From an uncultured Pontibacter sp. (GTDB lineage Bacteria > Bacteroidota > Bacteroidia > Cytophagales > Hymenobacteraceae), in contig NZ_CANLZM010000009.1 of assembly GCF_947495565.1 (NCBI RefSeq), forward strand, positions 124,001 to 188,000: DNA of 64,000 bases. Direction: 5' to 3'. Both the position numbers and the translations under genes were made by a program. This document shows positions 1 through 64,000 of this stretch, in pieces (the stretch's first letter is position 1; each line of letters begins with the position of its first letter). The notes beneath the pieces are model-generated. The model searched no databases. It saw only the letters and a program-made list of their open reading frames with translations, and was not told where the DNA came from.

Positions 1-230
1 TATGGGCGGCCGCTGCAGTGTTTGCGGCTGGCGGCATTATTATGTGGCCGGAGCGTTTTGAGGGAGTCAGCATCGGTGGCGGCGACATCAAAAACATTGA
101 AGAAGCCAGGGAGTCTTTAGGTTTGTTTATCAGCACCACCGTGTTTGCGGGCTTTGCCTTGGCAGAAAGCTACGGTTTTCGCCGTAGGGAAAGACTTCAG
201 CAACTTCAAAAAGCAAAATGGGCTAACTGA
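1..230 (+). CDS. C-terminal end of an unknown membrane protein (partial)
   Basis: The reading frame is open from the left edge, so only the last 75 or so residues are visible and the true start lies outside the window. The GTG at 18 is an internal codon rather than a credible start. The fragment has an Ala/Gly-rich hydrophobic stretch, a polar connector (WPERFEGVSIGGGD) and a second hydrophobic segment around LGLFISTTVFAGFALAE, followed by a basic tail (FRRRERLQQLQKAK). That is the look of the last membrane segments of an integral membrane protein with a cytoplasmic positive C-terminus. I do not recognise the family. It converges on the copper genes, with 43 bp between the two stops. Confidence 0.5.
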   Translation, partial: WAAAAVFAAGGIIMWPERFEGVSIGGGDIKNIEEARESLGLFISTTVFAGFALAESYGFRRRERLQQLQKAKWAN

Positions 231-273
231 TATAAAACCAGATAGCCCACAGTAAAACTCAATTTATTATACT

Positions 274-483
274 TCAGATCTGCTCTGCATGAAAACCAGC
301 TTTTTCTAAAGTGCTTTTAATAGCCTGCGCATCGGCGGCATCAGCTTTTACCTCCAGTACTTTATCAGGATTGTCAGTATCCACTTTCCACTCTTGCACC
401 CCCTCCAGCTTATTCAGGTGAGGCGTAACGGCACGCACACAGCTTCCGCAATTTATGTTAGTCTTAAATTTATAGGTTTCCAT
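274..483 (-). CDS. CopZ-like heavy-metal-associated (HMA) domain protein
   Basis: This 69-residue protein is one HMA domain. The metal-binding loop is NCGSCVRAV, with the CxxC cysteines at residues 12 and 15. The usual M/T before the first Cys is replaced by N, so the loop is slightly atypical. Proteins of this size are soluble Cu(I) chaperones that pass copper to P-type ATPases or act as metal buffers. It lies 36 bp downstream of the CopA gene on the same strand and is very probably cotranscribed with it, which supports a copper role. Specificity for copper over other soft metals is inferred from that neighbour. Confidence 0.85.
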   Translation of the reverse strand: METYKFKTNINCGSCVRAVTPHLNKLEGVQEWKVDTDNPDKVLEVKADAADAQAIKSTLEKAGFHAEQI

Positions 484-519
484 ACTTTATGATTATCAAT
501 TTAACATATTAATTACACT

Positions 520-2754
520 TTACAATTTATTGCTTCTTAGGCGAAGGCTATTCGTTACCACAGACACGGAACTCAAGGCCATTGCGGCTCCCGCTATCAT
601 CGGGTTTAGCAGGAAACCTGTGAACGGGAAAAGAACGCCTGCCGCCACCGGAATGCAGATAACGTTATAGATAAAGGCCCAAAACAGGTTCTGATGAATG
701 GTTTTCACGGTTGCCCGGGATAGTTTAACAGCTTTAGCCACCTGCGTCAGGTCAGAGCGCATGAGGGTTATGCCTGCCACATCCATTGCCACGTCTGTTC
801 CCTGCCCCATGGCTATACTTACATCAGCGGTAGCAAGTGCCTGCGCATCGTTTATACCATCTCCCACCATGCCCACTACTTTGCCTTGGGTTTGCAGTTC
901 TTTAACAAAGTCAGCTTTATCCGTCGGTAATAAGCCGGCCTGGAAATGTTCCACTCCAACCTGGCGGGCTACGGCAGCGGCTGTTTGCTTATTGTCTCCG
1001 GTGAGCATGTAGATTTCCAGCCCGGCATCGTGCATCGCATTTATGCCTTCGGCAGCGGCAGGCTTGATAGGGTCGCTGACGGCAAATACGGCAATCGCCT
1101 CTTTATCATCAGCAAAGAAAATCACGGTTTTGGCGTCTTCCTGCAGTTGCCTTGCCGCCTGTAGCATTTGTTCGGGTAGTTGTACGCCCTGCTGGCGCAG
1201 CAGCTTTTCGTTACCGGCCAAATACCGCTTCTTGATATACTCGGCCTCAATACCTAACCCTGTAAGGCTGTTGAATGAGTCCGGTTGCAGGGCTTGTTTG
1301 CCTTGGTCCTTGTAGTAAGTATAAATTGCCTGGGCAATGGGGTGCTCCGACTGCGCCTCCATTGAAAAGAACAGCGTCTCTAGTCGGTCCTGCTCCTGTG
1401 TATCCTGTGCCCACACCACATCCGTAACAGAGGGTTTACCTAGCGTAATGGTGCCAGTTTTATCAAGTATAACGGCAGTTACTTTGTGCGCCTGTTCCAG
1501 ACTCTCGGCATCTTTTATAAGTATACCATTTTCAGCACCGCGGCCCACTCCTACCATAATAGCCGTCGGAGTGGCTAAGCCAAGTGCGCATGGGCAGGCA
1601 ATCACTAACACAGAAATTGTTGACAGCAGCGCCTCCGTAAGATAGGCCTCCCCACCAACTAACAACCAGACAGCAAAAGTCAGCACAGCAACCAGCAGCA
1701 CAATCGGTACAAAGATACCGGCAATTTTATCCACCATTTTCTGCACCGGCGCCTTGCTGCCCTGCGCCTCCTGCACAAGTTTTATAATGTGCGCCAGCAT
1801 AGTTTCGCCACCGGTTTTCTCGGCTATAATCTGCACACTGCCTTTTTGGTTGATGGTACCGGCATACAAGGCATCTCCTGGCTGCTTCTGCACTGGCAAA
1901 GGCTCGCCACTCAGCATACTTTCATCCACATAAGTGGTGCCTGCGGCCACCTTTCCATCTACCGGCACACGCTCACCCGGCAATAGCACAACTCTGTCGC
2001 CTACCTGTACCTCTTCAATTTTGAGGTTCATCTCGGTGCCGTTGCGCACTATCCGAACGGTTTTAGGTTGCAGCCCCATCAGCTTCTTAATAGCCGACGA
2101 ACTGCGGTCTTTCGCTCCCTCCTCCAGGTATTTACCTAAAAGTATGAACGCAATTATGACAGCCACCGCCTCATAGTAAACATGCGGCACCAGTCCCCGG
2201 CTCAGGAAAAACTTAGGATACACTGTATTGAACAAGCTGAAAGCGAAGGCGATACCTGTGCTCAGCGCCACCAGCGTATCCATATTGGCACGGAAATACT
2301 TTGCCTGCGCCCATGCTCCTACAAAAAAGCGCTGCCCCGCCCACAGCAATACCGGTGCGGTAAGTATAAGCATTGCCCAGTTACCCCAGGCAAAAGTATC
2401 GTGAAAGAACATGCCAAGTATAAATACCGGCAGCGCCAGCACGCCAGCCACTATAGTTTTGCGCTTTAAAAGCGCTAACGACCTTGCCTGCCGCTCTTCC
2501 AGTTCTTCCTGCGTTGTTTCCTCAATCAATATATCGAAGCCTATCTCCTGCACTGTTTCGCGAAGTTGGCCAGGTTTTACCTCTTTCTCATCGAAAGTTA
2601 CCTGCAGGGTTTTACCGGCAAAGTTCACGTTAGCCTCTGCCACTCCCTTTCGGGCCTGCAGCATACTTTGTATACTATTGGCGCACGAGGCGCAAGTCAT
2701 GCCCTCTACCGGAAAAGTGGCCTTCGTAAGTTTTTTATCTTTTACAGCTGCCAT
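520..2754 (-). CDS. copA: Copper-translocating P-type ATPase
   Basis: A 744-residue P1B-type ATPase that exports Cu(I) across the inner membrane using ATP. The N-terminal HMA domain carries GMTCASC (Cys21 and Cys24). The membrane CPC metal site is at 387-389. The actuator loop reads LSGEP near 281-285 in place of the more common TGEP. The phosphorylated aspartate is D431 in DKTGT, the SEHP nucleotide-binding motif is near 469-472, and GDGINDA is at 631-637. MALSS near 725 is the CopA-type motif in the last helix. The length is normal for the family. The CopZ-like gene follows on the same strand. A Bacteroidetes -7 box overlapped by an inverted repeat lies just upstream, suggesting metal-responsive control, but no regulator gene is in the window. 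Confidence 0.95.
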   Translation of the reverse strand: MAAVKDKKLTKATFPVEGMTCASCANSIQSMLQARKGVAEANVNFAGKTLQVTFDEKEVKPGQLRETVQEIGFDILIEETTQEELEERQARSLALLKRKTIVAGVLALPVFILGMFFHDTFAWGNWAMLILTAPVLLWAGQRFFVGAWAQAKYFRANMDTLVALSTGIAFAFSLFNTVYPKFFLSRGLVPHVYYEAVAVIIAFILLGKYLEEGAKDRSSSAIKKLMGLQPKTVRIVRNGTEMNLKIEEVQVGDRVVLLPGERVPVDGKVAAGTTYVDESMLSGEPLPVQKQPGDALYAGTINQKGSVQIIAEKTGGETMLAHIIKLVQEAQGSKAPVQKMVDKIAGIFVPIVLLVAVLTFAVWLLVGGEAYLTEALLSTISVLVIACPCALGLATPTAIMVGVGRGAENGILIKDAESLEQAHKVTAVILDKTGTITLGKPSVTDVVWAQDTQEQDRLETLFFSMEAQSEHPIAQAIYTYYKDQGKQALQPDSFNSLTGLGIEAEYIKKRYLAGNEKLLRQQGVQLPEQMLQAARQLQEDAKTVIFFADDKEAIAVFAVSDPIKPAAAEGINAMHDAGLEIYMLTGDNKQTAAAVARQVGVEHFQAGLLPTDKADFVKELQTQGKVVGMVGDGINDAQALATADVSIAMGQGTDVAMDVAGITLMRSDLTQVAKAVKLSRATVKTIHQNLFWAFIYNVICIPVAAGVLFPFTGFLLNPMIAGAAMALSSVSVVTNSLRLRSNKL

Positions 2755-2777
2755 TTCTTTTATTTAATTATCTGATA

Positions 2778-2806
2778 CAAAGGTACACCTACACTTACGC
2801 TACCTT
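2778..2806 (-). promoter_or_regulatory. Candidate copA promoter -7 box within an inverted repeat
   Basis: Read on the minus strand, TACCTTTG (2778-2785) matches the Bacteroidetes -7 consensus TAnnTTTG and sits 24 bp before the copA ATG. The same bases form one arm of the inverted repeat AAGGTA (2780-2785) / TACCTT (2801-2806) with a 15-bp spacer. No clear -33 TTTG is visible at the expected distance. A dyad placed over a promoter with a poor upstream box resembles MerR-family control, but that is an inference. Confidence 0.4.
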
Positions 2807-3127
2807 GTTACATAATTACCGGTAAGCATTATAAATTTTACTTGCCTTTGCATACTTCAGACTTATTAATTGGCTAGTAAGCATCAAAGTACGAATATTG
2901 CACTTTATCAACTTATCTAATTTTTAACACTCCTACCAACAATTGCACTTTAATACCATAAATATTGAATAATCAACCTTTTTAGTGACTAATCTAGATC
3001 TTTGATTTGACGTCCTTATATTTAACCGATGAACAGCATATGTCACTTATTGTACAATAGCAATTCATCATTATTAAATTGATTAAATAAGATTACAACC
3101 CTTTAGTATACAGCTTAAAGGCTGCAA
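2807..3127. other. AT-rich divergent intergenic region
   Basis: This is the remainder of the 373-bp gap between copA (leftward) and the PAS kinase (rightward). It is AT-rich and holds no ORF. It should contain the kinase promoter, but I cannot point to a convincing -33/-7 pair. A single CAAAGTAC at 2886 resembles part of the operators at 62-64 kb without their dyad arrangement. Confidence 0.4.
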
Positions 3128-6100
3128 ATGAAGCATTCTGATAAACATCTTGGGTATGAACGCATCATACGATACATAGGCATCTCCTTTTACAGCATGT
3201 TGGCTGCCTTGCTGATGGTTGGTATGTTTTTTTATGTGCAAACCAAAGGCGTTCAGGAAGAGCATAATACTAATATACAGCACATTTATAAACGGCTGGA
3301 GCTGGTAAACAAGCTGTTCGAGAATAAGGAGACTACACAAACTCTTCTCAGAGCGCACCTCAATACACAGGACGTCTCTAAAAAAGACAGTTTAAAGCAG
3401 CAGCTGGTACAGGCTTACATCGCTAATCAAGCTACCATTCAAGAACTGCATTATGTGCTGGAACAGCCTGGGCAATTGCAAAAGCTGCACAACCTGAGCG
3501 AAGATCTTGATACTTACCATTTCCACGTAGACAGCCTGCTAGAGTTATCTGGCAAGCAACAGCAGAAGGAAGCCATAGCCTATTCATCAGCGCATATGGG
3601 CGCTTTTTACATGCGTAATCAGGCAAACCTCATCAGCCTTAATAAGGAGCTGACGGTTTCTGCCCATGAGTATACCAATAGCTTTGTTCCTGCTTTTTCA
3701 CAATTAGTGGATGAGCATATCCTCCTGATCCTGTTGGTGGTATTTTTGATTGTGTGGGCCGCTTTTGCTTTTAACAAAGTAACGAAGCGGTTGCAGCACG
3801 AGAACGAGAAACTCAACAAGGAGATCAGAGAGCGGGAAATGCTGCAGCAAACCCTGAATGAAACCCGTTTGCATTTTCAGCGGCTGTTCAAAAAGAACCC
3901 TATCCCTATGTGGGTGTATGACCAGGATACATTTAAATTTCTGGAAGTAAACGAGGCTGCCATGCAAGAATATGGCTATACAAGGGAGGAGTTTCTTCAG
4001 ATGGATGTTTTTAGCTTGCGGCCTACTAAGGACATTGAAAGCACTAAAAGCATCCTTGATCAGCTTGACAAGCGCTCTGATGCTGTTGTTGAAGGCGCTC
4101 TGCACCAGCGCAAGGACGGATCACTGTTCAAGGTAAACCTAAAGTCGCACCCTATTAAGGAACAGGAGAATATTTCCCCGCGCCTGGTTACTTGCGAAAA
4201 TGTTCAGGATCGCGAAGAGTTTATTGCAGAGCTGGCCAGAAATGAGAAGCAGTTGCGCGAGGTGAGCTCTAGTATACCGGGGGCTGTGTACCAGTACAAA
4301 CGGGATGAAAACGGCAACATAAGCTTACCATTTGTAAGCGACGGTATAGCCAATCTTTTTGATGTTACTCCTGAGGAAGTTTACATTGACCCATACATTA
4401 TTTTTGAGGCTGTGCACCCTCAGGATTTGGATGGCGTGAACCGAAGTATAGATGCATCCACCTGCGAGTTTAAGCCCTGGATTCACGATTTAAGAATCTG
4501 GAACAAGGCACAGGAGAAATGGACCTGGATTCGTGGGCATTGCTTGCCTTCCTCTAAAAATGACGGCACTGTGTTATACAACGGCACTTTTATAGATATA
4601 ACAGATCAGAAAGAGGCCCAGGCAAAGCTGATAACAAGCGAGGCCAACCTGCGCGCGCTGCTGGATAGCTCCCCACAGGCTATTTACCTGTTAGACAAAG
4701 AACTGAACATCATTTTGTTTAATGCAGTTGCCGCAGCTGAGGTAAAACAAATTACGCTGAATGAGCTGAAGGCTGGGCAAAGTATACTTGCTTATACTTC
4801 AGAAGAGCTTAAAGAAACATTAGTAGCATCTCATGCACAGGCCTTAGAGGGTAAGACTGTACAGTATGAAACAGGTTCCGGAGAGCTCTGGTTTGAAGTA
4901 GCTTACCGCCCTATCCTGACTGAGGACCAGGAAGTAATTGCAGTTGCACTAAGTATACACGACAACTCGGAGCAGCACAAAACCATAGCCACTATAAAAG
5001 ACAGTGAGGCAAAACTGGCCCGCGCACAAAACCTGGCAAAAATCGGCAACTGGGAGTTTGATACACTGAAAGAAACTCTGACCCTATCAGAGTACATTTA
5101 TACCATTTACGGCATCTCGCCCCTTACCTTCATTCCTTCTATTAACAGCGTTACCGGATTTTTTCATCCTGAAGACAAAGAAAGAGTCATGCAGGATTTT
5201 TGCCGGGTGTCGGAGGAAGGCACACAGGTGGTAACTGAGCATCGCATTATACTTGAAGACGGCACCCAAAAGTACCTGCACCAAACCATGGAGCCATACT
5301 TTAACAGCAACCACCAGGTTATTAGGATTACAGGCACTACTCAGGATATAACAGAGCAGAAGCAAAAAGAGCAGGAAATCAGGGAAGCCAGAAACCGTTT
5401 TCAGTCTACTATTGAAAATATACCTGAAATTATACTTTCTACGGACGCTCAGCTAAAAATCATTTATATCAGCCCGCAGTGCCGTGAAGTGACCGGGTAC
5501 TCTGAGGAGGAGTTTAAACAAGAGCATTTATGGCCAAAGGTTATTTATAAGCAAGATCTGCCGCAGTTGCAGACTATTTTAGATACACAAATTTTAGCAG
5601 GCGAGAAAATCCAGCATGAAATGCGCATTATCACCCGCGATAACAAAACGAAATGGATTTTGCTGCGCATGTCGCCAATGTTGGGTAAGAATGGCGAAAT
5701 AATCAGAATAGACGGATCTGTGGCCGATATTAATGAGCGTAAACTCATAGAGGCAAAACGAATTGTACTGACTGAGCAGTTGCAGGTTCAGAACCAGAAC
5801 TTAAAGCAGTTTGCTTACATTGTATCGCATAACCTGCGGGCACCAATCGCCAACATACTTGGCCTGACATCTATTTACAATAAGATTGAGCCCCAGGCAG
5901 AATCAAATAAAAAGGTAGTAGAAAACCTGGCCAAGTCAGCGCAGCACCTAGACCACACCATCAGGGATTTGAATGACATACTTACCATACGTGGTCAGAT
6001 TTTGGACGTGTCGGAGCAAGTATACTTTGAAGATATTCTAAAAGACATTTTAAAAAGTTTGACTCTCGAGATAGAAAAAACAGGAGCGCAGATTGCTTAC

Positions 6101-6454
6101 AATTTCTGCGAAGCCTGCTCGGTTGTATCCTTAAGAAGCTATGTGCACAGTATTTTGCTGAACCTTTTAACAAACGCACTCAAGTATAGAGACCCAAATC
6201 GCGTACCTAAGATTTGTTTAAGAAGTTCTAGACAAAAGGATTATATTTGCATTGAAATTTCCGATAACGGACTCGGCATTGATCTTGCAAAGGAAAAGGG
6301 CAAGCTATTTGGTCTCTACAAACGCTTTCATCACCACATAGAAGGCAGAGGCTTAGGTTTGCACCTTGTTAAAACTCAAGTCGATCTTTTGGATGGTAAA
6401 ATTGAAGTAGACAGCCGGGTTGGTGAGGGCACCATGTTCAAAATCTACTTATAA
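3128..6454 (+). CDS. Membrane-bound multi-PAS sensor histidine kinase
   Basis: A 1108-residue hybrid of a membrane sensor and a PAS array. TM1 is near residues 13-37 and TM2 near 197-216, framing a helical periplasmic domain of about 160 residues. About five PAS/PAC units follow, near 247-360, 375-500, 505-620, 630-750 and 765-880. PAC-type endings such as GTFIDITDQK and GTTQDITEQK can be read. The transmitter has an H box YIVSHNLRAPIAN with His901, and a HATPase domain with N-box-like LLNLLTNALKY and GRGLGLHLVK. There is no receiver domain. The response regulator starts 13 bp downstream, so the two are an operon and likely partners. The signal cannot be read from sequence. Confidence 0.9.
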   Translation: MKHSDKHLGYERIIRYIGISFYSMLAALLMVGMFFYVQTKGVQEEHNTNIQHIYKRLELVNKLFENKETTQTLLRAHLNTQDVSKKDSLKQQLVQAYIANQATIQELHYVLEQPGQLQKLHNLSEDLDTYHFHVDSLLELSGKQQQKEAIAYSSAHMGAFYMRNQANLISLNKELTVSAHEYTNSFVPAFSQLVDEHILLILLVVFLIVWAAFAFNKVTKRLQHENEKLNKEIREREMLQQTLNETRLHFQRLFKKNPIPMWVYDQDTFKFLEVNEAAMQEYGYTREEFLQMDVFSLRPTKDIESTKSILDQLDKRSDAVVEGALHQRKDGSLFKVNLKSHPIKEQENISPRLVTCENVQDREEFIAELARNEKQLREVSSSIPGAVYQYKRDENGNISLPFVSDGIANLFDVTPEEVYIDPYIIFEAVHPQDLDGVNRSIDASTCEFKPWIHDLRIWNKAQEKWTWIRGHCLPSSKNDGTVLYNGTFIDITDQKEAQAKLITSEANLRALLDSSPQAIYLLDKELNIILFNAVAAAEVKQITLNELKAGQSILAYTSEELKETLVASHAQALEGKTVQYETGSGELWFEVAYRPILTEDQEVIAVALSIHDNSEQHKTIATIKDSEAKLARAQNLAKIGNWEFDTLKETLTLSEYIYTIYGISPLTFIPSINSVTGFFHPEDKERVMQDFCRVSEEGTQVVTEHRIILEDGTQKYLHQTMEPYFNSNHQVIRITGTTQDITEQKQKEQEIREARNRFQSTIENIPEIILSTDAQLKIIYISPQCREVTGYSEEEFKQEHLWPKVIYKQDLPQLQTILDTQILAGEKIQHEMRIITRDNKTKWILLRMSPMLGKNGEIIRIDGSVADINERKLIEAKRIVLTEQLQVQNQNLKQFAYIVSHNLRAPIANILGLTSIYNKIEPQAESNKKVVENLAKSAQHLDHTIRDLNDILTIRGQILDVSEQVYFEDILKDILKSLTLEIEKTGAQIAYNFCEACSVVSLRSYVHSILLNLLTNALKYRDPNRVPKICLRSSRQKDYICIEISDNGLGIDLAKEKGKLFGLYKRFHHHIEGRGLGLHLVKTQVDLLDGKIEVDSRVGEGTMFKIYL

Positions 6455-6467
6455 ACAAACTTTGTTA

Positions 6468-6875
6468 ATGCAAGTATTAAAAAAAGTGGTTCTTATTGAT
6501 GATGACCAGATAAATAACTTTGTCTGCGAAACGATCATCAAAAGCGAAAACTTTGCAGAAAATGTAATTAGTTACGAATGGGCAGAAGACGCCCTGAATA
6601 ACCTGAGGCACATTGCTGAGTTGAACCCTAGCGATTTCCCTGATTTAATATTTTTAGATATTAACATGCCCGGTATGGATGGCTGGAAGTTTCTGGAAGA
6701 GTATAGAAAACTGCCGGAGCACGCCACCGGAAGATGCTGCCTGTTTATGCTGTCTTCAGCTGTAGACAGAGAGGATATTATATGCGCTAAAACTCACATT
6801 GAAGTGAAAGATTTTTTCTCAAAGCCCCTATCTCCTGAGATACTAAACCTGATCAGGGAAGACTATATTTTATAG
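6468..6875 (+). CDS. Single-domain response regulator (REC only)
   Basis: A 135-residue stand-alone receiver domain. The acidic pocket is at D11-D13, the phosphoacceptor is D64 in FLDINMPGMDGW and the conserved lysine is K119 in SKP. There is no output domain, so it probably acts by protein contact, like CheY- or Rcp1-type regulators that partner with PAS kinases. I chose the ATG at 6468 (MQVLKKVVLIDDD). The longer upstream frame from 6420 runs antiparallel in sense to nothing useful and overlaps the kinase end. It is cotranscribed with the kinase and followed by a terminator at 6900. Confidence 0.9.
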   Translation: MQVLKKVVLIDDDQINNFVCETIIKSENFAENVISYEWAEDALNNLRHIAELNPSDFPDLIFLDINMPGMDGWKFLEEYRKLPEHATGRCCLFMLSSAVDREDIICAKTHIEVKDFFSKPLSPEILNLIREDYIL

Positions 6876-6899
6876 TCGTTTTACTACTATATAATGAAT

Positions 6900-6925
6900 G
6901 CCACTGCAAACTAGTGGCTTTTTTT
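6900..6925 (+). terminator. Rho-independent terminator after the response regulator
   Basis: Stem GCCACT (6900-6905) / AGTGGC (6913-6918), a 7-nt loop and a run of seven T form a canonical intrinsic terminator 25 bp after the response-regulator stop. Confidence 0.8.
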
Positions 6926-7182
6926 ATGCCCTTCTACCACCTCTCCCAGCAGTTATGCGTACTACATAGAAAGAACTATTACTATATATAATAATATAAA
7001 TATTATTATTTTCAATTTTACATTTATTTGTTGTTTTCAAAAAATTTCTAAAAATAGAACAACATAATTAAAAAGAGGTCCGTAAGCTAAAATAACTTCA
7101 AAGGCACTATATAGCTATATAGCTGCTTTATAAGTTTCTCATTTATACTTATAATATACTTTTTACTTAGCTTACTAACCTC
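6926..7182. other. AT-rich intergenic region upstream of the Spy-like gene
   Basis: Very AT-rich and without an ORF. It holds a 16-bp perfect palindrome, CTATATAGCTATATAG, at 7107-7122, and two TATACTT words just before the next gene (near 7145 and 7156). The palindrome lies about 60 bp upstream of the ATG at 7183 and could be an operator. No canonical TAnnTTTG box is visible. Confidence 0.35.
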
Positions 7183-7563
7183 ATGAAAAACGTTTTACTA
7201 CTTATTGTCGCTTTCCTTATCAGTACTGCTACTTTCGCTCAGTCGCCGTTTAAGCTTAGCCGTGAGGCGGAGGAACGCTGCACCCAAATTACTCGTGCCA
7301 TGGCTCAAGAGCTTCGTCTGAATGAGATTGGCTATATCAAATTGAAAGAGATTAACCGTGAGCGCATGCTTGCTACAGAAGAAGTTCTGGAAAACGCCAA
7401 TGGCAATGCAGACCTGCTGGACCAGCAACTTAAGGAACTTGCCGTAGCATACGACCAAAAGGTGACTGCTTTCCTGAATTCTAACCAACTGCAGGCCTAT
7501 GCTAACTATAAGAAGCAGCCTATATCAGAAGTTAAGTTTATAGCTGTAAGTAAAGACAATTAA
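7183..7563 (+). CDS. Small secreted helical protein, Spy/CpxP-like
   Basis: 126 residues with a clear signal peptide (MKNVLLLIVAFLISTATFAQ, cleaved after AFAQ or close by). The mature part is charged and helical: an N-terminal LSREAEERCTQITRAMAQELRLNE segment, then KLKEINRERM and a C-terminal FLNSNQLQAYANY. Its plan matches the gene at 12669 (amphipathic helix with LRL, then IN repeats, then an LxxxQxQxY motif), so the two are probably paralogues. Spy/CpxP-type proteins are periplasmic chaperones or envelope-stress sensors. That role is inferred from the layout and not from a diagnostic LTxxQ pair. It has its own promoter region and a terminator. Confidence 0.6.
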   Translation: MKNVLLLIVAFLISTATFAQSPFKLSREAEERCTQITRAMAQELRLNEIGYIKLKEINRERMLATEEVLENANGNADLLDQQLKELAVAYDQKVTAFLNSNQLQAYANYKKQPISEVKFIAVSKDN

Positions 7564-7581
7564 CCCCCCACCACCCAAGAT

Positions 7582-7613
7582 GAAGAAGGCCGCCACACCT
7601 GTCGGCCTTCTTC
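7582..7613 (+). terminator. Hairpin after the Spy-like gene
   Basis: Perfect 11-bp inverted repeat GAAGAAGGCCG (7582-7592) / CGGCCTTCTTC (7603-7613), 18 bp after the stop at 7563. It lacks a long T run and is followed almost at once by a second, longer hairpin. Confidence 0.6.
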
Positions 7614-7620
7614 GAACGGA

Positions 7621-7676
7621 TTTATCATAAACAGCAAAGGGAGCCGAAATCGGCTCCCTTTGCTGTTTATGATAAA
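7621..7676. terminator. 26-bp perfect hairpin between convergent genes
   Basis: The arms 7621-7646 and 7651-7676 are exact reverse complements over 26 nt with a 4-nt AAAT loop. The element sits between the ends of the convergent genes at 7563 and 7688 and probably acts as a bidirectional terminator or mRNA 3'-end stabiliser. It is far longer than an intrinsic terminator needs to be. Confidence 0.7.
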
Positions 7677-7687
7677 TTTATACTTCA

Positions 7688-8059
7688 TTACCTGCGGCTG
7701 TAATCTGCATCGTCAGGGTTCTTCTTGTCTTCCCCCAACGGTTGGTCGCCTCTGCGGATACCGGCTACATCGTCGTCCATGCCTGTGTCACTTCCTTCTA
7801 CCCCGAAACCCGGCCCTTGCGAGAAAGACTCAGTACTATTCGGATCGTTAGCACCATAGCCTGTCGCTTCATTTCCACCTATGTGCAGGTTCTTTAACTT
7901 GTCTTTTTGGCCTGCGCGTTCTGTATAGCCATCAGGGCCAATGTTCCTTTTAGCGGACGGATCAGGGTGGTTGCCCATGGTCATGCGTTTGTTGTAGTCG
8001 CTATTCACGTTGTTTTCGTCCGTAGGGGCTTTCTTTTTATCTTCTTCTTTATTATCCAT
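7688..8059 (-). CDS. Highly hydrophilic, probably disordered protein
   Basis: 123 residues, rich in D, G, N, K and P, with no hydrophobic core, signal peptide or Cys. It starts MDNKEEDKKKAPTDENN and includes GPDGYTERAGQKDK, GGNEATGYGAND and GFGVEGSDTGMDDD. The composition is like hydrophilin or desiccation-tolerance proteins, and cytoplasmic proteins of this kind are common in Hymenobacteraceae. No family can be named. The ATG at 8059 is the only good start. It is transcribed alone and ends against the 26-bp hairpin. Confidence 0.65.
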   Translation of the reverse strand: MDNKEEDKKKAPTDENNVNSDYNKRMTMGNHPDPSAKRNIGPDGYTERAGQKDKLKNLHIGGNEATGYGANDPNSTESFSQGPGFGVEGSDTGMDDDVAGIRRGDQPLGEDKKNPDDADYSRR

Positions 8060-8158
8060 TTTACAAAGTCTAGTTAGTTATACAGTGATATACGCTGCTC
8101 GGGAGTTGTAGTTGGCTTTGCAAAAGCTATACTTAACATAATTTTTACACTGGAAATG

Positions 8159-8899
8159 TCATTGTTGTCCTGCCTCATTCAGCTGCCAGTTGTAAGTATA
8201 GTAGCCTAATTTATAGCTGGCAGGTATAGGCTTAAGCCTGAAAGAGTTGATGTAGGCTTTAACGGAAGGTTTTTCCTTCAGAAAATCATTTTGATACCAT
8301 TTGAAGATCTCAGACACCAGCACCCGCTGCTCCTTTGGCTGCACCCGGATGAAGTCATTATGCCGGAGTGTGTTTACAGCCTGCTGCTGCAACTGCTGTT
8401 CTACATCCGCTGGGGTATAAGCTTTGTTCAGCAGTGGCGGGCAGGACTTAGCAGCACAGACCAGAGCAAAATGAATACGCGCATCCGGATAATTGGCCAG
8501 TAGCTTCTGCTTTTCCAGCTCGTTTAGCGTCATACTTTCCCCGGCCACCATAAACTCCTGACGATCAAAAAATCCCTCCACATTCATCACCGATTTAAGC
8601 GGATAATGCTTCAGCACCTGGTGCAGCACCAGCAAATTGTAAGCGTTTATATAAAATGCCTTTTTCTCCGAAGCAGATGCCTCTTTTAAAGTATAGCCAC
8701 CAATTTGCTTTACCAGCTGCTGCAGTTCGGCCTGACTTTGCCTGAGGCTCCGGTAGTTTACCTGCCCCTGCTGCACGTGGCCTTGCAAAAGCCGAGTAGC
8801 TGAAGTATAAAAATCCTGTTGCTGAGCACGTGTGGCCGTGTATGGCACAAGCAGCAATAGCAGCATCAGCAACAAGTATAGGTTTTGCTTTATCATCAT
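8159..8899 (-). CDS. DUF547 domain secreted protein
   Basis: 246 residues beginning with a long hydrophobic signal peptide (ends near ATRAQQQ). The body matches DUF547: a KKAFYINAYNLLVLHQVLKHYP segment, then DARIHFALVCAAKSCPPLLNKAYTP and a C-terminal EIFKWYQNDF. The invariant N/H/C positions in AYNLL and HFALVCAAKSCP hint at a papain-like fold, but no enzyme activity is established for the family. It is exported to the periplasm or beyond. Two ATGs (8899 and 8896) are adjacent and I cannot choose between them. It is a single gene. Confidence 0.85.
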   Translation of the reverse strand: MMIKQNLYLLLMLLLLLVPYTATRAQQQDFYTSATRLLQGHVQQGQVNYRSLRQSQAELQQLVKQIGGYTLKEASASEKKAFYINAYNLLVLHQVLKHYPLKSVMNVEGFFDRQEFMVAGESMTLNELEKQKLLANYPDARIHFALVCAAKSCPPLLNKAYTPADVEQQLQQQAVNTLRHNDFIRVQPKEQRVLVSEIFKWYQNDFLKEKPSVKAYINSFRLKPIPASYKLGYYTYNWQLNEAGQQ

Positions 8900-9045
8900 G
8901 TAAGAAGTATGAGCTTGTAAGTTGTACTGCTGAGAATAGAAGCAAAAGGTATGCTGAGTTCTTCTATCTTTGCCGTAAATTTCCCTTTATGGCACCTCTA
9001 TTGCTTATAAAGCGTTAGGAAGAAAATAACTATTAAGTACAGCGC

Positions 9046-9273
9046 ATGAAGCTATCTAAAATTTATGATCCCCGGGAGATGAACTCCTATCAGTTTGTGG
9101 CAACTACCGGCTTGGTCATGACTATTGTTGCCAACCTGATCCTGTTGTTTTTAGGCAAGACCGTGGAAAACTTTAACGCGCTTTATATTTGTTGGATTGT
9201 CTTTTTTACCCTCGGCACCATCGCCAACTACAACAGCAAACCCGATGACCACGACCATCATCACCATCATTAA
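9046..9273 (+). CDS. Small two-helix membrane protein with a His-rich tail
   Basis: 75 residues with two hydrophobic segments (near 17-38 and 45-61) and the tail DDHDHHHHH. The N-terminal part is KIYDPREMNSYQF. The poly-His end could bind Zn, Ni or Cu, though no partner is evident. A TATCTTTG box at 8965-8972 matches the Bacteroidetes -7 element, but no good -33 box precedes it. The stop is 2 bp from the end of the convergent hydrolase gene. The size and clean hydrophobic pattern make it a likely real gene of unknown function. Confidence 0.6.
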   Translation: MKLSKIYDPREMNSYQFVATTGLVMTIVANLILLFLGKTVENFNALYICWIVFFTLGTIANYNSKPDDHDHHHHH

Positions 9274-9277
9274 AGCG

Positions 9278-10276
9278 CTACTGCTTTAAAAACTTCAGCA
9301 GCTCCTCATGAAACTGCTTGGTAGCCTCCAAATGCGGAATATGGCCCACATTTTTCAGTTCCACTAGTTTAGCGCCAGGTATGGCTTTAGCCGTACGCTG
9401 CCCCAATTGCGGGTACTGCCCGTGCTCCTGCAGCTTTTGCTTGTCTTCAATATAGCCTTTCCCTACAATTGTACGGTCCTCCTGCCCTATTACCAGTAGG
9501 GTGGGCACCTGAATGCGGTCGAACTCATACACCACCGGCTGCTGGTAAATCATACTATAAGTTAAGGCTGATACTTTAGCTACTTTAGGGTAATCCGGGT
9601 GATTGATCTGAGCAGCGGACACCTCTACCCACTCCGAGTAATCAGGCTTCCAGGCGGTATAGTAGGTCTGGTGGTACTTGCGTATACCTTCAGCAGTCTG
9701 TTTCAGCTCCGATTGATGGAGCTGCTGCAGGTTTTTGTAAGGTACAAACAAACGGTAATCCTCCAAACCAATCGGATTTTCTAACACCAACTTGGCAGTC
9801 ATGTCAGGGTACATGAGCGTGAACCGCGTGGCCAGCATGCCTCCCATAGAATGCCCGACCACCATAACCTGCTTAACCCCGGCCTGCTGCAGCAACTGAT
9901 GCGTGTTTTGCGCCAGCTGGTGAAAAGTATAGTTAATTTCAGGCTTAACAGATTTACCAAACCCAATCTGGTCTGGTACAATTACCCGAAAGCCGTTCTC
10001 CGTCAGAAACTTGATTGTCTGGCCCCAATAGGCACCTATAAAGTTTTTACCATGCAAGAGCAGAACTACAGGCGGGTTTTGCACTTGCTTTGCCGGCGGC
10101 ACGTCCATGTAAGCCATTTTATACTTCTGCCCTTCTACTTCAGCATCAAAATACTTTACCTCGAAAGGATACTTATAATCGTCTAGCGTAGCATTAAGCG
10201 AAGCGGGCACCTGCTGCGCCTGCACGTGCCAGGCTAAAAATAAGATGATAAGCAGTAGTAGGTTTATCTTTTTCAT
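9278..10276 (-). CDS. Secreted alpha/beta hydrolase
   Basis: 332 residues with a signal peptide (MKKINLLLLIILFLAWHVQAQ). The alpha/beta-hydrolase core shows the oxyanion segment LLLHGKNF near 73-79, the nucleophile elbow GHSMGG with Ser143, an acid in LVIGQEDRTIVG and the final His in NVGHIPHLE. The cap region contains NPIGLEDYR. It belongs to the broad epoxide hydrolase / haloperoxidase / lipase group, whose substrate cannot be predicted. It is transcribed alone. There is no clear intrinsic terminator in the 4 bp before the convergent gene. Confidence 0.85.
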   Translation of the reverse strand: MKKINLLLLIILFLAWHVQAQQVPASLNATLDDYKYPFEVKYFDAEVEGQKYKMAYMDVPPAKQVQNPPVVLLLHGKNFIGAYWGQTIKFLTENGFRVIVPDQIGFGKSVKPEINYTFHQLAQNTHQLLQQAGVKQVMVVGHSMGGMLATRFTLMYPDMTAKLVLENPIGLEDYRLFVPYKNLQQLHQSELKQTAEGIRKYHQTYYTAWKPDYSEWVEVSAAQINHPDYPKVAKVSALTYSMIYQQPVVYEFDRIQVPTLLVIGQEDRTIVGKGYIEDKQKLQEHGQYPQLGQRTAKAIPGAKLVELKNVGHIPHLEATKQFHEELLKFLKQ

Positions 10277-10467
10277 AATCTTATTCTAAGTACAACTCTA
10301 CATTACTGGTTTCAAAAGCTATTGTTCCAAAATTAGCTATTTAGGATTCCTGCCAGAGGTTTAAACAATACTTCATACTACAGCTCCGGCTGTAAGTATA
10401 ACTTTGTATGATAATTCTCTTCTATGGAATCTAAGATTTTAAGCGGCTTACATCATTAACAAAAAAA

Positions 10468-10489
10468 GCCCACCGCAACTGCAGTGGGC
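10468..10489 (-). terminator. Terminator of the beta-barrel gene
   Basis: Stem GCCCAC (10468-10473) / GTGGGC (10484-10489). On the minus strand it is followed by seven T, and it lies 34 bp after the stop of the gene at 10524. Confidence 0.7.
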
Positions 10490-10523
10490 CTTGTGTAAAT
10501 CACCAAACACTAAACTTTATCTT

Positions 10524-11246
10524 TTAAAACGTATAGCCTACAGACGCTTTTATAACACGGTTAAAGGTGTCGAAGCTGTTGTTACTGTCTATGGAACTGA
10601 GGCCGTAATCGTAACCTGCACTGACGTTAAAGCCACTGGCGAACCTGTATCCCAAACCACCTGTAACGGCCACATCTACCTCCCTGAAACCACTCTTCAT
10701 GTCCCACTCCTGGTTAAGTGCCTTAAAACCAAAGGCTCCTGCCTCTGCAGATACTTTATTGGATAGCAGGTAAGACACCTGCGGCCCCGCGTAAATATGA
10801 AATCCCTCTCCTACATATACTTTTGCCAGCACGGGCAGGTCCAGGTATTCAGCTTTGTTGGTCAGGGTAACGTTGGCGTTCACAAAATCATACTGCTCCA
10901 TCGGAACTTTGCCTCTCAGTACCATTCCTTTCTGAGAATACTGCAGCCCCGGCTCAATCTCGAAACCCGGTGCCACTGGTATGCTCAGGTAAGTACCCAC
11001 ATGAAACCCTGTGCGCATCTCGCGGCCGGCATACCCTCCCGACATATCCACAAGGTCTTGCACGCTTTGCATTGTTTCGCCCTCCCAATCTGCCAAGTTA
11101 AGACCGGCTCTGATACCGAAGCGCAACTGGTTGGACGTATTATTATAGGTAGATTGTTTGTTATAGCGAACAGGCTGTTGCTGGGCCTCTGCACTGGCTG
11201 CTGCCAACCCTAATGCCACAGCTATAAGTAAAAATATCTTTTTCAT
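10524..11246 (-). CDS. Outer-membrane beta-barrel protein (porin family)
   Basis: 240 residues with a signal peptide ending near ASAEAQQQ. Alternating amphipathic strands follow: RFGIRAGLNLADWEG, GFHVGTYLSIPV, FEIEPGLQYSQKGM, LDLPVLAKVYVG, FHIYAGPQVSYLL and a last strand IKASVGYTF. The terminal Phe is the usual BAM recognition residue. This is the PorT/OMP_b-brl_2 type of 8-stranded barrel, which is present in many copies in Bacteroidota. Transport specificity is unknown. Genes at 30692 and 53803 encode similar proteins. Confidence 0.85.
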   Translation of the reverse strand: MKKIFLLIAVALGLAAASAEAQQQPVRYNKQSTYNNTSNQLRFGIRAGLNLADWEGETMQSVQDLVDMSGGYAGREMRTGFHVGTYLSIPVAPGFEIEPGLQYSQKGMVLRGKVPMEQYDFVNANVTLTNKAEYLDLPVLAKVYVGEGFHIYAGPQVSYLLSNKVSAEAGAFGFKALNQEWDMKSGFREVDVAVTGGLGYRFASGFNVSAGYDYGLSSIDSNNSFDTFNRVIKASVGYTF

Positions 11247-11528
11247 GGTAGTAACAGTTAAATCTCTTCATTCTTTTCCGATAAGCTGGCCCGCTCGAAT
11301 TGGATGAATGAAAGAACCGTGCCAGAAAAGGAACTATTTTTTTATAAAGTATATCACCCAACACACAACTATTTAATAATCAATACTATAAAATTTAAAT
11401 TTAGCAATAATCTATACTTACGGAGTAACCTAACCACTTAATTTTACTGAGGCTAATATAAGCGGAGCGGCGGCAAAAAGCAGGTAATTGCTTAGCTTTG
11501 CCTCCTGTAAACCGAAGCTGAAACAGAG

Positions 11529-12578
11529 ATGAAAGACAGAACGCAGGTGCGCCTGAAACGACTGGCCGTGCACAGAGTGGGTAACAAATCAAAGGAAGAA
11601 GGCGTGATTGCCTCTAAGGAGCTGGTGGACCTGCACGACGAGCAGCTATATGACCTGCTGGTAAACTACTTTGTTTCTCCATTTAAACAGGAAGAGTTTT
11701 TCCGCTTCACCCACACCTCGGACCTGGCTCTGAACGAAATATTTGCCTATTCTGCGCTCATATTTAACGAACCACATAACTTCTTAGAATATTCGGTACA
11801 TATCCTAAACCATCTTTACGAGCAGTCTGACCATCCAAAAGTGAAAAGCGGCGAGCTATACGTGGTTCATTTTGATGGTTGTGTGATGGAAGACGAAGTG
11901 GTGGAGGCTATCGGCATCTTTAAATCTGAGAACAAGGATACATTCCTGACCTTTCAGGATGAGGAGGACGACCTGAACGTAAATTACCATTTTGGCGTGA
12001 ACCTGAAGGGCGTGGACAAAGGCTGCATGATTTTTAACACAAAAGCTGATGACGGTTATCGGGTGAAGCTAGTGGACGCCAACAGCTACGACGCCGTGTT
12101 TTGGAAGGAGGATTTCCTGAACGTGACCGAGCTGCAGGACACAAACTACAGCACCAAAGCCGTTCTGAACCTGTGCAAGGATTTTTCGGAAGAGGTATTC
12201 GCCAGAACAGAGAGCAAAAAAGCGCAGGTAGACTTTATCAGCCGCTCCGTAGATTACTTTTCTAAAAGCGAAACATTTGACCTGGAGGAGTTTACCAGCA
12301 GCGTGATTGACGAGCCTGAGACAAAAGAGCGCTTTAAAAACTATAGCCAGACTTTTGCCGAGGAACGTGATATTGAAGGCTTTAACGATTTCACGATCAA
12401 CAAAAACACAGTACGCAACATGAAGCGCAAGTTTCGAAACTTTATTAAACTGGACACGCAGATAGAAATCAAGTTTAGCGGCTATAACCCAGAACAAAGC
12501 GAGCAGTATGTAGAGCGCGGCTTTGACCAGGAGCGCGGAATGCATTTTTATAAAGTATATTTTTACAACGAGAGCTAA
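11529..12578 (+). CDS. Nucleoid-associated protein, NdpA/YejK family
   Basis: 349 residues of the 37-kDa nucleoid-associated family. Recognisable parts are the N-terminal LAVHRVGNKSKEEGV, the KSGELYVVHFDGC segment, the EAIGIFKSENKDTFL strand pair and the C-terminal FNDFTINKNTVRNMKRKF with IEIKFSGYN. In E. coli YejK binds the nucleoid and contacts topoisomerase IV. A similar DNA-associated role is likely here but is known only for distant relatives. The ATG at 11529 is preceded by a TAGCTTTG box (11493-11500) of the Bacteroidetes -7 type. It is a single gene. Confidence 0.85.
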   Translation: MKDRTQVRLKRLAVHRVGNKSKEEGVIASKELVDLHDEQLYDLLVNYFVSPFKQEEFFRFTHTSDLALNEIFAYSALIFNEPHNFLEYSVHILNHLYEQSDHPKVKSGELYVVHFDGCVMEDEVVEAIGIFKSENKDTFLTFQDEEDDLNVNYHFGVNLKGVDKGCMIFNTKADDGYRVKLVDANSYDAVFWKEDFLNVTELQDTNYSTKAVLNLCKDFSEEVFARTESKKAQVDFISRSVDYFSKSETFDLEEFTSSVIDEPETKERFKNYSQTFAEERDIEGFNDFTINKNTVRNMKRKFRNFIKLDTQIEIKFSGYNPEQSEQYVERGFDQERGMHFYKVYFYNES

Positions 12579-12668
12579 CCGAACTATAGCCGGTAAAATG
12601 CTGTTTTCTATACTTGCAGAAACGGAACGAAAATTGCCTAGATCAAATTGGAGATAAAACCGCACTAC

Positions 12669-13109
12669 ATGAAGAAAATAATCTTTGCCTTAGCTTTTGC
12701 CCTTGCCGGCTCTGCCGCTGTTGCGCAGGTACAAGCCAAGCAGCCACAAGCTAAAGCCGCGCAAGCTGAGCCTGCTTCCCTTGAACAACGCGCCGAGGCC
12801 ATTACGGCTGGTTTCACTAAAAACCTGCGCCTTTCGCCGCAGCAAACCCAGAAGGTATACACCATTAACCTAACAAGCCTGCAGCAGGCAGAAAAAGCCA
12901 AGGTTAAGTATAAAAACAACCCCAGAAAGATGGTGCAGCACATGGATGTTATCAGCCAGACGCGCCTCTCCCAGCTAAAGGATGTGCTGACGCCTCTTCA
13001 GTTTCAGCAGTACCAGCAAAGGCGCGAGGAGAAAATGGGCGTGCCGCGCGAGGCCCAAAGCAATCCAAATGCAAAACAGCAAAGTCCTTTGCACCAGGAA
13101 AGCCACTAA
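12669..13109 (+). CDS. Small secreted Spy-like protein
   Basis: 146 residues from the ATG at 12669, chosen because it opens a perfect signal peptide (MKKIIFALAFALAGSAAVAQ). The mature protein has an Ala/Gln/Lys-rich linker, then SLEQRAEAITAGFTKNLRLSPQQTQKVYTIN and VISQTRLSQLKDVLTPLQFQQYQQ. The LSPQQ and LTPLQ segments match the Spy/CpxP LTxxQ pattern, so a periplasmic chaperone or envelope-stress role is reasonable. It is a likely paralogue of the gene at 7183. The last three codons and the stop lie inside a 28-bp perfect hairpin, so transcript end and coding end are physically coupled. Confidence 0.7.
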   Translation: MKKIIFALAFALAGSAAVAQVQAKQPQAKAAQAEPASLEQRAEAITAGFTKNLRLSPQQTQKVYTINLTSLQQAEKAKVKYKNNPRKMVQHMDVISQTRLSQLKDVLTPLQFQQYQQRREEKMGVPREAQSNPNAKQQSPLHQESH

Positions 13110-13157
13110 AACAAAAAAGCATGGTCTTCACCATGCTTTTTTGTTTTAGTGGCTTTC
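13098..13157 (+). terminator. 28-bp perfect hairpin overlapping a stop codon
   Basis: Arms 13098-13125 and 13130-13157 are exact reverse complements over 28 nt with loop CTTC. The left arm contains the last codons and stop of the Spy-like gene. An A tract in the left arm and the matching T tract in the right arm let it work as an intrinsic terminator in both directions. Confidence 0.75.
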
Positions 13158-13350
13158 AGCACGTTGGCTTACAGGCCATTCATTTTCACCTAGTAAAATT
13201 AACTGTTCGTCATACAAATTTGTACTTTCAGAATACTCCACCTATATTTTGTAACTGAATTCAACTAGTACTCGAATTATAAAATACTAGTTTACAGTGC
13301 CTTTTGTAATTAATAAGCATTGTACAATTAAAAGGGATACAGATAGTACT

Positions 13351-13785
13351 ATGGAAGTAGAAAGGGAACTGGTTGTACTAAAAGATAATGAAAGATGTAC
13401 TATCAAAGTATGCCAAACCTTATCTATACTTCATATTGTCTGTAAAAAACATTTCGAAAATAAGGAACTGCGCCAAAACCTGCTGGAGGTAATGGAGCTC
13501 ATTAAAGCGCATAAGATAAGATATTTTTTAGGTGACGTGCGGTCGCTGCACTACATGAAGATGGAAGATGCCAATTGGCTTAGCACCACCATCCTGCCAG
13601 TCATGAAAATTTGCTCGCTCCAAAAATGGGCACGTGTTGAGAACCCGAATTCTATGATAGAGCTTAACTCCTTGCAACTGAAGCATAAACTAGAGTTTGA
13701 GGAAACCTGCAAACATGAATTACAGTTTGAGTCTTTTGTAGACGAAGAAAGCGCGCTGCATTGGCTGCTTTTTTCTGAAGAGTGA
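13351..13785 (+). CDS. STAS/SpoIIAA-like protein of unknown function
   Basis: 144 residues from the ATG at 13351. The upstream GTG at 13297 would only add an unsupported basic extension. There is no signal or membrane segment. The pattern is a beta hairpin (CTIKVCQTLSILHI), a helix, then HKIRYFLGDVRSLHYMKMEDANWL and ILPVMKI. It matches the layout of the 143-residue protein at 28013 (KYWLVNNKAGGIITPQDQIW, IPQLAYK), so the two are paralogues. The alternating alpha/beta order suggests a SpoIIAA/STAS-like fold, without a visible phosphorylatable serine motif. Function is unknown. The gene converges on the hydroxylase gene 18 bp away. Confidence 0.6.
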   Translation: MEVERELVVLKDNERCTIKVCQTLSILHIVCKKHFENKELRQNLLEVMELIKAHKIRYFLGDVRSLHYMKMEDANWLSTTILPVMKICSLQKWARVENPNSMIELNSLQLKHKLEFEETCKHELQFESFVDEESALHWLLFSEE

Positions 13786-13803
13786 TTTTATATTTTCTCT
13801 TGC

Positions 13804-14754
13804 TCAGACTGCCGCATCTGAAGCCAATTTTCCTTCTGCTTGCGCCTCACCGGACGGCTGCTCCATTCCTGCCTGCTGCTGGTTTTTACGCTGATGCTCA
13901 GTAATAACGGCTCCGGGCGGCTTGTACAGTATAAGAAATTTTTCTTTAAGAGAGGGCGCATGCTTCATGTCCTCCCAAATATCTACCCACTCATGGAAAA
14001 CCAGGTAAACCGGGTTAAAAGAAGTCACCGGTTTGGTTAATCCATACTTTACCTGCTCCCGCTCTGGCTCAAATGTGCCAAACATCCTGTCCCAGATAAT
14101 AAAGGTAGAGCCGTAGTTTTTGTCTATGTAGCCAGGGTTAGAGCCGTGGTGCACGCGGTGGTGAGAGGGTGTTACAAAAACATACTCGATTGGCTTCGGC
14201 AACTTAGCCACCAACTCTGTGTGCACAAAAAACTGGTACAGCACCGCCACCTGATGGCATACAAAAAAAGTAAACGGGTCGATGCCCAGAAAAGGCACAG
14301 GCAGGAAAAAGATGAATTTGAGGTGCTGCGTCCAGCCGGTGCGGAACGAAACAGAGAAATTCATGCGCTCCGAAGAATGGTGCGTTACGTGAGTTGCCCA
14401 CCAGAACCGCTGCTCATGCGCCACCCTGTGAGCCCAGTAACGGCAGAAGTCAATAGCTACAAAGCAGATCACGAACAGCCACCAACCTCTCGGAATAGCC
14501 CAGGGCACCATGTTATAGACAGCCAAAGCTACTCCGAAAAGCCATACTTTCAGTACTGCGCTAAGTATAGTATTGACTGCCCCAATGGTAAGTGCCGACA
14601 CAAACTCTGTTTTATGGTAGGTGTCCCGCTTTTTATAGATACCATAAAGCCACTCCCCCACCACAGAGAGCACAATAACCGGTATGGCATAATGCATAAT
14701 GGTAAGGTCATCCAGCTTTTTAAGCTCATCAAAAGTGTATAACTCTTTCTCCAT
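13804..14754 (-). CDS. Sterol desaturase / fatty-acid hydroxylase family protein
   Basis: 316 residues with four or five membrane helices. The di-iron histidine clusters are present: HRVAH (His109, His113), HVTHH (His122, 125, 126) and HHRVHHG further on. These define the membrane-bound fatty-acid hydroxylase superfamily, which adds hydroxyl groups or desaturates lipids using O2 in the inner membrane. In Bacteroidota possible substrates include sphingolipid or ornithine-lipid acyl chains and carotenoids, but no neighbour identifies one. The C-terminus is a Gln/Ala-rich, probably disordered tail. Confidence 0.88.
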   Translation of the reverse strand: MEKELYTFDELKKLDDLTIMHYAIPVIVLSVVGEWLYGIYKKRDTYHKTEFVSALTIGAVNTILSAVLKVWLFGVALAVYNMVPWAIPRGWWLFVICFVAIDFCRYWAHRVAHEQRFWWATHVTHHSSERMNFSVSFRTGWTQHLKFIFFLPVPFLGIDPFTFFVCHQVAVLYQFFVHTELVAKLPKPIEYVFVTPSHHRVHHGSNPGYIDKNYGSTFIIWDRMFGTFEPEREQVKYGLTKPVTSFNPVYLVFHEWVDIWEDMKHAPSLKEKFLILYKPPGAVITEHQRKNQQQAGMEQPSGEAQAEGKLASDAAV

Positions 14755-14928
14755 ACTTGGTGATCTTAGCCTGATATAGCCTATTTGAACGGCCAGAGCA
14801 GAAAAGAGTTAAGCTCAGGCAAGCGCAGACAAGTATAAAATCAGGTTTTAGAGTTATAACAGAGGCCAGAGAAGTATAAAAGCAGCACCATTTAGCGCAG
14901 TCTTCGTAAATTGGGGCAAAAATTAAAC

Positions 14929-15120
14929 ATGCGCATCCGAAAGAAAGTTAAAACCACCTTGCCCGCCCAAGCTTCTCGCTTTGCTGCCCTTGATGTTTTT
15001 GTAAAAGCCGCCGAAAAGGAAAACTGGACCGAACAGGAAATTCAGTTTGTGATAAACGAGGTGGTGGAGGCCCGTGACGATAAAGAAGCAATCGAGATTT
15101 TGAGCGACTATATAATGTAA
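14929..15120 (+). CDS. Small conserved-looking basic/acidic protein
   Basis: 63 residues from the ATG at 14929 ([14 protein letters not shown]); the TTG at 14911 is less likely. A basic N-terminus is followed by a helical acidic part with [26 protein letters not shown] and a short final helix [11 protein letters not shown]. No Cys, signal or membrane segment is present. The helix-turn-helix spacing is suggestive of a small binding domain, but I cannot assign a family. A terminator follows 8 bp after the stop, which supports a real gene. Confidence 0.55.
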
Positions 15121-15127
15121 AAAAAAG

Positions 15128-15159
15128 AGCGGCAGCCACTTTAAGGAGTAGCTGCCGCT
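15128..15159. terminator. Bidirectional terminator
   Basis: Stem AGCGGCAGC (15128-15136) / GCTGCCGCT (15151-15159) between the convergent genes ending at 15120 and 15179. The A run on its left gives a T run for the minus-strand transcript. Confidence 0.7.
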
Positions 15160-15178
15160 GTTCTATACTTTATAAATG

Positions 15179-15742
15179 CTAAGCCTGCGCTTGCTGTGGC
15201 TGCAGTTGCAACTCCTGCTGGTGCTGCTGCAGTACCTCAATTATGAAGCTGATGTGCTCTTTCAGGTCAACACCGAACATCTCTGCACCCAGCTTCACTT
15301 CTTCTCTGTCTACAGAGGCTGCAAAGCTCTTTTGCCCCAGCTTCTTTATCACTGACTTTGCCTCCAAGCCCTGCAGCTTGGTTGGCCTTACTTGTGCACA
15401 GGCCACTACAAAACCCGTAATTTCATCGCAAGCCAGCAAAGCTTTGTCCAGCAGCGTATTGTAAGGCACGCCCCATTTAGTATAGTGTGCTGAAATGGCA
15501 TGTGCTATTTCTGTCTCCCCACGCTCCCGCAGCTGGTTTACAATTACATTTGGGTGCTGGTCGGGGTAAGATTCGTAATCGGCGTCGTGCAGCAGGCCGG
15601 TAATCCCCCACTGCTCTATGTTCTCCCCCAACTTATCAGCATATGCGCGCATGACCAGTTCTACGGTTCGGGCGTGGCGCAGCAGGCTATCGCCTTTCGT
15701 CATACTTTCCAGTATAGCTCTGGCTTCGTCGTGTGTAATCAT
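15179..15742 (-). CDS. HD-domain phosphohydrolase family protein
   Basis: 187 residues. The HD metal residues are visible: His23 in LLRHARTVELVM, His52-Asp53 in GLLHDADYE, His63 nearby and an Asp in LLACDEITGFVV. This is the small HD/HDIG group, metal-dependent hydrolases that often act on nucleotides. The substrate is unknown. The C-terminus is Gln-rich and probably disordered. It is a single gene sharing a terminator with the small gene at 14929. Confidence 0.82.
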   Translation of the reverse strand: MITHDEARAILESMTKGDSLLRHARTVELVMRAYADKLGENIEQWGITGLLHDADYESYPDQHPNVIVNQLRERGETEIAHAISAHYTKWGVPYNTLLDKALLACDEITGFVVACAQVRPTKLQGLEAKSVIKKLGQKSFAASVDREEVKLGAEMFGVDLKEHISFIIEVLQQHQQELQLQPQQAQA

Positions 15743-15831
15743 CGCTCTTTTATTCTAGTTTTCAGAAGATCCAAAATAACGATAAATCGGGAACGGCAAA
15801 AGCTATAGTTACTCATACTTTACCGGCCACA

Positions 15832-16356
15832 CTAATCTAATCTGGCTATCTGAACATTATCCCAGCGGCCCATTATCGGGTCGTGCTTGCCTACTAAAAT
15901 ATCAATTCTTTTACGCATCCGGCGGTTCATAATATCCCGCACTACATACAAGCCATCCAATTCATCGGAAATACCAGAAACCCAAAGCGAATCCCCGAAT
16001 TCTATTTGCCCTCCCCATCTGCTGTGTAAATCACGCGATACGGCAATCCAGCGGTGTTTTTTAGGATTTTTTTTGTTGATGCGTGAGCCGTCAGCGGTTA
16101 TATAGGGAGTGGCATCGGTTTGCGCTGGCTCTGGGTGATATATGGAGGCAGAAACTGTAAACGTCGGGGCATTTTGGGTGGTTTCTGCGCTAGTAGCGGA
16201 CTTATCTTCTGTTTCCAGAGGTGGCCACTCAAGAGGTGGTTGCTGCAGCTGTTTTTCGATATTTGGAGCGGTAGAGTCAGCCCTATAAAAGGATAATTCT
16301 TCAGCCAGTGCTATAACTACGTAGAACACGGCCGCGAGTACTTTAATCCTGAACAT
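15832..16356 (-). CDS. Secreted 3D/RlpA-like double-psi beta-barrel protein
   Basis: 174 residues with an N-terminal hydrophobic segment (signal or anchor), a Thr/Pro/Glu-rich linker to about residue 70, then a compact domain: TFTVSASIYHPEPAQTDATP, TADGSRIN, KHRWIAVSRDL, EFGDSLWVSG, DGLYVVRDIMNRRMRKRIDI. The order of acidic residues resembles the 3D domain found in MltA and Rpf-type proteins that bind or cleave peptidoglycan. An envelope role is inferred. It has no operon partner. Confidence 0.7.
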   Translation of the reverse strand: MFRIKVLAAVFYVVIALAEELSFYRADSTAPNIEKQLQQPPLEWPPLETEDKSATSAETTQNAPTFTVSASIYHPEPAQTDATPYITADGSRINKKNPKKHRWIAVSRDLHSRWGGQIEFGDSLWVSGISDELDGLYVVRDIMNRRMRKRIDILVGKHDPIMGRWDNVQIARLD

Positions 16357-16590
16357 AAGCGGTCCTTTTCGTGAAACATCGATTTTCTAAACAATAACCC
16401 GCTTAAACGACGGATTTTTAGAAGGGTTTTACAATGTTGTCAGAAAAGTGATTAAAGCTGCTTTTACGGGAATTTCAATGTTGTATAAATTTTACAATTT
16501 ACAATATAACTATATAGTCAAAAACTATAGTAATAAGTTAACCTTCTAAAGGTAAAACCCACCATTGTTATGACACAGAAATTTACAAAG

Positions 16591-17367
16591 TTATTTCTTA
16601 ATATACTTATCGTAAACTATATAGCCAATAAAAATCGCCAAGCTGACAGCCGACACCCAGATAAGCCCGTTCTTTAGGCGCTCGTTGTCTTCGCCGAGCC
16701 ATGCCAGCAAGATGGTTAGCGGCACAATACCAGCCAGCGTAGCTCCCAAAAACCGAAAATAACCCATGCGGGCAATGCCTGCCACAAAGCTTACCGCATC
16801 GTTTGACAGAAAAGGGGAAATACGGGCAATTATAATAGCCCACAGGCCATACTCTTCCATGAACCCGGATACTTTCTTCTGTGATTTCTGACCGATCAGT
16901 TTGCTGATACCCGCCTCGCCAAGTCCTCTGCCAATCCAGTACCCAAGCGTAGAAGCCACCACCACAGCGGTAATAGCAATTATAGAACCCCAAAACGAGC
17001 CGTAGGCCACAATAGCGACCAGCATGAGCGCCACCACGTTTATCACCAGCAAAAACATCTGGGCAATCATGGCGGCTACAATAAAGAACGGCCCCCAGAA
17101 ACCAAACTGGCTCACCCAATCCGAAATGCGCTTGTTATCACCGCTCGAAAGCACCTCCCAAGCATTATCAATTTCCGTCTGAAAACCCGGAAATATAAAG
17201 TACGACCCCACCAGACCTGCAATAAGTATGGCTGTCACGATCAGCGGCCACTTACTTTGCTTCACCTCCTCCTGGTCCTGGTTATCCTGATGATGTGGCT
17301 TTAAGTGCTTCTGCGCTTCTTTTACCCGCTGGTGGTGCTTTTTTATATCTTTCTGTTTCTCACTCAT
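16591..17367 (-). CDS. TVP38/TMEM64 (VTT/DedA superfamily) membrane protein
   Basis: 258 residues: a His/Lys-rich cytoplasmic N-terminus (to about 38), a first helix near 40-60, then the VTT core. Diagnostic pieces are GYWIGRGLGE, the re-entrant loop IIARISPFLSNDAVSFVAG with its conserved R and P, and the later GIVPLTILLAWLGE. Relatives scramble or flip lipids such as undecaprenyl phosphate or PE. The start (ATG) overlaps the rhomboid gene's last codons by 4 bp, so the two are translationally coupled. The rhomboid gene is upstream. Confidence 0.88.
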   Translation of the reverse strand: MSEKQKDIKKHHQRVKEAQKHLKPHHQDNQDQEEVKQSKWPLIVTAILIAGLVGSYFIFPGFQTEIDNAWEVLSSGDNKRISDWVSQFGFWGPFFIVAAMIAQMFLLVINVVALMLVAIVAYGSFWGSIIAITAVVVASTLGYWIGRGLGEAGISKLIGQKSQKKVSGFMEEYGLWAIIIARISPFLSNDAVSFVAGIARMGYFRFLGATLAGIVPLTILLAWLGEDNERLKNGLIWVSAVSLAIFIGYIVYDKYIKK

Positions 17368-18185
17368 ACTTTAGCTGTAGCATTTGTGCTTTCTTTAGAC
17401 GAGGTAAGTTGAGGCTTGGTTGAAACTTTTGCAGAAATGTTACCGGCATCCAAAGTATAAGTGTAGGTATTATTGATGTTATGCGGCTGAATACTGTAGT
17501 TGATGAACATGTGCTGGTAATGGCGGCCCACGGTGCTGCTCACGTGCCGCTGCACAATATTAGGCTCCAAAGGTTTGTTAGCCAATCGGTTTGCCTCCCC
17601 TTCACCGAAGGCGATGGCGGCCACCAATCCACTTACCAGTCCCGCTACATGGCCTTCCCAGGATACCCGCTCCTCCCCCGGAAAAAGGCCGTAAAAAAGT
17701 CCGCTGTACAGAAAAATCACTGCCAAAGACACAGCCATTGCCCCACGGTTCTGCCTCAGGAAACCGTTAAAGAGCAGGAAGCCGGCTAAGCCGTATACCA
17801 CTCCGCTAGCTCCAATATGATATGCCTGCCGCCCGATAAGCCAGGTTAGCAAGCCGCTGAGCAAGTAGACCAGCACAATTACCCGCAGCGCCACGTTCCG
17901 GTGGATGTAAAGTATAACGCCCGACAGCAGCACCAGCGGAAAGGTATTAGACAGCAGGTGTAGCAAACCGCCATGAATCAAAGGGCCGAAAAACACGCCA
18001 ATCAGCCCAAGGAAATTGCGGGGCATAATACCCAGAAAACCAAGGTTGGCACTGGTAAGGTAGCTGAGCAGGCTTACTAACCACATAAGCGCCACAAACA
18101 GCAGACCGGGTAAAAAGCTGTAGCCAAAGTGGGGGCCTTCCTCAGTTAAGGCGCGGGTATGGTTCCGGGGGGTGAAAAATGACAT
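17364..18185 (-). CDS. Rhomboid-family intramembrane serine protease
   Basis: 273 residues with six membrane helices. The catalytic dyad is Ser127 in GASG and His179 in EGHVAG. HLLSN (His76, Asn80) provides the oxyanion-side residues of bacterial rhomboids. The WR motif of the L1 loop is not obvious. A C-terminal hydrophilic tail of about 70 residues is Ser/Thr/Asn-rich. The family cleaves membrane proteins within the bilayer; no substrate can be predicted. It is coupled by a 4-bp overlap to the VTT gene downstream. Confidence 0.88.
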   Translation of the reverse strand: MSFFTPRNHTRALTEEGPHFGYSFLPGLLFVALMWLVSLLSYLTSANLGFLGIMPRNFLGLIGVFFGPLIHGGLLHLLSNTFPLVLLSGVILYIHRNVALRVIVLVYLLSGLLTWLIGRQAYHIGASGVVYGLAGFLLFNGFLRQNRGAMAVSLAVIFLYSGLFYGLFPGEERVSWEGHVAGLVSGLVAAIAFGEGEANRLANKPLEPNIVQRHVSSTVGRHYQHMFINYSIQPHNINNTYTYTLDAGNISAKVSTKPQLTSSKESTNATAKV

Positions 18186-18377
18186 ATGCCAACCTGTGTT
18201 TCTTTAAAGATAAGCCAAAATGAACAAAAACTGCCTTTGGACCCTTTATCTAATCAGCACTTTCTAACGTAAAGAACGCTGAGAGAGCCAGGCGTAAGTA
18301 TAAAGCCGGCCTCTACAAAGCCTTGGCGGCGCCAGCCATATGCAAGAAAGTACAAATTGGCGCGTTACCAGATTAAC

Positions 18378-20231
18378 ATGCATAGGTTAACCATAGATAA
18401 AACACAATATTCCAAGCTCTACCAAGTATGGTTACTGCTCCTCCTGGCTGTTTGCCTTATTTCTTGTGAGGGCTCCGACGCGCGTCAGAAAAGCTACTCG
18501 GAAGAGCAGCGGCAGTTTTTTCCGGTAGAGCGCACAGCCGCTTATAACCGCCCCTCCTCATTAATTGCCGCCCTGCAAGATAGTTCCACTTATTGGGTAG
18601 ACTCCGTTTTTAACACGCTAACGCCTGATGAGCGCATTGCCCAACTGATCATTATTGAAGCCTTCTCAGATAAAGGGCAGAAGTATGACGCAGATGTCAT
18701 GCGCCTGATCCAAAAGTATAAAGTAGGCGGCATCATCTTTTTTCAGGGTGGGCCTGTGCGGCAGGCAAGGCTTACAAATAAGTACCAGGCGGCTTCTAAG
18801 GTGCCTTTATGGATATCAATGGATGCGGAGACGGGCGTAGGCATGCGCCTGGATTCTACGGTGGAGTACCCGTCGCAGCAGATGCTCGGTGCGCTGGCCG
18901 ACAATGAACTGATATACCGCATGGGGTTGGAAGTGGCGCAGGAATTTAAGCGGCTGGGCATGCACATTAACTTTGCGCCGGTAGCCGATGTGAACAACAA
19001 CCCCAAGAACCCGATCATCAGTTACAGGTCTTTTGGTGAGGATAAGTATGATGTAGCCACCAAAAGCCTGGCTTACATGCAAGGCATGCAGGACGGAGGC
19101 ATTATGGCTGTGGCAAAGCACTTTCCGGGCCACGGCGACACCGATGTAGACTCTCACTATGACCTGCCTGTGATACCATTCGGGCGCGACCGCCTAGACT
19201 CTCTAGAGCTCTATCCTTTTCAGGAACTGATCAAGCATGGTTTGGGCGGCATGATGGTGGCGCATATGCACATTCCGCAGCTGGATTCTACTACCAATGT
19301 TCCCTCTACACTTTCTCAACCTATTGTTACCGGCCTCCTAAAAAAGCAACTGAAGTATAAGGGCCTGATATTTACAGACGCGATGGTGATGAAGGGCGTA
19401 ACCAAATACTTTGAGCCCGGTGAGGCAGAAGCAAAGGCCCTGATAGCGGGAAACGATGTGCTAGAACGCCTGAACAGTGTGCCCAAGGCAATTAAGGCGG
19501 TAAAAGAGGCCATCGCAAAAGGAGATCTGACACAGGATGAAATTGACAGAAGATGCAAGCGTATTTTAGCGGCCAAGCAATGGCTGGGGCTGGACAAGTA
19601 TAAACCTGTTCCGCTGGACAACCTTTACGAAGACCTGAACCCGCCTATTGCAGACCTCATCAATAAAAATATTGCCGAGAACGCCATTACGTTGCTGAAC
19701 AACAAGAAAAAGATGCTGCCGCTGCGCGTAACCCCGCGTATGTCTATTGCAACGGTTTCGGTGGGTGCTACCAGAGTGACGGCTTTTCAGCGCCAGGTAA
19801 AGCAACTGACCGATAATACAGACGACTTTTTTATCTCGCGGAAAGCGAACAGCAAGGAAACTAAGAAGCTCTGGAAACAGCTGAAAAAGTATGATGTGGT
19901 GCTGGTGGCGCTATACGGCCCAAGCATCCGCCCGAGCAATAAGTTGGGCTATTCTGAAGATGCCACCAAACTGGTGCAGCAACTGGCAAAATCTAACAAA
20001 GCTGTTATTACGCTCTTCAATAATACTTATACTTTAAACCAATTCCCTGCTATTGAGGATAGTAGAGGGTTGCTGGTTGCCTACCAGGGTTATTTCCATG
20101 CGCAAGCGGCAGCCGCTGAGGTAATCTTCGGCAAGGTGCCCGCCCGTGGCAAGCTGGCTGTTACTGTAAACAAACACTATGCCTTCGGCGACGGCATTTA
20201 TCTTAACCAGCCGTTCATAGCCGGGCCTTAA
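18378..20231 (+). CDS. Glycoside hydrolase family 3 lipoprotein, NagZ/BglX-like
   Basis: 617 residues from the ATG at 18378; the TTG at 18357 is less likely. The lipobox is LISC (Cys30), so the protein is lipid-anchored. The GH3 TIM barrel holds KHFPGHGDTDVDSH, the His/Asp motif of beta-N-acetylglucosaminidases (NagZ type), and the probable nucleophile Asp in FTDAMVMKG. A C-terminal alpha/beta domain follows from about residue 420. NagZ itself lacks this second domain. The likely role is peptidoglycan or chitin-derived GlcNAc removal outside the cytoplasm. A coiled-coil lipoprotein gene follows 54 bp downstream. Confidence 0.88.
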   Translation: MHRLTIDKTQYSKLYQVWLLLLLAVCLISCEGSDARQKSYSEEQRQFFPVERTAAYNRPSSLIAALQDSSTYWVDSVFNTLTPDERIAQLIIIEAFSDKGQKYDADVMRLIQKYKVGGIIFFQGGPVRQARLTNKYQAASKVPLWISMDAETGVGMRLDSTVEYPSQQMLGALADNELIYRMGLEVAQEFKRLGMHINFAPVADVNNNPKNPIISYRSFGEDKYDVATKSLAYMQGMQDGGIMAVAKHFPGHGDTDVDSHYDLPVIPFGRDRLDSLELYPFQELIKHGLGGMMVAHMHIPQLDSTTNVPSTLSQPIVTGLLKKQLKYKGLIFTDAMVMKGVTKYFEPGEAEAKALIAGNDVLERLNSVPKAIKAVKEAIAKGDLTQDEIDRRCKRILAAKQWLGLDKYKPVPLDNLYEDLNPPIADLINKNIAENAITLLNNKKKMLPLRVTPRMSIATVSVGATRVTAFQRQVKQLTDNTDDFFISRKANSKETKKLWKQLKKYDVVLVALYGPSIRPSNKLGYSEDATKLVQQLAKSNKAVITLFNNTYTLNQFPAIEDSRGLLVAYQGYFHAQAAAAEVIFGKVPARGKLAVTVNKHYAFGDGIYLNQPFIAGP

Positions 20232-20285
20232 GTATCCTGAATCGCCAAGTTGCGTACTAGTCATCAAACAACACGTGTAAGAAAC

Positions 20286-21002
20286 ATGCTGATGAAAAAG
20301 GCTGGATATACTTTAGAATTTACGTTTTTACTTTGTTTCGCCGCATTGCTCTGGGGCTGTGACGGCCAACGCGAGGTGGAGGGCAATGAAGAAATAGTGG
20401 TTGACACCACAGAAGATAGAGACACAGCCACCGTGGTTCGATCAGGCGAATCTGCTGAACAGGAGCTGGAGGAGTTCAGAAGCTGGCTGAACAGGCAAGC
20501 CGATAAAGGCGATACGGCCATCCGGCGAGAGTGGCCGCAGGTAAAAGAAGAACTGCGCCGCCGCAATGCGCAGTTGGAGCGCAACGTAGACAGCCTCTCC
20601 GAAAAATCGAAAGCTGAGTACAGAGACCTGCAGGACCGTTACCGCCAGTGGGAGGAGCGCCAGGAGCGCCGTATGCAGCAACCGTTGGAGGCAAAGCAGG
20701 TAACACAGTGGCAGGAGCAACTGCTGCGTGAGTACGATGATTTGGCGCAGCTACAACCAACCCAGCTGCGCGAAGCATACCTGACTTTTCTAGGCACTGT
20801 GCGTACCAAGCGCAACAATTGGTCGCAGGATGACTGGGACTACGTAGACCATGTGTACGGGCAGCTGAACCAACGTCGCCGGCAGTTAGAGAGCCAGATC
20901 AGCACTTCAGATAAAATCAAGATTAGAACCTTGCAGGCAGAATACCTGACTTTAGAAGGAGCCGCCGACACCAGAGATATGTTCAGGAAGGTAGAAGATT
21001 AG
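20286..21002 (+). CDS. Coiled-coil lipoprotein of unknown function
   Basis: 238 residues from the ATG at 20286, giving a lipoprotein signal with lipobox LLWGC. The upstream frame from 20250 adds an unlikely polar extension. After an acidic linker (VVDTTEDRDTATVV) the protein is almost all charged helix: QELEEFRSWLNRQ, KEELRRRNAQLERNVDSL, EYRDLQDRYRQWEERQERR. Heptad-like spacing suggests a coiled coil. It is likely cotranscribed with the GH3 gene and ends just before a 36-bp palindrome. I cannot name a family. Confidence 0.65.
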   Translation: MLMKKAGYTLEFTFLLCFAALLWGCDGQREVEGNEEIVVDTTEDRDTATVVRSGESAEQELEEFRSWLNRQADKGDTAIRREWPQVKEELRRRNAQLERNVDSLSEKSKAEYRDLQDRYRQWEERQERRMQQPLEAKQVTQWQEQLLREYDDLAQLQPTQLREAYLTFLGTVRTKRNNWSQDDWDYVDHVYGQLNQRRRQLESQISTSDKIKIRTLQAEYLTLEGAADTRDMFRKVED

Positions 21003-21039
21003 CCACAACCGCTGCTTCTGTTAAGGGCTTTTTTAACGT

Positions 21040-21075
21040 AACAGCCATACTTAAAAGCTTTTAAGTATGGCTGTT
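21040..21075. terminator. 36-bp perfect palindrome between convergent genes
   Basis: Arms 21040-21057 and 21058-21075 are exact reverse complements over 18 bp with no spacer. The centre is AAAAGCTTTT and each arm carries CATACTT/AAGTATG. It lies between the convergent ends at 21002 and 21135. It is probably a bidirectional terminator, though a protein-binding dyad is possible. Confidence 0.6.
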
Positions 21076-21134
21076 GTTTTACTAAATCATGTTAAGTTGC
21101 TTTAAAACTGAACTTGTCTATAGTAAAACCGGCA

Positions 21135-21650
21135 CTACTTCCGGTTAAGCTTTACCCATTGCTGCGCGATAATGGTTTTGGCATCCGGCGTTTCCAGTGC
21201 GTCCAGTTGCTTGGGCGTGAGGTGCAAAATCTCGATAAACTCATGCTCATGGCTATTGCCACCACCTGTGTGGCGCTGCTCCTTCACTTCAGCATAGTAT
21301 AGCATGACGCGTTCTGTGGTGCCTCCAGGTGAAGAGTAAAAAGTATGCAGATGCTGCAGTTTTTCCACGTGATAACCTGTTTCCTCTTCAATCTCCCGCT
21401 TTATACTTGCTTCTGGCTGCTCACCCTTGTCCACCATGCCGGCTACTACTTCTATCAACTCAGACTCTGAGCCAACACGAAACTGCCTGGTGAGAATATA
21501 TTGCTGCTTTTCTGTATCAAACACCAACGCTGCCACGGCATCGCCACGGTCAAACTGCTCGCGGGTAAAGGTATGGCCCTGTTGCTCTACTGTTAGTTCA
21601 TATATTTTAAAATAGCCGTCGTAAGCCTTTTCTCTTTTTTTGATCTCCAT
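21135..21650 (-). CDS. NUDIX hydrolase, ADP-ribose pyrophosphatase-like
   Basis: 171 residues. The Nudix box is complete, running from GMVDKGE through REIEEETGY (G-x5-E-x7-REUxEExGU). The N-terminal YDGYFKIYELTVEQQ and the EVVAGMVDKGE segment are as in NudF/ADP-ribose or GDP-mannose pyrophosphatases, as is YSSPGGTTERVMLYYAEV after the box. These enzymes split nucleoside diphosphate sugars to nucleotides, a housekeeping role in the cytoplasm. The stop is 59 bp from the palindrome at 21040. Confidence 0.9.
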   Translation of the reverse strand: MEIKKREKAYDGYFKIYELTVEQQGHTFTREQFDRGDAVAALVFDTEKQQYILTRQFRVGSESELIEVVAGMVDKGEQPEASIKREIEEETGYHVEKLQHLHTFYSSPGGTTERVMLYYAEVKEQRHTGGGNSHEHEFIEILHLTPKQLDALETPDAKTIIAQQWVKLNRK

Positions 21651-21727
21651 AAGGGTGCTGCTTTCTATTAAGCTTAAAGATAGTAAATCTGAAGTATAGC
21701 CTGTGCCATACCTCAGATAGTATGAGT

Positions 21728-22747
21728 TTATACTTCGTTGTTATTCTCAGCGGCTTTTTGCGTACGCTCCGTCCACCCAGACTGCGAGAGTTTTGTTTCG
21801 CTTTCATATCCTTTTGCCCTGTTCTTGCCGATGCCGCCCTCACCGGGAAGCGCAGCATTTACAAGTGCCAGAATATCTGTGGTTAGAGCCGGTGATATGC
21901 GGTGCAGCAACTCTCCTGCTGTGGCAAACAGCGTGGTGGTTACGCCTGCATCGCCGTGCCGCAGAGCATCCAGCATTTGCATGGCAGACGCCTCAGCACC
22001 GGTAGAGGTAATCGGGTTTGAATCCATTATTTTGAACAGGGCATACTCTTCCTTGTTGTGGCCTTTTAGGTTAGCATGGCGCGGGCTGCCTGTCTGCATC
22101 AGGCCGGGAGTAGCTGTAGTTACCGATATATCATACTTCTTCAGTTCGGCGCGTAAACCTTCCGAAAGTCCAACCAAGGCAAACTTACTGGCGCTGTAAG
22201 GCACCAGATGCGGCACGCTTATTTTTCCGCCTATGGAGGCGATGTTCAGAATACGCCCACCCCGCACCTTCATCACCGGAAGCACTGCCAATGTGGTGTA
22301 AACTGGCCCCCAGAAGTGCGTTTTGATGGCTTCGTCAAACTCCTGCACCGTCATCTCGGCAACAGGACCGGCATGTATAATCCCTGCATTGTTTATCAGC
22401 ACATCTATCGGGCTGAATTCGTTCTGCACATTGGTTATCATGTCTGTTACCTGCTGCTGGTCGGTTACATCGCATTTCTGCACCAGCACGTCGGCTCCTT
22501 TTCCGGCCAGCTCCATGCGTGCGTTTTCCAGTTCTGTCTCATCACGGGCACACAGCACAAGCCTTGCGCCTTCCTTGGCCAGCTGCCGCGCCATCACCAG
22601 GCCCAGCCCCCGGCTTCCGCCAGTTATTAGTATCGTTTTGCCGTTAAAGTCATAAGCATTCATTCTCCGGCTTACTGCCCGAACCACTGCAAGCGCTCCC
22701 GCTCCTGCCGCTAACCAAAGCAGCTTATTTTTATCTTTTGCTTTCAT
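21728..22747 (-). CDS. Membrane-anchored short-chain dehydrogenase/reductase
   Basis: 339 residues from the ATG at 22747; the longer frame to 22789 crosses the upstream gene's terminator. An N-terminal hydrophobic segment (LLWLAAGAGALAVVRAV) is unusual for an SDR and suggests membrane attachment. The Rossmann motif is TGGSRGLG, the catalytic Tyr-Lys pair is in YSASK, and NNAG is present. A C-terminal extension of about 80 residues ends in a polar tail. Substrate is unknown. It is transcribed alone, downstream of a terminator. Confidence 0.85.
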   Translation of the reverse strand: MKAKDKNKLLWLAAGAGALAVVRAVSRRMNAYDFNGKTILITGGSRGLGLVMARQLAKEGARLVLCARDETELENARMELAGKGADVLVQKCDVTDQQQVTDMITNVQNEFSPIDVLINNAGIIHAGPVAEMTVQEFDEAIKTHFWGPVYTTLAVLPVMKVRGGRILNIASIGGKISVPHLVPYSASKFALVGLSEGLRAELKKYDISVTTATPGLMQTGSPRHANLKGHNKEEYALFKIMDSNPITSTGAEASAMQMLDALRHGDAGVTTTLFATAGELLHRISPALTTDILALVNAALPGEGGIGKNRAKGYESETKLSQSGWTERTQKAAENNNEV

Positions 22748-22764
22748 AGGTAGAAGTATAAAAA

Positions 22765-22799
22765 GTAAAGGCAGATGCCTGTTAAGCATCTGCCTTTAC
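22765..22799 (-). terminator. Terminator of the beta-barrel gene at 22842
   Basis: Perfect 14-bp stem (22765-22778 / 22786-22799) with a 7-nt loop. On the minus strand it is followed by CTTTTTATAC. It separates the beta-barrel gene from the SDR gene. Confidence 0.75.
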
Positions 22800-22841
22800 C
22801 TCTACGGCGGTAGAAATTTTGGGGTTAACTATAGTTTCTGA

Positions 22842-23606
22842 TTAGGGCTTTTTAGAGAAAAGCTTATTTTTAAGAACAGGCGTGTACTGCAGTTTTACGG
22901 CTACCACGGCATACTCGTCCCGCCTGCCGCCGCCGCTCGTAATAGGCCCTATATTATCCAGGAAATCTGTGCTGGTAACGCGGTAGGCAATTTCCGGTGC
23001 AATACTGAATTCATCGTTAATATAAAATCGGATGCCGCCGCCCACAGGCACCACAGCCGCAAAGGCAGGGTAGTCCTGCTCAGGATCATAGGTGCTTTGA
23101 GTGTCGTCGAGGTTGCCGTTTGCCGGAAAAGAGGTAGCAGTATAGTATAAACCTCCCACGCCAATCCGGAAATAAGGAACTGCAAATCGTTTGCGCTTGG
23201 AGCGGTAGTTGCCCGAACCGGCATAGCTGTCCAGCAGGTTTATCACCAAAGACCCGGAAACCTCGATTACTTCAGACTCAAAAGCCAAGTTCAAGGGTGC
23301 GTTAGGGTCTTTTTCCACTGCTCCCAGTTTTACATAATCTATTGTGCCGCTTATGCCAACATATGGCGAGAACTTGTAAAGCCCTCCCACGCTTGCGTTC
23401 GGCCCAAGATCATTACAGCCCCAGCTGCCGCAGATATCGCTTCTTACGGCGGCCACACCGCCGCCTACAAGTATAACCCAGCCCCGCTCCAGCACATTGC
23501 TCTGCTTGCTGTTGCGTTTAAAGCGGTATTGCTGCGCCAGTGCGTCCCAGGGGTTTAGTAAGAGTAGAGAAAGAAGTAAGAGTAAGTAGTATGGTTTCCT
23601 GTTCAT
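22842..23606 (-). CDS. Probable outer-membrane beta-barrel protein
   Basis: 254 residues from the ATG at 23606, which opens a signal peptide (MNRKPYYLLLLLSLLLLNPW, cleavage near ALAQ). The body alternates short amphipathic strands: GWVILVGGGVAAVRSDI, VGGLYKFSPYVGISGTIDYV, EVSGSLVINLL, PYFRIGVGGLYY, VPVGGGIRFYINDEFSIAPEIAYRV and AVVAVKLQYTPV. Two Cys lie close together near residue 55-60 (CGSWGC), which may form a disulphide. This is a porin-like barrel with no assigned substrate. Confidence 0.75.
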   Translation of the reverse strand: MNRKPYYLLLLLSLLLLNPWDALAQQYRFKRNSKQSNVLERGWVILVGGGVAAVRSDICGSWGCNDLGPNASVGGLYKFSPYVGISGTIDYVKLGAVEKDPNAPLNLAFESEVIEVSGSLVINLLDSYAGSGNYRSKRKRFAVPYFRIGVGGLYYTATSFPANGNLDDTQSTYDPEQDYPAFAAVVPVGGGIRFYINDEFSIAPEIAYRVTSTDFLDNIGPITSGGGRRDEYAVVAVKLQYTPVLKNKLFSKKP

Positions 23607-23822
23607 ATCATCAGACAGGTTTAACAACATTATTTAAGGCAGTTATACTTGCCGCCAAGCCCTATCCCCATCATGGAGTATCGGACTCAGAACTTCTTCT
23701 TCTCTACGGTTTATAAGTAAGAAAGATGGTGCTTTCAGAATAAAAATATCGGAATATCAGAATAGTCAAAGTATAATATATACTTCTGTCTTTTAGCAAA
23801 ACTATAAAACAGCCTGTTTTTG

Positions 23823-24758
23823 CTATTGCTTTAACTTATTGGGAAAGTTTTGCGCCGGCAAACGCTGCAGGTTGGCATCCATCAGGGCTATAAAATCAAT
23901 AACAAGCGCTGCGGCATCCGGGTAAAAAGTTTTGTTGATGTTCTCGAAATCATCGGTGGGTTTGTGGTAATGCGGATGGTCCTCTACTCCGAAATAAACA
24001 TACGGTATGCCGCGCTCATGAAACCTGTAATGATCGGACTGACGAGTCCAGTCGTTCTGGCCCTGCTCAGGTCTGTCGTGGCCCAGCAGTAAACGGGCTT
24101 GTGTTCTGGGCTTTACCTTCAGCAGGTAAGGCTGCAGCTGCGGGTAATGGTAAGCGCCGCTGGCGTAAAGTTCTCCTTTTTCGTTGATGCTCAGCATATC
24201 CATATTTACGTTGAGCAAGATGTTCTGCAAAGGCACCGGCGGGTTGTCTAAAAAAGCTTTTGCCCCCTGAAGCCCCAGTTCCTCGCCATCCCATGCGGCA
24301 AAAATAATAGTATGTTTCGGTGGGTGCTTTACAAAATGAGCGGCCGCAGCCAGCAACGCCCCTACACCCGAAGCATTGTCATCGGCACCGTTGAATATTT
24401 TGCCGTCGTGCTGCCCCACATGGTCGTAATGCGCAGTTACAACAATAGCTTTACCTGACTTGCCCGGTATATACCCAACCAGGTTGGTGGCCTGCTCTAC
24501 CTGCGCCCTTTTAGAATCTATTTCAAAGTGATGTTTGAAGCTGCCGTTAAAAGGCTTCAGGCCAATCTCATCGAAACGCTTCAGAATATACTCCTGCGCC
24601 ATCAGGCTGCCTTCGGTGCCACTTAGCCGCCCCTGCATAGAGTCGGCAGAAAGTACCTTTACATCCCGCAGCAACTGGGCTGCATCAGGTGTATTTTTCT
24701 GTGCAATTCCCAACACGGGCGCAGCAAGTATAAACGCAAAAGCAAGTATCTTCTTCAT
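23823..24758 (-). CDS. Secreted M28-family zinc aminopeptidase
   Basis: 311 residues with a signal peptide (MKKILAFAFILAAPVLGIAQ). The two-zinc site is readable: His110/Asp112 in TAHYDH, Asp126-127 in GADDNASG, Glu159-160 in WDGEELG, Asp187 in NMDM and a His in HPHYHKPTDD. M28 peptidases of this length (Aap/BSAP-type) remove N-terminal residues from peptides in the periplasm or outside. A PA insert is absent, which is usual for short members. It is transcribed alone and likely digests peptides for nutrition. Confidence 0.9.
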   Translation of the reverse strand: MKKILAFAFILAAPVLGIAQKNTPDAAQLLRDVKVLSADSMQGRLSGTEGSLMAQEYILKRFDEIGLKPFNGSFKHHFEIDSKRAQVEQATNLVGYIPGKSGKAIVVTAHYDHVGQHDGKIFNGADDNASGVGALLAAAAHFVKHPPKHTIIFAAWDGEELGLQGAKAFLDNPPVPLQNILLNVNMDMLSINEKGELYASGAYHYPQLQPYLLKVKPRTQARLLLGHDRPEQGQNDWTRQSDHYRFHERGIPYVYFGVEDHPHYHKPTDDFENINKTFYPDAAALVIDFIALMDANLQRLPAQNFPNKLKQ

Positions 24759-24934
24759 AAAGTATAGAAAAGCCTAAGGTAGGGTTTGTGAGCGGTTTTG
24801 GCAAATTTGAGATATTTTGCTGCTGCTGCGCCAGGTTATACATTATAGGTTGATATAGATTGGAAAGCGGCTACTGGAACTGAGCCGTGCTAAGTATAAA
24901 ACCTGGCAATAAGCAGAATAAAGTATGATTACAA

Positions 24935-24985
24935 AAAAGCAGCTCCTGCTGCGTCAGTAAAACCAACATAGCAGGAGCTGCTTTT
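24935..24985 (-). terminator. Long-loop terminator
   Basis: Arms 24935-24950 and 24970-24985 match over 16 bp with a 19-nt loop. On the minus strand a T run follows, 16 bp beyond the stop of the small gene at 25002. Confidence 0.65.
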
Positions 24986-25001
24986 ATACTTAAAGTATTT
25001 T

Positions 25002-25244
25002 TTATAAAGACCTTATCCAGTTAATCCAGTTGTGCTGGCTAAGAACCTGCGGCTCTTGTTTATTTTCGGTTGATTCAGCCTCGTCGGCATCTGCTGCTGA
25101 GGCTGTTTTATAACTTGCTACTTCTCCGTTGTTTACCCATCCTGCCTGGCGCATGTAAAATCTTATTGCGCTTGCTTCCACAAAATGCTCTTCCTGTTTT
25201 AAATCTTTGTAGTTCATCGTCTTCATCAGTTGACTATTACACAT
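25002..25244 (-). CDS. Small hypothetical protein
   Basis: 80 residues at most. Internal ATGs at 25226 and 25217 give shorter forms starting MKTMNYKDLKQEEHFVEASAIRFYMRQAGW, and one of those is more likely to be the start. The first half is helical and charged; the second half is Ala/Glu/Gln-rich and disordered, ending NWINWIRSL. There is no signal peptide or known motif. A good terminator downstream supports expression. Confidence 0.45.
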   Translation of the reverse strand: MCNSQLMKTMNYKDLKQEEHFVEASAIRFYMRQAGWVNNGEVASYKTASAADADEAESTENKQEPQVLSQHNWINWIRSL

Positions 25245-25352
25245 TGGCTAAAAAAACTCAACAGAAGAAGAACAAGGAACGTGCCACTACGGCAACATAT
25301 CCTTAAAAGTTACAAGCGCATCAAAATATTTTTCATAAATAGGAGAATTACA

Positions 25353-25377
25353 AAAGCCAGGTGGTGTACCTGGCTTT
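25353..25377 (-). terminator. Terminator of the LEA14-like lipoprotein gene
   Basis: Stem AAAGCCAGGT (25353-25362) / ACCTGGCTTT (25368-25377), loop GGTGT. It lies 3 bp after the stop of the minus-strand gene at 25381. Confidence 0.7.
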
Positions 25378-25380
25378 CTG

Positions 25381-25968
25381 TTATCCTTTTATTTTTATAA
25401 ATGCGGGCAGCTCAAACGGCCCTACCGAAGTCTGAATGGTAGGTTTTATTTGCAGCGTTACCTTAGGCCGATCAGCGCTGTCCTTGTTCAGAAGCGTGGC
25501 CAAACGCAAAAGCTTGTTCAGGTCTGGCTGACTGCTCCCCTCCCCACTGGCAAACGTTAACGGAGAAGCGATGGTAATGGTGTTTAACCCGTTTTTCAGC
25601 TCCACCGGCTCACTGACCAAACCAGTTAACGTATGCTGATCATCCACAAGCAGTTGCCATTTCAGTTGAGTTACAGTCATGGTTCTACCTTGGCTGCCTT
25701 CAGGTAAATTTACTTTCAGGCCGATGGTAGAAACCGCATTTAGGGCATTGTCAGAGAATGCGGTGTAAAGTGTGGCAGCATCGTTAAATGAAAAATCCTG
25801 GGGCCGCTTCTTCTTCAGGAGGTCTATGCCGTTAAGTTCAATTTGGTTTATACTTTCCAGGCTATACTCTGCCTCTTTAAAAGCCTCTACATCGTTCTTG
25901 GTTTTGCAGGCAAAGCCTAGAACCAGCAGCATTAGCAGCAGTGTGTAGTTACCTATTTTTCTCATCAT
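25381..25968 (-). CDS. LEA14-like lipoprotein
   Basis: 195 residues. The signal ends in the lipobox LGFAC (Cys21). The body is beta-rich with the pattern of water-stress/LEA14 immunoglobulin-like folds: EYSLESINQIELNGIDLL, NALNAVSTIGLKVNLPEGSQG, LKWQLLVDDQHTLTGLV and ELPAFIKIKG. LEA14-type domains in bacteria are structural or stress proteins. That label is a fold-level impression. The start is 8 bp after the stop of the DUF2807 gene, so the two form an operon. Confidence 0.65.
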   Translation of the reverse strand: MMRKIGNYTLLLMLLVLGFACKTKNDVEAFKEAEYSLESINQIELNGIDLLKKKRPQDFSFNDAATLYTAFSDNALNAVSTIGLKVNLPEGSQGRTMTVTQLKWQLLVDDQHTLTGLVSEPVELKNGLNTITIASPLTFASGEGSSQPDLNKLLRLATLLNKDSADRPKVTLQIKPTIQTSVGPFELPAFIKIKG

Positions 25969-25976
25969 ACTTTGAT

Positions 25977-26699
25977 TTACTTTTTTATTACTTTTCCGGA
26001 ACCGGAGACGCTGGAGTTAACGTCTGGGTTGCCTGTGTAGTATACTCTTCCGCTCCCGCTAAGGTCGGCATCAAGTTCATCTTCTGCGTTTACTTCTACT
26101 TCGCCGGACCCAGAGATGCTTACTTCTGCCTCCCGGCTGGTCAAATCAAAAGCCCAATACTTGCCTGACCCCGATATGGATACATCCTGATTTTCTGCCA
26201 CACCAGCTGCACGAATTGTGCCAGAGCCACTTATGCGGGCATCTAATTCTGCAGTGGCCAGGCGCAACAGCACATCTCCTGAGCCTGAAACGCTGGTTTG
26301 GAAGGTACGGCTTTTAAAAACATCCTCCAGCTCTATTCGGCCAGACCCACCAACACTTGCTCTGTCTAATTCAGGCACAGTGATGTAAACCTCCACTGCT
26401 TCGTGCTTGCGCAGGCACCGGTCAAAGCCAATGCCCCATACGCCGTTTTCGACGTTAGTTTCCAGATGATCCAGTATATTGGCCTGTCCCTGCACCTCCA
26501 CCCGCTGCTCGCTTCCGCGCCGGATATATACTTTGGTGCTTCCGCTAACATCTACACCGCTGAAACGGGCAAGCTCAAGCGTCCGGCTCTCAACATCCCC
26601 CTCTCCTTCCAGGCAAAAGCCTTGATCATCGCAGGAAGTAAAAAAGGCCATAAAGGCTACTGAAGCAAGCAGCAGCACAGGTAGTTTCATGATTCTCAT
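25977..26699 (-). CDS. DUF2807 (head-GIN) adhesin-like lipoprotein
   Basis: 240 residues with a lipoprotein signal (lipobox FFTSC, Cys23). The repeated SGSG motif marks DUF2807: GGSGRIEL, SGSGDVLL, SGSGTIRA, SGSGKYWA, SGSGEVEV, SGSGRVYY and SGSGKV. Each SGSG ends a turn of a parallel beta-helix. The family is described as putative auto-transporter adhesin, but a secretion or adhesion role has not been demonstrated to my knowledge. The LEA14-like lipoprotein is directly downstream. The leader carries a small hairpin near 26704-26749. Confidence 0.9.
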   Translation of the reverse strand: MRIMKLPVLLLASVAFMAFFTSCDDQGFCLEGEGDVESRTLELARFSGVDVSGSTKVYIRRGSEQRVEVQGQANILDHLETNVENGVWGIGFDRCLRKHEAVEVYITVPELDRASVGGSGRIELEDVFKSRTFQTSVSGSGDVLLRLATAELDARISGSGTIRAAGVAENQDVSISGSGKYWAFDLTSREAEVSISGSGEVEVNAEDELDADLSGSGRVYYTGNPDVNSSVSGSGKVIKK

Positions 26700-26703
26700 A
26701 GTA

Positions 26704-26749
26704 TTATGAATTTAACAGCTCTTACTGCTGCAATATATTAAATTCATAA
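26704..26749 (-). promoter_or_regulatory. Leader stem-loop of the DUF2807 gene
   Basis: The 11-bp arms TTATGAATTTA (26704-26714) and TAAATTCATAA (26739-26749) flank a smaller CAGC/GCTG stem. The structure ends 5 bp from the DUF2807 start codon on the minus strand, so it could shape translation or bind a regulator. Confidence 0.3.
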
Positions 26750-26751
26750 AC

Positions 26752-26784
26752 AAAGGCCACACCGCAACAAGCAGTGTGGCCTTT
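26752..26784 (-). terminator. Terminator of the M48 peptidase gene
   Basis: Perfect 11-bp stem (26752-26762 / 26774-26784), with a weak T tract after it on the minus strand. It lies 19 bp beyond the stop of the gene at 26803. Confidence 0.65.
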
Positions 26785-26802
26785 ACCTTGTGTGTTGATG
26801 GC

Positions 26803-27726
26803 TTAAGACAGATGCCCCACTTGCTGACCCTGGCGGTTTACAAGCAAGCCTTCATCAGAAATGAATACCGTTTTTATATAGTCGCTCTCAAAATAATAAG
26901 GATAATCCGGGTTGCCTGTTTTAGCCAACCGGCCTACAACTTTAGGGCCGTCTTTTGTCAGGTGCACCAGGTGCAGGCGGGATGTCAGGTAAAACTGCTC
27001 GCGGGGCGCTTTGCTAAACACCACTTTAGAAAGTACCATGCGGCTGTCGAGCGAAGCAGTTTGGGCTGCACTTGTAGTACGCGGTGCTTGCTGCTGCGCC
27101 ATACGAGGTTTGGTGCGCATAGGCTCTATAGCACGCTGGTCGGGCTGCGGCCCGTTGGCACTCGCCAGTAACTGGTTGTTAGCGCTGCGCCAGCCCTTGC
27201 TGATGGCAGCCAGGCGGTAACTTCTGCCAGGGTGCGAGCGCGAGTTTTCCTCTTCCGACAGCAGATTGATTGCAGCTTGCGCCTCGGCCATACTTGCGCC
27301 CATCTTTCGTAGCACAAACCCTGAAAACTCATCTGCCTCCAGTTCATCGCCGGGGTTGCTGCCGCTGCGGCTCAGGGTATGGCCGTTCAGGTGGTGCCCT
27401 ATTTCATGGGCAAGTATACTTACACCCGCCCAGTCAGTATGCACTGCGTTGTTGATGGCCATTAAAAAGCGCTCACTGTACAAAATATAACGCTTGCCGT
27501 TATACACTACAGCAGCGGCATTGTCAATATCGGCGGCACGCAATTCGAAGCGAGGCTTTAGCCCCACCACATTTATGATTTCCTGCACAATATCACGGGT
27601 ATCGGCAGTGGAGGTAACAGTAGCAGTAACGGGAACTGCAGCTACAGAAGCAGCCGTAGCTACCTGCCCCAGCACCGGAGCAAGTATAAGCCCTAGCGCA
27701 ACAGTAAGTTTTCTGAAGTATGGCAT
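26803..27726 (-). CDS. Secreted M48-like zinc metalloprotease
   Basis: 307 residues with an N-terminal hydrophobic segment (signal peptide or anchor). The zinc motif is HEIGHH at 107-112 and the third ligand is in ELEADEFSG near 128-136, as in M48 peptidases. The C-terminal third is basic and Gln/Ala-rich, then KVVFSKAPREQFYLTSRLHLVHL and YPYYFESDYIKTVFIS. No TPR or LysM repeats follow, unlike BepA or Loi-type members. It probably acts in envelope protein quality control. Confidence 0.85.
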   Translation of the reverse strand: MPYFRKLTVALGLILAPVLGQVATAASVAAVPVTATVTSTADTRDIVQEIINVVGLKPRFELRAADIDNAAAVVYNGKRYILYSERFLMAINNAVHTDWAGVSILAHEIGHHLNGHTLSRSGSNPGDELEADEFSGFVLRKMGASMAEAQAAINLLSEEENSRSHPGRSYRLAAISKGWRSANNQLLASANGPQPDQRAIEPMRTKPRMAQQQAPRTTSAAQTASLDSRMVLSKVVFSKAPREQFYLTSRLHLVHLTKDGPKVVGRLAKTGNPDYPYYFESDYIKTVFISDEGLLVNRQGQQVGHLS

Positions 27727-28012
27727 AGTATAAGTTCTTGAGAATAATGCGGCTCTATATTAAAAACGCAGGTGCAGCCGCCAATAGTACAATAGCAAGT
27801 ACTTTGCCAGAAATACAACTGCCAGGCTAAGCCTGTTTTACAGCAGAAAAAAAAGCTTGCTTGAGCCTTTGAGAAATAAACTTATTGAGACCGACTATTA
27901 ACTGACAGCTCCATGCTTTATACTTAAAATAATTGCGCTCCATCCGAAGATGGGTTGAACAGCAAGCGTAAAAAGCTTATATTAAGCTAAAATAATAATA
28001 GAACCGTTCAAT

Positions 28013-28444
28013 ATGCCTGAAGCGAAAGTTATACTTTTTAGAGAGCCTCAGTTAACAATCTGTATAGAGCCGAACAACCGTGTGATTGTTGTACAGGCAA
28101 ACGGTGAAGTTCCATCCGCCATGTACCGAGAAGGCATGGAACTAGCAACTGAACAAGCCATTGAGAGGCGGTTAAAGTACTGGCTTGTAAATAATAAGGC
28201 GGGGGGAATTATAACACCACAGGATCAGATCTGGGCAAACGAGGTAATGATACCGCAATTGGCTTATAAATCCGAGATAGTAAAAATGGCACTTATAGAA
28301 CCGGCTGATACTTTAAGCCAACTTATACTGGAAGGCATGATGGATAAGGCCAGAGATATCACTCCTTTTGAAATGCAATTTTTTGAGAAACTGGAAGATG
28401 CCTACGTTTGGTTTGAAGAACACGAGGATTCACCGGGCTTATAG
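28013..28444 (+). CDS. STAS/SpoIIAA-like protein of unknown function
   Basis: 143 residues, soluble. The order is beta strands LTICIEPNNRVIVVQ, a helix, a strand with RLKYWLVNNKAGGIITPQDQIW, helix, EIVKMALIEP, and a final helix FEKLEDAYVWFEEH. It is a paralogue of the protein at 13351: the two share length, strand/helix order and the Y-x-L-x(8-14)-D-x-x-W feature. A SpoIIAA-like fold is likely; a function is not known. It is a single gene in an otherwise minus-strand stretch, with TATACTT in its second codon group. Confidence 0.6.
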   Translation: MPEAKVILFREPQLTICIEPNNRVIVVQANGEVPSAMYREGMELATEQAIERRLKYWLVNNKAGGIITPQDQIWANEVMIPQLAYKSEIVKMALIEPADTLSQLILEGMMDKARDITPFEMQFFEKLEDAYVWFEEHEDSPGL

Positions 28445-28530
28445 CTATGGGAGTAAAGTATCTAATAGGACTGCCCAATGTAACGTCTACACCTCTTTGG
28501 CTACAACTATACTTTATCATAAGGCAGAAA

Positions 28531-28556
28531 AGGAGCCGCTTATATATGCGGCTCCT
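28531..28556 (-). terminator. Terminator of the alcohol dehydrogenase gene
   Basis: Stem AGGAGCCGC (28531-28539) / GCGGCTCCT (28548-28556). On the minus strand TTTTCTG follows, 25 bp beyond the stop of the gene at 28581. Confidence 0.7.
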
Positions 28557-28580
28557 GCTGTTTCAGAACAGGCAATTGCC

Positions 28581-29750
28581 TTACGGTGTGAATACCACGC
28601 GCATACAGTTATCTGATTTCTCTTTAAACATCTTGTAACCCTCAGGCCCTTGGTCCAGCGTCCATTTATGCGTTAGCATGTAACTTGGGTCTACCTTACC
28701 TTCGGATACCACGTTCAGGAGTTCGGGGATATACTTTTGTGCAAACATTTGTCCCATTCTAAAAGTGAGGGCTTTGTTCATGGCAGCTCCCATCGGAAAT
28801 TTATCAATCAAGCCGCCGTACACGCCCACTATAGACACCGTACCGCCTTTGCGGCACGCCATGATAGCCTGTCGTAGCACAGCCGGTCTGTCTGTTTGCA
28901 GACGCAGCGCCTGCTTGGCTTTGTCATAGTATTCCTCTACGCCAGTTGTGTGCGCTTCCATTCCAACTGCATCGATGCAACGATCCGGCCCTCGGCCTCC
29001 GGTCATCTCCTTCAGCGCCTCCAGCACATCTACCTTTTCATAGTTAAGTGTCTCGGCTTTGGCATTTACTCTGGCTTTTTCCAGACGGTCTTCAAAACGA
29101 TCTATGGCGATGACGCGGCTTGCCCCTAATAAGTATGCGCTTTGCATGGCCATTTGCCCTACGCCTCCCGCTCCCCATACTACCACCGTATCTCCCGGCT
29201 CAATATCTGCCATGTCAGCGGCCATATAACCAGTCGGGAACGCATCGCTCACAAAAACCAGCGACTCATCAGGTATACCTTCCGGCACTTTAAAAGCACC
29301 AAGTTCAGCAAACGGAATCCGAATAAGTTCTGCATGGCTACCGGCATAGCCGCCAAAGGCATGCGAGTACCCAAAAATACCGGCAGTCGGGTAACCGTAG
29401 GCTTTTTCTGTTATCTCCGGGTTAGGGTTAGAATTATCGCAAAGCGACCATTGGTCTGACTGACAGAACTCACAGCCCCCGCAGCCTATAATGGACCCCA
29501 CCACCACGCGGTCCCCTTTTTTTAGTTTTTTTACCTCCGCGCCTACTTCCACTACCTCTCCTATAAATTCGTGGCCGATAATATCACCAGATTTCATGGA
29601 AGGCACGTAGCCATCCAGCAGATGCAGATCTGAGCCGCACACCGACGACATGACCACACGCACAATAGCGTCGCGGGGGTTAAGTATAGATGGGTCCGGT
29701 ACGCGCTCTACCCGCAGGTCGTTCACGCCGTTCCAGCATAATGCTTTCAT
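28581..29750 (-). CDS. Zinc-dependent alcohol dehydrogenase
   Basis: 389 residues of the medium-chain dehydrogenase family. Catalytic zinc ligands are Cys38, His60 and Glu61 (GHEFIGEVVEVG). The structural zinc uses Cys90, 93, 96 and 104 (CGGCEFCQSDQWSLC). The NAD(P) site is VWGAGGVGQMA. The long insert with TEKAYGYPTAGIFGYSHAFGGYAG matches the formaldehyde-dehydrogenase-like subgroup often annotated as glutathione-independent. The adjacent SRPBCC membrane gene is upstream on the same strand, and this pair recurs in stress clusters. True substrate unknown. Confidence 0.9.
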   Translation of the reverse strand: MKALCWNGVNDLRVERVPDPSILNPRDAIVRVVMSSVCGSDLHLLDGYVPSMKSGDIIGHEFIGEVVEVGAEVKKLKKGDRVVVGSIIGCGGCEFCQSDQWSLCDNSNPNPEITEKAYGYPTAGIFGYSHAFGGYAGSHAELIRIPFAELGAFKVPEGIPDESLVFVSDAFPTGYMAADMADIEPGDTVVVWGAGGVGQMAMQSAYLLGASRVIAIDRFEDRLEKARVNAKAETLNYEKVDVLEALKEMTGGRGPDRCIDAVGMEAHTTGVEEYYDKAKQALRLQTDRPAVLRQAIMACRKGGTVSIVGVYGGLIDKFPMGAAMNKALTFRMGQMFAQKYIPELLNVVSEGKVDPSYMLTHKWTLDQGPEGYKMFKEKSDNCMRVVFTP

Positions 29751-29797
29751 AGTTTGTTTTCTTAAATTGGGTTGAAAAATGATTTCACTTCAGGCAG

Positions 29798-30547
29798 TTA
29801 GCTTCTCCCGGACGGCTGTCCTTCTACTGTAGCCACTTCTCCGGCTTCCATTAGTTGCTTGAAGCGGTGCAGGTCATTGAGCACCATCTGCTTAAACACC
29901 GGGTTTAGCAGGTGCGCAATGGTTCCTCCCACATCTCCGGCAGGCGGACGGTAAGAAATGGTGGCCTGTAGCACTGTGCCTTTGCCGCCGACAGCATCCA
30001 TAAACCTAACCTCTCCCGCATTATCCACAGTGGAGTCTGCTACAGAGCGCCAGGCCAGTACTTGGTTAGGCTCCTCCTGCACAATATCCGCCTCCCATTC
30101 TATAGTACCAATGCCTTTCGGAACTTTAGCACTCCAATGAGATCGTTTGGGGCCGAGCTGCCGCACGTCGTTTAGATGGTGCATAAACTTTGGCAGGTTT
30201 TCGAGCTGCCGCCAGAACTGATATACCTCTTCGCGTGGCTTTAATATTGTCAGGCTGCGGGTAATTTCTACTGAAACATCTTTATGCCCTGCAGAGTCGC
30301 GCCCTGCGGCATCGTTTACCGGACAATAGCCTGTAAGCCCTCTGTAAAGCATGGCGCCGCCCGCTGCCGCTATGGCAAGAGCTCCGGCTCCATGCTTTCT
30401 CATGCCCAGATAAGTGAGCACGGCACCGCCAACCACAGAAGCAATTCGCTCCGCTTTGCCCACATTAATATGACTTGAGCCGCTGGCAGGTGGCATTATA
30501 TAATCCGTATGCAGCGCCTTAGACATGTTCTGATTGTATGTATCCAT
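29798..30547 (-). CDS. DUF2892-like membrane domain fused to an SRPBCC domain
   Basis: 249 residues. The first part (about 25-75) is a two-helix module with INVGKAERIASVVGGAVLTYLG and GAGALAIAAAGGAMLYRGLTGYCPV, the pattern of DUF2892/YgaP membrane anchors. The second part (about 85-235) is a polyketide-cyclase-like SRPBCC fold: EVYQFWRQLENLPKFMHHL, GTIEWEADIVQEEPNQVLAW and TVLQATISYRPPAG. This fusion is widespread in soil and stress-tolerant bacteria, with unknown ligand. It is 47 bp upstream of the alcohol dehydrogenase and likely cotranscribed. Confidence 0.82.
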   Translation of the reverse strand: MDTYNQNMSKALHTDYIMPPASGSSHINVGKAERIASVVGGAVLTYLGMRKHGAGALAIAAAGGAMLYRGLTGYCPVNDAAGRDSAGHKDVSVEITRSLTILKPREEVYQFWRQLENLPKFMHHLNDVRQLGPKRSHWSAKVPKGIGTIEWEADIVQEEPNQVLAWRSVADSTVDNAGEVRFMDAVGGKGTVLQATISYRPPAGDVGGTIAHLLNPVFKQMVLNDLHRFKQLMEAGEVATVEGQPSGRS

Positions 30548-30639
30548 AAGCTATCGTTTTATTATGGTTACGATGCTATTCACGCTAGCCGTTTCTCGAA
30601 CTGCTCAACAATATGGTGGGCTTACTAATTTATAATGCA

Positions 30640-30675
30640 AAAAGGCGGCTCCCGCTGGTGCAGGAGCCGCCTTTT
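30640..30675 (-). terminator. Terminator of the beta-barrel gene at 30692
   Basis: Perfect 13-bp stem (30640-30652 / 30663-30675), A tract on the left and T tract on the right, 16 bp beyond the stop. Confidence 0.75.
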
Positions 30676-30691
30676 ATTTACTATATTATTG

Positions 30692-31330
30692 TTACAGGTT
30701 AAACAGGTAAGCTAGCGAAACGCCAAGCATACGGTTTTTAGTGGTGGCTTCCCCGTTTTTAGTTTCATGAAGGCTGGTAAAGCCAAGGCCGTAGCGCACA
30801 TCCAGGTTCAGCTCTCCCTGATCCATCCTATAGGCAGCTCCGATGCCAAAGCTTGCGCCTACTTCTAAGCGGTTGTCTGAGTCCTCAAACTCGTAGCTTT
30901 CCCTTGCTTCAGAATCTCCGATTTTCATAGCGTGTTCGCCTCCTGCCCAATAGCCAATTGTGGGGCCGCCTGTTACAAAAGCGTGCAACCGCTCTGTTCC
31001 CAAGGATACCTTAGCCAATACAGGCACCTCAAAGTATTCTGACCGGCCTTTGACATACATATCATCTTCACCTATTTTAAAGCCCTTCTGAACATAGAGC
31101 AGCTCCGGTTGGATAGAGAACATATCATTGATCCTAAAATTTGCCACAGCGCCAAACTGAATCCCTGGATTCGACTCGATATCATCGTTCGATAAGCCAT
31201 CTTCCTCTTCTGACAGCGTAATCTTGGCAAAAGTAGCCCCTATACGAGGACCGATAGAAACTGATTGCGCCATTGAAGCGTAGCCTGACGCCACCATGAA
31301 CAGCAGGGCGAGCAAAAATTTGTTTTTCAT
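30692..31330 (-). CDS. Outer-membrane beta-barrel protein (porin family)
   Basis: 212 residues with a signal peptide ending MAQSV. Strands include SVSIGPRIGATFAKIT, GIQFGAVANFRINDMFSIQPELLYVQKG, YFEVPVLAKVSLG, HAFVTGGPTIGYWAGG and GIGAAYRMDQGELNLDVRYGLGF, and the protein ends GVSLAYLFNL. This is the 8-stranded PorT-like type also seen at 10524 and 53803. No substrate is known. The leader is AT-rich and carries AAGTATA. Confidence 0.85.
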   Translation of the reverse strand: MKNKFLLALLFMVASGYASMAQSVSIGPRIGATFAKITLSEEEDGLSNDDIESNPGIQFGAVANFRINDMFSIQPELLYVQKGFKIGEDDMYVKGRSEYFEVPVLAKVSLGTERLHAFVTGGPTIGYWAGGEHAMKIGDSEARESYEFEDSDNRLEVGASFGIGAAYRMDQGELNLDVRYGLGFTSLHETKNGEATTKNRMLGVSLAYLFNL

Positions 31331-31431
31331 AAAGAAGGTTTTAGTTGATGATTACACAAGTAAATATCAACAATAAGTCTATAAGTATACTATCATTTGT
31401 ATATAAATATTTTCATCTTTTCTTCGAATAT

Positions 31432-31470
31432 AAAAAAAGCCCCTGCTAAAGTATAGCAGGGGCTTTTTTT
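31432..31470. terminator. Symmetrical terminator with AAGTAT in the loop
   Basis: A 16-bp stem with seven A on the left and seven T on the right (31432-31447 / 31455-31470) closes the 7-nt loop AAAGTAT. It works on either strand and lies 18 bp beyond the stop of the Tex gene. It is one of the many AAGTATA occurrences. Confidence 0.8.
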
Positions 31471-31488
31471 ATATATTTATACTTAAGC

Positions 31489-33744
31489 TTACTTAAACAT
31501 GCCTTTCAGCTTGGCCAGCTTCGCCTGGAAATCATCCATTGGCTCTTCCTCCCGTTTGTTACCGCCTTTGTTGCGGTTGCCTCCTCCGGCAGGTTTAGCT
31601 GCTGCAGGGTCGCCTTTCATACTTAGGGAGATACGCTTGCGCGGCACATCCACCTCCAACACAGTTACCTCAACTTTCTGCCCTACCTTTACCACATCGT
31701 GCGGGTTGCTGACGAAACGGTCTGATAAGTGGCTCACATGCACAAGGCCGTCCTGGTGCACCCCCACATCCACAAAAGCTCCGAAAGCCGTAATGTTCGT
31801 TACGATGCCCGGCAGTTTCATGCCTTCGCGCAAGTCTTTTATCCCGTTTACGCCTTCTGTAAAGCTAAACGCCTCAAAGGTTTGGCGCGGGTCGCGGCCC
31901 GGCTTGGCTAGTTCACTCACGATATCCTGCAGGGTCGGTAAACCAACTGTGTCGGTTACGTAATTCTTCAGGTTGATCTTTTTGCGCAGCTCGTCTTTCT
32001 GCATCAGGTCCTGCACGGTTACGCCCAGATCTTTGGCCATCTGCTCCACAATAGGGTAGCTTTCCGGGTGCACGGCTGAGGCATCCAGCGGGTTTTTAGC
32101 ATCACGGATCCGCAAGAAACCAGCGGCCTGCTCAAAAGCCTTATCACCTAAACGCGACACTTTTTTCAGCTCTGTACGGGTCTTGAATGGTCCGTTCTGG
32201 TTACGGTACTCTACAATATTCTGCGCCAAGGCAGGTCCTAGGCCCGAAACATACGTTAACAGCTGCTTGCTGGCAGTATTTACCTCCACACCCACGGCAT
32301 TCACGCAGCTCATTACCACGTCATCTAAAGAGTGCTTAAGTGCCGACTGGTCCACATCGTGCTGATACTGGCCAACACCTATACTTTTCGGGTCGATTTT
32401 TACAAGCTCGGCCAGCGGGTCCATCAGGCGGCGGCCAATGGAAACAGCACCGCGCACCGTTACGTCCTGGTCCGGGAACTCCTCGCGGGCCACATCGGAA
32501 GCAGAGTATATAGAAGCGCCGCTTTCGTTTACCATCACCACCATCACCGAGGCCGGCAGTTTCAGGCTTTTTACAAAGGCTTCGGTTTCGCGGCTGGCGG
32601 TGCCGTTACCTATGGCAATGGCCTCTACCTCGAAGCGGGTAACCATATAACGCACCGCCTGCGCAGCCTCCTGCTCTTTGTGCTGGCCGGTGTGCGGGTA
32701 AATCGTTTCGTTATGCAGCAGCTTACCTTGCTTATCCAGCACGACAGACTTCACACCAGTTCTGAAACCTGGGTCTAAAGCCAGTACCGTTTTCTGGCCA
32801 AGCGGAGAGGATAATAATAGCTGGCGCAGGTTATCGGCAAACACACGGATAGCTTCTTCGTCGGCACGCTTCTTAGAGCTAAGCCGTACCTCTGTTTCCA
32901 TACTTAGTTTCAGCAGGCGCTTGTAGCAGTCTTTGGCGGCCAGTTTCACCTGCTCAGAGGCAGCGTTGTTGCCCTGTACAAACATACTTTCCAGCTTTGC
33001 AAGGGCAGCTTCCTCGTCAGGCTGTGCTGTAAGCATCAGCACCATTTCGGTTTCGCCGCGGCGCATGGCCAGAATACGGTGCGACGGCGCTTTCTCGATC
33101 GGCTCCTCCCACTCAAAGTAATCTTTAAACTTCTGGCCTTCCTCTTCTTTGCCCATCATTACGCGGCTCTTAAACACGCCTTTCTTTTCAAAGATCTGGC
33201 GCATAGCGGCACGTGCCTCGGCGTTCTCGTTCATCCACTCAGCCATAATGTCGCGGGCGCCGGCAAGGGCCTCATTTATGTCTTTTACCTCTTTTTCTTC
33301 AGAGATATAATTGGCTGCTTCGGTTTCTACATCGATATTTTCCTGGGCAAAAATCCGCTCTGCCAACGGCTCCAGTCCTTTTTCACGGGCAATGGTTGCT
33401 TTTGTGCGGCGCTTTGGTTTGTAAGGCAGGTAAATGTCTTCCAGCACGGCCATGGTTTCGGCAGCCATAATCTGCGCCTCCAGCTCCGGTGTCAGCTTTT
33501 CCTGGTCTTTGATCGACTTAAGTATACTTTCGCGGCGTTTGTCCAGCTCGCGCAGCTGCTCCATTCTGTCGCGGATGCCCGCAATTTGCACTTCGTCCAG
33601 AGAGCCGGTTACTTCTTTGCGGTAACGGGAGATAAAAGGTACAGTAGCACCCTCGTCGAGCAATCTGGCGGTGGCCTCTACCTGCTTAATGGTAATAGAC
33701 AGCTCCGAGGCTATCTTTAAAAGATGGTCTAAATTCGGTTCCAT
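31489..33744 (-). CDS. tex: Tex-family RNA-binding transcription accessory protein
   Basis: 751 residues, normal for Tex. The N-terminal helical domain has ATVPFISRYRKEVTGSLDE. A YqgF/RNase H-like domain holds VLALDPGFRTGVKSVVLD. Helix-hairpin-helix motifs include YVSGLGPALAQNIVEYR. The C-terminal S1 domain is GIVTNITAFGAFVDVGVHQDGLVHVSHLS. A Gly/Lys/Arg-rich tail follows. Tex binds RNA and affects transcription and pathogenicity factors in several bacteria; the exact mechanism here is unknown. It is monocistronic with a strong terminator. Confidence 0.95.
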   Translation of the reverse strand: MEPNLDHLLKIASELSITIKQVEATARLLDEGATVPFISRYRKEVTGSLDEVQIAGIRDRMEQLRELDKRRESILKSIKDQEKLTPELEAQIMAAETMAVLEDIYLPYKPKRRTKATIAREKGLEPLAERIFAQENIDVETEAANYISEEKEVKDINEALAGARDIMAEWMNENAEARAAMRQIFEKKGVFKSRVMMGKEEEGQKFKDYFEWEEPIEKAPSHRILAMRRGETEMVLMLTAQPDEEAALAKLESMFVQGNNAASEQVKLAAKDCYKRLLKLSMETEVRLSSKKRADEEAIRVFADNLRQLLLSSPLGQKTVLALDPGFRTGVKSVVLDKQGKLLHNETIYPHTGQHKEQEAAQAVRYMVTRFEVEAIAIGNGTASRETEAFVKSLKLPASVMVVMVNESGASIYSASDVAREEFPDQDVTVRGAVSIGRRLMDPLAELVKIDPKSIGVGQYQHDVDQSALKHSLDDVVMSCVNAVGVEVNTASKQLLTYVSGLGPALAQNIVEYRNQNGPFKTRTELKKVSRLGDKAFEQAAGFLRIRDAKNPLDASAVHPESYPIVEQMAKDLGVTVQDLMQKDELRKKINLKNYVTDTVGLPTLQDIVSELAKPGRDPRQTFEAFSFTEGVNGIKDLREGMKLPGIVTNITAFGAFVDVGVHQDGLVHVSHLSDRFVSNPHDVVKVGQKVEVTVLEVDVPRKRISLSMKGDPAAAKPAGGGNRNKGGNKREEEPMDDFQAKLAKLKGMFK

Positions 33745-34117
33745 TATAATACTTTAAGCCAATTTCTGGTTTTGCGCTATGGCAAGTATGGCAGGGAAGT
33801 ATGAACTTGATCTGAAAAGGCGCTCCCCTCCTACCACCGTTGCCTTTGCCCGGACTTTAAACTTTAACGCGGGACTTAACAAACGTCAAATTTAAGCCTT
33901 ATTGCCAAACCTGAAAATTTTATCTGCTGAAATGGTGGCTACCTAAAGTATAAATCTGCCCTATCAGCCGCTGCAAAGTATAAGCCGCGGGCTTGTTTAA
34001 AGCCTAAATGTGTAACTTTGCAACTGCACTGCCATCTACATTATACTTTGCTGAAGTGGCTTTTATAACTAAGGCAGGGTAATTGCTAATGCAGCCGCAG
34101 CGTTTGCTAACAACCAA
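33745..34117. other. Divergent intergenic region of Tex and the ceramidase-like gene
   Basis: 373 bp with no ORF. A TAACTTTG box at 34013-34020 matches the Bacteroidetes -7 element, and a TTG lies 17 bp before it, so this may be the ceramidase promoter about 100 bp before its ATG. Three AAGTATA/TATACTT words occur within 120 bp (near 33944, 33976 and 34043). Confidence 0.4.
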
Positions 34118-35506
34118 ATGAATACAAGAAGCCCGAAGCGCGCCCGCCGCTATGTATACCTGTATGTGCTATTCTTCCTGCTGCTGATTACAGCTTGTGT
34201 CGTACGCCCGCTAGACCGTACACCATACCAAGAATCAGCCTATTACCAGGAAACCATCAGCAGTCAAAGCGCAAGCCCGGCCACCGTTACCCACGGTGAC
34301 ACGGTGCAGGTTGGCTGGGCCAAAATTAATATTACGCCCCCGGTTGGCACACCTTTGGCCGGCTATGGCAAACGCATGGGCATGACCTACGAACAAGTGC
34401 ACGACTCGGCCTGGGTACGCACATTTGCGTTCAGCAACGGCAAGGCAGAGGCCTATTACGTAGCGTTGGACTTGCTGATTGTGCCGATGGAGGTGCTGCA
34501 GAAACTGGAGCAAGCATACCCGCAGTTGGGCTTAAAGCCGGAGCAGGTATACCTTACGGCCACGCATAGCCACACCAGTTTTGGAGGTTGGGGCAAAAAG
34601 CTGGGTGTAAAGTTTATGTCGGGTAAGTATGATGCCGAACTGGTGGAGCGGCTGACGCAGCAGATCGTGCAAAGTATAGAACTGGCGCGGCAAAACCTGC
34701 AGCCTACAAAAGTAGGCTTCGGCAGCACCAGCGCGGCAAGCCTTGTCAAAAACCGCCTGCTTAAAAATCCTGACAACCCATACTATAAAGAGCGACTGGA
34801 AAACCGGGATACAGCACTGCGCTTTGTTAAGTTTGAGCGGGAGGACGGCACCACAGCCATACTTTCCGTATTCTCGGCGCACCCCACCATACTTCCCTCC
34901 GACGACCCCACCCTTTCCCGCGATTACCCGGGCGTGCTGGTAGATGAACTGGAGGAGCGCGTAGGATTTACCTCTTTCTCAGCGGGCGCGGTAGGCAGCC
35001 ACAGCACCGTTTACCTTAAAGGCGATACGCACGAAAGCACCAAAGCCGTAGGAGAGCGCTTGGCTAAACTGCTGCGGGAGGAGCTGCTGAACGTTAAAAC
35101 CGGTTATATCAACACGCTGGGTTATGGCCGTGTGCCTTTCCAGCTGCCGGAGCCAAGCTGGCGTATCAGCAAGGGTTTAAGGCTGGCGCCGGTTCTGTTC
35201 AACAGCATTTTCGGAGATCACCCTGCCCACATTACCAGCCTGCAGTTAGGAAATATTGTCTTTTTAGGAGCACCTGCCGATTACTCCGGCGAGTTTGTGG
35301 CGCAGATTGCCCAGCAGGCACAGGCACAAGGGCAGCACGCAATTGTCACCAGCTTTAACGGCGGCTACATCGGCTACATCACCCCGGACAAGTATTACAA
35401 CCTGCAGGAGTACGAGACCAGGGGTATGAACTTTTTCGGCCCTTCTAGCGGCAGCTACCTTACCGAGATCATGCTGCGCCAGCTACAGCAACACCAGCCT
35501 GAGTAA
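34118..35506 (+). CDS. Neutral ceramidase-like lipoprotein
   Basis: 462 residues with a lipoprotein signal (lipobox LITAC). The neutral/alkaline ceramidase N-terminal domain is recognisable by GWAKINITPPVGTPLAGYG, VALDLLIVP, LTATHSHTSFGG, SVFSAHPTILPS and FNGGYIGYITP. The family cleaves the amide of ceramides. HSHT and SAHPT hold the zinc-binding His of the fold. Members without the C-terminal Ig-like domain, such as this one, may act on other lipids. As a lipoprotein it sits on the outer or inner membrane. Bacteroidota make sphingolipids, so endogenous substrates are conceivable. Confidence 0.85.
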   Translation: MNTRSPKRARRYVYLYVLFFLLLITACVVRPLDRTPYQESAYYQETISSQSASPATVTHGDTVQVGWAKINITPPVGTPLAGYGKRMGMTYEQVHDSAWVRTFAFSNGKAEAYYVALDLLIVPMEVLQKLEQAYPQLGLKPEQVYLTATHSHTSFGGWGKKLGVKFMSGKYDAELVERLTQQIVQSIELARQNLQPTKVGFGSTSAASLVKNRLLKNPDNPYYKERLENRDTALRFVKFEREDGTTAILSVFSAHPTILPSDDPTLSRDYPGVLVDELEERVGFTSFSAGAVGSHSTVYLKGDTHESTKAVGERLAKLLREELLNVKTGYINTLGYGRVPFQLPEPSWRISKGLRLAPVLFNSIFGDHPAHITSLQLGNIVFLGAPADYSGEFVAQIAQQAQAQGQHAIVTSFNGGYIGYITPDKYYNLQEYETRGMNFFGPSSGSYLTEIMLRQLQQHQPE

Positions 35507-35563
35507 TTTTGACTCAACATTTCATTTACCGCCACAACGGCTACTCTACTTAATCCTCTGATC

Positions 35564-35598
35564 AATCTGCTGCCCCTGCATTGATAGAGCAGCAGATT
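35564..35598 (+). terminator. Terminator of the ceramidase-like gene
   Basis: Stem AATCTGCTGC (35564-35573) / GCAGCAGATT (35589-35598) followed by CTTTTC, 57 bp after the stop. Confidence 0.65.
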
Positions 35599-35859
35599 CT
35601 TTTCGGAAAAACACAGACCGTATTCAGCCGTAAGTATAAGGGTTTGCTAGTTTACCCATCATACTTTTAAGCCCTTCATAAATCTTCTCCAGCTGCCCTT
35701 TGCCCCTGATTTTACTACAATACAATCAAACACCATTAAATTATCTAATTATTCAGCAGTATTCTAAAAATATTTATAAACATAAATCCTTAAAATTGGT
35801 TTAATATAATAGAACAGAGGCAGATATGCTTTTGTACAGTACAATTTAAATTTGGAGTT
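35599..35859. other. AT-rich upstream region of a small membrane protein
   Basis: No ORF and no strong motif. It includes AAGTATA near 35633 and becomes extremely AT-rich from about 35710, as expected of a Bacteroidetes promoter region for the gene at 35860. Confidence 0.35.
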
Positions 35860-36093
35860 ATGGAACTGATGATGATAGATATGACGAGTGTGCTATTTCT
35901 GCTGATGATTGGATTATACCTGGTGTTGCTTGGGATGATTTTAGCCTATATATATTTTGATGCTGAGCAGCGCGGTATGAATGGCTGGTTAATTGCCGGC
36001 ATGACGTTTTTCTCAGGCACTGTTGCCGGGGCGCTTGCCTGGCTGATTTTCAGGCCAAAGCTGAAACCCCAGCCCATACCTGTCAGAAGCTAG
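35860..36093 (+). CDS. Small two-helix membrane protein
   Basis: 77 residues with hydrophobic helices near 10-33 and 42-63. The connector YIYFDAEQRGMNGW and end IFRPKLKPQP resemble the PLDc_N/YxxFDAxxRG pattern of small integral membrane proteins that often accompany phospholipid enzymes. That similarity is weak. It has two or three near-start Met codons and the exact start is uncertain. A hairpin follows 27 bp after the stop. Confidence 0.6.
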   Translation: MELMMIDMTSVLFLLMIGLYLVLLGMILAYIYFDAEQRGMNGWLIAGMTFFSGTVAGALAWLIFRPKLKPQPIPVRS

Positions 36094-36120
36094 GCATACC
36101 TGAAACCACATAGTAAGGCT

Positions 36121-36174
36121 AAGCCGACAGTCAGAAAATAAGTATATTGTAGCTTGTTTTCCGACTGTCGGCTT
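36121..36174 (+). terminator. Near-perfect hairpin
   Basis: 18-bp arms (36121-36138 / 36157-36174) with one mismatch and an 18-nt loop containing AAGTATA. It separates the small membrane gene from the hydrolase gene. Confidence 0.6.
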
Positions 36175-36195
36175 TCTTATGCCCTTAACACGCTG

Positions 36196-37152
36196 ATGCT
36201 TATGCTGCCCGAACAACCTGACATCCTGCAAGAATCTGTTTTTATTCCTGCCACCCCTAGTGATACGCTGCACCTGAAGCGCTTTAGCGAGAACCACCAA
36301 GGCCCACCCGTATTTTTAGTGCATGGCTCAATTGAGAATGGCCGCATCTTCTATTCCAACAATGGCAAGGGCTTCGCTCCATGGCTGGCAAAGCAGGGTT
36401 ATGATGTGTTTGTGGCCGACCTTAGGGGCCGCGGGCAGAGCACACCGGCTATTTCAAGCAAATCCACGTTTGGCCTGAATCATACTTTACAGGAGGATTT
36501 CCCGGCCTTTATTCAGAAAATCAAGGACCTGAAGGGCGATGTGCCGCAGTATTGGGGTGCCCACTCCTGGGGCGGGGTGCTGATGCTGGCATACCTGGCA
36601 CGCCCCGTCATACCTGTGCAGGTGCAGGCCATGGCTTTTTTCGGGAGCAAGCGCCGCATCAGTATCCGCAGCCTGAAAAAGTTCTTTATGGTGGATGTGA
36701 TGTGGAATTGGTTTGCCAAAGCCACCGTAGCCGTTACGGGAGCACTTTACGCTAAAAAATTAAAAATGGGATCCGACAGTGAAACAAAGCACTCGCACCG
36801 GCAAACACACCAATGGGTGGTGCAGCGCCAGTGGCTCGACTGGCACGACAAGTATGATTACGCCAAAGCGCTCCGGAACATGAAGCTGCCCCCAACTTTA
36901 TACTTGACAGGGGCTAAAGATGACGTGCTAGGCCACCCTGTGGATGTAGAGCAGCTGATGCTGGAAACCGGCTGCAGCCAAAGCACCTTCAGGTTGCTAA
37001 GCAAAGCCAATGGCTATCTGCACGATTACGACCATGTAAACATACTGACGCATCCTGACGCCGCAAAAGATCACTTCCCGGAAGTAGAGGATTGGTATAA
37101 AAAAGCCGGGGCCATGCAACCCTCGGCACGCCAAATGGGGTCTGTGTTATAA
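36196..37152 (+). CDS. Alpha/beta hydrolase
   Basis: 318 residues from the ATG at 36196. The TTG at 36154 lies inside the preceding hairpin and is unlikely; an ATG at 36202 is also possible. The oxyanion segment is FLVHGSIENG, the nucleophile elbow is GAHSWGG and the His is likely in GYLHDYDHVN. VADLRGRGQS is the typical second strand. No signal peptide is present, so it is cytoplasmic. The substrate is unknown; the closest look-alikes are esterase/lipase-type serine hydrolases. Confidence 0.82.
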   Translation: MLMLPEQPDILQESVFIPATPSDTLHLKRFSENHQGPPVFLVHGSIENGRIFYSNNGKGFAPWLAKQGYDVFVADLRGRGQSTPAISSKSTFGLNHTLQEDFPAFIQKIKDLKGDVPQYWGAHSWGGVLMLAYLARPVIPVQVQAMAFFGSKRRISIRSLKKFFMVDVMWNWFAKATVAVTGALYAKKLKMGSDSETKHSHRQTHQWVVQRQWLDWHDKYDYAKALRNMKLPPTLYLTGAKDDVLGHPVDVEQLMLETGCSQSTFRLLSKANGYLHDYDHVNILTHPDAAKDHFPEVEDWYKKAGAMQPSARQMGSVL

Positions 37153-37204
37153 ACCTCATCTTTTATTTATTAACTTTCGATTTCCTAACTCATTCAGACG
37201 CCCA

Positions 37205-37777
37205 ATGAAGACTACCGTTAAATCATTTTTCCTGCTCATGTTTGCCTCCGCCACTCTGGCAGCCTGCGACAACTGCGGCGATATTACTGTAACAGAACCC
37301 ACCATAGAAGACACCGAATGGCTGGTGTATGGCAGCGGAGACACAGCTTTATTCCGGAACGGAAATGGCGACACAATTACGTACCTGCGCACCGGTATTT
37401 ATGCTCAGAGCGTACCCGGAGATGGTTTCTCCATTTCGGATGACTGTATTGAGGAGCGCAACACGCAGGTTACCAACATTATTGAAGAAAAGAACAGAAG
37501 CCTGCCTTACCTGGGCACTTTTATACTGAAGAAACCCGACTCGCTGGTTGTTAAGATTGGCGTAGGCAACAAAAGCGCCTGGGAGATACGCCCTACAGAC
37601 GAGACGCAGGAAGTAACCGTTGGCGAAACCACGTATCCTGACGCGTATGTATTTGAAGGCACCACCACTACTGCCGAAGAACCTAAAATTGTATACTTTA
37701 ACAAAAGCAAGGGCTTCTTGTATGTGGAGCTGAACAACGGCAAAAAGCTGGAACTGATTGATGTTTTTAATCGCTAA
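37205..37777 (+). CDS. Hypothetical lipoprotein
   Basis: 190 residues. The signal ends at lipobox TLAAC (Cys21), followed directly by DNCGD. The rest is beta-rich and acidic with no motif I recognise (WLVYGSGDTALFRNGNGDT, SLVVKIGVGNKSAWEIRP, KIVYFNKSKGFLYVELNNG). The strand pattern looks like a compact beta sandwich. It has its own symmetrical terminator downstream. Function unknown. Confidence 0.65.
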   Translation: MKTTVKSFFLLMFASATLAACDNCGDITVTEPTIEDTEWLVYGSGDTALFRNGNGDTITYLRTGIYAQSVPGDGFSISDDCIEERNTQVTNIIEEKNRSLPYLGTFILKKPDSLVVKIGVGNKSAWEIRPTDETQEVTVGETTYPDAYVFEGTTTTAEEPKIVYFNKSKGFLYVELNNGKKLELIDVFNR

Positions 37778-37815
37778 TCTACAAAGATGTCAAGCATACA
37801 CAGCAGCTAAAATAG

Positions 37816-37855
37816 AAAAAGGGGTGGCCGGAAATTTATCCGGCCACCCCTTTTT
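37816..37855. terminator. Bidirectional terminator
   Basis: 17-bp perfect stem (37816-37832 / 37839-37855) with five A and five T at its ends, between the convergent genes ending at 37777 and 37871. Confidence 0.8.
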
Positions 37856-37870
37856 GTTTCTTTATACTAG

Positions 37871-38362
37871 CTAAACTGTTTTGTAATGTTTCTCTTCGCT
37901 GTTGATCTCCTGTAGCACCTCAAGCGCTATACTTACGTGCTCCAATGGCTTCGTCATGGAATTGAAAACGTAGCGCACCACGCCTTCCTGATCGATGATG
38001 TAGGTAACGCGGCCAGGCAATAGGCCCAGTTTGCGCGGCACCTTAAACAATTTTCTAATCTGGCCGCCTTTATCACTTAGCAGTGTAAATGGCAGTTTAT
38101 GCACCTTCTCGAACCGCTGGTGCGACTCCACACTGTCTGAGCTGATGCCCACAACTTCAGCGCCATGTTCTTTAAAAACTTCGTACTGGTCCCGGAACTC
38201 GCAGGCTTGCTTGGTGCAGCCGGGGGTGCTGTCTTTTGGGTAAAAGTATAGCACAACGTTTTTCTTTCCAATCAGATCATACAGGCGAAAAAAGCCCCCA
38301 TCCTGACGCTCAAGCTCAAAATCAGGTGCTTTGTCTCCAACCTTTATGGCTTCCTCTTTCAT
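37871..38362 (-). CDS. bcp: Thioredoxin-dependent peroxiredoxin, BCP type
   Basis: 163 residues from the ATG at 38362; the longer frame adds a Cys-rich segment without support. The catalytic motif is STPGCTKQACEF with peroxidatic Cys49 and resolving Cys54, the spacing of atypical two-Cys BCP enzymes. APDFELERQDGG and VVLYFYPKD are typical. The enzyme reduces peroxides with electrons from thioredoxin in the cytoplasm. It is monocistronic. The gene name is by family likeness. Confidence 0.92.
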   Translation of the reverse strand: MKEEAIKVGDKAPDFELERQDGGFFRLYDLIGKKNVVLYFYPKDSTPGCTKQACEFRDQYEVFKEHGAEVVGISSDSVESHQRFEKVHKLPFTLLSDKGGQIRKLFKVPRKLGLLPGRVTYIIDQEGVVRYVFNSMTKPLEHVSIALEVLQEINSEEKHYKTV

Positions 38363-38518
38363 ACTTGTTGTGTTGTTTGTAAATAATCTAACCTGCTCAC
38401 AGGCAAAAAGTTTACTGCAAAGGTAGTGCCGTACAGGCCAGAATTTCAAAGAAAAACAGTTTTATAAATAGATGCCCGATAAGTATGTGTGCAGTATTTT
38501 GGGCATCTTTGCCTTTGT

Positions 38519-39220
38519 ATGGTAGCTAAGCCCCTTATTAACGTTATTATTCCCGCTTACAACGAAGAAAAATCTATTGCCCAGGTGGTGCAGGATATTC
38601 CTGAAGGCTTTGTGGACGAGGTAATTGTGGTGAACAACAACTCCAAAGATCTTACCGCGAAGGTGGCCGCCGCCGCCGGAGCCACTGTGCTGCACGAGCT
38701 CAACCCCGGCTACGGCAACGCCTGCCTGAAAGGCATAGCCTATGCCGCCGCCAAACCCGAACATCAGCGCCCCGATATAATCGTGTTTTTGGACGGCGAC
38801 TATTCAGACTACCCGCAGGAGATGGTGCAGTTGGTACAGCCTATTGTGGATGGCCAGGCGGATATGGTGATTGGGTCCAGAGCGCTGGGGCAGCGCGAAG
38901 CCGGGGCTATGATGCCGCAGCAGATTTTCGGCAACTGGCTGGCCACCACCCTCATCCGTTTGTTTTACGGCGCCCGCTTTACAGATTTGGGTCCCTTCAG
39001 GGCTATAAGAATGGATACTTTACTGGCGCTTGGCATGTGCGATCGCAACTACGGCTGGACGGTAGAAATGCAGGCCAAGGCTGCTAAACAGAAAGTAAAG
39101 TATGTGGAGCTGCCAGTTTCGTACCGTAAGCGCATTGGTGTCTCTAAAGTATCTGGCACGGTAAAAGGCACCGTAATGGCTGGTTACAAGATCATCCTGA
39201 CTATATTTAAATACCTGTAG
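38519..39220 (+). CDS. Family 2 glycosyltransferase, polyprenyl-phosphate type
   Basis: 233 residues from the ATG at 38519 (MVAKPLINVIIPAYNEE); the GTG upstream is less likely. The GT-A core has the nucleotide-sugar start IIPAYNEEKSI, the DxD in VFLDGDYSDYP and the VIGSRALG loop. GPFRAIRMDTLLALGM fits the dolichyl-phosphate mannose synthase-like group, which moves a sugar to a lipid carrier. The polytopic GT gene follows 57 bp downstream. The two may work in sequence: first loading a lipid carrier, then transfer from it. Confidence 0.88.
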   Translation: MVAKPLINVIIPAYNEEKSIAQVVQDIPEGFVDEVIVVNNNSKDLTAKVAAAAGATVLHELNPGYGNACLKGIAYAAAKPEHQRPDIIVFLDGDYSDYPQEMVQLVQPIVDGQADMVIGSRALGQREAGAMMPQQIFGNWLATTLIRLFYGARFTDLGPFRAIRMDTLLALGMCDRNYGWTVEMQAKAAKQKVKYVELPVSYRKRIGVSKVSGTVKGTVMAGYKIILTIFKYL

Positions 39221-39277
39221 GCGGTGTTCACCGTATGGGCTTAAAAGTAACAAACTAGCGTAAACGCTCCACAAAGT

Positions 39278-40615
39278 ATGGCACCCGCAAAGAGCAACCT
39301 ACTCAGCTACACAGCTTTGGCAGTTTCTGCAGCGGCTTATGCGGCCCTGGCTTATGCCACGCCCCGCACTAACTTTACCCAGTTGCTCCTGCTGTACGCG
39401 GTGGTGTTTGTAGCTTACCTGTATACTACCAACCAGCGTTTTAACCTGTGGCACGGCATTGCGGCGGCTATGTTTTTCCGGCTTATTTTTCTGTTTGCCA
39501 CACCTGCCCTTTCCGATGATTATTTCCGGTTTGTATGGGATGGGCGGTTGCTGTCGGCTGGGCTGAACCCTTATTTATACTTGCCCGCTTTTTTTACGCA
39601 GCCGGAGGCGCAGCAAGTGCCGGGTATAACACAGGATTTGTATGCGCAACTTAACTCCCAGGCATACTACAGCGTGTACCCGCCGGTATCGCAGGCCGTG
39701 TTTTGGCTGGCGGTAAAGCTATCTCCGCAAAGTATCATTGGCAGCATTGTGGCGATGCGGCTTGTACTTCTGTTGGCTGAGGCAGGAAGTATACTGTTGC
39801 TCTGGCGCCTGCTCCGCAAAATGGCTCTCCCCGAAAAGCATGTGCTGCTCTACGCCCTTAACCCGCTGGTAATTTTAGAGTTGGTAGGCAACCTGCATTT
39901 TGAGGCCCTGATGATCTTTTTCCTGCTGCTGGCGCTTCACCAGCTTTTTTACCATCGGCTGGTTTGGTCTGGTTTTGCGTTTGGGTTGGCTATCGGCTCT
40001 AAGCTGCTGCCGCTCATGTTTCTGCCGTTCCTGCTCCGGAAGCTGGGGCTCAGGCAGTTTATACTTTACGGCACGGTGGTAATGGTAACGGTAGTGGCTC
40101 AGTTCGCGCCCTTGGTAAACCTGGAGGTGCTGCAGAATATCTTTCAGAGCCTGGATCTGTATTTTCAGAAATTTGAGTTCAACGCCAGCGTTTATTACCT
40201 GTTGCGCTGGGTCGGCTTTAATGTTACGGGATATAATACCATTGCTATACTTGGGCCGCTCCTGTCGCTGGGTACATTGGCGTTAATACTAAGTATGGCC
40301 TCAGTTAAAAAGCTCGGATCTGTAAGACGGCTGGCAGGTTACATGGCCGCCGCCCTGACAATGTACCTGCTGTTGTCGACCACGGTGCACCCCTGGTACC
40401 TCACTACTTTATTGGCGCTTACTGTTATGAGCCACTTCCGGTTTGCCGTTACCTGGTCTGGCTTAGCCATACTCACCTATGCTGCTTACCGCACGCCCAC
40501 CTACCGCGAAGATTTGCTGCTGGTAACGCTGGAGTACAGCCTGGTGCTGCTATGGCTGGCTGCAGAGTTATACCTCTATCGGCAGCGCCGCCATCACGCC
40601 AATCTAAATAAGTAA
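39278..40615 (+). CDS. Polytopic lipid-linked sugar glycosyltransferase
   Basis: 445 residues with about ten to twelve membrane helices. The first periplasmic loop carries an acidic pair, SDDYFRFVWDGRLLSAGLNPYLYLP, the signature of GT-C enzymes in the GT87/mannosyltransferase group that use polyprenyl-phosphate sugars. YSVYPPVSQAVFW follows. It is located directly after a GT2 that may supply the lipid-linked donor. The acceptor (glycan, glycolipid or protein) is not evident. It ends in a region with three AAGTATA words and a VOC gene remnant. Confidence 0.82.
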   Translation: MAPAKSNLLSYTALAVSAAAYAALAYATPRTNFTQLLLLYAVVFVAYLYTTNQRFNLWHGIAAAMFFRLIFLFATPALSDDYFRFVWDGRLLSAGLNPYLYLPAFFTQPEAQQVPGITQDLYAQLNSQAYYSVYPPVSQAVFWLAVKLSPQSIIGSIVAMRLVLLLAEAGSILLLWRLLRKMALPEKHVLLYALNPLVILELVGNLHFEALMIFFLLLALHQLFYHRLVWSGFAFGLAIGSKLLPLMFLPFLLRKLGLRQFILYGTVVMVTVVAQFAPLVNLEVLQNIFQSLDLYFQKFEFNASVYYLLRWVGFNVTGYNTIAILGPLLSLGTLALILSMASVKKLGSVRRLAGYMAAALTMYLLLSTTVHPWYLTTLLALTVMSHFRFAVTWSGLAILTYAAYRTPTYREDLLLVTLEYSLVLLWLAAELYLYRQRRHHANLNK

Positions 40616-40716
40616 AGTATAGATTATTTAGTAAGACTTAAGTTACATCACTTCTGCTATTTACTATACTTAGTTTAAAGCTAAAGTATATTTATCCTAA
40701 CAGGTTAGTTGCTAAC

Positions 40717-40866
40717 ATGCAAAATAACGATCAACAGAAGAACTACAACAAAGCAGATTTTCTTATCCTGCAGGTATAAAACTTCGATAAAACCAAAAGC
40801 TTTTACAAAAGACTTGGCTTTTCTATTAACGTGCGATTTTCAGGTAAGACGAAGAGTTTATGTTAG
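40717..40866 (+). pseudogene. Remnant of a VOC/glyoxalase-family gene
   Basis: Translating from the ATG at 40717 gives a VOC-like start (ADFLILQV), an in-frame TAA, then NFDKTKSFYKRLGFSINVRF and a second stop at 40864-40866. FDKxKxFYKRLGF is the hallmark of the first beta-alpha module of glyoxalase/bleomycin-resistance proteins. The rest of the normally 120-residue domain is gone. This looks like decay after truncation. It explains the 304-bp gap between 40616 and 40919, which otherwise has only AAGTATA words near 40620, 40665 and 40684. Confidence 0.6.
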
Positions 40867-40919
40867 GCAGCGCATTTTGCCTTCCCTTGAAACAAGCTTT
40901 GTCGCTAATTCTCTTAGCT

Positions 40920-41609
40920 TTATACTTCCTCCACGCCTAAATCTTTAATAGGGTTTGTTAGGAAATCATTTAAGGGCTTTAGCGCCTGAAAACCGTCTAG
41001 AACAACCTGCAGGAAGCCTGGGCTCAACACCGTTTCATCGGGAAGCGGCATGATAGCGTTCCAACTTTTGAAGCGCAGGTAATGAATTGCCGGGTTCTCT
41101 TTGTCATAGCCTTTAGGAGTGGTTTTGAGCTGCTCTCCCTCAATAGCGCAGAACTTTTTCTTGAACCCCTCCGATTCCACCAGTCTCTCAAACGCATCCA
41201 GGTTATAATCAATCTCCTGCCGCACCGCCTTTAGCTCTGGTGCCGGCGGATACCACAAACCTCCCGCCAGAAAAGACTTGTTGTCGCTGGCCAGGTGCAG
41301 GTAGTAACCGGGAAATACAGATTTCTTCCCTCCTTCAGCCAGGTAAGCCCCAAAATGGTCTTTGTACGGACGCTTATCCTTAGAGAAACGCACATCGCGG
41401 TAAATACGGAATACCAGGTCTTTCCCCTGCTGGCCACGGGCGGCCGGTTCAAAATGCTGCATTTCCTGCACCATCTCGTTTAGAAAACTGATATAGTTTT
41501 TGCGGGCGTTTTCGTAGCGGGGCTTATTCTCATTAAACCACTCGCGGGTATTATGATTGGCCAGGTCAGCCAGAAAACTTAGTGTGTCTTTATCAATGGT
41601 GGTAGCCAT
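40920..41609 (-). CDS. DUF2461 (TIGR02453) family protein
   Basis: 229 residues. Conserved pieces of the family are LSFLADLANHNTREWFNENKPRYENARKNYISF, LVFRIYRDVRFSKDKRPYKDHFGAYLAEGGKK and GYYLHLASDNKSFLAGGLWYPPAPEL. No signal or membrane segment is present, so it is cytoplasmic. The family is common and conserved but has no demonstrated function. It is transcribed alone with a plausible start at 41609. Confidence 0.9.
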   Translation of the reverse strand: MATTIDKDTLSFLADLANHNTREWFNENKPRYENARKNYISFLNEMVQEMQHFEPAARGQQGKDLVFRIYRDVRFSKDKRPYKDHFGAYLAEGGKKSVFPGYYLHLASDNKSFLAGGLWYPPAPELKAVRQEIDYNLDAFERLVESEGFKKKFCAIEGEQLKTTPKGYDKENPAIHYLRFKSWNAIMPLPDETVLSPGFLQVVLDGFQALKPLNDFLTNPIKDLGVEEV

Positions 41610-41753
41610 GTGTATGATTTTTTCTCAACAAATATATAGTACAATTATTAACAGTAGCAGATCTGCTTCCTCAGCCGTATCCTGGAAAAGTAACAGCCTT
41701 CGGCGAGTATCCGCAGTGTTACGTATACCCATATAGATTCTATTCTGTTCTAT

Positions 41754-42905
41754 ATGCTCCGGTTACTGCTCATATTGTTGCTTGCTTTGCTATGGCACAA
41801 TAACGTACAGGCGCAGGAGCAGCCATACCAGCCTTACAGCAAGCTTCGGCTACAGCAGGCCATTCAGCAGTACGAGGCTTTGGCTCAGTCAGAGCACTGG
41901 CATACTTTTCCGGACACCCTCCTGCTTCACCCCGGCGACAGTAGCCGTTTTGTTTCTTTGCTTCAGAAGAACCTGCTCCTCACCGGCGATTTGCCCGTTG
42001 ATTCCGTGGCAGATGCCACTGCCTATATGCAGCAAACAGCAACTGCGGTACAGCGTTTCCAGCGCCGCCATGGCCTTATTCCTGACGGGGTTGTTGGGCC
42101 AAATACCGTTGCGGCACTAAACATTTCTCCGGAGCAGCGCCTGGAGCAGCTTCGTATTAACCTGACCCGCTTTGATTCTGCACTCACCTTAGCGCAACAA
42201 CCCTACACAATCATCAACATACCAGAATTTGCACTGCAGGTGATAGACAGCGACAGTGCTTCTCTGCGTATGCGCGTTATTGTAGGCAAACCGCCCTTGA
42301 AAACATACCCTATACACTCCGTTCTAAATATGGTTGTCCTGAACCCGTACTGGTACCTGCCCACATCCATTGCTGTAAACGAAATTGTACCGATTTTAAG
42401 GCGCAACCCAGGCTATCTCGCCCGCAAGCGTATGATTTTGGAACGATCTACAGCACAAGGCTGGATACGGGTAAACCCCTGGAAGGTGAACTGGCATCGT
42501 ATAAACCGGGCTAATTTTAGTTACCGCATCATACAGCTAAACGGCTCTGGCAATGAGCTGGGGCGGGTAAAATTCCCGTTTCCGAACCATTTGCCGCAGT
42601 ATCTCCACGACACGCCAGCCAAAGAATTGTTTAAATACCCAAACCGGGCGTTCAGCCACGGCTGCATTAGGTTGGAAAAACCCGTCGAACTGGCTTATTA
42701 CCTGCTAAAGCGGGGGTCGGGCTACACCACTGAGGAAGTGGATAAACTATGGCGAAGAGCAAAACCGAACCACTACGTACGGGTAAGGGAACCGATACCG
42801 CTACACATTGTATACTTTACCTCCTGGGTAAATGAGCACATGGAGGTACATTTCAGGGAGGATGTGTATGGCTATGACGCCCTGTTAAGACTAACGCTGC
42901 AGTAG
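41754..42905 (+). CDS. L,D-transpeptidase (YcbB/LdtD-like)
   Basis: 383 residues with a signal peptide (MLRLLLILLLALLWHNNVQA). A short scaffold precedes a peptidoglycan-binding segment, VQRFQRRHGLIPDGVVGPNTVAALN. The YkuD catalytic domain follows with FSHGCIRLEKP, in which His302 and Cys304 are the catalytic pair. NPYWYLPTSIAVNEI is the LdtD-type lid region. The enzyme forms 3-3 cross-links or attaches proteins to peptidoglycan in the periplasm. It is transcribed alone. Confidence 0.92.
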   Translation: MLRLLLILLLALLWHNNVQAQEQPYQPYSKLRLQQAIQQYEALAQSEHWHTFPDTLLLHPGDSSRFVSLLQKNLLLTGDLPVDSVADATAYMQQTATAVQRFQRRHGLIPDGVVGPNTVAALNISPEQRLEQLRINLTRFDSALTLAQQPYTIINIPEFALQVIDSDSASLRMRVIVGKPPLKTYPIHSVLNMVVLNPYWYLPTSIAVNEIVPILRRNPGYLARKRMILERSTAQGWIRVNPWKVNWHRINRANFSYRIIQLNGSGNELGRVKFPFPNHLPQYLHDTPAKELFKYPNRAFSHGCIRLEKPVELAYYLLKRGSGYTTEEVDKLWRRAKPNHYVRVREPIPLHIVYFTSWVNEHMEVHFREDVYGYDALLRLTLQ

Positions 42906-42945
42906 TAAAAACAACGCTGCCCAGCCACTTTCGAGCAAGTATAAG

Positions 42946-43551
42946 CTACAGCCCGAAATCGCGCAGCAGCTCTTCATCCAGGTCTTCAGCATGATCCACA
43001 TCAGACAGGCGGGGCAGCAGGCAGCAAGAAAGGTGCAGCTGCTGCAAATCCTGTATAGTGTCCGGGAAAACGTGCTCTGTGCTCCATTGCTTGTTCTGAA
43101 ACAGCTGCGGATACAGGCAGTTCATACCTAAAAGGTAGTAGCCGCCATCCAGGGCAGGCCCAATTACCACATCATGCGTTTCCAGCTCTTGATACGCTTT
43201 GCTGATAATTTCCGGCGTCAGCTGCAGGCAATCGCTCCCGATAATCACCACAGAGGTATAGCCCTCCAGAAAAGCTTCGGCAAAGGCTGACTGCATGCGT
43301 TGGCCTAAGTCGCCGGACATCTGCTCCCGCTTTTCATACTTAGTATTAGGCCACATATCATTATTGTTAATGCCGCCAGTGTAGTACACCACCTTATCAA
43401 CGGGCAAATCCTGCGTGACCTGCTTGGTGTGCTGCAGCAGGTGTATGTATACTTCCAGCGCCACCTCCGGGCCTACTGAGGCCGCCAGCCGGGTTTTTAC
43501 TTTACCCAGCTCAGGATTCCGCACAAACAGCAACAGTTTACTTTTTCCCAT
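42946..43551 (-). CDS. TIGR04282 (DUF2064) glycosyltransferase-like protein
   Basis: 201 residues from the ATG at 43551 (MGKSKLLLFVRNPELGKVKTRLA). The first strand with KVKTRLA is the nucleotide-binding start, IIGSDCLQLTPEII holds the acidic metal site and GPALDGGYYLLG is the third motif. The family is named for an arsenosugar-biosynthesis glycosyltransferase, but it is also widespread without ArsS. No ArsS or ArsM is in the window. The start overlaps the rhodanese gene by 14 bp, so translation is coupled. Confidence 0.85.
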   Translation of the reverse strand: MGKSKLLLFVRNPELGKVKTRLAASVGPEVALEVYIHLLQHTKQVTQDLPVDKVVYYTGGINNNDMWPNTKYEKREQMSGDLGQRMQSAFAEAFLEGYTSVVIIGSDCLQLTPEIISKAYQELETHDVVIGPALDGGYYLLGMNCLYPQLFQNKQWSTEHVFPDTIQDLQQLHLSCCLLPRLSDVDHAEDLDEELLRDFGL

Positions 43552-44047
43552 ATACTTTATCGCCTTGTTGCAGCCATACCCCCCAAGACCTGGAGTAGGC
43601 ATGCACTTTATTTGTTTTGCCTTTGCTATTGTAAACAGGTTGCCCTTGGTTTACCCACTCAAATAGGCCACCGTACAGATGCCGCACATTGGTGAAGCCG
43701 GAAGCTTTGAGCTGCTCCCCTACCCGTTCGCTGCGGTAGCCTACCGAGCAGTAAAGTATGATCGGGGTGTCTTTTGGCACCTGCAGCTCCTCTACCTTAA
43801 ACTTTTCGTAGTCCAGTAGCTTAGCGCCTAGAAGGTGGCTTACCTCATACTCCTCCGGCTGCCGCGTATCGAGCAGCAACGGCTTTTCTGAGATTAGCAG
43901 GCGCTGCAACTCAAGCGGCTCAACAGTATCAACGGTATTCTTGTAAAGCCCTTTCAGCATCAGCGCATAGGCTTTATCCGCAGTCTGGCTGCACACATAC
44001 TGCAGCGTAAGCCCGCACAGGGCACAGAAGAGTAAAAATTTTTTCAA
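43538..44047 (-). CDS. Exported rhodanese-like protein
   Basis: 169 residues with a signal peptide (ends near YVCSQTA). The rhodanese domain has LLLDTRQPEEYEVSHLLGA and the active loop LYCSVGYRS with Cys100. The loop length is that of single-domain sulfurtransferases. Periplasmic location is unusual, and the C-terminal KVHAYSRSWGVWLQQGDKVYGKK extends past the domain. It is upstream of and coupled to the TIGR04282 gene. A sulfur-transfer or redox role is inferred from the fold. Confidence 0.82.
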   Translation of the reverse strand: MKKFLLFCALCGLTLQYVCSQTADKAYALMLKGLYKNTVDTVEPLELQRLLISEKPLLLDTRQPEEYEVSHLLGAKLLDYEKFKVEELQVPKDTPIILYCSVGYRSERVGEQLKASGFTNVRHLYGGLFEWVNQGQPVYNSKGKTNKVHAYSRSWGVWLQQGDKVYGKK

Positions 44048-44273
44048 GATGGCTTCCTAACGTATAGCTTCAAGAAATAAAAATCAGTTTGGACAAACAG
44101 ACTGCCTCTGCAGCCGTGTATCAAAGGTAAAGTTATTTCGGGAATCATTCCTTAAACCAAGCCTCCGGTAAAATTGTTTCTCTGAGCCTGCGCTATTAGC
44201 GGACAGGCGTTGTACGTCAGCTTACTTAAAGCTTGTTCCGTATATTTACAACTCAACCCGAAAAGACAAAGCT

Positions 44274-45638
44274 ATGGCTATAGAAACTATAAACCCTGCC
44301 ACAGGCGAAGTGGTGAAGACATTTACCCCGCATACCCCGGAAGAGGTGAACCAGAAAATAGAGGCCGCAGAAATAGCGTTTCAGGGCTGGCGCGACACCA
44401 GCTTCGTGGAACGCGCCAAACATATGAATAAGCAGGCGGATATAATGGAGGAGGAAGCTGAAAAGTATGGCCGCATTATTTCGCTGGAGATGGGCAAACC
44501 TTTGAAAGATGCCGTTGCTGAGGTAAAGAAATGTGCCCTTGCCTGCCGCTATTACGCAGAAAACGCCGCTGATTTTCTGGCTGATGAAGAAATTGAAACC
44601 AAAGCCTCGCGCAGCCTGATCGCCTTCGAGCCCTTAGGCGTGGTGCTGGCTATCATGCCCTGGAATTTTCCTTTCTGGCAAGCGTATCGTTTTCTGGCCC
44701 CGGCCCTGATGGCTGGCAATGTCGGGCTGCTGAAACACGCTTCCAACGTGCCGCAATGCGCGCTGGCAATTGAGGAGATAATTCAGAAAGCAGGCTTCCC
44801 GGAGAATGTATTCCAGACGCTGCTGATCGGCTCAAAAGAAGTAAATGCCGTAATTGAGCACCCGCACGTAAAAGCGGTGACGTTAACCGGCAGCGAAGGC
44901 GCCGGCTCTAAAGTAGCCGAAAAAGCCGGACAGGAGATCAAGAAAACGGTGCTGGAGCTAGGCGGCAGCGATGCCTTTATCGTGCTGGATGACGCGGACC
45001 TGGAGAAAGCTGCCGAGACAGCGGCAAAGTCGCGGATGGTGAATGCGGGGCAGAGCTGCATTGCCGCTAAGCGCTTTATTGTGGAGGAAAGTATAGCTGA
45101 TGAATTCCTGCAGAAGTTCAAAGCAAAAATGCAAAGCCTGAAAACCGGCGACCCGCTGAATGAGGAGATTGACTATGGCCCGTTAGCCCGCGTAGACTTG
45201 GCCGAAGACCTGGAGAAACAGGTGCAGGAGTCGATAAAGCAAGGCGCTGAGGTAGTGCTGGAAGGTGGCCGTGAGAATAAGAAAAGTGCTTACTTTAAGC
45301 CGATGATCCTGAAGAATGTGCAACCCGGAATGCCTGCCTACGAAGAGGAAATGTTTGGCCCTGTGGCCGCTGTGATGGTGGTAAAAAATGAGGAAGAAGC
45401 CATAACGGTAGCCAACGACTCCCGCTTCGGTCTGGGCGGCGCCGTCTGGACTCAGGACAAGGAGCGCGGCCTGCGGGTGGCCCGAAAAGTAGAAACAGGT
45501 GCCATGTTCGTCAATGCGCTGGTGGCCTCCTCCCCCGAGATGCCCTTCGGCGGCATCAAAAAATCAGGTTACGGCCGTGAGCTTTCCTACCTTGGCATCC
45601 GAGAGTTTGTAAACCAGAAGAGTATTTGGGTGGATTAG
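44274..45638 (+). CDS. NAD(P)-dependent aldehyde dehydrogenase, succinate-semialdehyde type
   Basis: 454 residues. Catalytic Cys262 is in NAGQSCIAAKRF, general-base Glu228 in LELGGSDAF, and the oxyanion Asn131 in PWNFPFWQ. IMPWNFPFW, LTGSEGAGSKVAEKAG and the C-terminal GRELSYLGIREFVN match the GabD/SSADH class, which oxidises succinate semialdehyde. The residue after the Lys site (LLKHASN) fits an NADP-flexible cofactor site. No GABA transaminase neighbour is present. It is single. Confidence 0.88.
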   Translation: MAIETINPATGEVVKTFTPHTPEEVNQKIEAAEIAFQGWRDTSFVERAKHMNKQADIMEEEAEKYGRIISLEMGKPLKDAVAEVKKCALACRYYAENAADFLADEEIETKASRSLIAFEPLGVVLAIMPWNFPFWQAYRFLAPALMAGNVGLLKHASNVPQCALAIEEIIQKAGFPENVFQTLLIGSKEVNAVIEHPHVKAVTLTGSEGAGSKVAEKAGQEIKKTVLELGGSDAFIVLDDADLEKAAETAAKSRMVNAGQSCIAAKRFIVEESIADEFLQKFKAKMQSLKTGDPLNEEIDYGPLARVDLAEDLEKQVQESIKQGAEVVLEGGRENKKSAYFKPMILKNVQPGMPAYEEEMFGPVAAVMVVKNEEEAITVANDSRFGLGGAVWTQDKERGLRVARKVETGAMFVNALVASSPEMPFGGIKKSGYGRELSYLGIREFVNQKSIWVD

Positions 45639-45959
45639 TTTTCTGGTTGTTAGTCGGTTGTTGTGAATCTTCAAAGGTTGGACTGGGGGAGAGTTTAAAG
45701 TTCCAGTTCCAACCACCCCTGCCCCTCCTTGGCCAAGGAGGGGAACTCTGCTGAAGCTCCGTTAGCTTTGTCTATCGAACTGATCCCAGTCTTTCCGTGG
45801 GGGTAGGGGCCCTCGAAAAGAGCGCCTTGTATTGATGCGGTGCCCGCCAAGGGCAGCCGCAGCGCAACGGAAAAGAGGGCCCCTACCCCCGGCAGCTTCA
45901 ATACACAGCGCGATGCGGGAAGAAGAGCCCTCCTGGGCTTGAGGGAGCCAAAGCCAACT
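45639..45959. repeat. Composite palindromic repeat element
   Basis: A gene-free stretch rich in G/C blocks. A 22-bp perfect palindrome at 45722-45743 (CCCCTCCTTGG and its complement) is followed by a long inverted repeat whose arms 45799-45814 and 45875-45890 match over 16 bp. Smaller dyads lie between (TGCCC/GGGCA near 45841-45855). Such CCCCTCC/GGAGGGG modules resemble dispersed palindromic elements of Bacteroidota. I saw only this copy in the window. Confidence 0.6.
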
Positions 45960-46091
45960 ATGAAACAAATAGGTTATAAAGCTGTGGATGTACAGGAGAC
46001 AGAAAGTATAGCTTATGTCAAGTTGCGAGAAGCTGAGGCTAAAGCTTATAGGCACAAGCGGACGCTTGTGCCAGGGAATAACAGGAAATAG
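45960..46091 (+). CDS. Doubtful 43-residue ORF in the repeat region
   Basis: An ATG at 45960 opens a 43-residue frame (MKQIGYKAVDVQETESIAYV and onward), ending at 46091. It is hydrophilic and helical with no known motif. It lies directly after the palindromic repeat, and its last third is the palindrome at 46051, so it could be chance coding on a repeat edge. Confidence 0.2.
   Translation: MKQIGYKAVDVQETESIAYVKLREAEAKAYRHKRTLVPGNNRK
46051..46072. repeat. 10-bp perfect inverted repeat with a 2-bp spacer
   Basis: GGCACAAGCG (46051-46060) and CGCTTGTGCC (46063-46072) are exact complements with a GA spacer. It forms the right part of the repeat cluster. Confidence 0.6.
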
Positions 46092-46122
46092 AGAATAATC
46101 TACAGCACGCCAGCGAAAGCAA

Positions 46123-46887
46123 CTAGCAATACCCTAAAACCTTATACACCACATACCCAGCCATTTCGTGAATGAGGTGATGCCAGCCTTCAAAAGCTAC
46201 GGCACTGGGTATGAAAGTATAATCTGGTGTAAAAACAGGTTCAGAAGAGTAGAAATCAGTGGGGTAGCTGTCGAAGGTTACCCCCGCTTTTTTGAAACAG
46301 CCTTCGGATCGGCGCATGTGGAAGGCTGAGGTTACCAGCAGTACTTTTTTCCAGCTTGGATGCTGCTGCAGCACCTGAGCTGCAAACACCGCGTTTTCGC
46401 GGGTATTTACGGCTCCGGTTTCAACGATCAGGTCCTGCTCCGGCACGCCGGCCAGCAGCATAATTTTCCTTAGCTGCTCCGCCTCCGGCACCATATCATC
46501 CATCAGAAAGCCTTTGCCGCCCGTTATCAGGATCTTATCTACCTTGCCTAAGCGGTACAGCTGCAGCGTGTGCAGAAAGCGGTCGGCCCCTTTGTTGGTG
46601 TGCACGCGGTCAGTTATATCTGGCTTAAAGGAGGTCACCCCCGTCAGCACCACCGCCACATCATACTTGCCCACCTCGCTTACCGGCACCGGCTTTGCCT
46701 CCCAGGCACGCCAAGCCAGATTGTTCAAAAACGGATTGCTGAAGAAAAGGAGCATCGCCAGCGCACTGATCAAACTTATGCGCCGCCATTTACCTGACCT
46801 CAGGAAAACGGCCAGCAAAAGGAGCAGCAATACCCAGACGAGGGGCATCAGCAGAAAATCAAGGGTTTTGGAAAGTATAAAGAACAT
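46123..46887 (-). CDS. YdcF/ElyC (DUF218) envelope protein
   Basis: 254 residues. Two or three N-terminal helices precede the DUF218 core: YDVAVVLTGV, KVDKILITGGKGFLMDD, VPEAEQLRKIMLLAGVPEQDLIVETGAVNTRENAVFAAQVL and VLLVTSAFHMRRSEGCFKKAG. ElyC and SanA relatives affect peptidoglycan and envelope integrity and polyprenyl lipid use. A 26-residue membrane peptide ORF ends 3 bp upstream. Confidence 0.88.
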   Translation of the reverse strand: MFFILSKTLDFLLMPLVWVLLLLLLAVFLRSGKWRRISLISALAMLLFFSNPFLNNLAWRAWEAKPVPVSEVGKYDVAVVLTGVTSFKPDITDRVHTNKGADRFLHTLQLYRLGKVDKILITGGKGFLMDDMVPEAEQLRKIMLLAGVPEQDLIVETGAVNTRENAVFAAQVLQQHPSWKKVLLVTSAFHMRRSEGCFKKAGVTFDSYPTDFYSSEPVFTPDYTFIPSAVAFEGWHHLIHEMAGYVVYKVLGYC

Positions 46888-46890
46888 GGC

Positions 46891-46971
46891 TCAGAATAAA
46901 AACCAAAGCAGCAGAAACACCAGCACAATCGCCAGCAAGGCGTAAAGGTCTTTGTGTATCTTAGGTTTCAT
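46891..46971 (-). CDS. 26-residue single-helix membrane peptide
   Basis: A complete ORF below usual size limits: ATG at 46971, TGA at 46891-46893. It has a basic start (MKPKIHKDLYA) and then an unbroken 16-residue hydrophobic helix (LLAIVLVFLLLWFLF). The stop is 3 bp from the YdcF start codon, which is the spacing of a translationally coupled leader gene. Charge asymmetry predicts N-in topology. Small membrane proteins of this size are often overlooked; selection on it is not shown. Confidence 0.45.
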   Translation of the reverse strand: MKPKIHKDLYALLAIVLVFLLLWFLF

Positions 46972-47037
46972 TTAGGTTCATACTTTGGCGGCGGCAAGTT
47001 AGGAAAGTATGACTAAAGTATAAAACCGCACCTGCGC

Positions 47038-47259
47038 CTAAAAGAACTTCCGGAAAAGCCACAGCGCCAGCGAGAGCAGGATGCTGAGCAGAATCATACT
47101 GGTGATGGGCGCATAAAAACGCATGTTCTTCTTCTCCACCCGAATGTCACCGGGCAGGTTTCCGAACCAGCTGAACTTGTCGCCAGCCAGCCATACTACC
47201 AGCCCGATCACGACAAGTATAACTCCTAAGATAACAATGGTCTTCCCGATTGGCTGCAT
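47038..47259 (-). CDS. DUF2905 family membrane protein
   Basis: 73 residues with two helices: GKTIVILGVILVVIGLVVWLAG and SMILLSILLSLALWLFRK. The middle segment FSWFGNLPGDIRVEKKNMRFYAPITS is the family signature. Its function is unknown, but it is small, conserved and in the inner membrane. It lies downstream of the barrel gene on the same strand. Confidence 0.9.
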   Translation of the reverse strand: MQPIGKTIVILGVILVVIGLVVWLAGDKFSWFGNLPGDIRVEKKNMRFYAPITSMILLSILLSLALWLFRKFF

Positions 47260-47299
47260 CTGGTTTTCGGATGGTTACTGCCCCAATATACGGGGTTTA

Positions 47300-47899
47300 T
47301 CAGAATCCTGCACGCACGCCTATGGCAAAACTCATGATATCCCAAGCGGTAAGCGTAGGGTCCTTTACGGCAGACGTTACGATCAGGTCGTAGGTCCCTA
47401 CCTCTCCGTATAAAGTCAGTTGTTTAATAGTTCGGCTGTTGCTGATCGGGTGGTGCAGTTCTGCTCCCAATCCACCGGTAATGCGCAGGCTGCTGGTCCA
47501 CCAGTAGTAGTTCTTTGGGTAAGAACTGTCCCAGGAGGTAGAGAACTGATCCCGGAAATAATAGCTCAGGCCCAGGTTCATACGCAGGGGCGTCAGTTTA
47601 TACTTCTCGCTCAGTTCAATTCTTTTAATGGGCTTGTAAATTCCTCGGATAGTGAGCAGGTGCAGTACTTCTTCGGCATCGAGCTTCGGCACAAAACCAT
47701 ACAGCAGTTCGGCGTTTACCTTGTCCTGCGCAAAGCTATAGTTAGGGCCAAAAGCAAACATGCCCACGTTACCGGCAAACTGCAGCGTCAGGGCATCAGG
47801 GGCGTACCATTTGCGGGCATCAGCGCTTTCCTCCTGCGCCAAAGTATAATGAGACAGGCTAAGCAGGAAAAGTATGGGTAAAAGTAGTTTTATCTTCAT
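47300..47899 (-). CDS. Hypothetical outer-membrane protein
   Basis: 199 residues with a signal peptide (MKIKLLLPILFLLSLSHYTL, cleavage near LAQ). Strand-like segments are DALTLQFAGNVGMFAFGPNYSF, VNAELLYGFVP, LTIRGIYKPIKRI, LTPLRMNLGLSYYFRDQF and LYGEVGTYDLIVTS. The protein ends IMSFAIGVRAGF, with a terminal aromatic residue as in barrels. It follows the metallophosphoesterase gene by 11 bp and is likely cotranscribed. No family name is visible. Confidence 0.7.
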   Translation of the reverse strand: MKIKLLLPILFLLSLSHYTLAQEESADARKWYAPDALTLQFAGNVGMFAFGPNYSFAQDKVNAELLYGFVPKLDAEEVLHLLTIRGIYKPIKRIELSEKYKLTPLRMNLGLSYYFRDQFSTSWDSSYPKNYYWWTSSLRITGGLGAELHHPISNSRTIKQLTLYGEVGTYDLIVTSAVKDPTLTAWDIMSFAIGVRAGF

Positions 47900-47910
47900 C
47901 GGTTCGGGTG

Positions 47911-48735
47911 CTAAATTTTAACGCGCTCAAAGCTTACCTCATCGCCTGCCACTGTAAACACGATGTACTCCAGCTTTTCGGTAGCGGCTGTTTCCAGCAC
48001 GGGCACCTGCTCCCCAAAAGGAAAATGATACTTAAAGTTATGGTTGTGGCCATGCAGAGAGTAGGTTACATTATACTGGTTCATGAGCTGCCCATACCGC
48101 ACCGCGTTCTCTTCCCCAAACTCATTGTTGGTGGGTGGGATGTGTGAGATCACAAAGATGTTGTCATACCCTTCAGAAGCCTTCAGCTCCGCTTCCAGCC
48201 AATCCAGGTTGGGCACTTGTTTATCGAACTCCAGGTAGTTGGTGTTTAGAAGTATAAACCTGCTGTTCCCCACGCCGAAGCTAATGTCGTAGTCCCCGTA
48301 CATAGCCGTAAACACCTCTTTGCCATTATTGATGGCGTCATGGTTGCCAACCACGGCTACATAAGGCACATTAAGGGTTTTAAAATCCTCGTGCACCAGC
48401 TTGAATTCTTTTGTCAGGCCGAAGTCTGTCAGGTCACCTCCGATCAGCACAAAGTCGATATCGTTTCGCTGGCTGATGTGCGCCACCAGTTTCTCATTCT
48501 CCTCATAAAAGCCTTGCGTATCGGCTGTCAGCACAAAGCGCAAGGTGTCGTCAGGAGCTATGTTAAGGGCGTTGATTCTAGCTATGTTACGGCCGTTAAT
48601 GTTCTTCTCGTCTTCGTCCAGCCGTATCTCATAAGGGCTGTACTCAAACTCCTCGCAAGCCTGGTTCAGTAAGGCCAGCGATAATATACCCGCAGCTAAA
48701 AAGCCCCGGCTATACCACTTTCTTTTAGTAAGCAT
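47911..48735 (-). CDS. Metallophosphoesterase lipoprotein
   Basis: 274 residues with lipobox LNQAC (Cys27). The calcineurin-like metal motifs are in order: TADTQGF (Asp72), IGGDLTDFG (Asp101), VVGNHD (Asn131, His132), ISHIPPT and LHGHNHNF. A phosphodiesterase or phosphatase role outside the cytoplasm is likely, substrate unknown. It is the first gene of a short minus-strand operon with the barrel-like gene. Confidence 0.88.
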   Translation of the reverse strand: MLTKRKWYSRGFLAAGILSLALLNQACEEFEYSPYEIRLDEDEKNINGRNIARINALNIAPDDTLRFVLTADTQGFYEENEKLVAHISQRNDIDFVLIGGDLTDFGLTKEFKLVHEDFKTLNVPYVAVVGNHDAINNGKEVFTAMYGDYDISFGVGNSRFILLNTNYLEFDKQVPNLDWLEAELKASEGYDNIFVISHIPPTNNEFGEENAVRYGQLMNQYNVTYSLHGHNHNFKYHFPFGEQVPVLETAATEKLEYIVFTVAGDEVSFERVKI

Positions 48736-49039
48736 GTTTTTCGTTGTCGTAGTTTTCCATTCAATTTTACCTGAATTTGGATGGGAATGTTTAGTACTTA
48801 AATCGCTATGTTTATAACTATATGCTCAATAATATGAATATAATTTTAAGGCCATACTTGTATACTGAGCAGCAGTACACCCGCTACACGATTGTGTTAA
48901 TCTAACCCACAACAGTCAGGAGCTGAAGATGTTTTTTCCTGCTGCCCAGGAGTTGGTATAAGTGCAGATTTTATTCGCAGATGAGGCTTAAAAGCAGTAA
49001 ATTTGACTTCTGTTGAAACTCCATTAAACCTCTATTAGC
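48736..49039. other. Divergent intergenic region before topoisomerase III
   Basis: 304 bp, AT-rich, no ORF that looks coding. A TAAATTTG box at 48998-49005 matches the -7 consensus and lies 34 bp before the TTG start of topB, without a clear -33 box. Confidence 0.35.
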
Positions 49040-51490
49040 TTGAAAGTCTGTATTGCTGAGAAACCGAGTGTTGCCCGCGAGATTGCCATGGTAATTGGTG
49101 CCAAGGCAAAGAAAGATGGCTACTATGAAGGCAATGGCTACCAGGTTACCTGGACCTTCGGGCATTTCTGCACCCTGCGCGAGCCCGACGATTACCGCCC
49201 CGAGTGGAAGCGCTGGAGCCTGTACGACCTGCCGATGCTGCCCGAAAAGTATGGCATTAAGCTGATGAAGGACAGTGGCGTGCAGAAACAGTTTAAGATC
49301 ATCAAGCAGCTGCTCGATAAAGCTGACGAGGTAATTAACTGCGGCGACGCCGGCCAGGAAGGAGAAGTGATTCAGCGCTGGGTACTGACCGAGGCAAACT
49401 ACAGAAAGCCTTTTAAGCGCCTCTGGATTTCTTCGCTCACAGAGGATGCCATACGCCAGGGTTTTGCAAAACTAAAAGAAGGCTCTGAGTTCGACTCCCT
49501 TTACCAGGCAGGCAAGAGCCGCGCCATCGGCGACTGGCTGCTGGGCCTGAACGCCACGCGCCTGTTTACCCTGAAGTATGCCAATGGCAGCCGGCAAACA
49601 CTTTCTATCGGGAGGGTGCAGACGCCTACGCTTGCCATGTTGGTTACCCGCCACCACGAGATCGCCAATTTTGTGCCGCAACCGTTTTGGGAGCTTAAAA
49701 CCATTTACCGCGACACCACCTTCTCCAGCACCAACGGCCGCTTCCAGAAGGAAGAGGAGGCGCAGAAGATCATGGAGGCCATTAAGCAGGACGAACTGAC
49801 GATTACAGATGTAGAGACGAAGAAAGGCACGGAGTCTCCGCCAAAGCTATTCGACCTGACCTCGCTGCAGATCGAGTGCAACAACAAACTCAGCCTATCG
49901 GCCGATGAGACACTGAAAACGGTGCAAAGCCTTTATGAGAAAAAGGTAGTTTCTTACCCTCGCGTGGATACCACGTTTCTGCCAGATGATATTTACCCGA
50001 AGATTCCGGGCATCCTGCAGGGCCTGAGCAACTACAGACAAGAAGTGGAGCCGCTGCTACAGAGCAAAATCCGAAAGACAAAAAAAGTATTCAACAACAA
50101 TAAAGTAACCGACCACCACGCCATTATCCCCACGGGTGCGTCGGCAGGCAGCCTGTATGGCCGCGAGGCGGATGTGTACGATATTATCACGCGCCGCTTT
50201 ATCGCCGCTTTTTACCCGGACTGTATTGTGAGCAACACCACTGTGATGGCAGAGTCGGCGGGTTATACTTTCAGGGTGCGCGGAAAGCAGATTTTAGATC
50301 CGGGTTGGCGCGTAATTTACGGTGCTGACGACGTAAAATCGTCTGATGCCCCTGCCAGCAAGGATGGCAAAGAGGAAGAGGAAGCTTCCGGCGTATTACC
50401 GCACTTCGAGAAAGGCGAGCATGGCCCGCATGAGCCGCTGCTGGAAAAGAAAATGACCAATCCGCCTAAAGACTACACAGAGGCTACCCTGCTGCGCGCC
50501 ATGGAAACGGCAGGCAGGCAGGTGGAGGACGATGAGTTGAAAGAGGCGCTGAAGGAAAACGGAATAGGACGGCCTTCTACCCGTGCCGCCATTATCGAAA
50601 CGCTGTTTAAGCGCCAGTACATCCGCAAGGAGAAAAAGAAAATCGTGCCTACCCAGATGGGCATAGACCTGATTGGGGTGATTAAGAACGAAACCCTGAA
50701 GTCGGCGGAGATGACCGGGCAGTGGGAGCGCAAACTGCGGCAGATAGAAGGCGGAGAATTTAAGGCAGAGGCTTTTCTGCAGGAACTGCAGAATTTTGTG
50801 ATGAGCCTGGTGCAGGAAGTAAAGTATGACCGCGCCACGGTAACGCTGGAGCCACAGCAGGAAGAAAAAAAACAGTCTTCCAAAAGCACAAAGACCAGCC
50901 CCCCAGCCAAACCAGCCCCAAAAAAAGAACCTGCTCCTGCTCAAGGGCTTGGCTCCTGCCCTGCCTGCCAGCAAGGGTATATACTAAAAGGCTCGAAGGC
51001 CTATGGCTGCATCCGGTACAAAGAAGGCTGCCGTTTTCTTATCCCTATTACCCAATACGGAAAAGAACTTACAGAAAAGCAAGTACAGGCATTGTTAAGC
51101 AAAGGCAAAACACCAACCATAAAAGGCTTTAAGGCAGATAATGGCGAGAGCTTCGATGGTGTTCTAAAACTTAACGATACGCAGCAACTGGTTGTGGAGC
51201 AGGTGGAGAAAAGCGCTCCCAAAGATCCTTTTGAAGTATGCCCGCGCTGTAAACAAGGTAAATTACTAAAAGGCAAAGCGGCATACGGCTGCAGCAGGTT
51301 CAGAGAAGGATGCCAGTTTGTAGTGCCTTTTGAAATGGGAGGCAAACAACTGACTGATAAGCAAATCACCTCGCTGCTACTGAAAGGCAAAACCCCGAAA
51401 ATCAAAGGCTTTATCTCCCAAAAAACCGGCGAGCCCTTTGATGCTTCTCTTATCTTAAATGAGCAGCACCAGGTAGTTTACCAGTTCTAA
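49040..51490 (+). CDS. topB: DNA topoisomerase III (type IA)
   Basis: 816 residues. The TTG at 49040 is the start: the family's N-terminus KVCIAEKPSVAREIA begins at the second codon, and an in-frame TAA lies 15 bp upstream with no ATG between. The TOPRIM domain has INCGDAGQEGE. The catalytic tyrosine is Tyr306 in VSYPRVDT. ENGIGRPSTRAAIIE is the type IA hinge motif. After a Lys/Pro/Ser-rich linker come two C-terminal repeats with CPACQQGYILKGSKAYGCIRYKEGC and CPRCKQGKLLKGKAAYGCSRFREGC, zinc-ribbon-like single-strand DNA-binding modules. It relaxes DNA and unlinks replication or recombination intermediates. Confidence 0.93.
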   Translation: MKVCIAEKPSVAREIAMVIGAKAKKDGYYEGNGYQVTWTFGHFCTLREPDDYRPEWKRWSLYDLPMLPEKYGIKLMKDSGVQKQFKIIKQLLDKADEVINCGDAGQEGEVIQRWVLTEANYRKPFKRLWISSLTEDAIRQGFAKLKEGSEFDSLYQAGKSRAIGDWLLGLNATRLFTLKYANGSRQTLSIGRVQTPTLAMLVTRHHEIANFVPQPFWELKTIYRDTTFSSTNGRFQKEEEAQKIMEAIKQDELTITDVETKKGTESPPKLFDLTSLQIECNNKLSLSADETLKTVQSLYEKKVVSYPRVDTTFLPDDIYPKIPGILQGLSNYRQEVEPLLQSKIRKTKKVFNNNKVTDHHAIIPTGASAGSLYGREADVYDIITRRFIAAFYPDCIVSNTTVMAESAGYTFRVRGKQILDPGWRVIYGADDVKSSDAPASKDGKEEEEASGVLPHFEKGEHGPHEPLLEKKMTNPPKDYTEATLLRAMETAGRQVEDDELKEALKENGIGRPSTRAAIIETLFKRQYIRKEKKKIVPTQMGIDLIGVIKNETLKSAEMTGQWERKLRQIEGGEFKAEAFLQELQNFVMSLVQEVKYDRATVTLEPQQEEKKQSSKSTKTSPPAKPAPKKEPAPAQGLGSCPACQQGYILKGSKAYGCIRYKEGCRFLIPITQYGKELTEKQVQALLSKGKTPTIKGFKADNGESFDGVLKLNDTQQLVVEQVEKSAPKDPFEVCPRCKQGKLLKGKAAYGCSRFREGCQFVVPFEMGGKQLTDKQITSLLLKGKTPKIKGFISQKTGEPFDASLILNEQHQVVYQF

Positions 51491-51529
51491 TATTTGCTGA
51501 AGCACCTTATACAATGGCATTTAACAGAA

Positions 51530-51559
51530 AGAGCGGCCAAGGTTAACCTTAGCCGCTCT
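51530..51559. terminator. Hairpin between topB and the lipoprotein gene
   Basis: AGAGCGGC (51530-51537) and GCCGCTCT (51552-51559) with an inner AAGGTT/AACCTT extension form a stem between convergent genes ending at 51490 and 51588. Confidence 0.65.
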
Positions 51560-51587
51560 AACAGGGAAAGTATAAATTTTATATTTT

Positions 51588-51989
51588 TTACTTTACGTTA
51601 ACTGTTACCTCCTGTGTGCTCAGGTTAGTGCGCTTATCAGAGGCCGCTACCTGAAGCTTATAAGTGCCCGGTGCAATTCCGCTAATATTAAGTGTGGTAT
51701 CAAACTCTACCACTTTTTTGCCTGGCTTAGTATCAAAGTTAAGAACAGCTTTCTCAGCCGACTCCCCTTTCAAGGTAAACTCCAGGTAATTTACTTCGTC
51801 TTTGTCGACGGCAGTAATGTTAACGCGTAAACCGCCTACAGCAGTAATAGCTTGATTTTTACCGGGGTTGTTGATTGTTAAGCTTGGGGTAGAACCGTCA
51901 GGCTGCATGCTCCCACCTTCAAAAATATCCTCACATGCTGTCAACATCGCAACAGCACCCAGAGAGGCAAGCATTGTTCTAAGTTTCAT
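51588..51989 (-). CDS. Ig-like-domain lipoprotein
   Basis: 133 residues from the ATG at 51989 (MKLRTMLASLGAVAMLTAC); the longer frame lacks a signal before that point. The lipobox is MLTAC. The mature domain is a single Ig-like beta sandwich: TPSLTINNPGKNQAITAVGGLRVNITAVD, EVNYLEFTLKGE, KVVEFDTTLNISGIAPGTYKLQVAASD and QEVTVNVK. This type (DUF4625-like) is frequent in Bacteroidota surface lipoproteins. Binding partner unknown. Confidence 0.75.
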   Translation of the reverse strand: MKLRTMLASLGAVAMLTACEDIFEGGSMQPDGSTPSLTINNPGKNQAITAVGGLRVNITAVDKDEVNYLEFTLKGESAEKAVLNFDTKPGKKVVEFDTTLNISGIAPGTYKLQVAASDKRTNLSTQEVTVNVK

Positions 51990-52557
51990 AGGTAAATTGG
52001 CTAAAAGTCTTTGCTCTGATTTGGTGGGCAACAAGAAATTTGTACTCTTTGGTTCATACTTGCTTGAAACCCACGCCATCATCACACTTCAAAATTATAA
52101 AACGCGCTTCTATATAGCAAACACTTTCACGTTAAATGTTACAATTTTACACTTCAAACAAATTGCAAAGAAACGTATTAAACAAACCATAACTATGTGA
52201 TAACATAAATATTAACCAAGCACAATATCATTTAACGCTAGAACACCACACCAATCCAATAACCCTAAAGTTCAATTAATATCAACTTGAAATTAGAATC
52301 GTACATCTGTTGTGCAAGGGTTGAAATTGCACAGCTCCACATAAAGATCGGATTATCGGCTAGTTTCAATAAAAATGCCAGGAAAATAGGCTATTAAAAC
52401 AAGGAGGTTAAGAGTTTAAAAGCAGGGATATTATAGGGATAATATAACATATCATCCTGGCCGTCGTAAAAAAGCACGTCGCAAGTATTTAATATCTTAT
52501 ACTTCCGGCAAACGTTCTTAAACGCAGATAACATCTTTAAATTAAAACAATTAACCT
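51990..52557. other. 568-bp AT-rich region upstream of the SWFGD protein
   Basis: No credible ORF. Two small inverted repeats could be operators: TGTGCAA/TTGCACA at 52311-52317 / 52327-52333, and ATATTAT/ATAATAT at 52428-52434 / 52439-52445. An AAGGAGG near 52401 is a Shine-Dalgarno look-alike without a start. The leader of the next gene is A-rich, as usual. Confidence 0.35.
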
Positions 52558-53589
52558 ATGAGAAGCTATGAAAATTCGGGCTACAACCCGTTTAATGACA
52601 ATGACAGGTCCCAGTCAAGAGGATCTGCCAGAAACTACTATTCAAACGACAATGATTTAAGTAACCGCCGTAACCGCACTGGCTACGATAGTACTTCCAG
52701 CGGCTACGGCAGCCGTAACTCAAGTTTTGGCACAGGCAACGACGCTTATTCCAACTCTGGCTACGGCAACACATCATCTTACGGCCGCTCTGCCGGCTCA
52801 AACTATGGCTATGGCTCTTCAGGCTACAGCTCAGACTCAGATCATGACAGAAACCGCCGTGGCGACCGCGATACGTGGGATAGATCGAAAGACGAGGTAA
52901 AATCCTGGTTTGGCGATGACGACGCTGAACGCCGCAGAAGAAGAGACGATACGAGAGACCGCGACAGCGACCGTTACGGAAGCAGCTACGGCTCGTCTAA
53001 CTACGGAGGCTCTTCTAACTATGGGTCAGGTTCAAACTACGGCTCAGGGTCTAATTATGGATCAGGGTCTAACTACGGATCAGGCTCAGGATCATCTTAT
53101 AACCCAAGATCATCTTACAGCAGCGGCTCTAGCTACAGCGGAAACTATGGCAGCGGTTCCAGCGGAAACTACGGCAGCGGCTCCAGCGGAAACTACGGCA
53201 GCGACAGAGGCAGCAGTTCCTATGGCAGCGGCACGTATGGCACTGGCTACACAACCAGCAACTACGGCACTTCTGACAGAGGCAACACGGGCTACGGCTC
53301 GTCTAGCTACGGCAGCAGCAGCAATTACGACAGAGACCGCTATTCTTCTAACTACGACAGAGACCGCGACGACAGAGGTTTTTTTGACCGTGCCGGAGAC
53401 GAAGTAAAATCATGGTTCGGCGATGAGGAAGCGGAACGCCGCAGAAGAATGGACGAAATGCATGACCGTGACCGGGACCGCGATTATAACTCAGGAAACC
53501 GGTATGGGAGCAGCTCTAGCTACGGAAACTCCTATAGCGGACCTCCCTACTCTTACGGATCATCTTCGAAAAGAGACTATGAATGGTAG
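52558..53589 (+). CDS. Prion-like low-complexity protein with two SWFGD motifs
   Basis: 343 residues, almost entirely Gly, Ser, Tyr, Asn, Asp and Arg. No signal or membrane segment. Two copies of DEVKSWFGD(D/E)(D/E)AERRRR are at 111-128 and 280-297; the SWFGD motif is seen in stress-related proteins of many bacteria, often with BON domains, which are absent here. Between them is a (S/G)Y(S/G)-rich tract with four tandem NYGSGS units (154-177) and three SGNYGS units (194-217). The ends are similar and DRD-rich. The composition is FUS-like and predicts phase separation or intrinsic disorder. It has its own terminator. Function is not known. Confidence 0.8.
   Translation: MRSYENSGYNPFNDNDRSQSRGSARNYYSNDNDLSNRRNRTGYDSTSSGYGSRNSSFGTGNDAYSNSGYGNTSSYGRSAGSNYGYGSSGYSSDSDHDRNRRGDRDTWDRSKDEVKSWFGDDDAERRRRRDDTRDRDSDRYGSSYGSSNYGGSSNYGSGSNYGSGSNYGSGSNYGSGSGSSYNPRSSYSSGSSYSGNYGSGSSGNYGSGSSGNYGSDRGSSSYGSGTYGTGYTTSNYGTSDRGNTGYGSSSYGSSSNYDRDRYSSNYDRDRDDRGFFDRAGDEVKSWFGDEEAERRRRMDEMHDRDRDRDYNSGNRYGSSSSYGNSYSGPPYSYGSSSKRDYEW
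53150..53214 (+). repeat. 24-nt tandem repeat inside the SWFGD gene
   Basis: Three near-identical 24-nt units encode SGNYGSGS-type octads at residues 194-217. The nearby NYGSGS units (53020-53090) differ at third positions, so the octads look like a younger expansion. Confidence 0.6.
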
Positions 53590-53666
53590 AAATACCAACA
53601 GGCAGTCATTTTAATGACCACCTTTGGTAAATCTATCTTTGGATAGTGGATGAAACTCCACACAGA

Positions 53667-53692
53667 AGCCCTGCTACTATTGTAGCAGGGCT
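53667..53692 (+). terminator. Terminator of the SWFGD gene
   Basis: AGCCCTGCTAC (53667-53677) / GTAGCAGGGCT (53682-53692), loop TATT, T run after. It is 77 bp beyond the stop. Confidence 0.8.
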
Positions 53693-53802
53693 TTTTGCAT
53701 TTAAGACTCGCTATGTTCACTGCTTTTTATACTTTTGCGGCTGGTATAGCCGCCCCTGGCAGCTACAGCCATTACTACAGAGTTTTAAATTTATACTTTA
53801 AC

Positions 53803-54411
53803 ATGAAGAAATTTATCCTAGGCCTTGGTTTAGCCTTGATGGCAGGCGCTGCCGGTGCCCAGACAATGGGTGTGAAAGCCGGCCTTAACTACACTACCCT
53901 AAAAGGCGACGATGCCAAAAACTATGATTACCGCCCAGGATACACAGCAGGCCTTACTTCCCGCTACGGGTTTAACGAGTTAATCGGTATACAGACAGAG
54001 GTACTTTTCACCTCTAAAGGCTACAAAAATACTTATGCAACAAACAGCATTGAAACAGAGGAGCGCTTGCGCCTGAACTACCTGGATATTCCGGTGTTGC
54101 TGCACCTGCAGGTAAGCGGCCTGTTTTTTGAGTTAGGCCCTCAGGTATCTTTCCTACTGAAGGGCAAGCATATAGTGGAGGTGAGCAAGGGTAACACCAC
54201 TACCACCAATAAATCTGATGTTACAGACAACCCCTACCCCATTGATTTCGGTTACGCTGCCGGCCTCGGTTACCGTGCGCCAAGCGGTGTGGGGTTAGGC
54301 TTGCGCTACAACGGCGGCTTAAAAAACATAGACGATGAAGGAAGCTTTGAAGGAAAAGAGCGCCGCAACAGCTCTTTTCAACTGACGCTAAGCTATGTTC
54401 CGGGCTTCTAA
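53803..54411 (+). CDS. Outer-membrane beta-barrel protein (porin family)
   Basis: 202 residues from the ATG at 53803, which opens a signal peptide (MKKFILGLGLALMAGAAGAQ). Strands: TMGVKAGLNYTTLKGDD, YTAGLTSRYGFNELIGIQTEVLFTSKGYKN, LDIPVLLHLQVSGLFFELGPQVSFLLKG, YAAGLGYRAPSGVGLGLRYNGGLKN and a final FQLTLSYVPGF. It belongs to the same type as the barrels at 10524 and 30692. Substrate unknown. It is separated from the SWFGD gene by a terminator. Confidence 0.87.
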   Translation: MKKFILGLGLALMAGAAGAQTMGVKAGLNYTTLKGDDAKNYDYRPGYTAGLTSRYGFNELIGIQTEVLFTSKGYKNTYATNSIETEERLRLNYLDIPVLLHLQVSGLFFELGPQVSFLLKGKHIVEVSKGNTTTTNKSDVTDNPYPIDFGYAAGLGYRAPSGVGLGLRYNGGLKNIDDEGSFEGKERRNSSFQLTLSYVPGF

Positions 54412-54422
54412 GCATAAAAAAA

Positions 54423-54449
54423 GGCTCCTCCCGCTAAGCAGGAGGAGCC
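54423..54449. terminator. Hairpin downstream of the barrel gene
   Basis: GGCTCCTCC (54423-54431) / GGAGGAGCC (54441-54449) with a seven-A tract on the left. The T run is on the minus strand, so it may serve the SulP gene less than the barrel gene. Confidence 0.5.
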
Positions 54450-54612
54450 CACAACTAAACATAAACAATATACTTAAGCAGCTAGCTGCGCTGTAGCAAT
54501 GGCCATATTACTTGAAACCAGCACTTCAGCAGCTAGATTCTATTACGCCTCCTTATTCTTTGCTGAGGCTTAGCATCATACTTCTGAGCAAGCTACCTTA
54601 AAGCACCTGCGC

Positions 54613-56184
54613 TTAGTGCAGATCCATCACAGACACATCCTTGATGTTGATCAGCTCCACCACAATATTGCGCTCATGGGCCGTCTTCTTAAAGGCCTGT
54701 ATCGCCTCCAGCACATCGTAGTCTATGTATTCTGAGTTTTCGCCATCAATAACAACGTGGCTGTTTTTAGGCATGTGCTCCAGCGTAAGTACTATACTTG
54801 CCTTGTTCAGGAAAGACACGTGTTCACTTAACTTAATGCGGATGATCTCTCGCTCACGATGCTCTTCTTTATGATAGAAGTATGGCGATTTATAGTTTGC
54901 CTTCAGAATGAAGAAGATACCTACCGCCAGGCCAATACAGATACCCACTAACAGGTCAGTAAACAGGATAGCGACGATGGTAACGATAAACGGTATAAAC
55001 TGCTCTGAGCCTAATTTAATCTGAGCCTTGTAAAGTGCAGGCTTTGTGAGTTTAAAACCTACCACCAGCAGCACTGCCGCCAGCGCGGAGAGCGGAATCA
55101 GGTTGAGGAAGCTAGCCAGAAACAGCACCGAAAGCAATAACAAAACACCATGTATAAAAGCCGACATCTTGGACTCGGCGCCTGAGGCTACGTTGGCAGA
55201 GCCACGCACAATTACCGCTGTCATAGGCAAACCACCTATAAGGCCGGCTGTAATGTTACCCACGCCCTGCGCTAACAGCTCGCGGTTATTTGGCGTGCGA
55301 CGTTTATGCGGATCCAGCTTATCTATAGCCTCCACACTTAGCAGGGTCTCCAAACTAGCCACAATGGCAATCGTGAAAGCCACTACGTAAAGCTGCGGGT
55401 TGGTAATTGCGCCAAAATCAGGGAAGCTCAGCTCCTGCCCCAGCTCTGTTATGGAGCTCATTTCCGGCAGACTCACCAAGTGCTGTGCACCAACTATCAG
55501 CTCCGGAAAAGAAGCGATGAAAAGCTGGTTAAGCCCTATCGAAGTAAGCACCACTACCAGCGCGCCAGGTACAAGCTTAAAGAATTTATACTTCTTCAGC
55601 GCTGCACTGTCCCAGCCTATCAGTATAACCAGCGAGACTATGCCTATTACCAAGGCACCAACGTTGATAGCTGAAAATGCGTAGCCGATTTCGGAAAAAG
55701 TAGTACGCCCGTCGGGCTGAAAGAACTGCATTTCACCAAAAAAGTCGTCGTCGGCACCCATAAAGTGCGGTATCTGCTTCAGGATAAGTATAAGGCCAAT
55801 GGCGGCCAGCATACCCTTTATCACGGAAGACGGAAAATATAAACCAATAACACCCGCTTTCAGGAAGCCCAGCGCCACCTGCAGCACACCTGCCAGCACC
55901 ACCGCCAGCAAAAATGCATCGAAAGACTGAAGCGTTTCAATGCCGTTCAGTACAATAACCGTAAGCCCTGCCGCAGGCCCACTCACGCTCAGCTGAGATC
56001 CGCTGAGCCAGGCTACTATCACACCTCCAACTACACCAGTAATAATACCTGAAAACAGCGGCGCGCCGGAAGCCAGTGCTATACCCAAGCACAATGGCAG
56101 CGCCACTAAAAATACAACTAACCCGGATGGAAAGTCTTTCCCCAAGGTAGCTAAATAGTTCTTACTCTCTCCTTTTTCTAACAT
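54613..56184 (-). CDS. SulP-family anion transporter with STAS domain
   Basis: 523 residues with about twelve or more helices. The N-terminal SulP signature is FPSGLVVFLVALPLCLGIALASGAPLFSGIITGVVGG, and AGLIGGLPMTAVIVRGSANVASGA is a later conserved loop. A C-terminal STAS domain starts near 440 (EHVSFLNKASIVLTLEHMPKNSHVVIDG). Relatives move sulfate, bicarbonate or other anions by Na+ or H+ symport; the substrate here is not decided by sequence. No carbonic anhydrase is adjacent. It lies next to a two-component system on the same strand. Confidence 0.88.
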   Translation of the reverse strand: MLEKGESKNYLATLGKDFPSGLVVFLVALPLCLGIALASGAPLFSGIITGVVGGVIVAWLSGSQLSVSGPAAGLTVIVLNGIETLQSFDAFLLAVVLAGVLQVALGFLKAGVIGLYFPSSVIKGMLAAIGLILILKQIPHFMGADDDFFGEMQFFQPDGRTTFSEIGYAFSAINVGALVIGIVSLVILIGWDSAALKKYKFFKLVPGALVVVLTSIGLNQLFIASFPELIVGAQHLVSLPEMSSITELGQELSFPDFGAITNPQLYVVAFTIAIVASLETLLSVEAIDKLDPHKRRTPNNRELLAQGVGNITAGLIGGLPMTAVIVRGSANVASGAESKMSAFIHGVLLLLSVLFLASFLNLIPLSALAAVLLVVGFKLTKPALYKAQIKLGSEQFIPFIVTIVAILFTDLLVGICIGLAVGIFFILKANYKSPYFYHKEEHREREIIRIKLSEHVSFLNKASIVLTLEHMPKNSHVVIDGENSEYIDYDVLEAIQAFKKTAHERNIVVELINIKDVSVMDLH

Positions 56185-56334
56185 CTGTTGTTTTGTTGTT
56201 AATACACAAGAAGCTACGCCTGCACCCGCTGTTGCTAAAGGGCAAGCGTAGCCAAACTTGTCTCACCTAACTGCTGCAAACCTACACACGCAAGATTAAG
56301 GTGAAATTAAAACAACATTAAAATGAGATTAAAA

Positions 56335-57726
56335 TTACAGATGATCCGGAATTGTGGTGTAGGCCTGTGGCAGGGAGATGGTAACTTCGGTGCCTTTATT
56401 GATCTGGGAATGCACCGCGATACTGCCTTTGTGCAGCTTCAGGATGCGCTCGGTCAGCGGCAGGCCGATGCCATGCCCGGTAATGTTCCGCACGTTCTCG
56501 GCCCTGAAGAAAGGCACAAACACATGCTTCAGGTCTTCCGGGGCGATGCCAAGTCCGCGGTCCTGCACCCGCAGCAGCACCTCGCTTCTCAGCACCTCTA
56601 TCTGGCCCATGGCTACGCGCCCGTTCGGAGAGAATTTAATGGCGTTTTCCAGCACGTTTACCACCGCTATAAGCAGCAAAGCTTCGTTGCCTTGCACCAT
56701 CAGGCGCTTTTCATCATCCGGGAAACTGGCAAAGTCGATGTCTATTCTGGCCTGCGGCTGGCGTTTAAGCGCCTGGTCGCGGGCCATCCATACCAGCTCA
56801 TCAAAACGAAGCAGCGACAGTTTTACTTTAGATGGGTCTATACTTGCCTGGGCAATCTGGAGCAAGCCGTTCGAAAGTTCGGTAAGCAGTCGGGCATCCT
56901 CTAAAGTGCTTTGCAGCACCCGCTGGTACTCCTCTGGCTCACGCGGCTTCATCAGGGCCACCTCCAACTCCCCGATCATGGTGGTGAGCGGCGTGCGCAA
57001 CTCATGCGACGCATTGGACACAAAGGTGCTCTGCATCTCAAAAGAAAGCTCCAGGCGGTCCAGCATCTTATTAAAAATCTGAGCCAGGTGCGACAGCTCG
57101 TCCTTTCCTTCGGCATTGCTCAGGCGTAGGTGCAGGTCACTGGCGCTGATCTTCTCTACTTCGCTCACAACTTTTGTGATGGGCCGCAGTGCCTGCTTTG
57201 CAAACACCCAGCCGGCTAGCACCACTACTACCAAAGAGCCCATAAAACCCACGATAAGTATGATTTTCAGGTTCTGGAGCTTTCGCAGGCTGTAGGCATC
57301 TATGCTGGAGGCTAGCACCACATAATCGCTGTCGTTGTCTTTGTACCGGATTCCTACTACCTGCCGCACATCGTTGTCATACTCCACCGAGCCGATGTTC
57401 ATTATCTTGTCAAGTATGGCCGGTGTTGCGCCCAGTTCTCCTTCGCCGTGCGAGAAAACTAGCTCACCGTCTGGCTTGTAAACTCTGATGGCCTCGTGCG
57501 GCAGCTCGTGGTAAAAATCAATCATATACTGCCGCTGCAGCTCTGCCTCTACCTCGTCGGCCTCCAACACATACCTGGCTGCCACCTCAGCACGCCTGAA
57601 GATGCGCTTGTAAAAATCGTCTTGCCGGTAAAGCGAGGTAAAGTAATATACAACCAGGGAAAACAGCGCCAGTATCAGCGCAAAAATACTGGCGAACTGG
57701 AGCGTCAGTTTAGAGCGAATTTTCAT
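56335..57726 (-). CDS. Two-component sensor histidine kinase (HAMP)
   Basis: 463 residues. TM1 is near 10-30 and TM2 near 153-175, framing a periplasmic domain of about 120 residues. HAMP spans about 178-230, His241 is in VSNASHELRTPLTTM and the HATPase ends GIGLPLTERILKLHKG. This is the common EnvZ/CpxA-like class. It overlaps its regulator gene by 4 bp and is cotranscribed. It could sense metal, given the CDF exporter on the other side, but this is a guess from position. Confidence 0.92.
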   Translation of the reverse strand: MKIRSKLTLQFASIFALILALFSLVVYYFTSLYRQDDFYKRIFRRAEVAARYVLEADEVEAELQRQYMIDFYHELPHEAIRVYKPDGELVFSHGEGELGATPAILDKIMNIGSVEYDNDVRQVVGIRYKDNDSDYVVLASSIDAYSLRKLQNLKIILIVGFMGSLVVVVLAGWVFAKQALRPITKVVSEVEKISASDLHLRLSNAEGKDELSHLAQIFNKMLDRLELSFEMQSTFVSNASHELRTPLTTMIGELEVALMKPREPEEYQRVLQSTLEDARLLTELSNGLLQIAQASIDPSKVKLSLLRFDELVWMARDQALKRQPQARIDIDFASFPDDEKRLMVQGNEALLLIAVVNVLENAIKFSPNGRVAMGQIEVLRSEVLLRVQDRGLGIAPEDLKHVFVPFFRAENVRNITGHGIGLPLTERILKLHKGSIAVHSQINKGTEVTISLPQAYTTIPDHL

Positions 57727-58406
57727 ACTTCGTCCTGGTCTTTCAGCACATACCCCATGCCTACCAAAGTATGAATAAGCTTAGAATGATGGCCTTTATC
57801 TACCTTTTTCCGCAGAAAATTGATGTAGACATCTATCACGTTACTGCCGGTGTCAAACGAGGTCTCCCATACTTGCTCCGTAATATCCACCCTAGACACA
57901 ACCCGACCTCTGTTGCGGAGCAGGTAGTAGAGCAGCGCAAACTCGCGGGCGGTAAGGTTAACCGGCTTGCCGCCACGCGTAACCGTTTTGCGCAACACAT
58001 CCATCTCCAGGTCGGCTATGGCAAGCTTATCCCCCACGTTGCTTTCGTTGCTTCTGCGGGAGATTGCCCTGATCCTGGCCAGCAGCTCCTTAAACTCAAA
58101 GGGTTTTGTCAGGTAGTCATCGGCGCCGGCATCCAGCCCAATAATCTTATCATCTGTGGTGCCGAGGGCCGTGAGCATGAGTACAGAAACGGTACTGTTG
58201 TGGCGCCTGATCTCACGGCAAACTTCCAGCCCGTTCATGTTAGGCAGGATAATATCAAGTATAATCACATCGTACTCGTTCTGAAGCGCCAGCTTTATGC
58301 CAAGGCTGCCGTCATAGGCCTGATCTACCTCATAGTTCTGCTCCTCTAGTCCTTTTTTGATAAAGGAAGCTACTTTGGGCTCGTCCTCAATAAGCAGTAT
58401 CTTCAT
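57723..58406 (-). CDS. OmpR/PhoB-family response regulator
   Basis: 227 residues from the ATG at 58406 (MKILLIEDEPKVASF). The receiver has the acidic pair IEDEP, phosphoacceptor Asp51 (LDIILPNMNG) and the Lys in LTKPFEF. The winged-helix output domain holds NLTAREFALLYYLLRNRGRVVSR and VIDVYINFLRKKVDKG. It is upstream of the kinase and is coupled by a 4-bp overlap. The upstream frame would give a foreign N-terminus and is rejected. Likely target is a local metal or envelope gene. Confidence 0.93.
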   Translation of the reverse strand: MKILLIEDEPKVASFIKKGLEEQNYEVDQAYDGSLGIKLALQNEYDVIILDIILPNMNGLEVCREIRRHNSTVSVLMLTALGTTDDKIIGLDAGADDYLTKPFEFKELLARIRAISRRSNESNVGDKLAIADLEMDVLRKTVTRGGKPVNLTAREFALLYYLLRNRGRVVSRVDITEQVWETSFDTGSNVIDVYINFLRKKVDKGHHSKLIHTLVGMGYVLKDQDEV

Positions 58407-58530
58407 GGGCGGTAGGGTTTGCGTGGTCGCGTAAGTATAGCCAAATGCAGCCATAACACACAAATGTACAACCAATAAGCTAAACAGCAGAAGCGGGTAT
58501 CTTAAAAGATTGATTACCGTTTTACTTAAA

Positions 58531-59427
58531 ATGGCACACGCACACCATCACCATCATGCAGGCCACGGGTCGGGCAGCAACATTAAAGTGGCTTTTTTCC
58601 TGAACCTGGGGTTTACGCTGCTTGAGATTGTTGGCGGGATATGGATAAACAGCGTTGCCATACTTTCGGATGCGCTGCACGACCTGGGAGATTCTCTGTC
58701 GCTGGGGCTGGCCTGGTATTTTGAAAACGTGGCAAAGCGCGGGCGCAACCAGAAGTATACTTTCGGTTACAAACGTTTCTCGCTGCTGGGCGCGGTGGTA
58801 AACTCGGTGGTGCTGCTAGTAGGCTCTATTATCATACTTTCAGAGGCTGTGCCCCGCATCTGGGACCCGCAGGAAGTAAATGCGCCGGGCATGATTGGCT
58901 TTGCCGTGCTGGGCGTTATCGTGAACGGGGCTGCCGTTCTCCGGCTCAAGGGTGGGCAGTCGCTGAACGAGCGTGTGGTGCGGCTGCACCTGATGGAGGA
59001 CGTTTTGGGTTGGGTGGCCGTACTAATTGGCGGCATCATATTATACTTTTTCGACCTGCCCTGGATTGACCCGTTGCTCTCGGTGCTGATTACGGTTTAC
59101 GTGCTCTACAACGTGGTGCGCAACCTGCGCGAAACAATGAACATCCTGCTGCAAGCCTCTCCCACACATATAAAACCTGAAGCCGTAGAAGCCAAGCTGC
59201 AGGAGATGCCGGAAATCACTTCGGTGCATGACCTGCACATCTGGACCCTGGACGGCACTTACAACATACTTTCGATGCATGCTGTCGCTGCTGCCCCTTT
59301 ACCCGCACAGCAGGCCGGGGAGCTAAAGAAAAAAGTGCGCGCCGCCCTGGCCGACATGGACATACATCACGTAACAATGGAGCTTGAGAGCCCGGGCGAA
59401 GAATGCAGCCACGAAGGCTGCTCGTAA
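58531..59427 (+). CDS. Cation diffusion facilitator (CzcD/ZitB-type) metal exporter
   Basis: 298 residues from the ATG at 58531 (MAHAHHHHHAGHG); the TTG at 58510 is rejected. Six membrane helices carry the metal sites: AILSDALHDLGDSLSLG in TM2 and LRLHLMEDVLGWVAVLIGG in TM5. The His-rich N-terminus adds metal binding. The C-terminal domain is the cytoplasmic CDF dimer domain. It likely exports Zn(II), perhaps Co or Fe. It diverges from the OmpR pair with only 124 bp between starts, so the pair may control it. Confidence 0.9.
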   Translation: MAHAHHHHHAGHGSGSNIKVAFFLNLGFTLLEIVGGIWINSVAILSDALHDLGDSLSLGLAWYFENVAKRGRNQKYTFGYKRFSLLGAVVNSVVLLVGSIIILSEAVPRIWDPQEVNAPGMIGFAVLGVIVNGAAVLRLKGGQSLNERVVRLHLMEDVLGWVAVLIGGIILYFFDLPWIDPLLSVLITVYVLYNVVRNLRETMNILLQASPTHIKPEAVEAKLQEMPEITSVHDLHIWTLDGTYNILSMHAVAAAPLPAQQAGELKKKVRAALADMDIHHVTMELESPGEECSHEGCS

Positions 59428-59431
59428 AGGT

Positions 59432-59791
59432 TTAGTTCTGGTTAAGGTGCACCGCCTCACGCACAAGATCGGCAAAGTATGTTTCGTCTATATCGGCGAT
59501 GGTGCGGATTTTAATATGCGGGTACTGGCCATTGCGGCTTACCAGGCGGCGATGCGGGTCTGAGAGCTCCTTGCCTCTGAAAAAACCGAAATGAATTCCG
59601 CTGCGGGACGAAGAAAAGTAGCACACCGGGCCGTAGAAGAAGTAACAGGCGCAATCCCAACGTACACATTCTTCCAGGTGGGCCACGGAAGAATTTATGA
59701 TTCGGCGCACCTCCTGGGCCAGCAGCTGTTTCTCCGGCGACAATTTGTCTATATACTCATCAACTTGGTTTGTGGTCGTTTTGCTTCTCAT
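59432..59791 (-). CDS. DUF1801 family protein
   Basis: 119 residues. The pattern VDEYIDKLSPEKQLLAQEVRRIINSS, then ECVRWDCACYFFYGPVCYFSSSRSGIHFGFFRGKEL and YPHIKIRTIADID is typical of the YdhG/DUF1801 fold, a small alpha/beta domain without a known enzyme activity. It is cytoplasmic. It converges on the CDF gene with 4 bp between stops. Confidence 0.82.
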   Translation of the reverse strand: MRSKTTTNQVDEYIDKLSPEKQLLAQEVRRIINSSVAHLEECVRWDCACYFFYGPVCYFSSSRSGIHFGFFRGKELSDPHRRLVSRNGQYPHIKIRTIADIDETYFADLVREAVHLNQN

Positions 59792-59950
59792 ATAGGGGGT
59801 CTGGTTCTCTTACTTGATTAAACTCAAGAACACTTAAATATACTGAAGTTTTAATATACGACAAAAAAAGCAAAGAGGTTGTTGTAGTTGCTTATTAAGC
59901 ACTATATATAACATCTATAATATTTTAAAAATATAATAGTGAGCTTGATA

Positions 59951-60586
59951 TTAGGTAAGCTGCAGCAGGCGCTGCTCCAGTTCGAGCAGGTTTACATACC
60001 CTGAGGCAAGCTGCTGTGGCCCCTCCTCGGTATCAAGGAAAAGGCTCGGGAAAGTGGCTGCTCCTATGCTGTCTACAAAGGCAAACTCATCCTCCAGCTG
60101 TTGGGCTATTTCCTCTGACTCAAACAAAGTCAGGAACAAATTCTCAGGGATTCCGAAAATGCCCACCAGCCGCACCAGCTCCCTGGTATCCTTCAGGTCT
60201 ATGTTATCCACAAAAAAAGCCGAGTGCATGGCGCGCAGTATTTCCAGCGTAAGCACCGGCCGAAGCAGCCGCACACACAGCATGGCTCGGCAGGCAGGCT
60301 CAGAGTTAAATACAAAACTCCGCTGAATAAAAAAACGGTACTCAAAAGGCAAAAATGTGCGCTCCTGCACCCTGTGCCAGCTTAAGGCCAGCTGTTCTTT
60401 CTGCTCATGTTGCAGCGGCTCCGACTCATGCGCCTGAAGATCTCCGAAAAGCACCTGCACGTTTAGCTGCCCTTGCCACAGCGCACGCAACCGACGCACA
60501 ACCGGCGTGAAGCCGTAGCACCACGCACACATAGGATTGGTAACATAAAGGAGTGTTAGGTTTTCTTGCAGGTCTCTCATCAGCAT
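59951..60586 (-). CDS. DsbA-family thioredoxin-like protein
   Basis: 211 residues. The active-site motif is CAWC (Cys20, Cys23) in YVTNPMCAWCYGF. This is the FrnE/DsbA-like group that acts as oxidoreductase or isomerase, cytoplasmic because there is no signal peptide. The helical insert (LALSWHRVQERTFLPFEYRFF) is typical. ATG at 60586 or 60580 both possible. It is transcribed alone in this window. Confidence 0.85.
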   Translation of the reverse strand: MLMRDLQENLTLLYVTNPMCAWCYGFTPVVRRLRALWQGQLNVQVLFGDLQAHESEPLQHEQKEQLALSWHRVQERTFLPFEYRFFIQRSFVFNSEPACRAMLCVRLLRPVLTLEILRAMHSAFFVDNIDLKDTRELVRLVGIFGIPENLFLTLFESEEIAQQLEDEFAFVDSIGAATFPSLFLDTEEGPQQLASGYVNLLELEQRLLQLT

Positions 60587-60709
60587 ATAATCTTAACCTT
60601 AGGTTTTACTTTTTACTACCCCTAAGAGTTGCCGGAGCGGTTAGCAGAAGTATAAATGCGCTATTATACTTTTGCTTGGCACCATTTGCAGAACAGGATT
60701 CAGGATATG

Positions 60710-61492
60710 TTAAGCGTAAATCATTTTTACGGTCATGCCGCCGTCAATGGTCAGGCTTTGGCCGGTAATAAAGCCAGCCTTATCGGAACAGAGAAAAAGG
60801 GCGGCTTCTGCTATATCTTGCGGTTGACCGACGCGCCCTACCGGGTGCTGCGCTTTGTCTTCTTTGGTGTGCTGCGGCTCGTACTTGTCTTCTTGCTTTT
60901 TCCAGTCACCGACCTCTATCCAGCCTGGGGCGATGGCGTTTACCCGTACCCGCTCTTCTGTAAGGCTTACGGCCAACGAGTGGGTTAGGGCCTCCAGACC
61001 ACCTTTAGAGGCGGAATAGGCAAAGGTTTCGGGCTCAGACATAAAGGCGCGCGTACTGGAGATGTTAAGTATGGCAGGGTGTCCTGCTTTCTGTAAAAGC
61101 GGCAACGCATACTTGGCGCACAACAGCGGCCCGCGCAGGTTTACGGCCAGTACCTTGTCAAAATCCGCCATGTCCAGGTTTTGCAGCGGCCCCATAAAAG
61201 GATCGGCTAGGCCGGCGTTGTTTATAAGCGCGTCTAACGACTGTCGCTTCTCCTTCACCTGCTGCATCAGCGCCTGCACATCAGCCTCTACACTTATGTC
61301 GCAAAGTATAAATTCCGCTTTCAGGCTCTGCTCCTGCAGCCACTGCTCGGCCTGTTTACCGGCTTCCTGGTCTTTATCGGTTATCACCACATAGGCTCCG
61401 GCCTGCGCAAAACCAAATGCCATACCTAAACCTATGCCCTGGGCTCCGCCAGTGATGAGAACTGTCTTGTTGTGGTAATACGTGTTACTCAT
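60710..61492 (-). CDS. Short-chain dehydrogenase/reductase
   Basis: 260 residues with TGGAQGIGLGMA (NAD(P) loop), DISVEADV, NNAG, the Ser in ILNISSTRAF and the catalytic pair in YSASKGG. The C-terminal SDKAGFITGQSLTIDGGMTV is standard for classical SDRs, with an EPQHTKEDKAQHPVGRVGQPQDIAEAALFL region. The substrate is unknown; glucose-1-dehydrogenase and acetoacyl reductase annotations are equally possible. Confidence 0.88.
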   Translation of the reverse strand: MSNTYYHNKTVLITGGAQGIGLGMAFGFAQAGAYVVITDKDQEAGKQAEQWLQEQSLKAEFILCDISVEADVQALMQQVKEKRQSLDALINNAGLADPFMGPLQNLDMADFDKVLAVNLRGPLLCAKYALPLLQKAGHPAILNISSTRAFMSEPETFAYSASKGGLEALTHSLAVSLTEERVRVNAIAPGWIEVGDWKKQEDKYEPQHTKEDKAQHPVGRVGQPQDIAEAALFLCSDKAGFITGQSLTIDGGMTVKMIYA

Positions 61493-61572
61493 TTTATACT
61501 TCCGAATTAAGATGATCAGTAAAATTGCCGTCCTTTAAGTATAAACCAAAAGGTTTTGCGCCGGCAAAAAAT

Positions 61573-61608
61573 AAACCCGCTGCCTTTGTTGTAAAATGCA
61601 GCGGGTTT
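61573..61608 (-). terminator. Terminator of the hibernation-factor gene
   Basis: AAACCCGCTGC (61573-61583) / GCAGCGGGTTT (61598-61608). On the minus strand ATTTTTTG follows, 21 bp beyond the stop at 61630. Confidence 0.75.
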
Positions 61609-61629
61609 GCCTTTCAGTATCGCTAAAAT

Positions 61630-61935
61630 TTATCTTTTCTCCAGCTGCCGCTTCAGTTTCTCCTCCACGTTTTTAAGCAGCTCATACCAGTTATCGCCTT
61701 CATCCTGTGCAAACACATCGTTGCCGGGTATGCCTACGCGCATGCGCACACTTTTGGAGTTGGTAGACTGGCTGGCTTCCTCTTTAAAGTATACGTCCAC
61801 GGAATCAATTTTTTTAATGTGGCGTCTGATTTTATCAATCGAGTTGCGGACGCTCTGCTGAATGGCGTCCGAAATTTCTATATCAACGGCTTGTACGTCT
61901 AACTTAATGCCTTCGTAATGCTCTGTGTAGTTCAT
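61630..61935 (-). CDS. hpf: Ribosome hibernation-promoting factor, short HPF/YfiA type
   Basis: 101 residues from the ATG at 61935 (MNYTEHYEGIKLDVQAVDIEIS); the longer frame is not conserved-looking. The beta-alpha-beta layout IKLDVQAVDIEISDAIQQSVRNSIDKIRRHIKKIDSVDVYF and VRMRVGIPGNDVFAQDEGDNWYELLKNVEEKLKRQ fits HPF/YfiA, which binds the 30S A/P sites and stores ribosomes in stationary phase. There is no long C-terminal dimerisation domain. Symbol by family. Confidence 0.88.
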   Translation of the reverse strand: MNYTEHYEGIKLDVQAVDIEISDAIQQSVRNSIDKIRRHIKKIDSVDVYFKEEASQSTNSKSVRMRVGIPGNDVFAQDEGDNWYELLKNVEEKLKRQLEKR

Positions 61936-62113
61936 AGTTTGTTTTGATTTCTTTATAAGAAAAGAGACGGCTGTCCCTTTAAAACTCTGCTTATAAACGA
62001 AAGGCAAGCACTTTTGTTAGACCGTTTCAGCGGCAGATTTGCAAGGCGGGTAAGTTAGCTGCAACACGAAGATCATCTTTTCATGATTCCTTAAAATTAA
62101 TTTAGACCTAAGG

Positions 62114-62144
62114 CTTGCAATTACGTAAAGCAACAGTAACTTTG
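62114..62144 (+). promoter_or_regulatory. Bacteroidetes promoter before the 62-64 kb cluster
   Basis: CTTG (62114-62117), a 19-bp spacer and TAACTTTG (62137-62144) fit the Bacteroidetes -33/-7 consensus. The -7 box is inside operator A, so repressor binding would block RNA polymerase. Confidence 0.6.
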
Positions 62145-62160
62145 AAACTCAAAGTACTTT
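62139..62160 (+). promoter_or_regulatory. Operator A of the winged-helix regulon
   Basis: 22-bp site with the dyad ACTTTGA-AAC-TCAAAGT followed by a further CTTT half-site. It ends 4 bp before the ATG at 62165 and overlaps the promoter -7 box. Eighteen of 22 bases are the same in sites B and C. Confidence 0.7.
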
Positions 62161-62164
62161 ACAC

Positions 62165-62791
62165 ATGAACCAGCAGCACGAGCATTTAGCCGACCTCCGC
62201 GAGATCCGAAACATCATGGACCGTTCTTCGCGTTTCATTTCGCTAAGCGGGCTTTCCGGTATTTTTGCGGGCCTGTTCGCGATGGCCGGTGCTGCGCTTG
62301 TAAAGTGGTACCTGAGCCAGCACAACATCGTTTACCGCTCCGATTACAGTGTAAACCTGAACTGGGACGCGATTACTTTTCTTGTATCCGTGGCTCTGGT
62401 TGTACTTGTACTGGCTCTTGGGTCGGCTGTATTTTTTACCAGCCGGCAGGCGCAGAAGGTGAATCAGAAAGTATGGGATAGCAAGTCGCAGCGCCTGGTC
62501 CTGAACCTGGCTATACCGCTGGCAGTGGGCGGCGTGTTTTGCGGGCTGCTGCTTTACCACGGCGTTGTATACCTGGTGGCTCCTTCTATGCTTATATTCT
62601 ATGGCCTGGGCTTGATAAACGGAAGCAAGTACACGCTAAGCGACATCCGTTACCTGGGCATCTGTGAGATTATACTTGGCCTGCTGGCTAGCTTTTTTAT
62701 AGGGTATGGCTTACTGGCCTGGACCATCGGCTTCGGGGTGCTGCATATTATTTATGGCACACTGATGTATTTTAAGTACGAAAGGAAGTAG
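62165..62791 (+). CDS. Polytopic membrane protein of the winged-helix cluster
   Basis: 208 residues. A helical N-terminus (HLADLREIRNIMDRSSRFISLSGLSG) precedes about six membrane helices. The SRFISLSGLSGIFAGLFAMAGAA segment is conserved-looking in Bacteroidota. No enzymatic motif is present. It starts 4 bp after operator A and lies 3 bp before the regulator gene, so it is cotranscribed with it. It may sense a membrane signal for the regulator or be its target. Unknown function. Confidence 0.72.
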   Translation: MNQQHEHLADLREIRNIMDRSSRFISLSGLSGIFAGLFAMAGAALVKWYLSQHNIVYRSDYSVNLNWDAITFLVSVALVVLVLALGSAVFFTSRQAQKVNQKVWDSKSQRLVLNLAIPLAVGGVFCGLLLYHGVVYLVAPSMLIFYGLGLINGSKYTLSDIRYLGICEIILGLLASFFIGYGLLAWTIGFGVLHIIYGTLMYFKYERK

Positions 62792-62794
62792 CCG

Positions 62795-63103
62795 GTGAAA
62801 AACTATCTTGATAATATAAATAAGGCTTTTGAGAGTAGAGCCCGGCTCGGTATTATGTCGGTGTTGATGGTGGAGGAAAAGGTGGACTTTAACACTCTGA
62901 AAGAAAACCTGCAACTAACGGATGGAAACCTGGCAAGCCACCTGCGTGCCCTGGAAGAAGCGCAGTACATTCAGGTAGAAAAGCAGTTTGTGGGCCGCAA
63001 ACCTAAAACCACTTACCAGGCAACCGAATCCGGCAAAACCGCATTTCATGAGCACCTGGACGCTTTGGAACAGCTAATTTTAAATAACCGGAAAGACGAG
63101 TAA
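62795..63103 (+). CDS. Winged-helix transcriptional regulator
   Basis: 102 residues starting at GTG 62795, 3 bp after the upstream stop; no ATG is in a suitable place. The sequence FESRARLGIMSVLMVEEKVDFNTLKENLQLTDGNLASHLRALEEAQYIQVEKQFVGRKPKTTYQATESGKTAF is a classic MarR/ArsR-like winged helix of the HTH_34 type, with the recognition helix in TDGNLASHLRALE and the wing in FVGRKPKTTYQ. There is no ligand domain or metal Cys pair. It is the obvious candidate to bind the three 22-bp operators. Confidence 0.85.
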   Translation: MKNYLDNINKAFESRARLGIMSVLMVEEKVDFNTLKENLQLTDGNLASHLRALEEAQYIQVEKQFVGRKPKTTYQATESGKTAFHEHLDALEQLILNNRKDE

Positions 63104-63118
63104 TTTTTTTGATTCTTT

Positions 63119-63140
63119 ACTTTGAAAAGCAAAGTACTTT
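63119..63140 (+). promoter_or_regulatory. Operator B of the winged-helix regulon
   Basis: 22-bp site, ACTTTG-AAAAG-CAAAGT plus CTTT, 15 bp after the regulator stop and 64 bp before the ATG at 63205. It differs from site A at two positions only. Confidence 0.7.
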
Positions 63141-63204
63141 ATATTATTTCAGCCATGAATACTTGATTGATAATTAAACCTCTAACCATTTAAATAAAAC
63201 AGTT

Positions 63205-63495
63205 ATGATTACGCAAAACAAAAGACTTCTCAGCATTTTATCTACTGCAGCATTCATCTTGCTCATCCCGTTTGTGGCCATGTTTTTTACAGAAGAAGTT
63301 AACTGGACTTTTTCAGATTTTGTAGTAGCTGGCGTGCTGCTATTTGGCACCGGCTTTTTATGCGAGCTTGTCATGCGCAAAGTAACAAACTGGAACTACC
63401 GCATCGGGTTTATTGCAGTTATACTTTTTGCGCTCTTCGTTGTATGGGCTGAACTGGCAGTTGGAATATTCGGGACGCCGTTTGCAGGGAGCTGA
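63205..63495 (+). CDS. Small membrane protein of the winged-helix cluster
   Basis: 96 residues with three hydrophobic helices (LLSILSTAAFILLIPFVAMFF, FVVAGVLLFGTGFLCELVM, IGFIAVILFALFVVWAELAVGIFG). It has no enzymatic motif. The acidic residues in FFTEEVNW and WAELAVG lie within or next to the membrane. Operator B precedes it and a third operator follows it. Unknown function. Confidence 0.7.
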   Translation: MITQNKRLLSILSTAAFILLIPFVAMFFTEEVNWTFSDFVVAGVLLFGTGFLCELVMRKVTNWNYRIGFIAVILFALFVVWAELAVGIFGTPFAGS

Positions 63496-63592
63496 AGCAA
63501 AACGTCTTATGATGCAGCTATTTAATCTTGATTTTGAGCAGAAAAAACAAGTTTATACTTGGCCGCAAAGACAGTTATACTTTTATCCATAC

Positions 63593-63614
63593 ACTTTGAA
63601 AAACAAAGCTCTTT
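63593..63614 (+). promoter_or_regulatory. Operator C of the winged-helix regulon
   Basis: 22-bp site, ACTTTG-AAAAA-CAAAGC plus CTTT, 12 bp before the ATG at 63627. It differs from A and B only at the two variable pairs. Confidence 0.65.
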
Positions 63615-63626
63615 GAGTAACCATTT

Positions 63627-64000
63627 ATGAAAATTTACCAATCCATTTCCAAAAAGGACATTTACATTCTGGTAGCAGTAATTGCCTATAGTTTCTTGTT
63701 TTACCAGCAGCGTGCAGGGCTTAACTTTCTCCTATTCGCCATACTTGTAGTAGGCTTGCTCTATGCCCAAACACCAACAAACCGCCGAAAACAGCCAAGT
63801 TGGTACGTTACTGCCGCAGCCAGCATACTTACAGGCATAAGCATTGTTGTAACCGGCTCTGAGTTAGCTATAGCCTTAAATATAGCCTCTGTGCTTTTGC
63901 TAGCTGCCTTTAGCCTTTCGCCGCGCTCATCAATTTTTGTAGCTGCTGCCAATGCCGTTTATTCCTGTGCATCTGCTTTTATAAGTTACGGTATCAAAGC
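63627..64000 (+). CDS. DUF4153-like polytopic membrane protein (partial)
   Basis: The ATG at 63627 opens a frame that runs off the right edge after 124 residues. It has hydrophobic helices near 12-25, 32-44, 62-75 and 82-95, and an N-terminal MKIYQSISKKDIYILVA. The string FLFYQQRAGLNFLLFAILVVGLL is typical of the DUF4153/DUF4173 group. Operator C is 12 bp upstream, so it belongs to the regulon. The rest of the protein, and any further gene, lies outside the window. Confidence 0.6.
   Translation, partial: MKIYQSISKKDIYILVAVIAYSFLFYQQRAGLNFLLFAILVVGLLYAQTPTNRRKQPSWYVTAAASILTGISIVVTGSELAIALNIASVLLLAAFSLSPRSSIFVAAANAVYSCASAFISYGIK

Follow-up and report, generated by a model that had tools for sequence, protein, structure and literature searches.

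From the shared distribution of a 22-bp element and a small winged-helix protein across Bacteroidota genomes, we propose that the HTH_34 protein encoded at 62795 of the window (the whole stretch of 64,000 nucleotides that was analysed) is probably an autorepressor of a cell-envelope gene set, acting through the sites collected in Table 1. The interpretation of the earlier note, in which this regulator controls its own operon together with membrane proteins, thereby holds in large part, reaches further than was proposed there, and is supported by the co-occurrence of motif and regulator across 296 genomes.

Table 1. Features of the regulator cluster, in window coordinates unless a locus is named.
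Feature	Position	Strand	Remarks
Promoter-like TTG (62115-62117), 19 bp, TAACTTTG (62137-62144)	62115-62144	+	read from sequence; precedes TM1-regulator operon
Site 1, putative operator	62139-62160	+	ACTTTG-N5-CAAAGT plus (A)CTTT; 4 bp before TM1 start
TM1, membrane protein, 208 aa	62165-62791	+	no Pfam family; modelled as six long helices plus one at the N terminus
HTH_34 winged-helix regulator, 102 aa, GTG start	62795-63103	+	PF13601
T tract	63104-63110	+	ahead of site 2
Site 2	63119-63140	+	between the stop codon of the regulator gene and TM3, whose start is 64 bp away
TM3, membrane protein, 96 aa	63205-63495	+	no Pfam family
Site 3	63593-63614	+	12 bp before DUF4153 gene
DUF4153 membrane protein, 484 aa	63627-64000, continuing beyond window end (whole gene L011:3628-5082)	+	PF13687, E 5.2e-43

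We infer, from sequence comparison, that the 62795 protein binds these sites, and the following mechanism is suggested. A dimer of the HTH_34 protein would read ACTTTG-N5-CAAAGT, the halves of which are 11 bp apart, i.e. about one helical turn, while the third half, (A)CTTT, may provide a further contact or be bound by a second protein. Site 1 appears to cover the -7 box and the presumed transcription start of the operon promoter, and a bound protein would therefore block initiation. The same sites would govern separate transcription units that encode membrane or envelope proteins, TM3 and DUF4153 here and CreD and others in relatives. A signal, probably linked to the envelope, would lower binding, whereupon the set would be switched on together, and the rising level of the regulator would then restore repression.

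The three sites match ACTTTGAAANNCAAAGNNCTTT without mismatch in a pattern search of the window, in agreement with the claim of the earlier note that three 22-bp sites share 18 positions, and the distances of 4, 64 and 12 bp to the start codons were likewise reproduced. With up to three mismatches allowed, exactly these three matches are found in the window, compared with 0.19 expected and with a maximum of one in 100 shuffles. In the 4.52-Mb genome, copies with zero to two mismatches are limited to the three window sites. Seven further matches occur at three mismatches, which is the chance level, since the reversed control pattern yields nine at up to three mismatches; two of the seven were examined, one spanning a start codon (L004) and one intergenic and resembling another repeat (L008). 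One other perfect ACTTTG-N5-CAAAG core is present in the genome (C13:61502, L017), within a gene. The 22-bp consensus as such thus stands, and its form is refined here to an inverted repeat, ACTTTG-N5-CAAAGT, followed on the gene side by the third half (A)CTTT. Three half-like elements are adjacent in each site, and all three window sites point towards the gene. A general promoter element was rejected as an explanation, because the conserved part far exceeds the length of a -7 box and the genome copies number only three.

The winged-helix gene noticed inside the cluster was identified as a member of PF13601 (HTH_34), scoring 106.9 bits where the cut-off is 27 (E 6e-31), with coverage of model positions 2-80 of 80. 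It is the only strong HTH_34 member in the genome, the next best reaching E 2.5e-5. The structural model of the regulator (mean pLDDT 93) is a winged helix with no further domain. In a PDB sequence search at E <=0.01 the sole relative was 1ub9 (PH1061 of Pyrococcus horikoshii, E 3e-8), which has the same family and fold and also came top in the structural comparison among the chains ranked first by Foldseek, with Z 15.5 and rmsd 1.7 over 99 residues. The entry is titled a transcriptional regulator homologue, and neither its operator nor its targets were the subject of any paper returned by a literature search of partial coverage. PadR, HxlR, MarR and ArsR repressors are small winged-helix dimers that bind palindromic operators at their own promoters. 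Their folds rank next after 1ub9; by sequence, however, the 62795 protein is closer to HTH_34, and it differs from them in having no sensor domain and no cysteine. It falls below the cut-offs of the models for PadR (PF03551, 21.4 bits against 27), ArsR/SmtB metalloregulators (NF033788, 30.4 against 55), SdpR autorepressors (NF033789, 18.0 against 100) and MarR. The HxlR cut-off (PF01638) is just passed, with 22.3 bits against 20.8, and this assignment was set aside as the score is far below that for HTH_34. The recognition helix opens with TDGNLA, which does not vary across 23 diverse regulators, and the core of the site is nearly invariant.

Promoters of Bacteroidota consist of a -33-like TTG and a TAnnTTTG -7 box. 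Judged by this consensus, the overlap of site 1 with a promoter-like -33/-7, as claimed earlier, is borne out; a scan of sigma-70 type was discarded as unsuited to promoters of this phylum. An alignment restricted to exact sites, 58 before TM1 and 111 within 120 bp before other genes, places a TTG start at -25 to -23 in 50 of the 58 and TAnnTTTG at -2 in 36. Before the other genes, TAnnTTTG occupies the same place in only 17 of the 111, and a T tract lies at -15 to -9, as it does ahead of site 2 in the window; the tract may be a terminator, a part of the promoter or a contact for a protein. Since the -7 match is rarer there, support for the geometry of repression comes chiefly from the operon promoter. 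The regulator may instead bind the same sites and activate transcription, a reading that we regard as unlikely. It gains from the scarcity of a clear -7 box in the non-operon sites, which for that reason do not discriminate between activation and repression. At the operon, by contrast, the -7 box falls within the site, which follows the -33-like TTG (36/58), whereas an activator would be expected upstream.

The linkage of motif and regulator extends from the genus to the phylum. With a slightly looser pattern the motif is present in 32 of 39 relatives, including all 25 genomes of the genus (the source genome among them), and in 24 of these 25 two sites lie about 980 bp apart, as read from the match rows; the regulator itself is found at E <=1e-10 in 149 of 150 family genomes. 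Of 296 Bacteroidota genomes, 73 contain the exact motif, at 136 places altogether, compared with a single match (in G305) for the reversed control, and all 73 motif-bearing genomes contain a regulator relative at E <=1e-12. When the regulator is required at E ~1e-19 or better, which 112 of the 296 satisfy, 71 genomes carry both, 41 the regulator only, 2 the motif only and 182 neither (Fisher p ~3e-36, a guide only because the genomes are related). Rather than many copies with no link to the regulator, the outcome that the earlier note had set against its own reading, we thus find three copies in the source genome and co-occurrence throughout the phylum.

Distances were taken to regulator places in 165 genomes down to ~7e-15, weaker places being included in part, and on this basis 103 of the 136 exact-motif places, spread over 66 of the 73 genomes, lie <=2.5 kb from the regulator, and 33 farther away. 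The term 'compact regulon' used earlier is hence apt for the source genome with its three copies; elsewhere sites also occur at a distance, as at these 33 places, and G028 has as many as 10 matches. G028 and G034, both order-level relatives with larger genomes, contain 10 and 6 matches, respectively, at <=1 mismatch (L145-L152, L159-L163). The genes that follow them include DUF1361, DUF4153 and radical-SAM genes, and these two genomes seem to have a larger target set.

Nineteen of the 41 regulator-only genomes were examined, and in 18 of the 19 loci a variant site lies near the regulator; in 13 of the 18, position 12 of the pre-operon site is A instead of C. In L317 sites occur downstream of the regulator only, and in L321 none was detected.

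Equivalent results were obtained for loci chosen by the regulator alone. The best 80 named loci of this search span Pontibacter, Rufibacter, Hymenobacter, Spirosoma, Flavobacterium, Butyricimonas, Ignavibacteria MAGs and others. A site lies <=1.8 kb upstream in 70 of the 80 and within or just after the gene in 65, and a same-strand site is found somewhere in 78, compared with 0/80 at threshold for the reversed matrix and likewise for resampled sequence. The two loci of the 80 in which no site reaches the threshold are from Runella (L373, L398) and have both regulator and TM1, so either the operator has diverged or autoregulation has been lost there. Over all fetched loci, i.e. 195 distinct ones (199 counted, four being repeats), an upstream site is present within 2.2 kb in 190 and TM1 lies ahead in 188. 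L165-L222, which repeat places within larger loci, were omitted from the counts of variant sites, promoter alignment, residue covariation and gene groups. The putative operator at the regulator's own promoter is accordingly conserved together with the regulator, the mark of an autoregulated one-component regulon.

In seven loci TM1 is missing. L333 is truncated where its contig stops, in L282, L283 and L290 another membrane protein takes the place of TM1, and in L319, L320 and L248 none was detected by the search used. In L248 the regulator stands alone, with one site ahead of the gene and another after its stop codon. Since the site persists when TM1 is gone, it belongs with the regulator, and attribution of the motif to TM1 was rejected on the strength of this locus.

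Linkage alone does not separate the binder of a site from its target, and another protein might bind the sites with the HTH_34 gene merely one of its targets. We consider this improbable, as the motif tracks the regulator across genomes and in 190 of the 195 distinct loci and is retained upon loss of TM1. Site position 12 also goes with regulator residues: among the 22 of 190 upstream sites with A12, T48 is found in 18 and D67 in 21, compared with 10 and 9, respectively, of the 168 with C12. Little weight is given to this covariation, because residue 25, located outside helix and wing, covaries equally (A in 20/22 versus 8/168) and common descent may explain it; residue 48 is also absent from the eight columns of highest mutual information.

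Less probable still is an RNA element, in which an ACTTTG/CAAAGT hairpin in the transcript would affect translation or termination. In its favour, the halves can pair and are near start codons, and the sites before other genes are preceded by the T tract. At the operon promoter, however, the first half is within the -7 box and is therefore presumably not transcribed from that promoter. Moreover, A12 in the 22 upstream sites breaks the pair with G6, the variants read keep G6 so that no pair is restored, and the third half is conserved as strongly as the arms. Chance resemblance of AT-rich promoter sequence was rejected as practically negligible: TTTG does belong to the -7 box, but the count in the window, the phylum-wide linkage and the controls without matches at threshold all speak against it.

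Returning to the proposed autorepressor, the genes behind its putative operators vary by lineage, DUF4153 or CreD often being among them. In the window, the DUF4153-like protein suspected at the edge was verified by its PF13687 match on the whole gene, read beyond the window end. In the fetched loci, the families behind sites include DUF4153, CreD, DUF1361, DUF2809, VIT-domain, C92-peptidase and beta-lactamase-family serine hydrolase proteins, one protein each of Coq4-like, ABC ATPase and B12/radical-SAM type, and several nameless families. As same-strand partner among the best 80 loci, CreD is found in 34 and DUF4153 in 19, and both together in none. When the gene groups that immediately follow exact sites are considered (gap <=100 bp, TM1 and regulator groups excluded), 18 of 23 have hydrophobic segments, versus 29% of 133 background genes of >=100 aa, a rough comparison in which one group, cluster 20, is the membrane protein standing in for TM1; the remaining 5 groups are not membrane-like.

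CreD (PF06123) has no match in the window genome (G000). Among 67 genomes with CreD, four of them by partial matches only, the gene lies <=7 kb from the regulator in 28 and away from it, or without a listed regulator, in 39; 16 of the 67 have no listed regulator, one of these (G438) having a weak match. CreD as a universal target was therefore rejected, being absent from the window genome and often unlinked. One region that stands apart from the 19 loci above, L322 (G176:C30), contains a site but no regulator. This site, at 4415, is remote from the regulator listed for G176 and ~0.9 kb away from a gene whose match to CreD is confined to the C-terminal part (E 4e-12). In Stenotrophomonas maltophilia, loss of creD harms envelope integrity (PMC4689548). 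The hydrophobic gene groups, together with the envelope defects of the CreD mutant, lead us to propose an envelope role for the gene set, with chances that we put at about even.

As the regulator is a bare winged helix of 102 residues that lacks cysteine and sensor domain, the signal should come from elsewhere. TM1 is a conceivable source. Its model is of high confidence (mean pLDDT 91), and the fold search by Foldseek returned no informative match (best E 1.7; the highest Z, 8.4, was obtained with a designed six-helix barrel). Pfam searches gave no match for the window protein and scattered weak ones in <=5 of 69 members. We tentatively suggest, as one possibility that is less probable than not by a good margin, that TM1 is a sensor by which the regulator is retained or set free depending on the condition of the envelope, and that the two together represent a widespread envelope-response system of Bacteroidota commanding CreD, DUF4153 and others. 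A conserved N-terminal stretch of TM1, EIRxxMERSSRF, is perhaps its means of holding the regulator. TM1 is the usual partner of the regulator (188 of 195 distinct loci), in support of such a role; against it count the solitary regulator of L248 and the five further loci in which the search used detected no TM1.

Small autoregulators that act through a palindromic site are a known kind; the regulon itself appears to be new, as far as the literature searched extends. In SdpR/SdpI of Bacillus, a small autorepressor is encoded together with a membrane protein to which it may be sequestered. The likeness to the present system is that of a small putative autorepressor encoded with a membrane protein, but the target set here is wider, and the 62795 protein scores only the above 18.0 bits against the SdpR model. 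In the CreBC-CreD system of Gammaproteobacteria, creD is tied to a two-component system, whereas in relatives within Bacteroidota it often stands behind a putative HTH_34 site. A literature search, with most subscription journals outside its reach, found no description of the regulon, of the operator or of an HTH_34 link to DUF4153 or CreD, in agreement with the earlier statement that the arrangement had no described function.

Motif and regulator together represent one testable handle on membrane proteins lacking an assigned function, i.e. DUF4153, DUF1361, DUF2809, TM1 and TM3, and the same handle reaches the control of CreD in Bacteroidota. By a motif search alone, uncharacterised genes can be placed in one shared set. 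If the envelope role is true, this would be an envelope-response circuit in a phylum that includes many bacteria of gut, soil and water.

Two neighbours of the cluster are recorded in addition. A gene of ribosome-hibernation type (PF02482, S30AE, E 9e-15) at 61630-61944 on the minus strand is transcribed away from the TM1-regulator operon, and site 1 lies in the upstream region common to both. Beyond the window end, a type II CRISPR-Cas set occupies L011:5236-9578, starting ~150 bp past the end of the DUF4153 gene, with a Cas9-like protein of 1038 aa (RuvC_III, HNH_4), Cas1 and Cas2.
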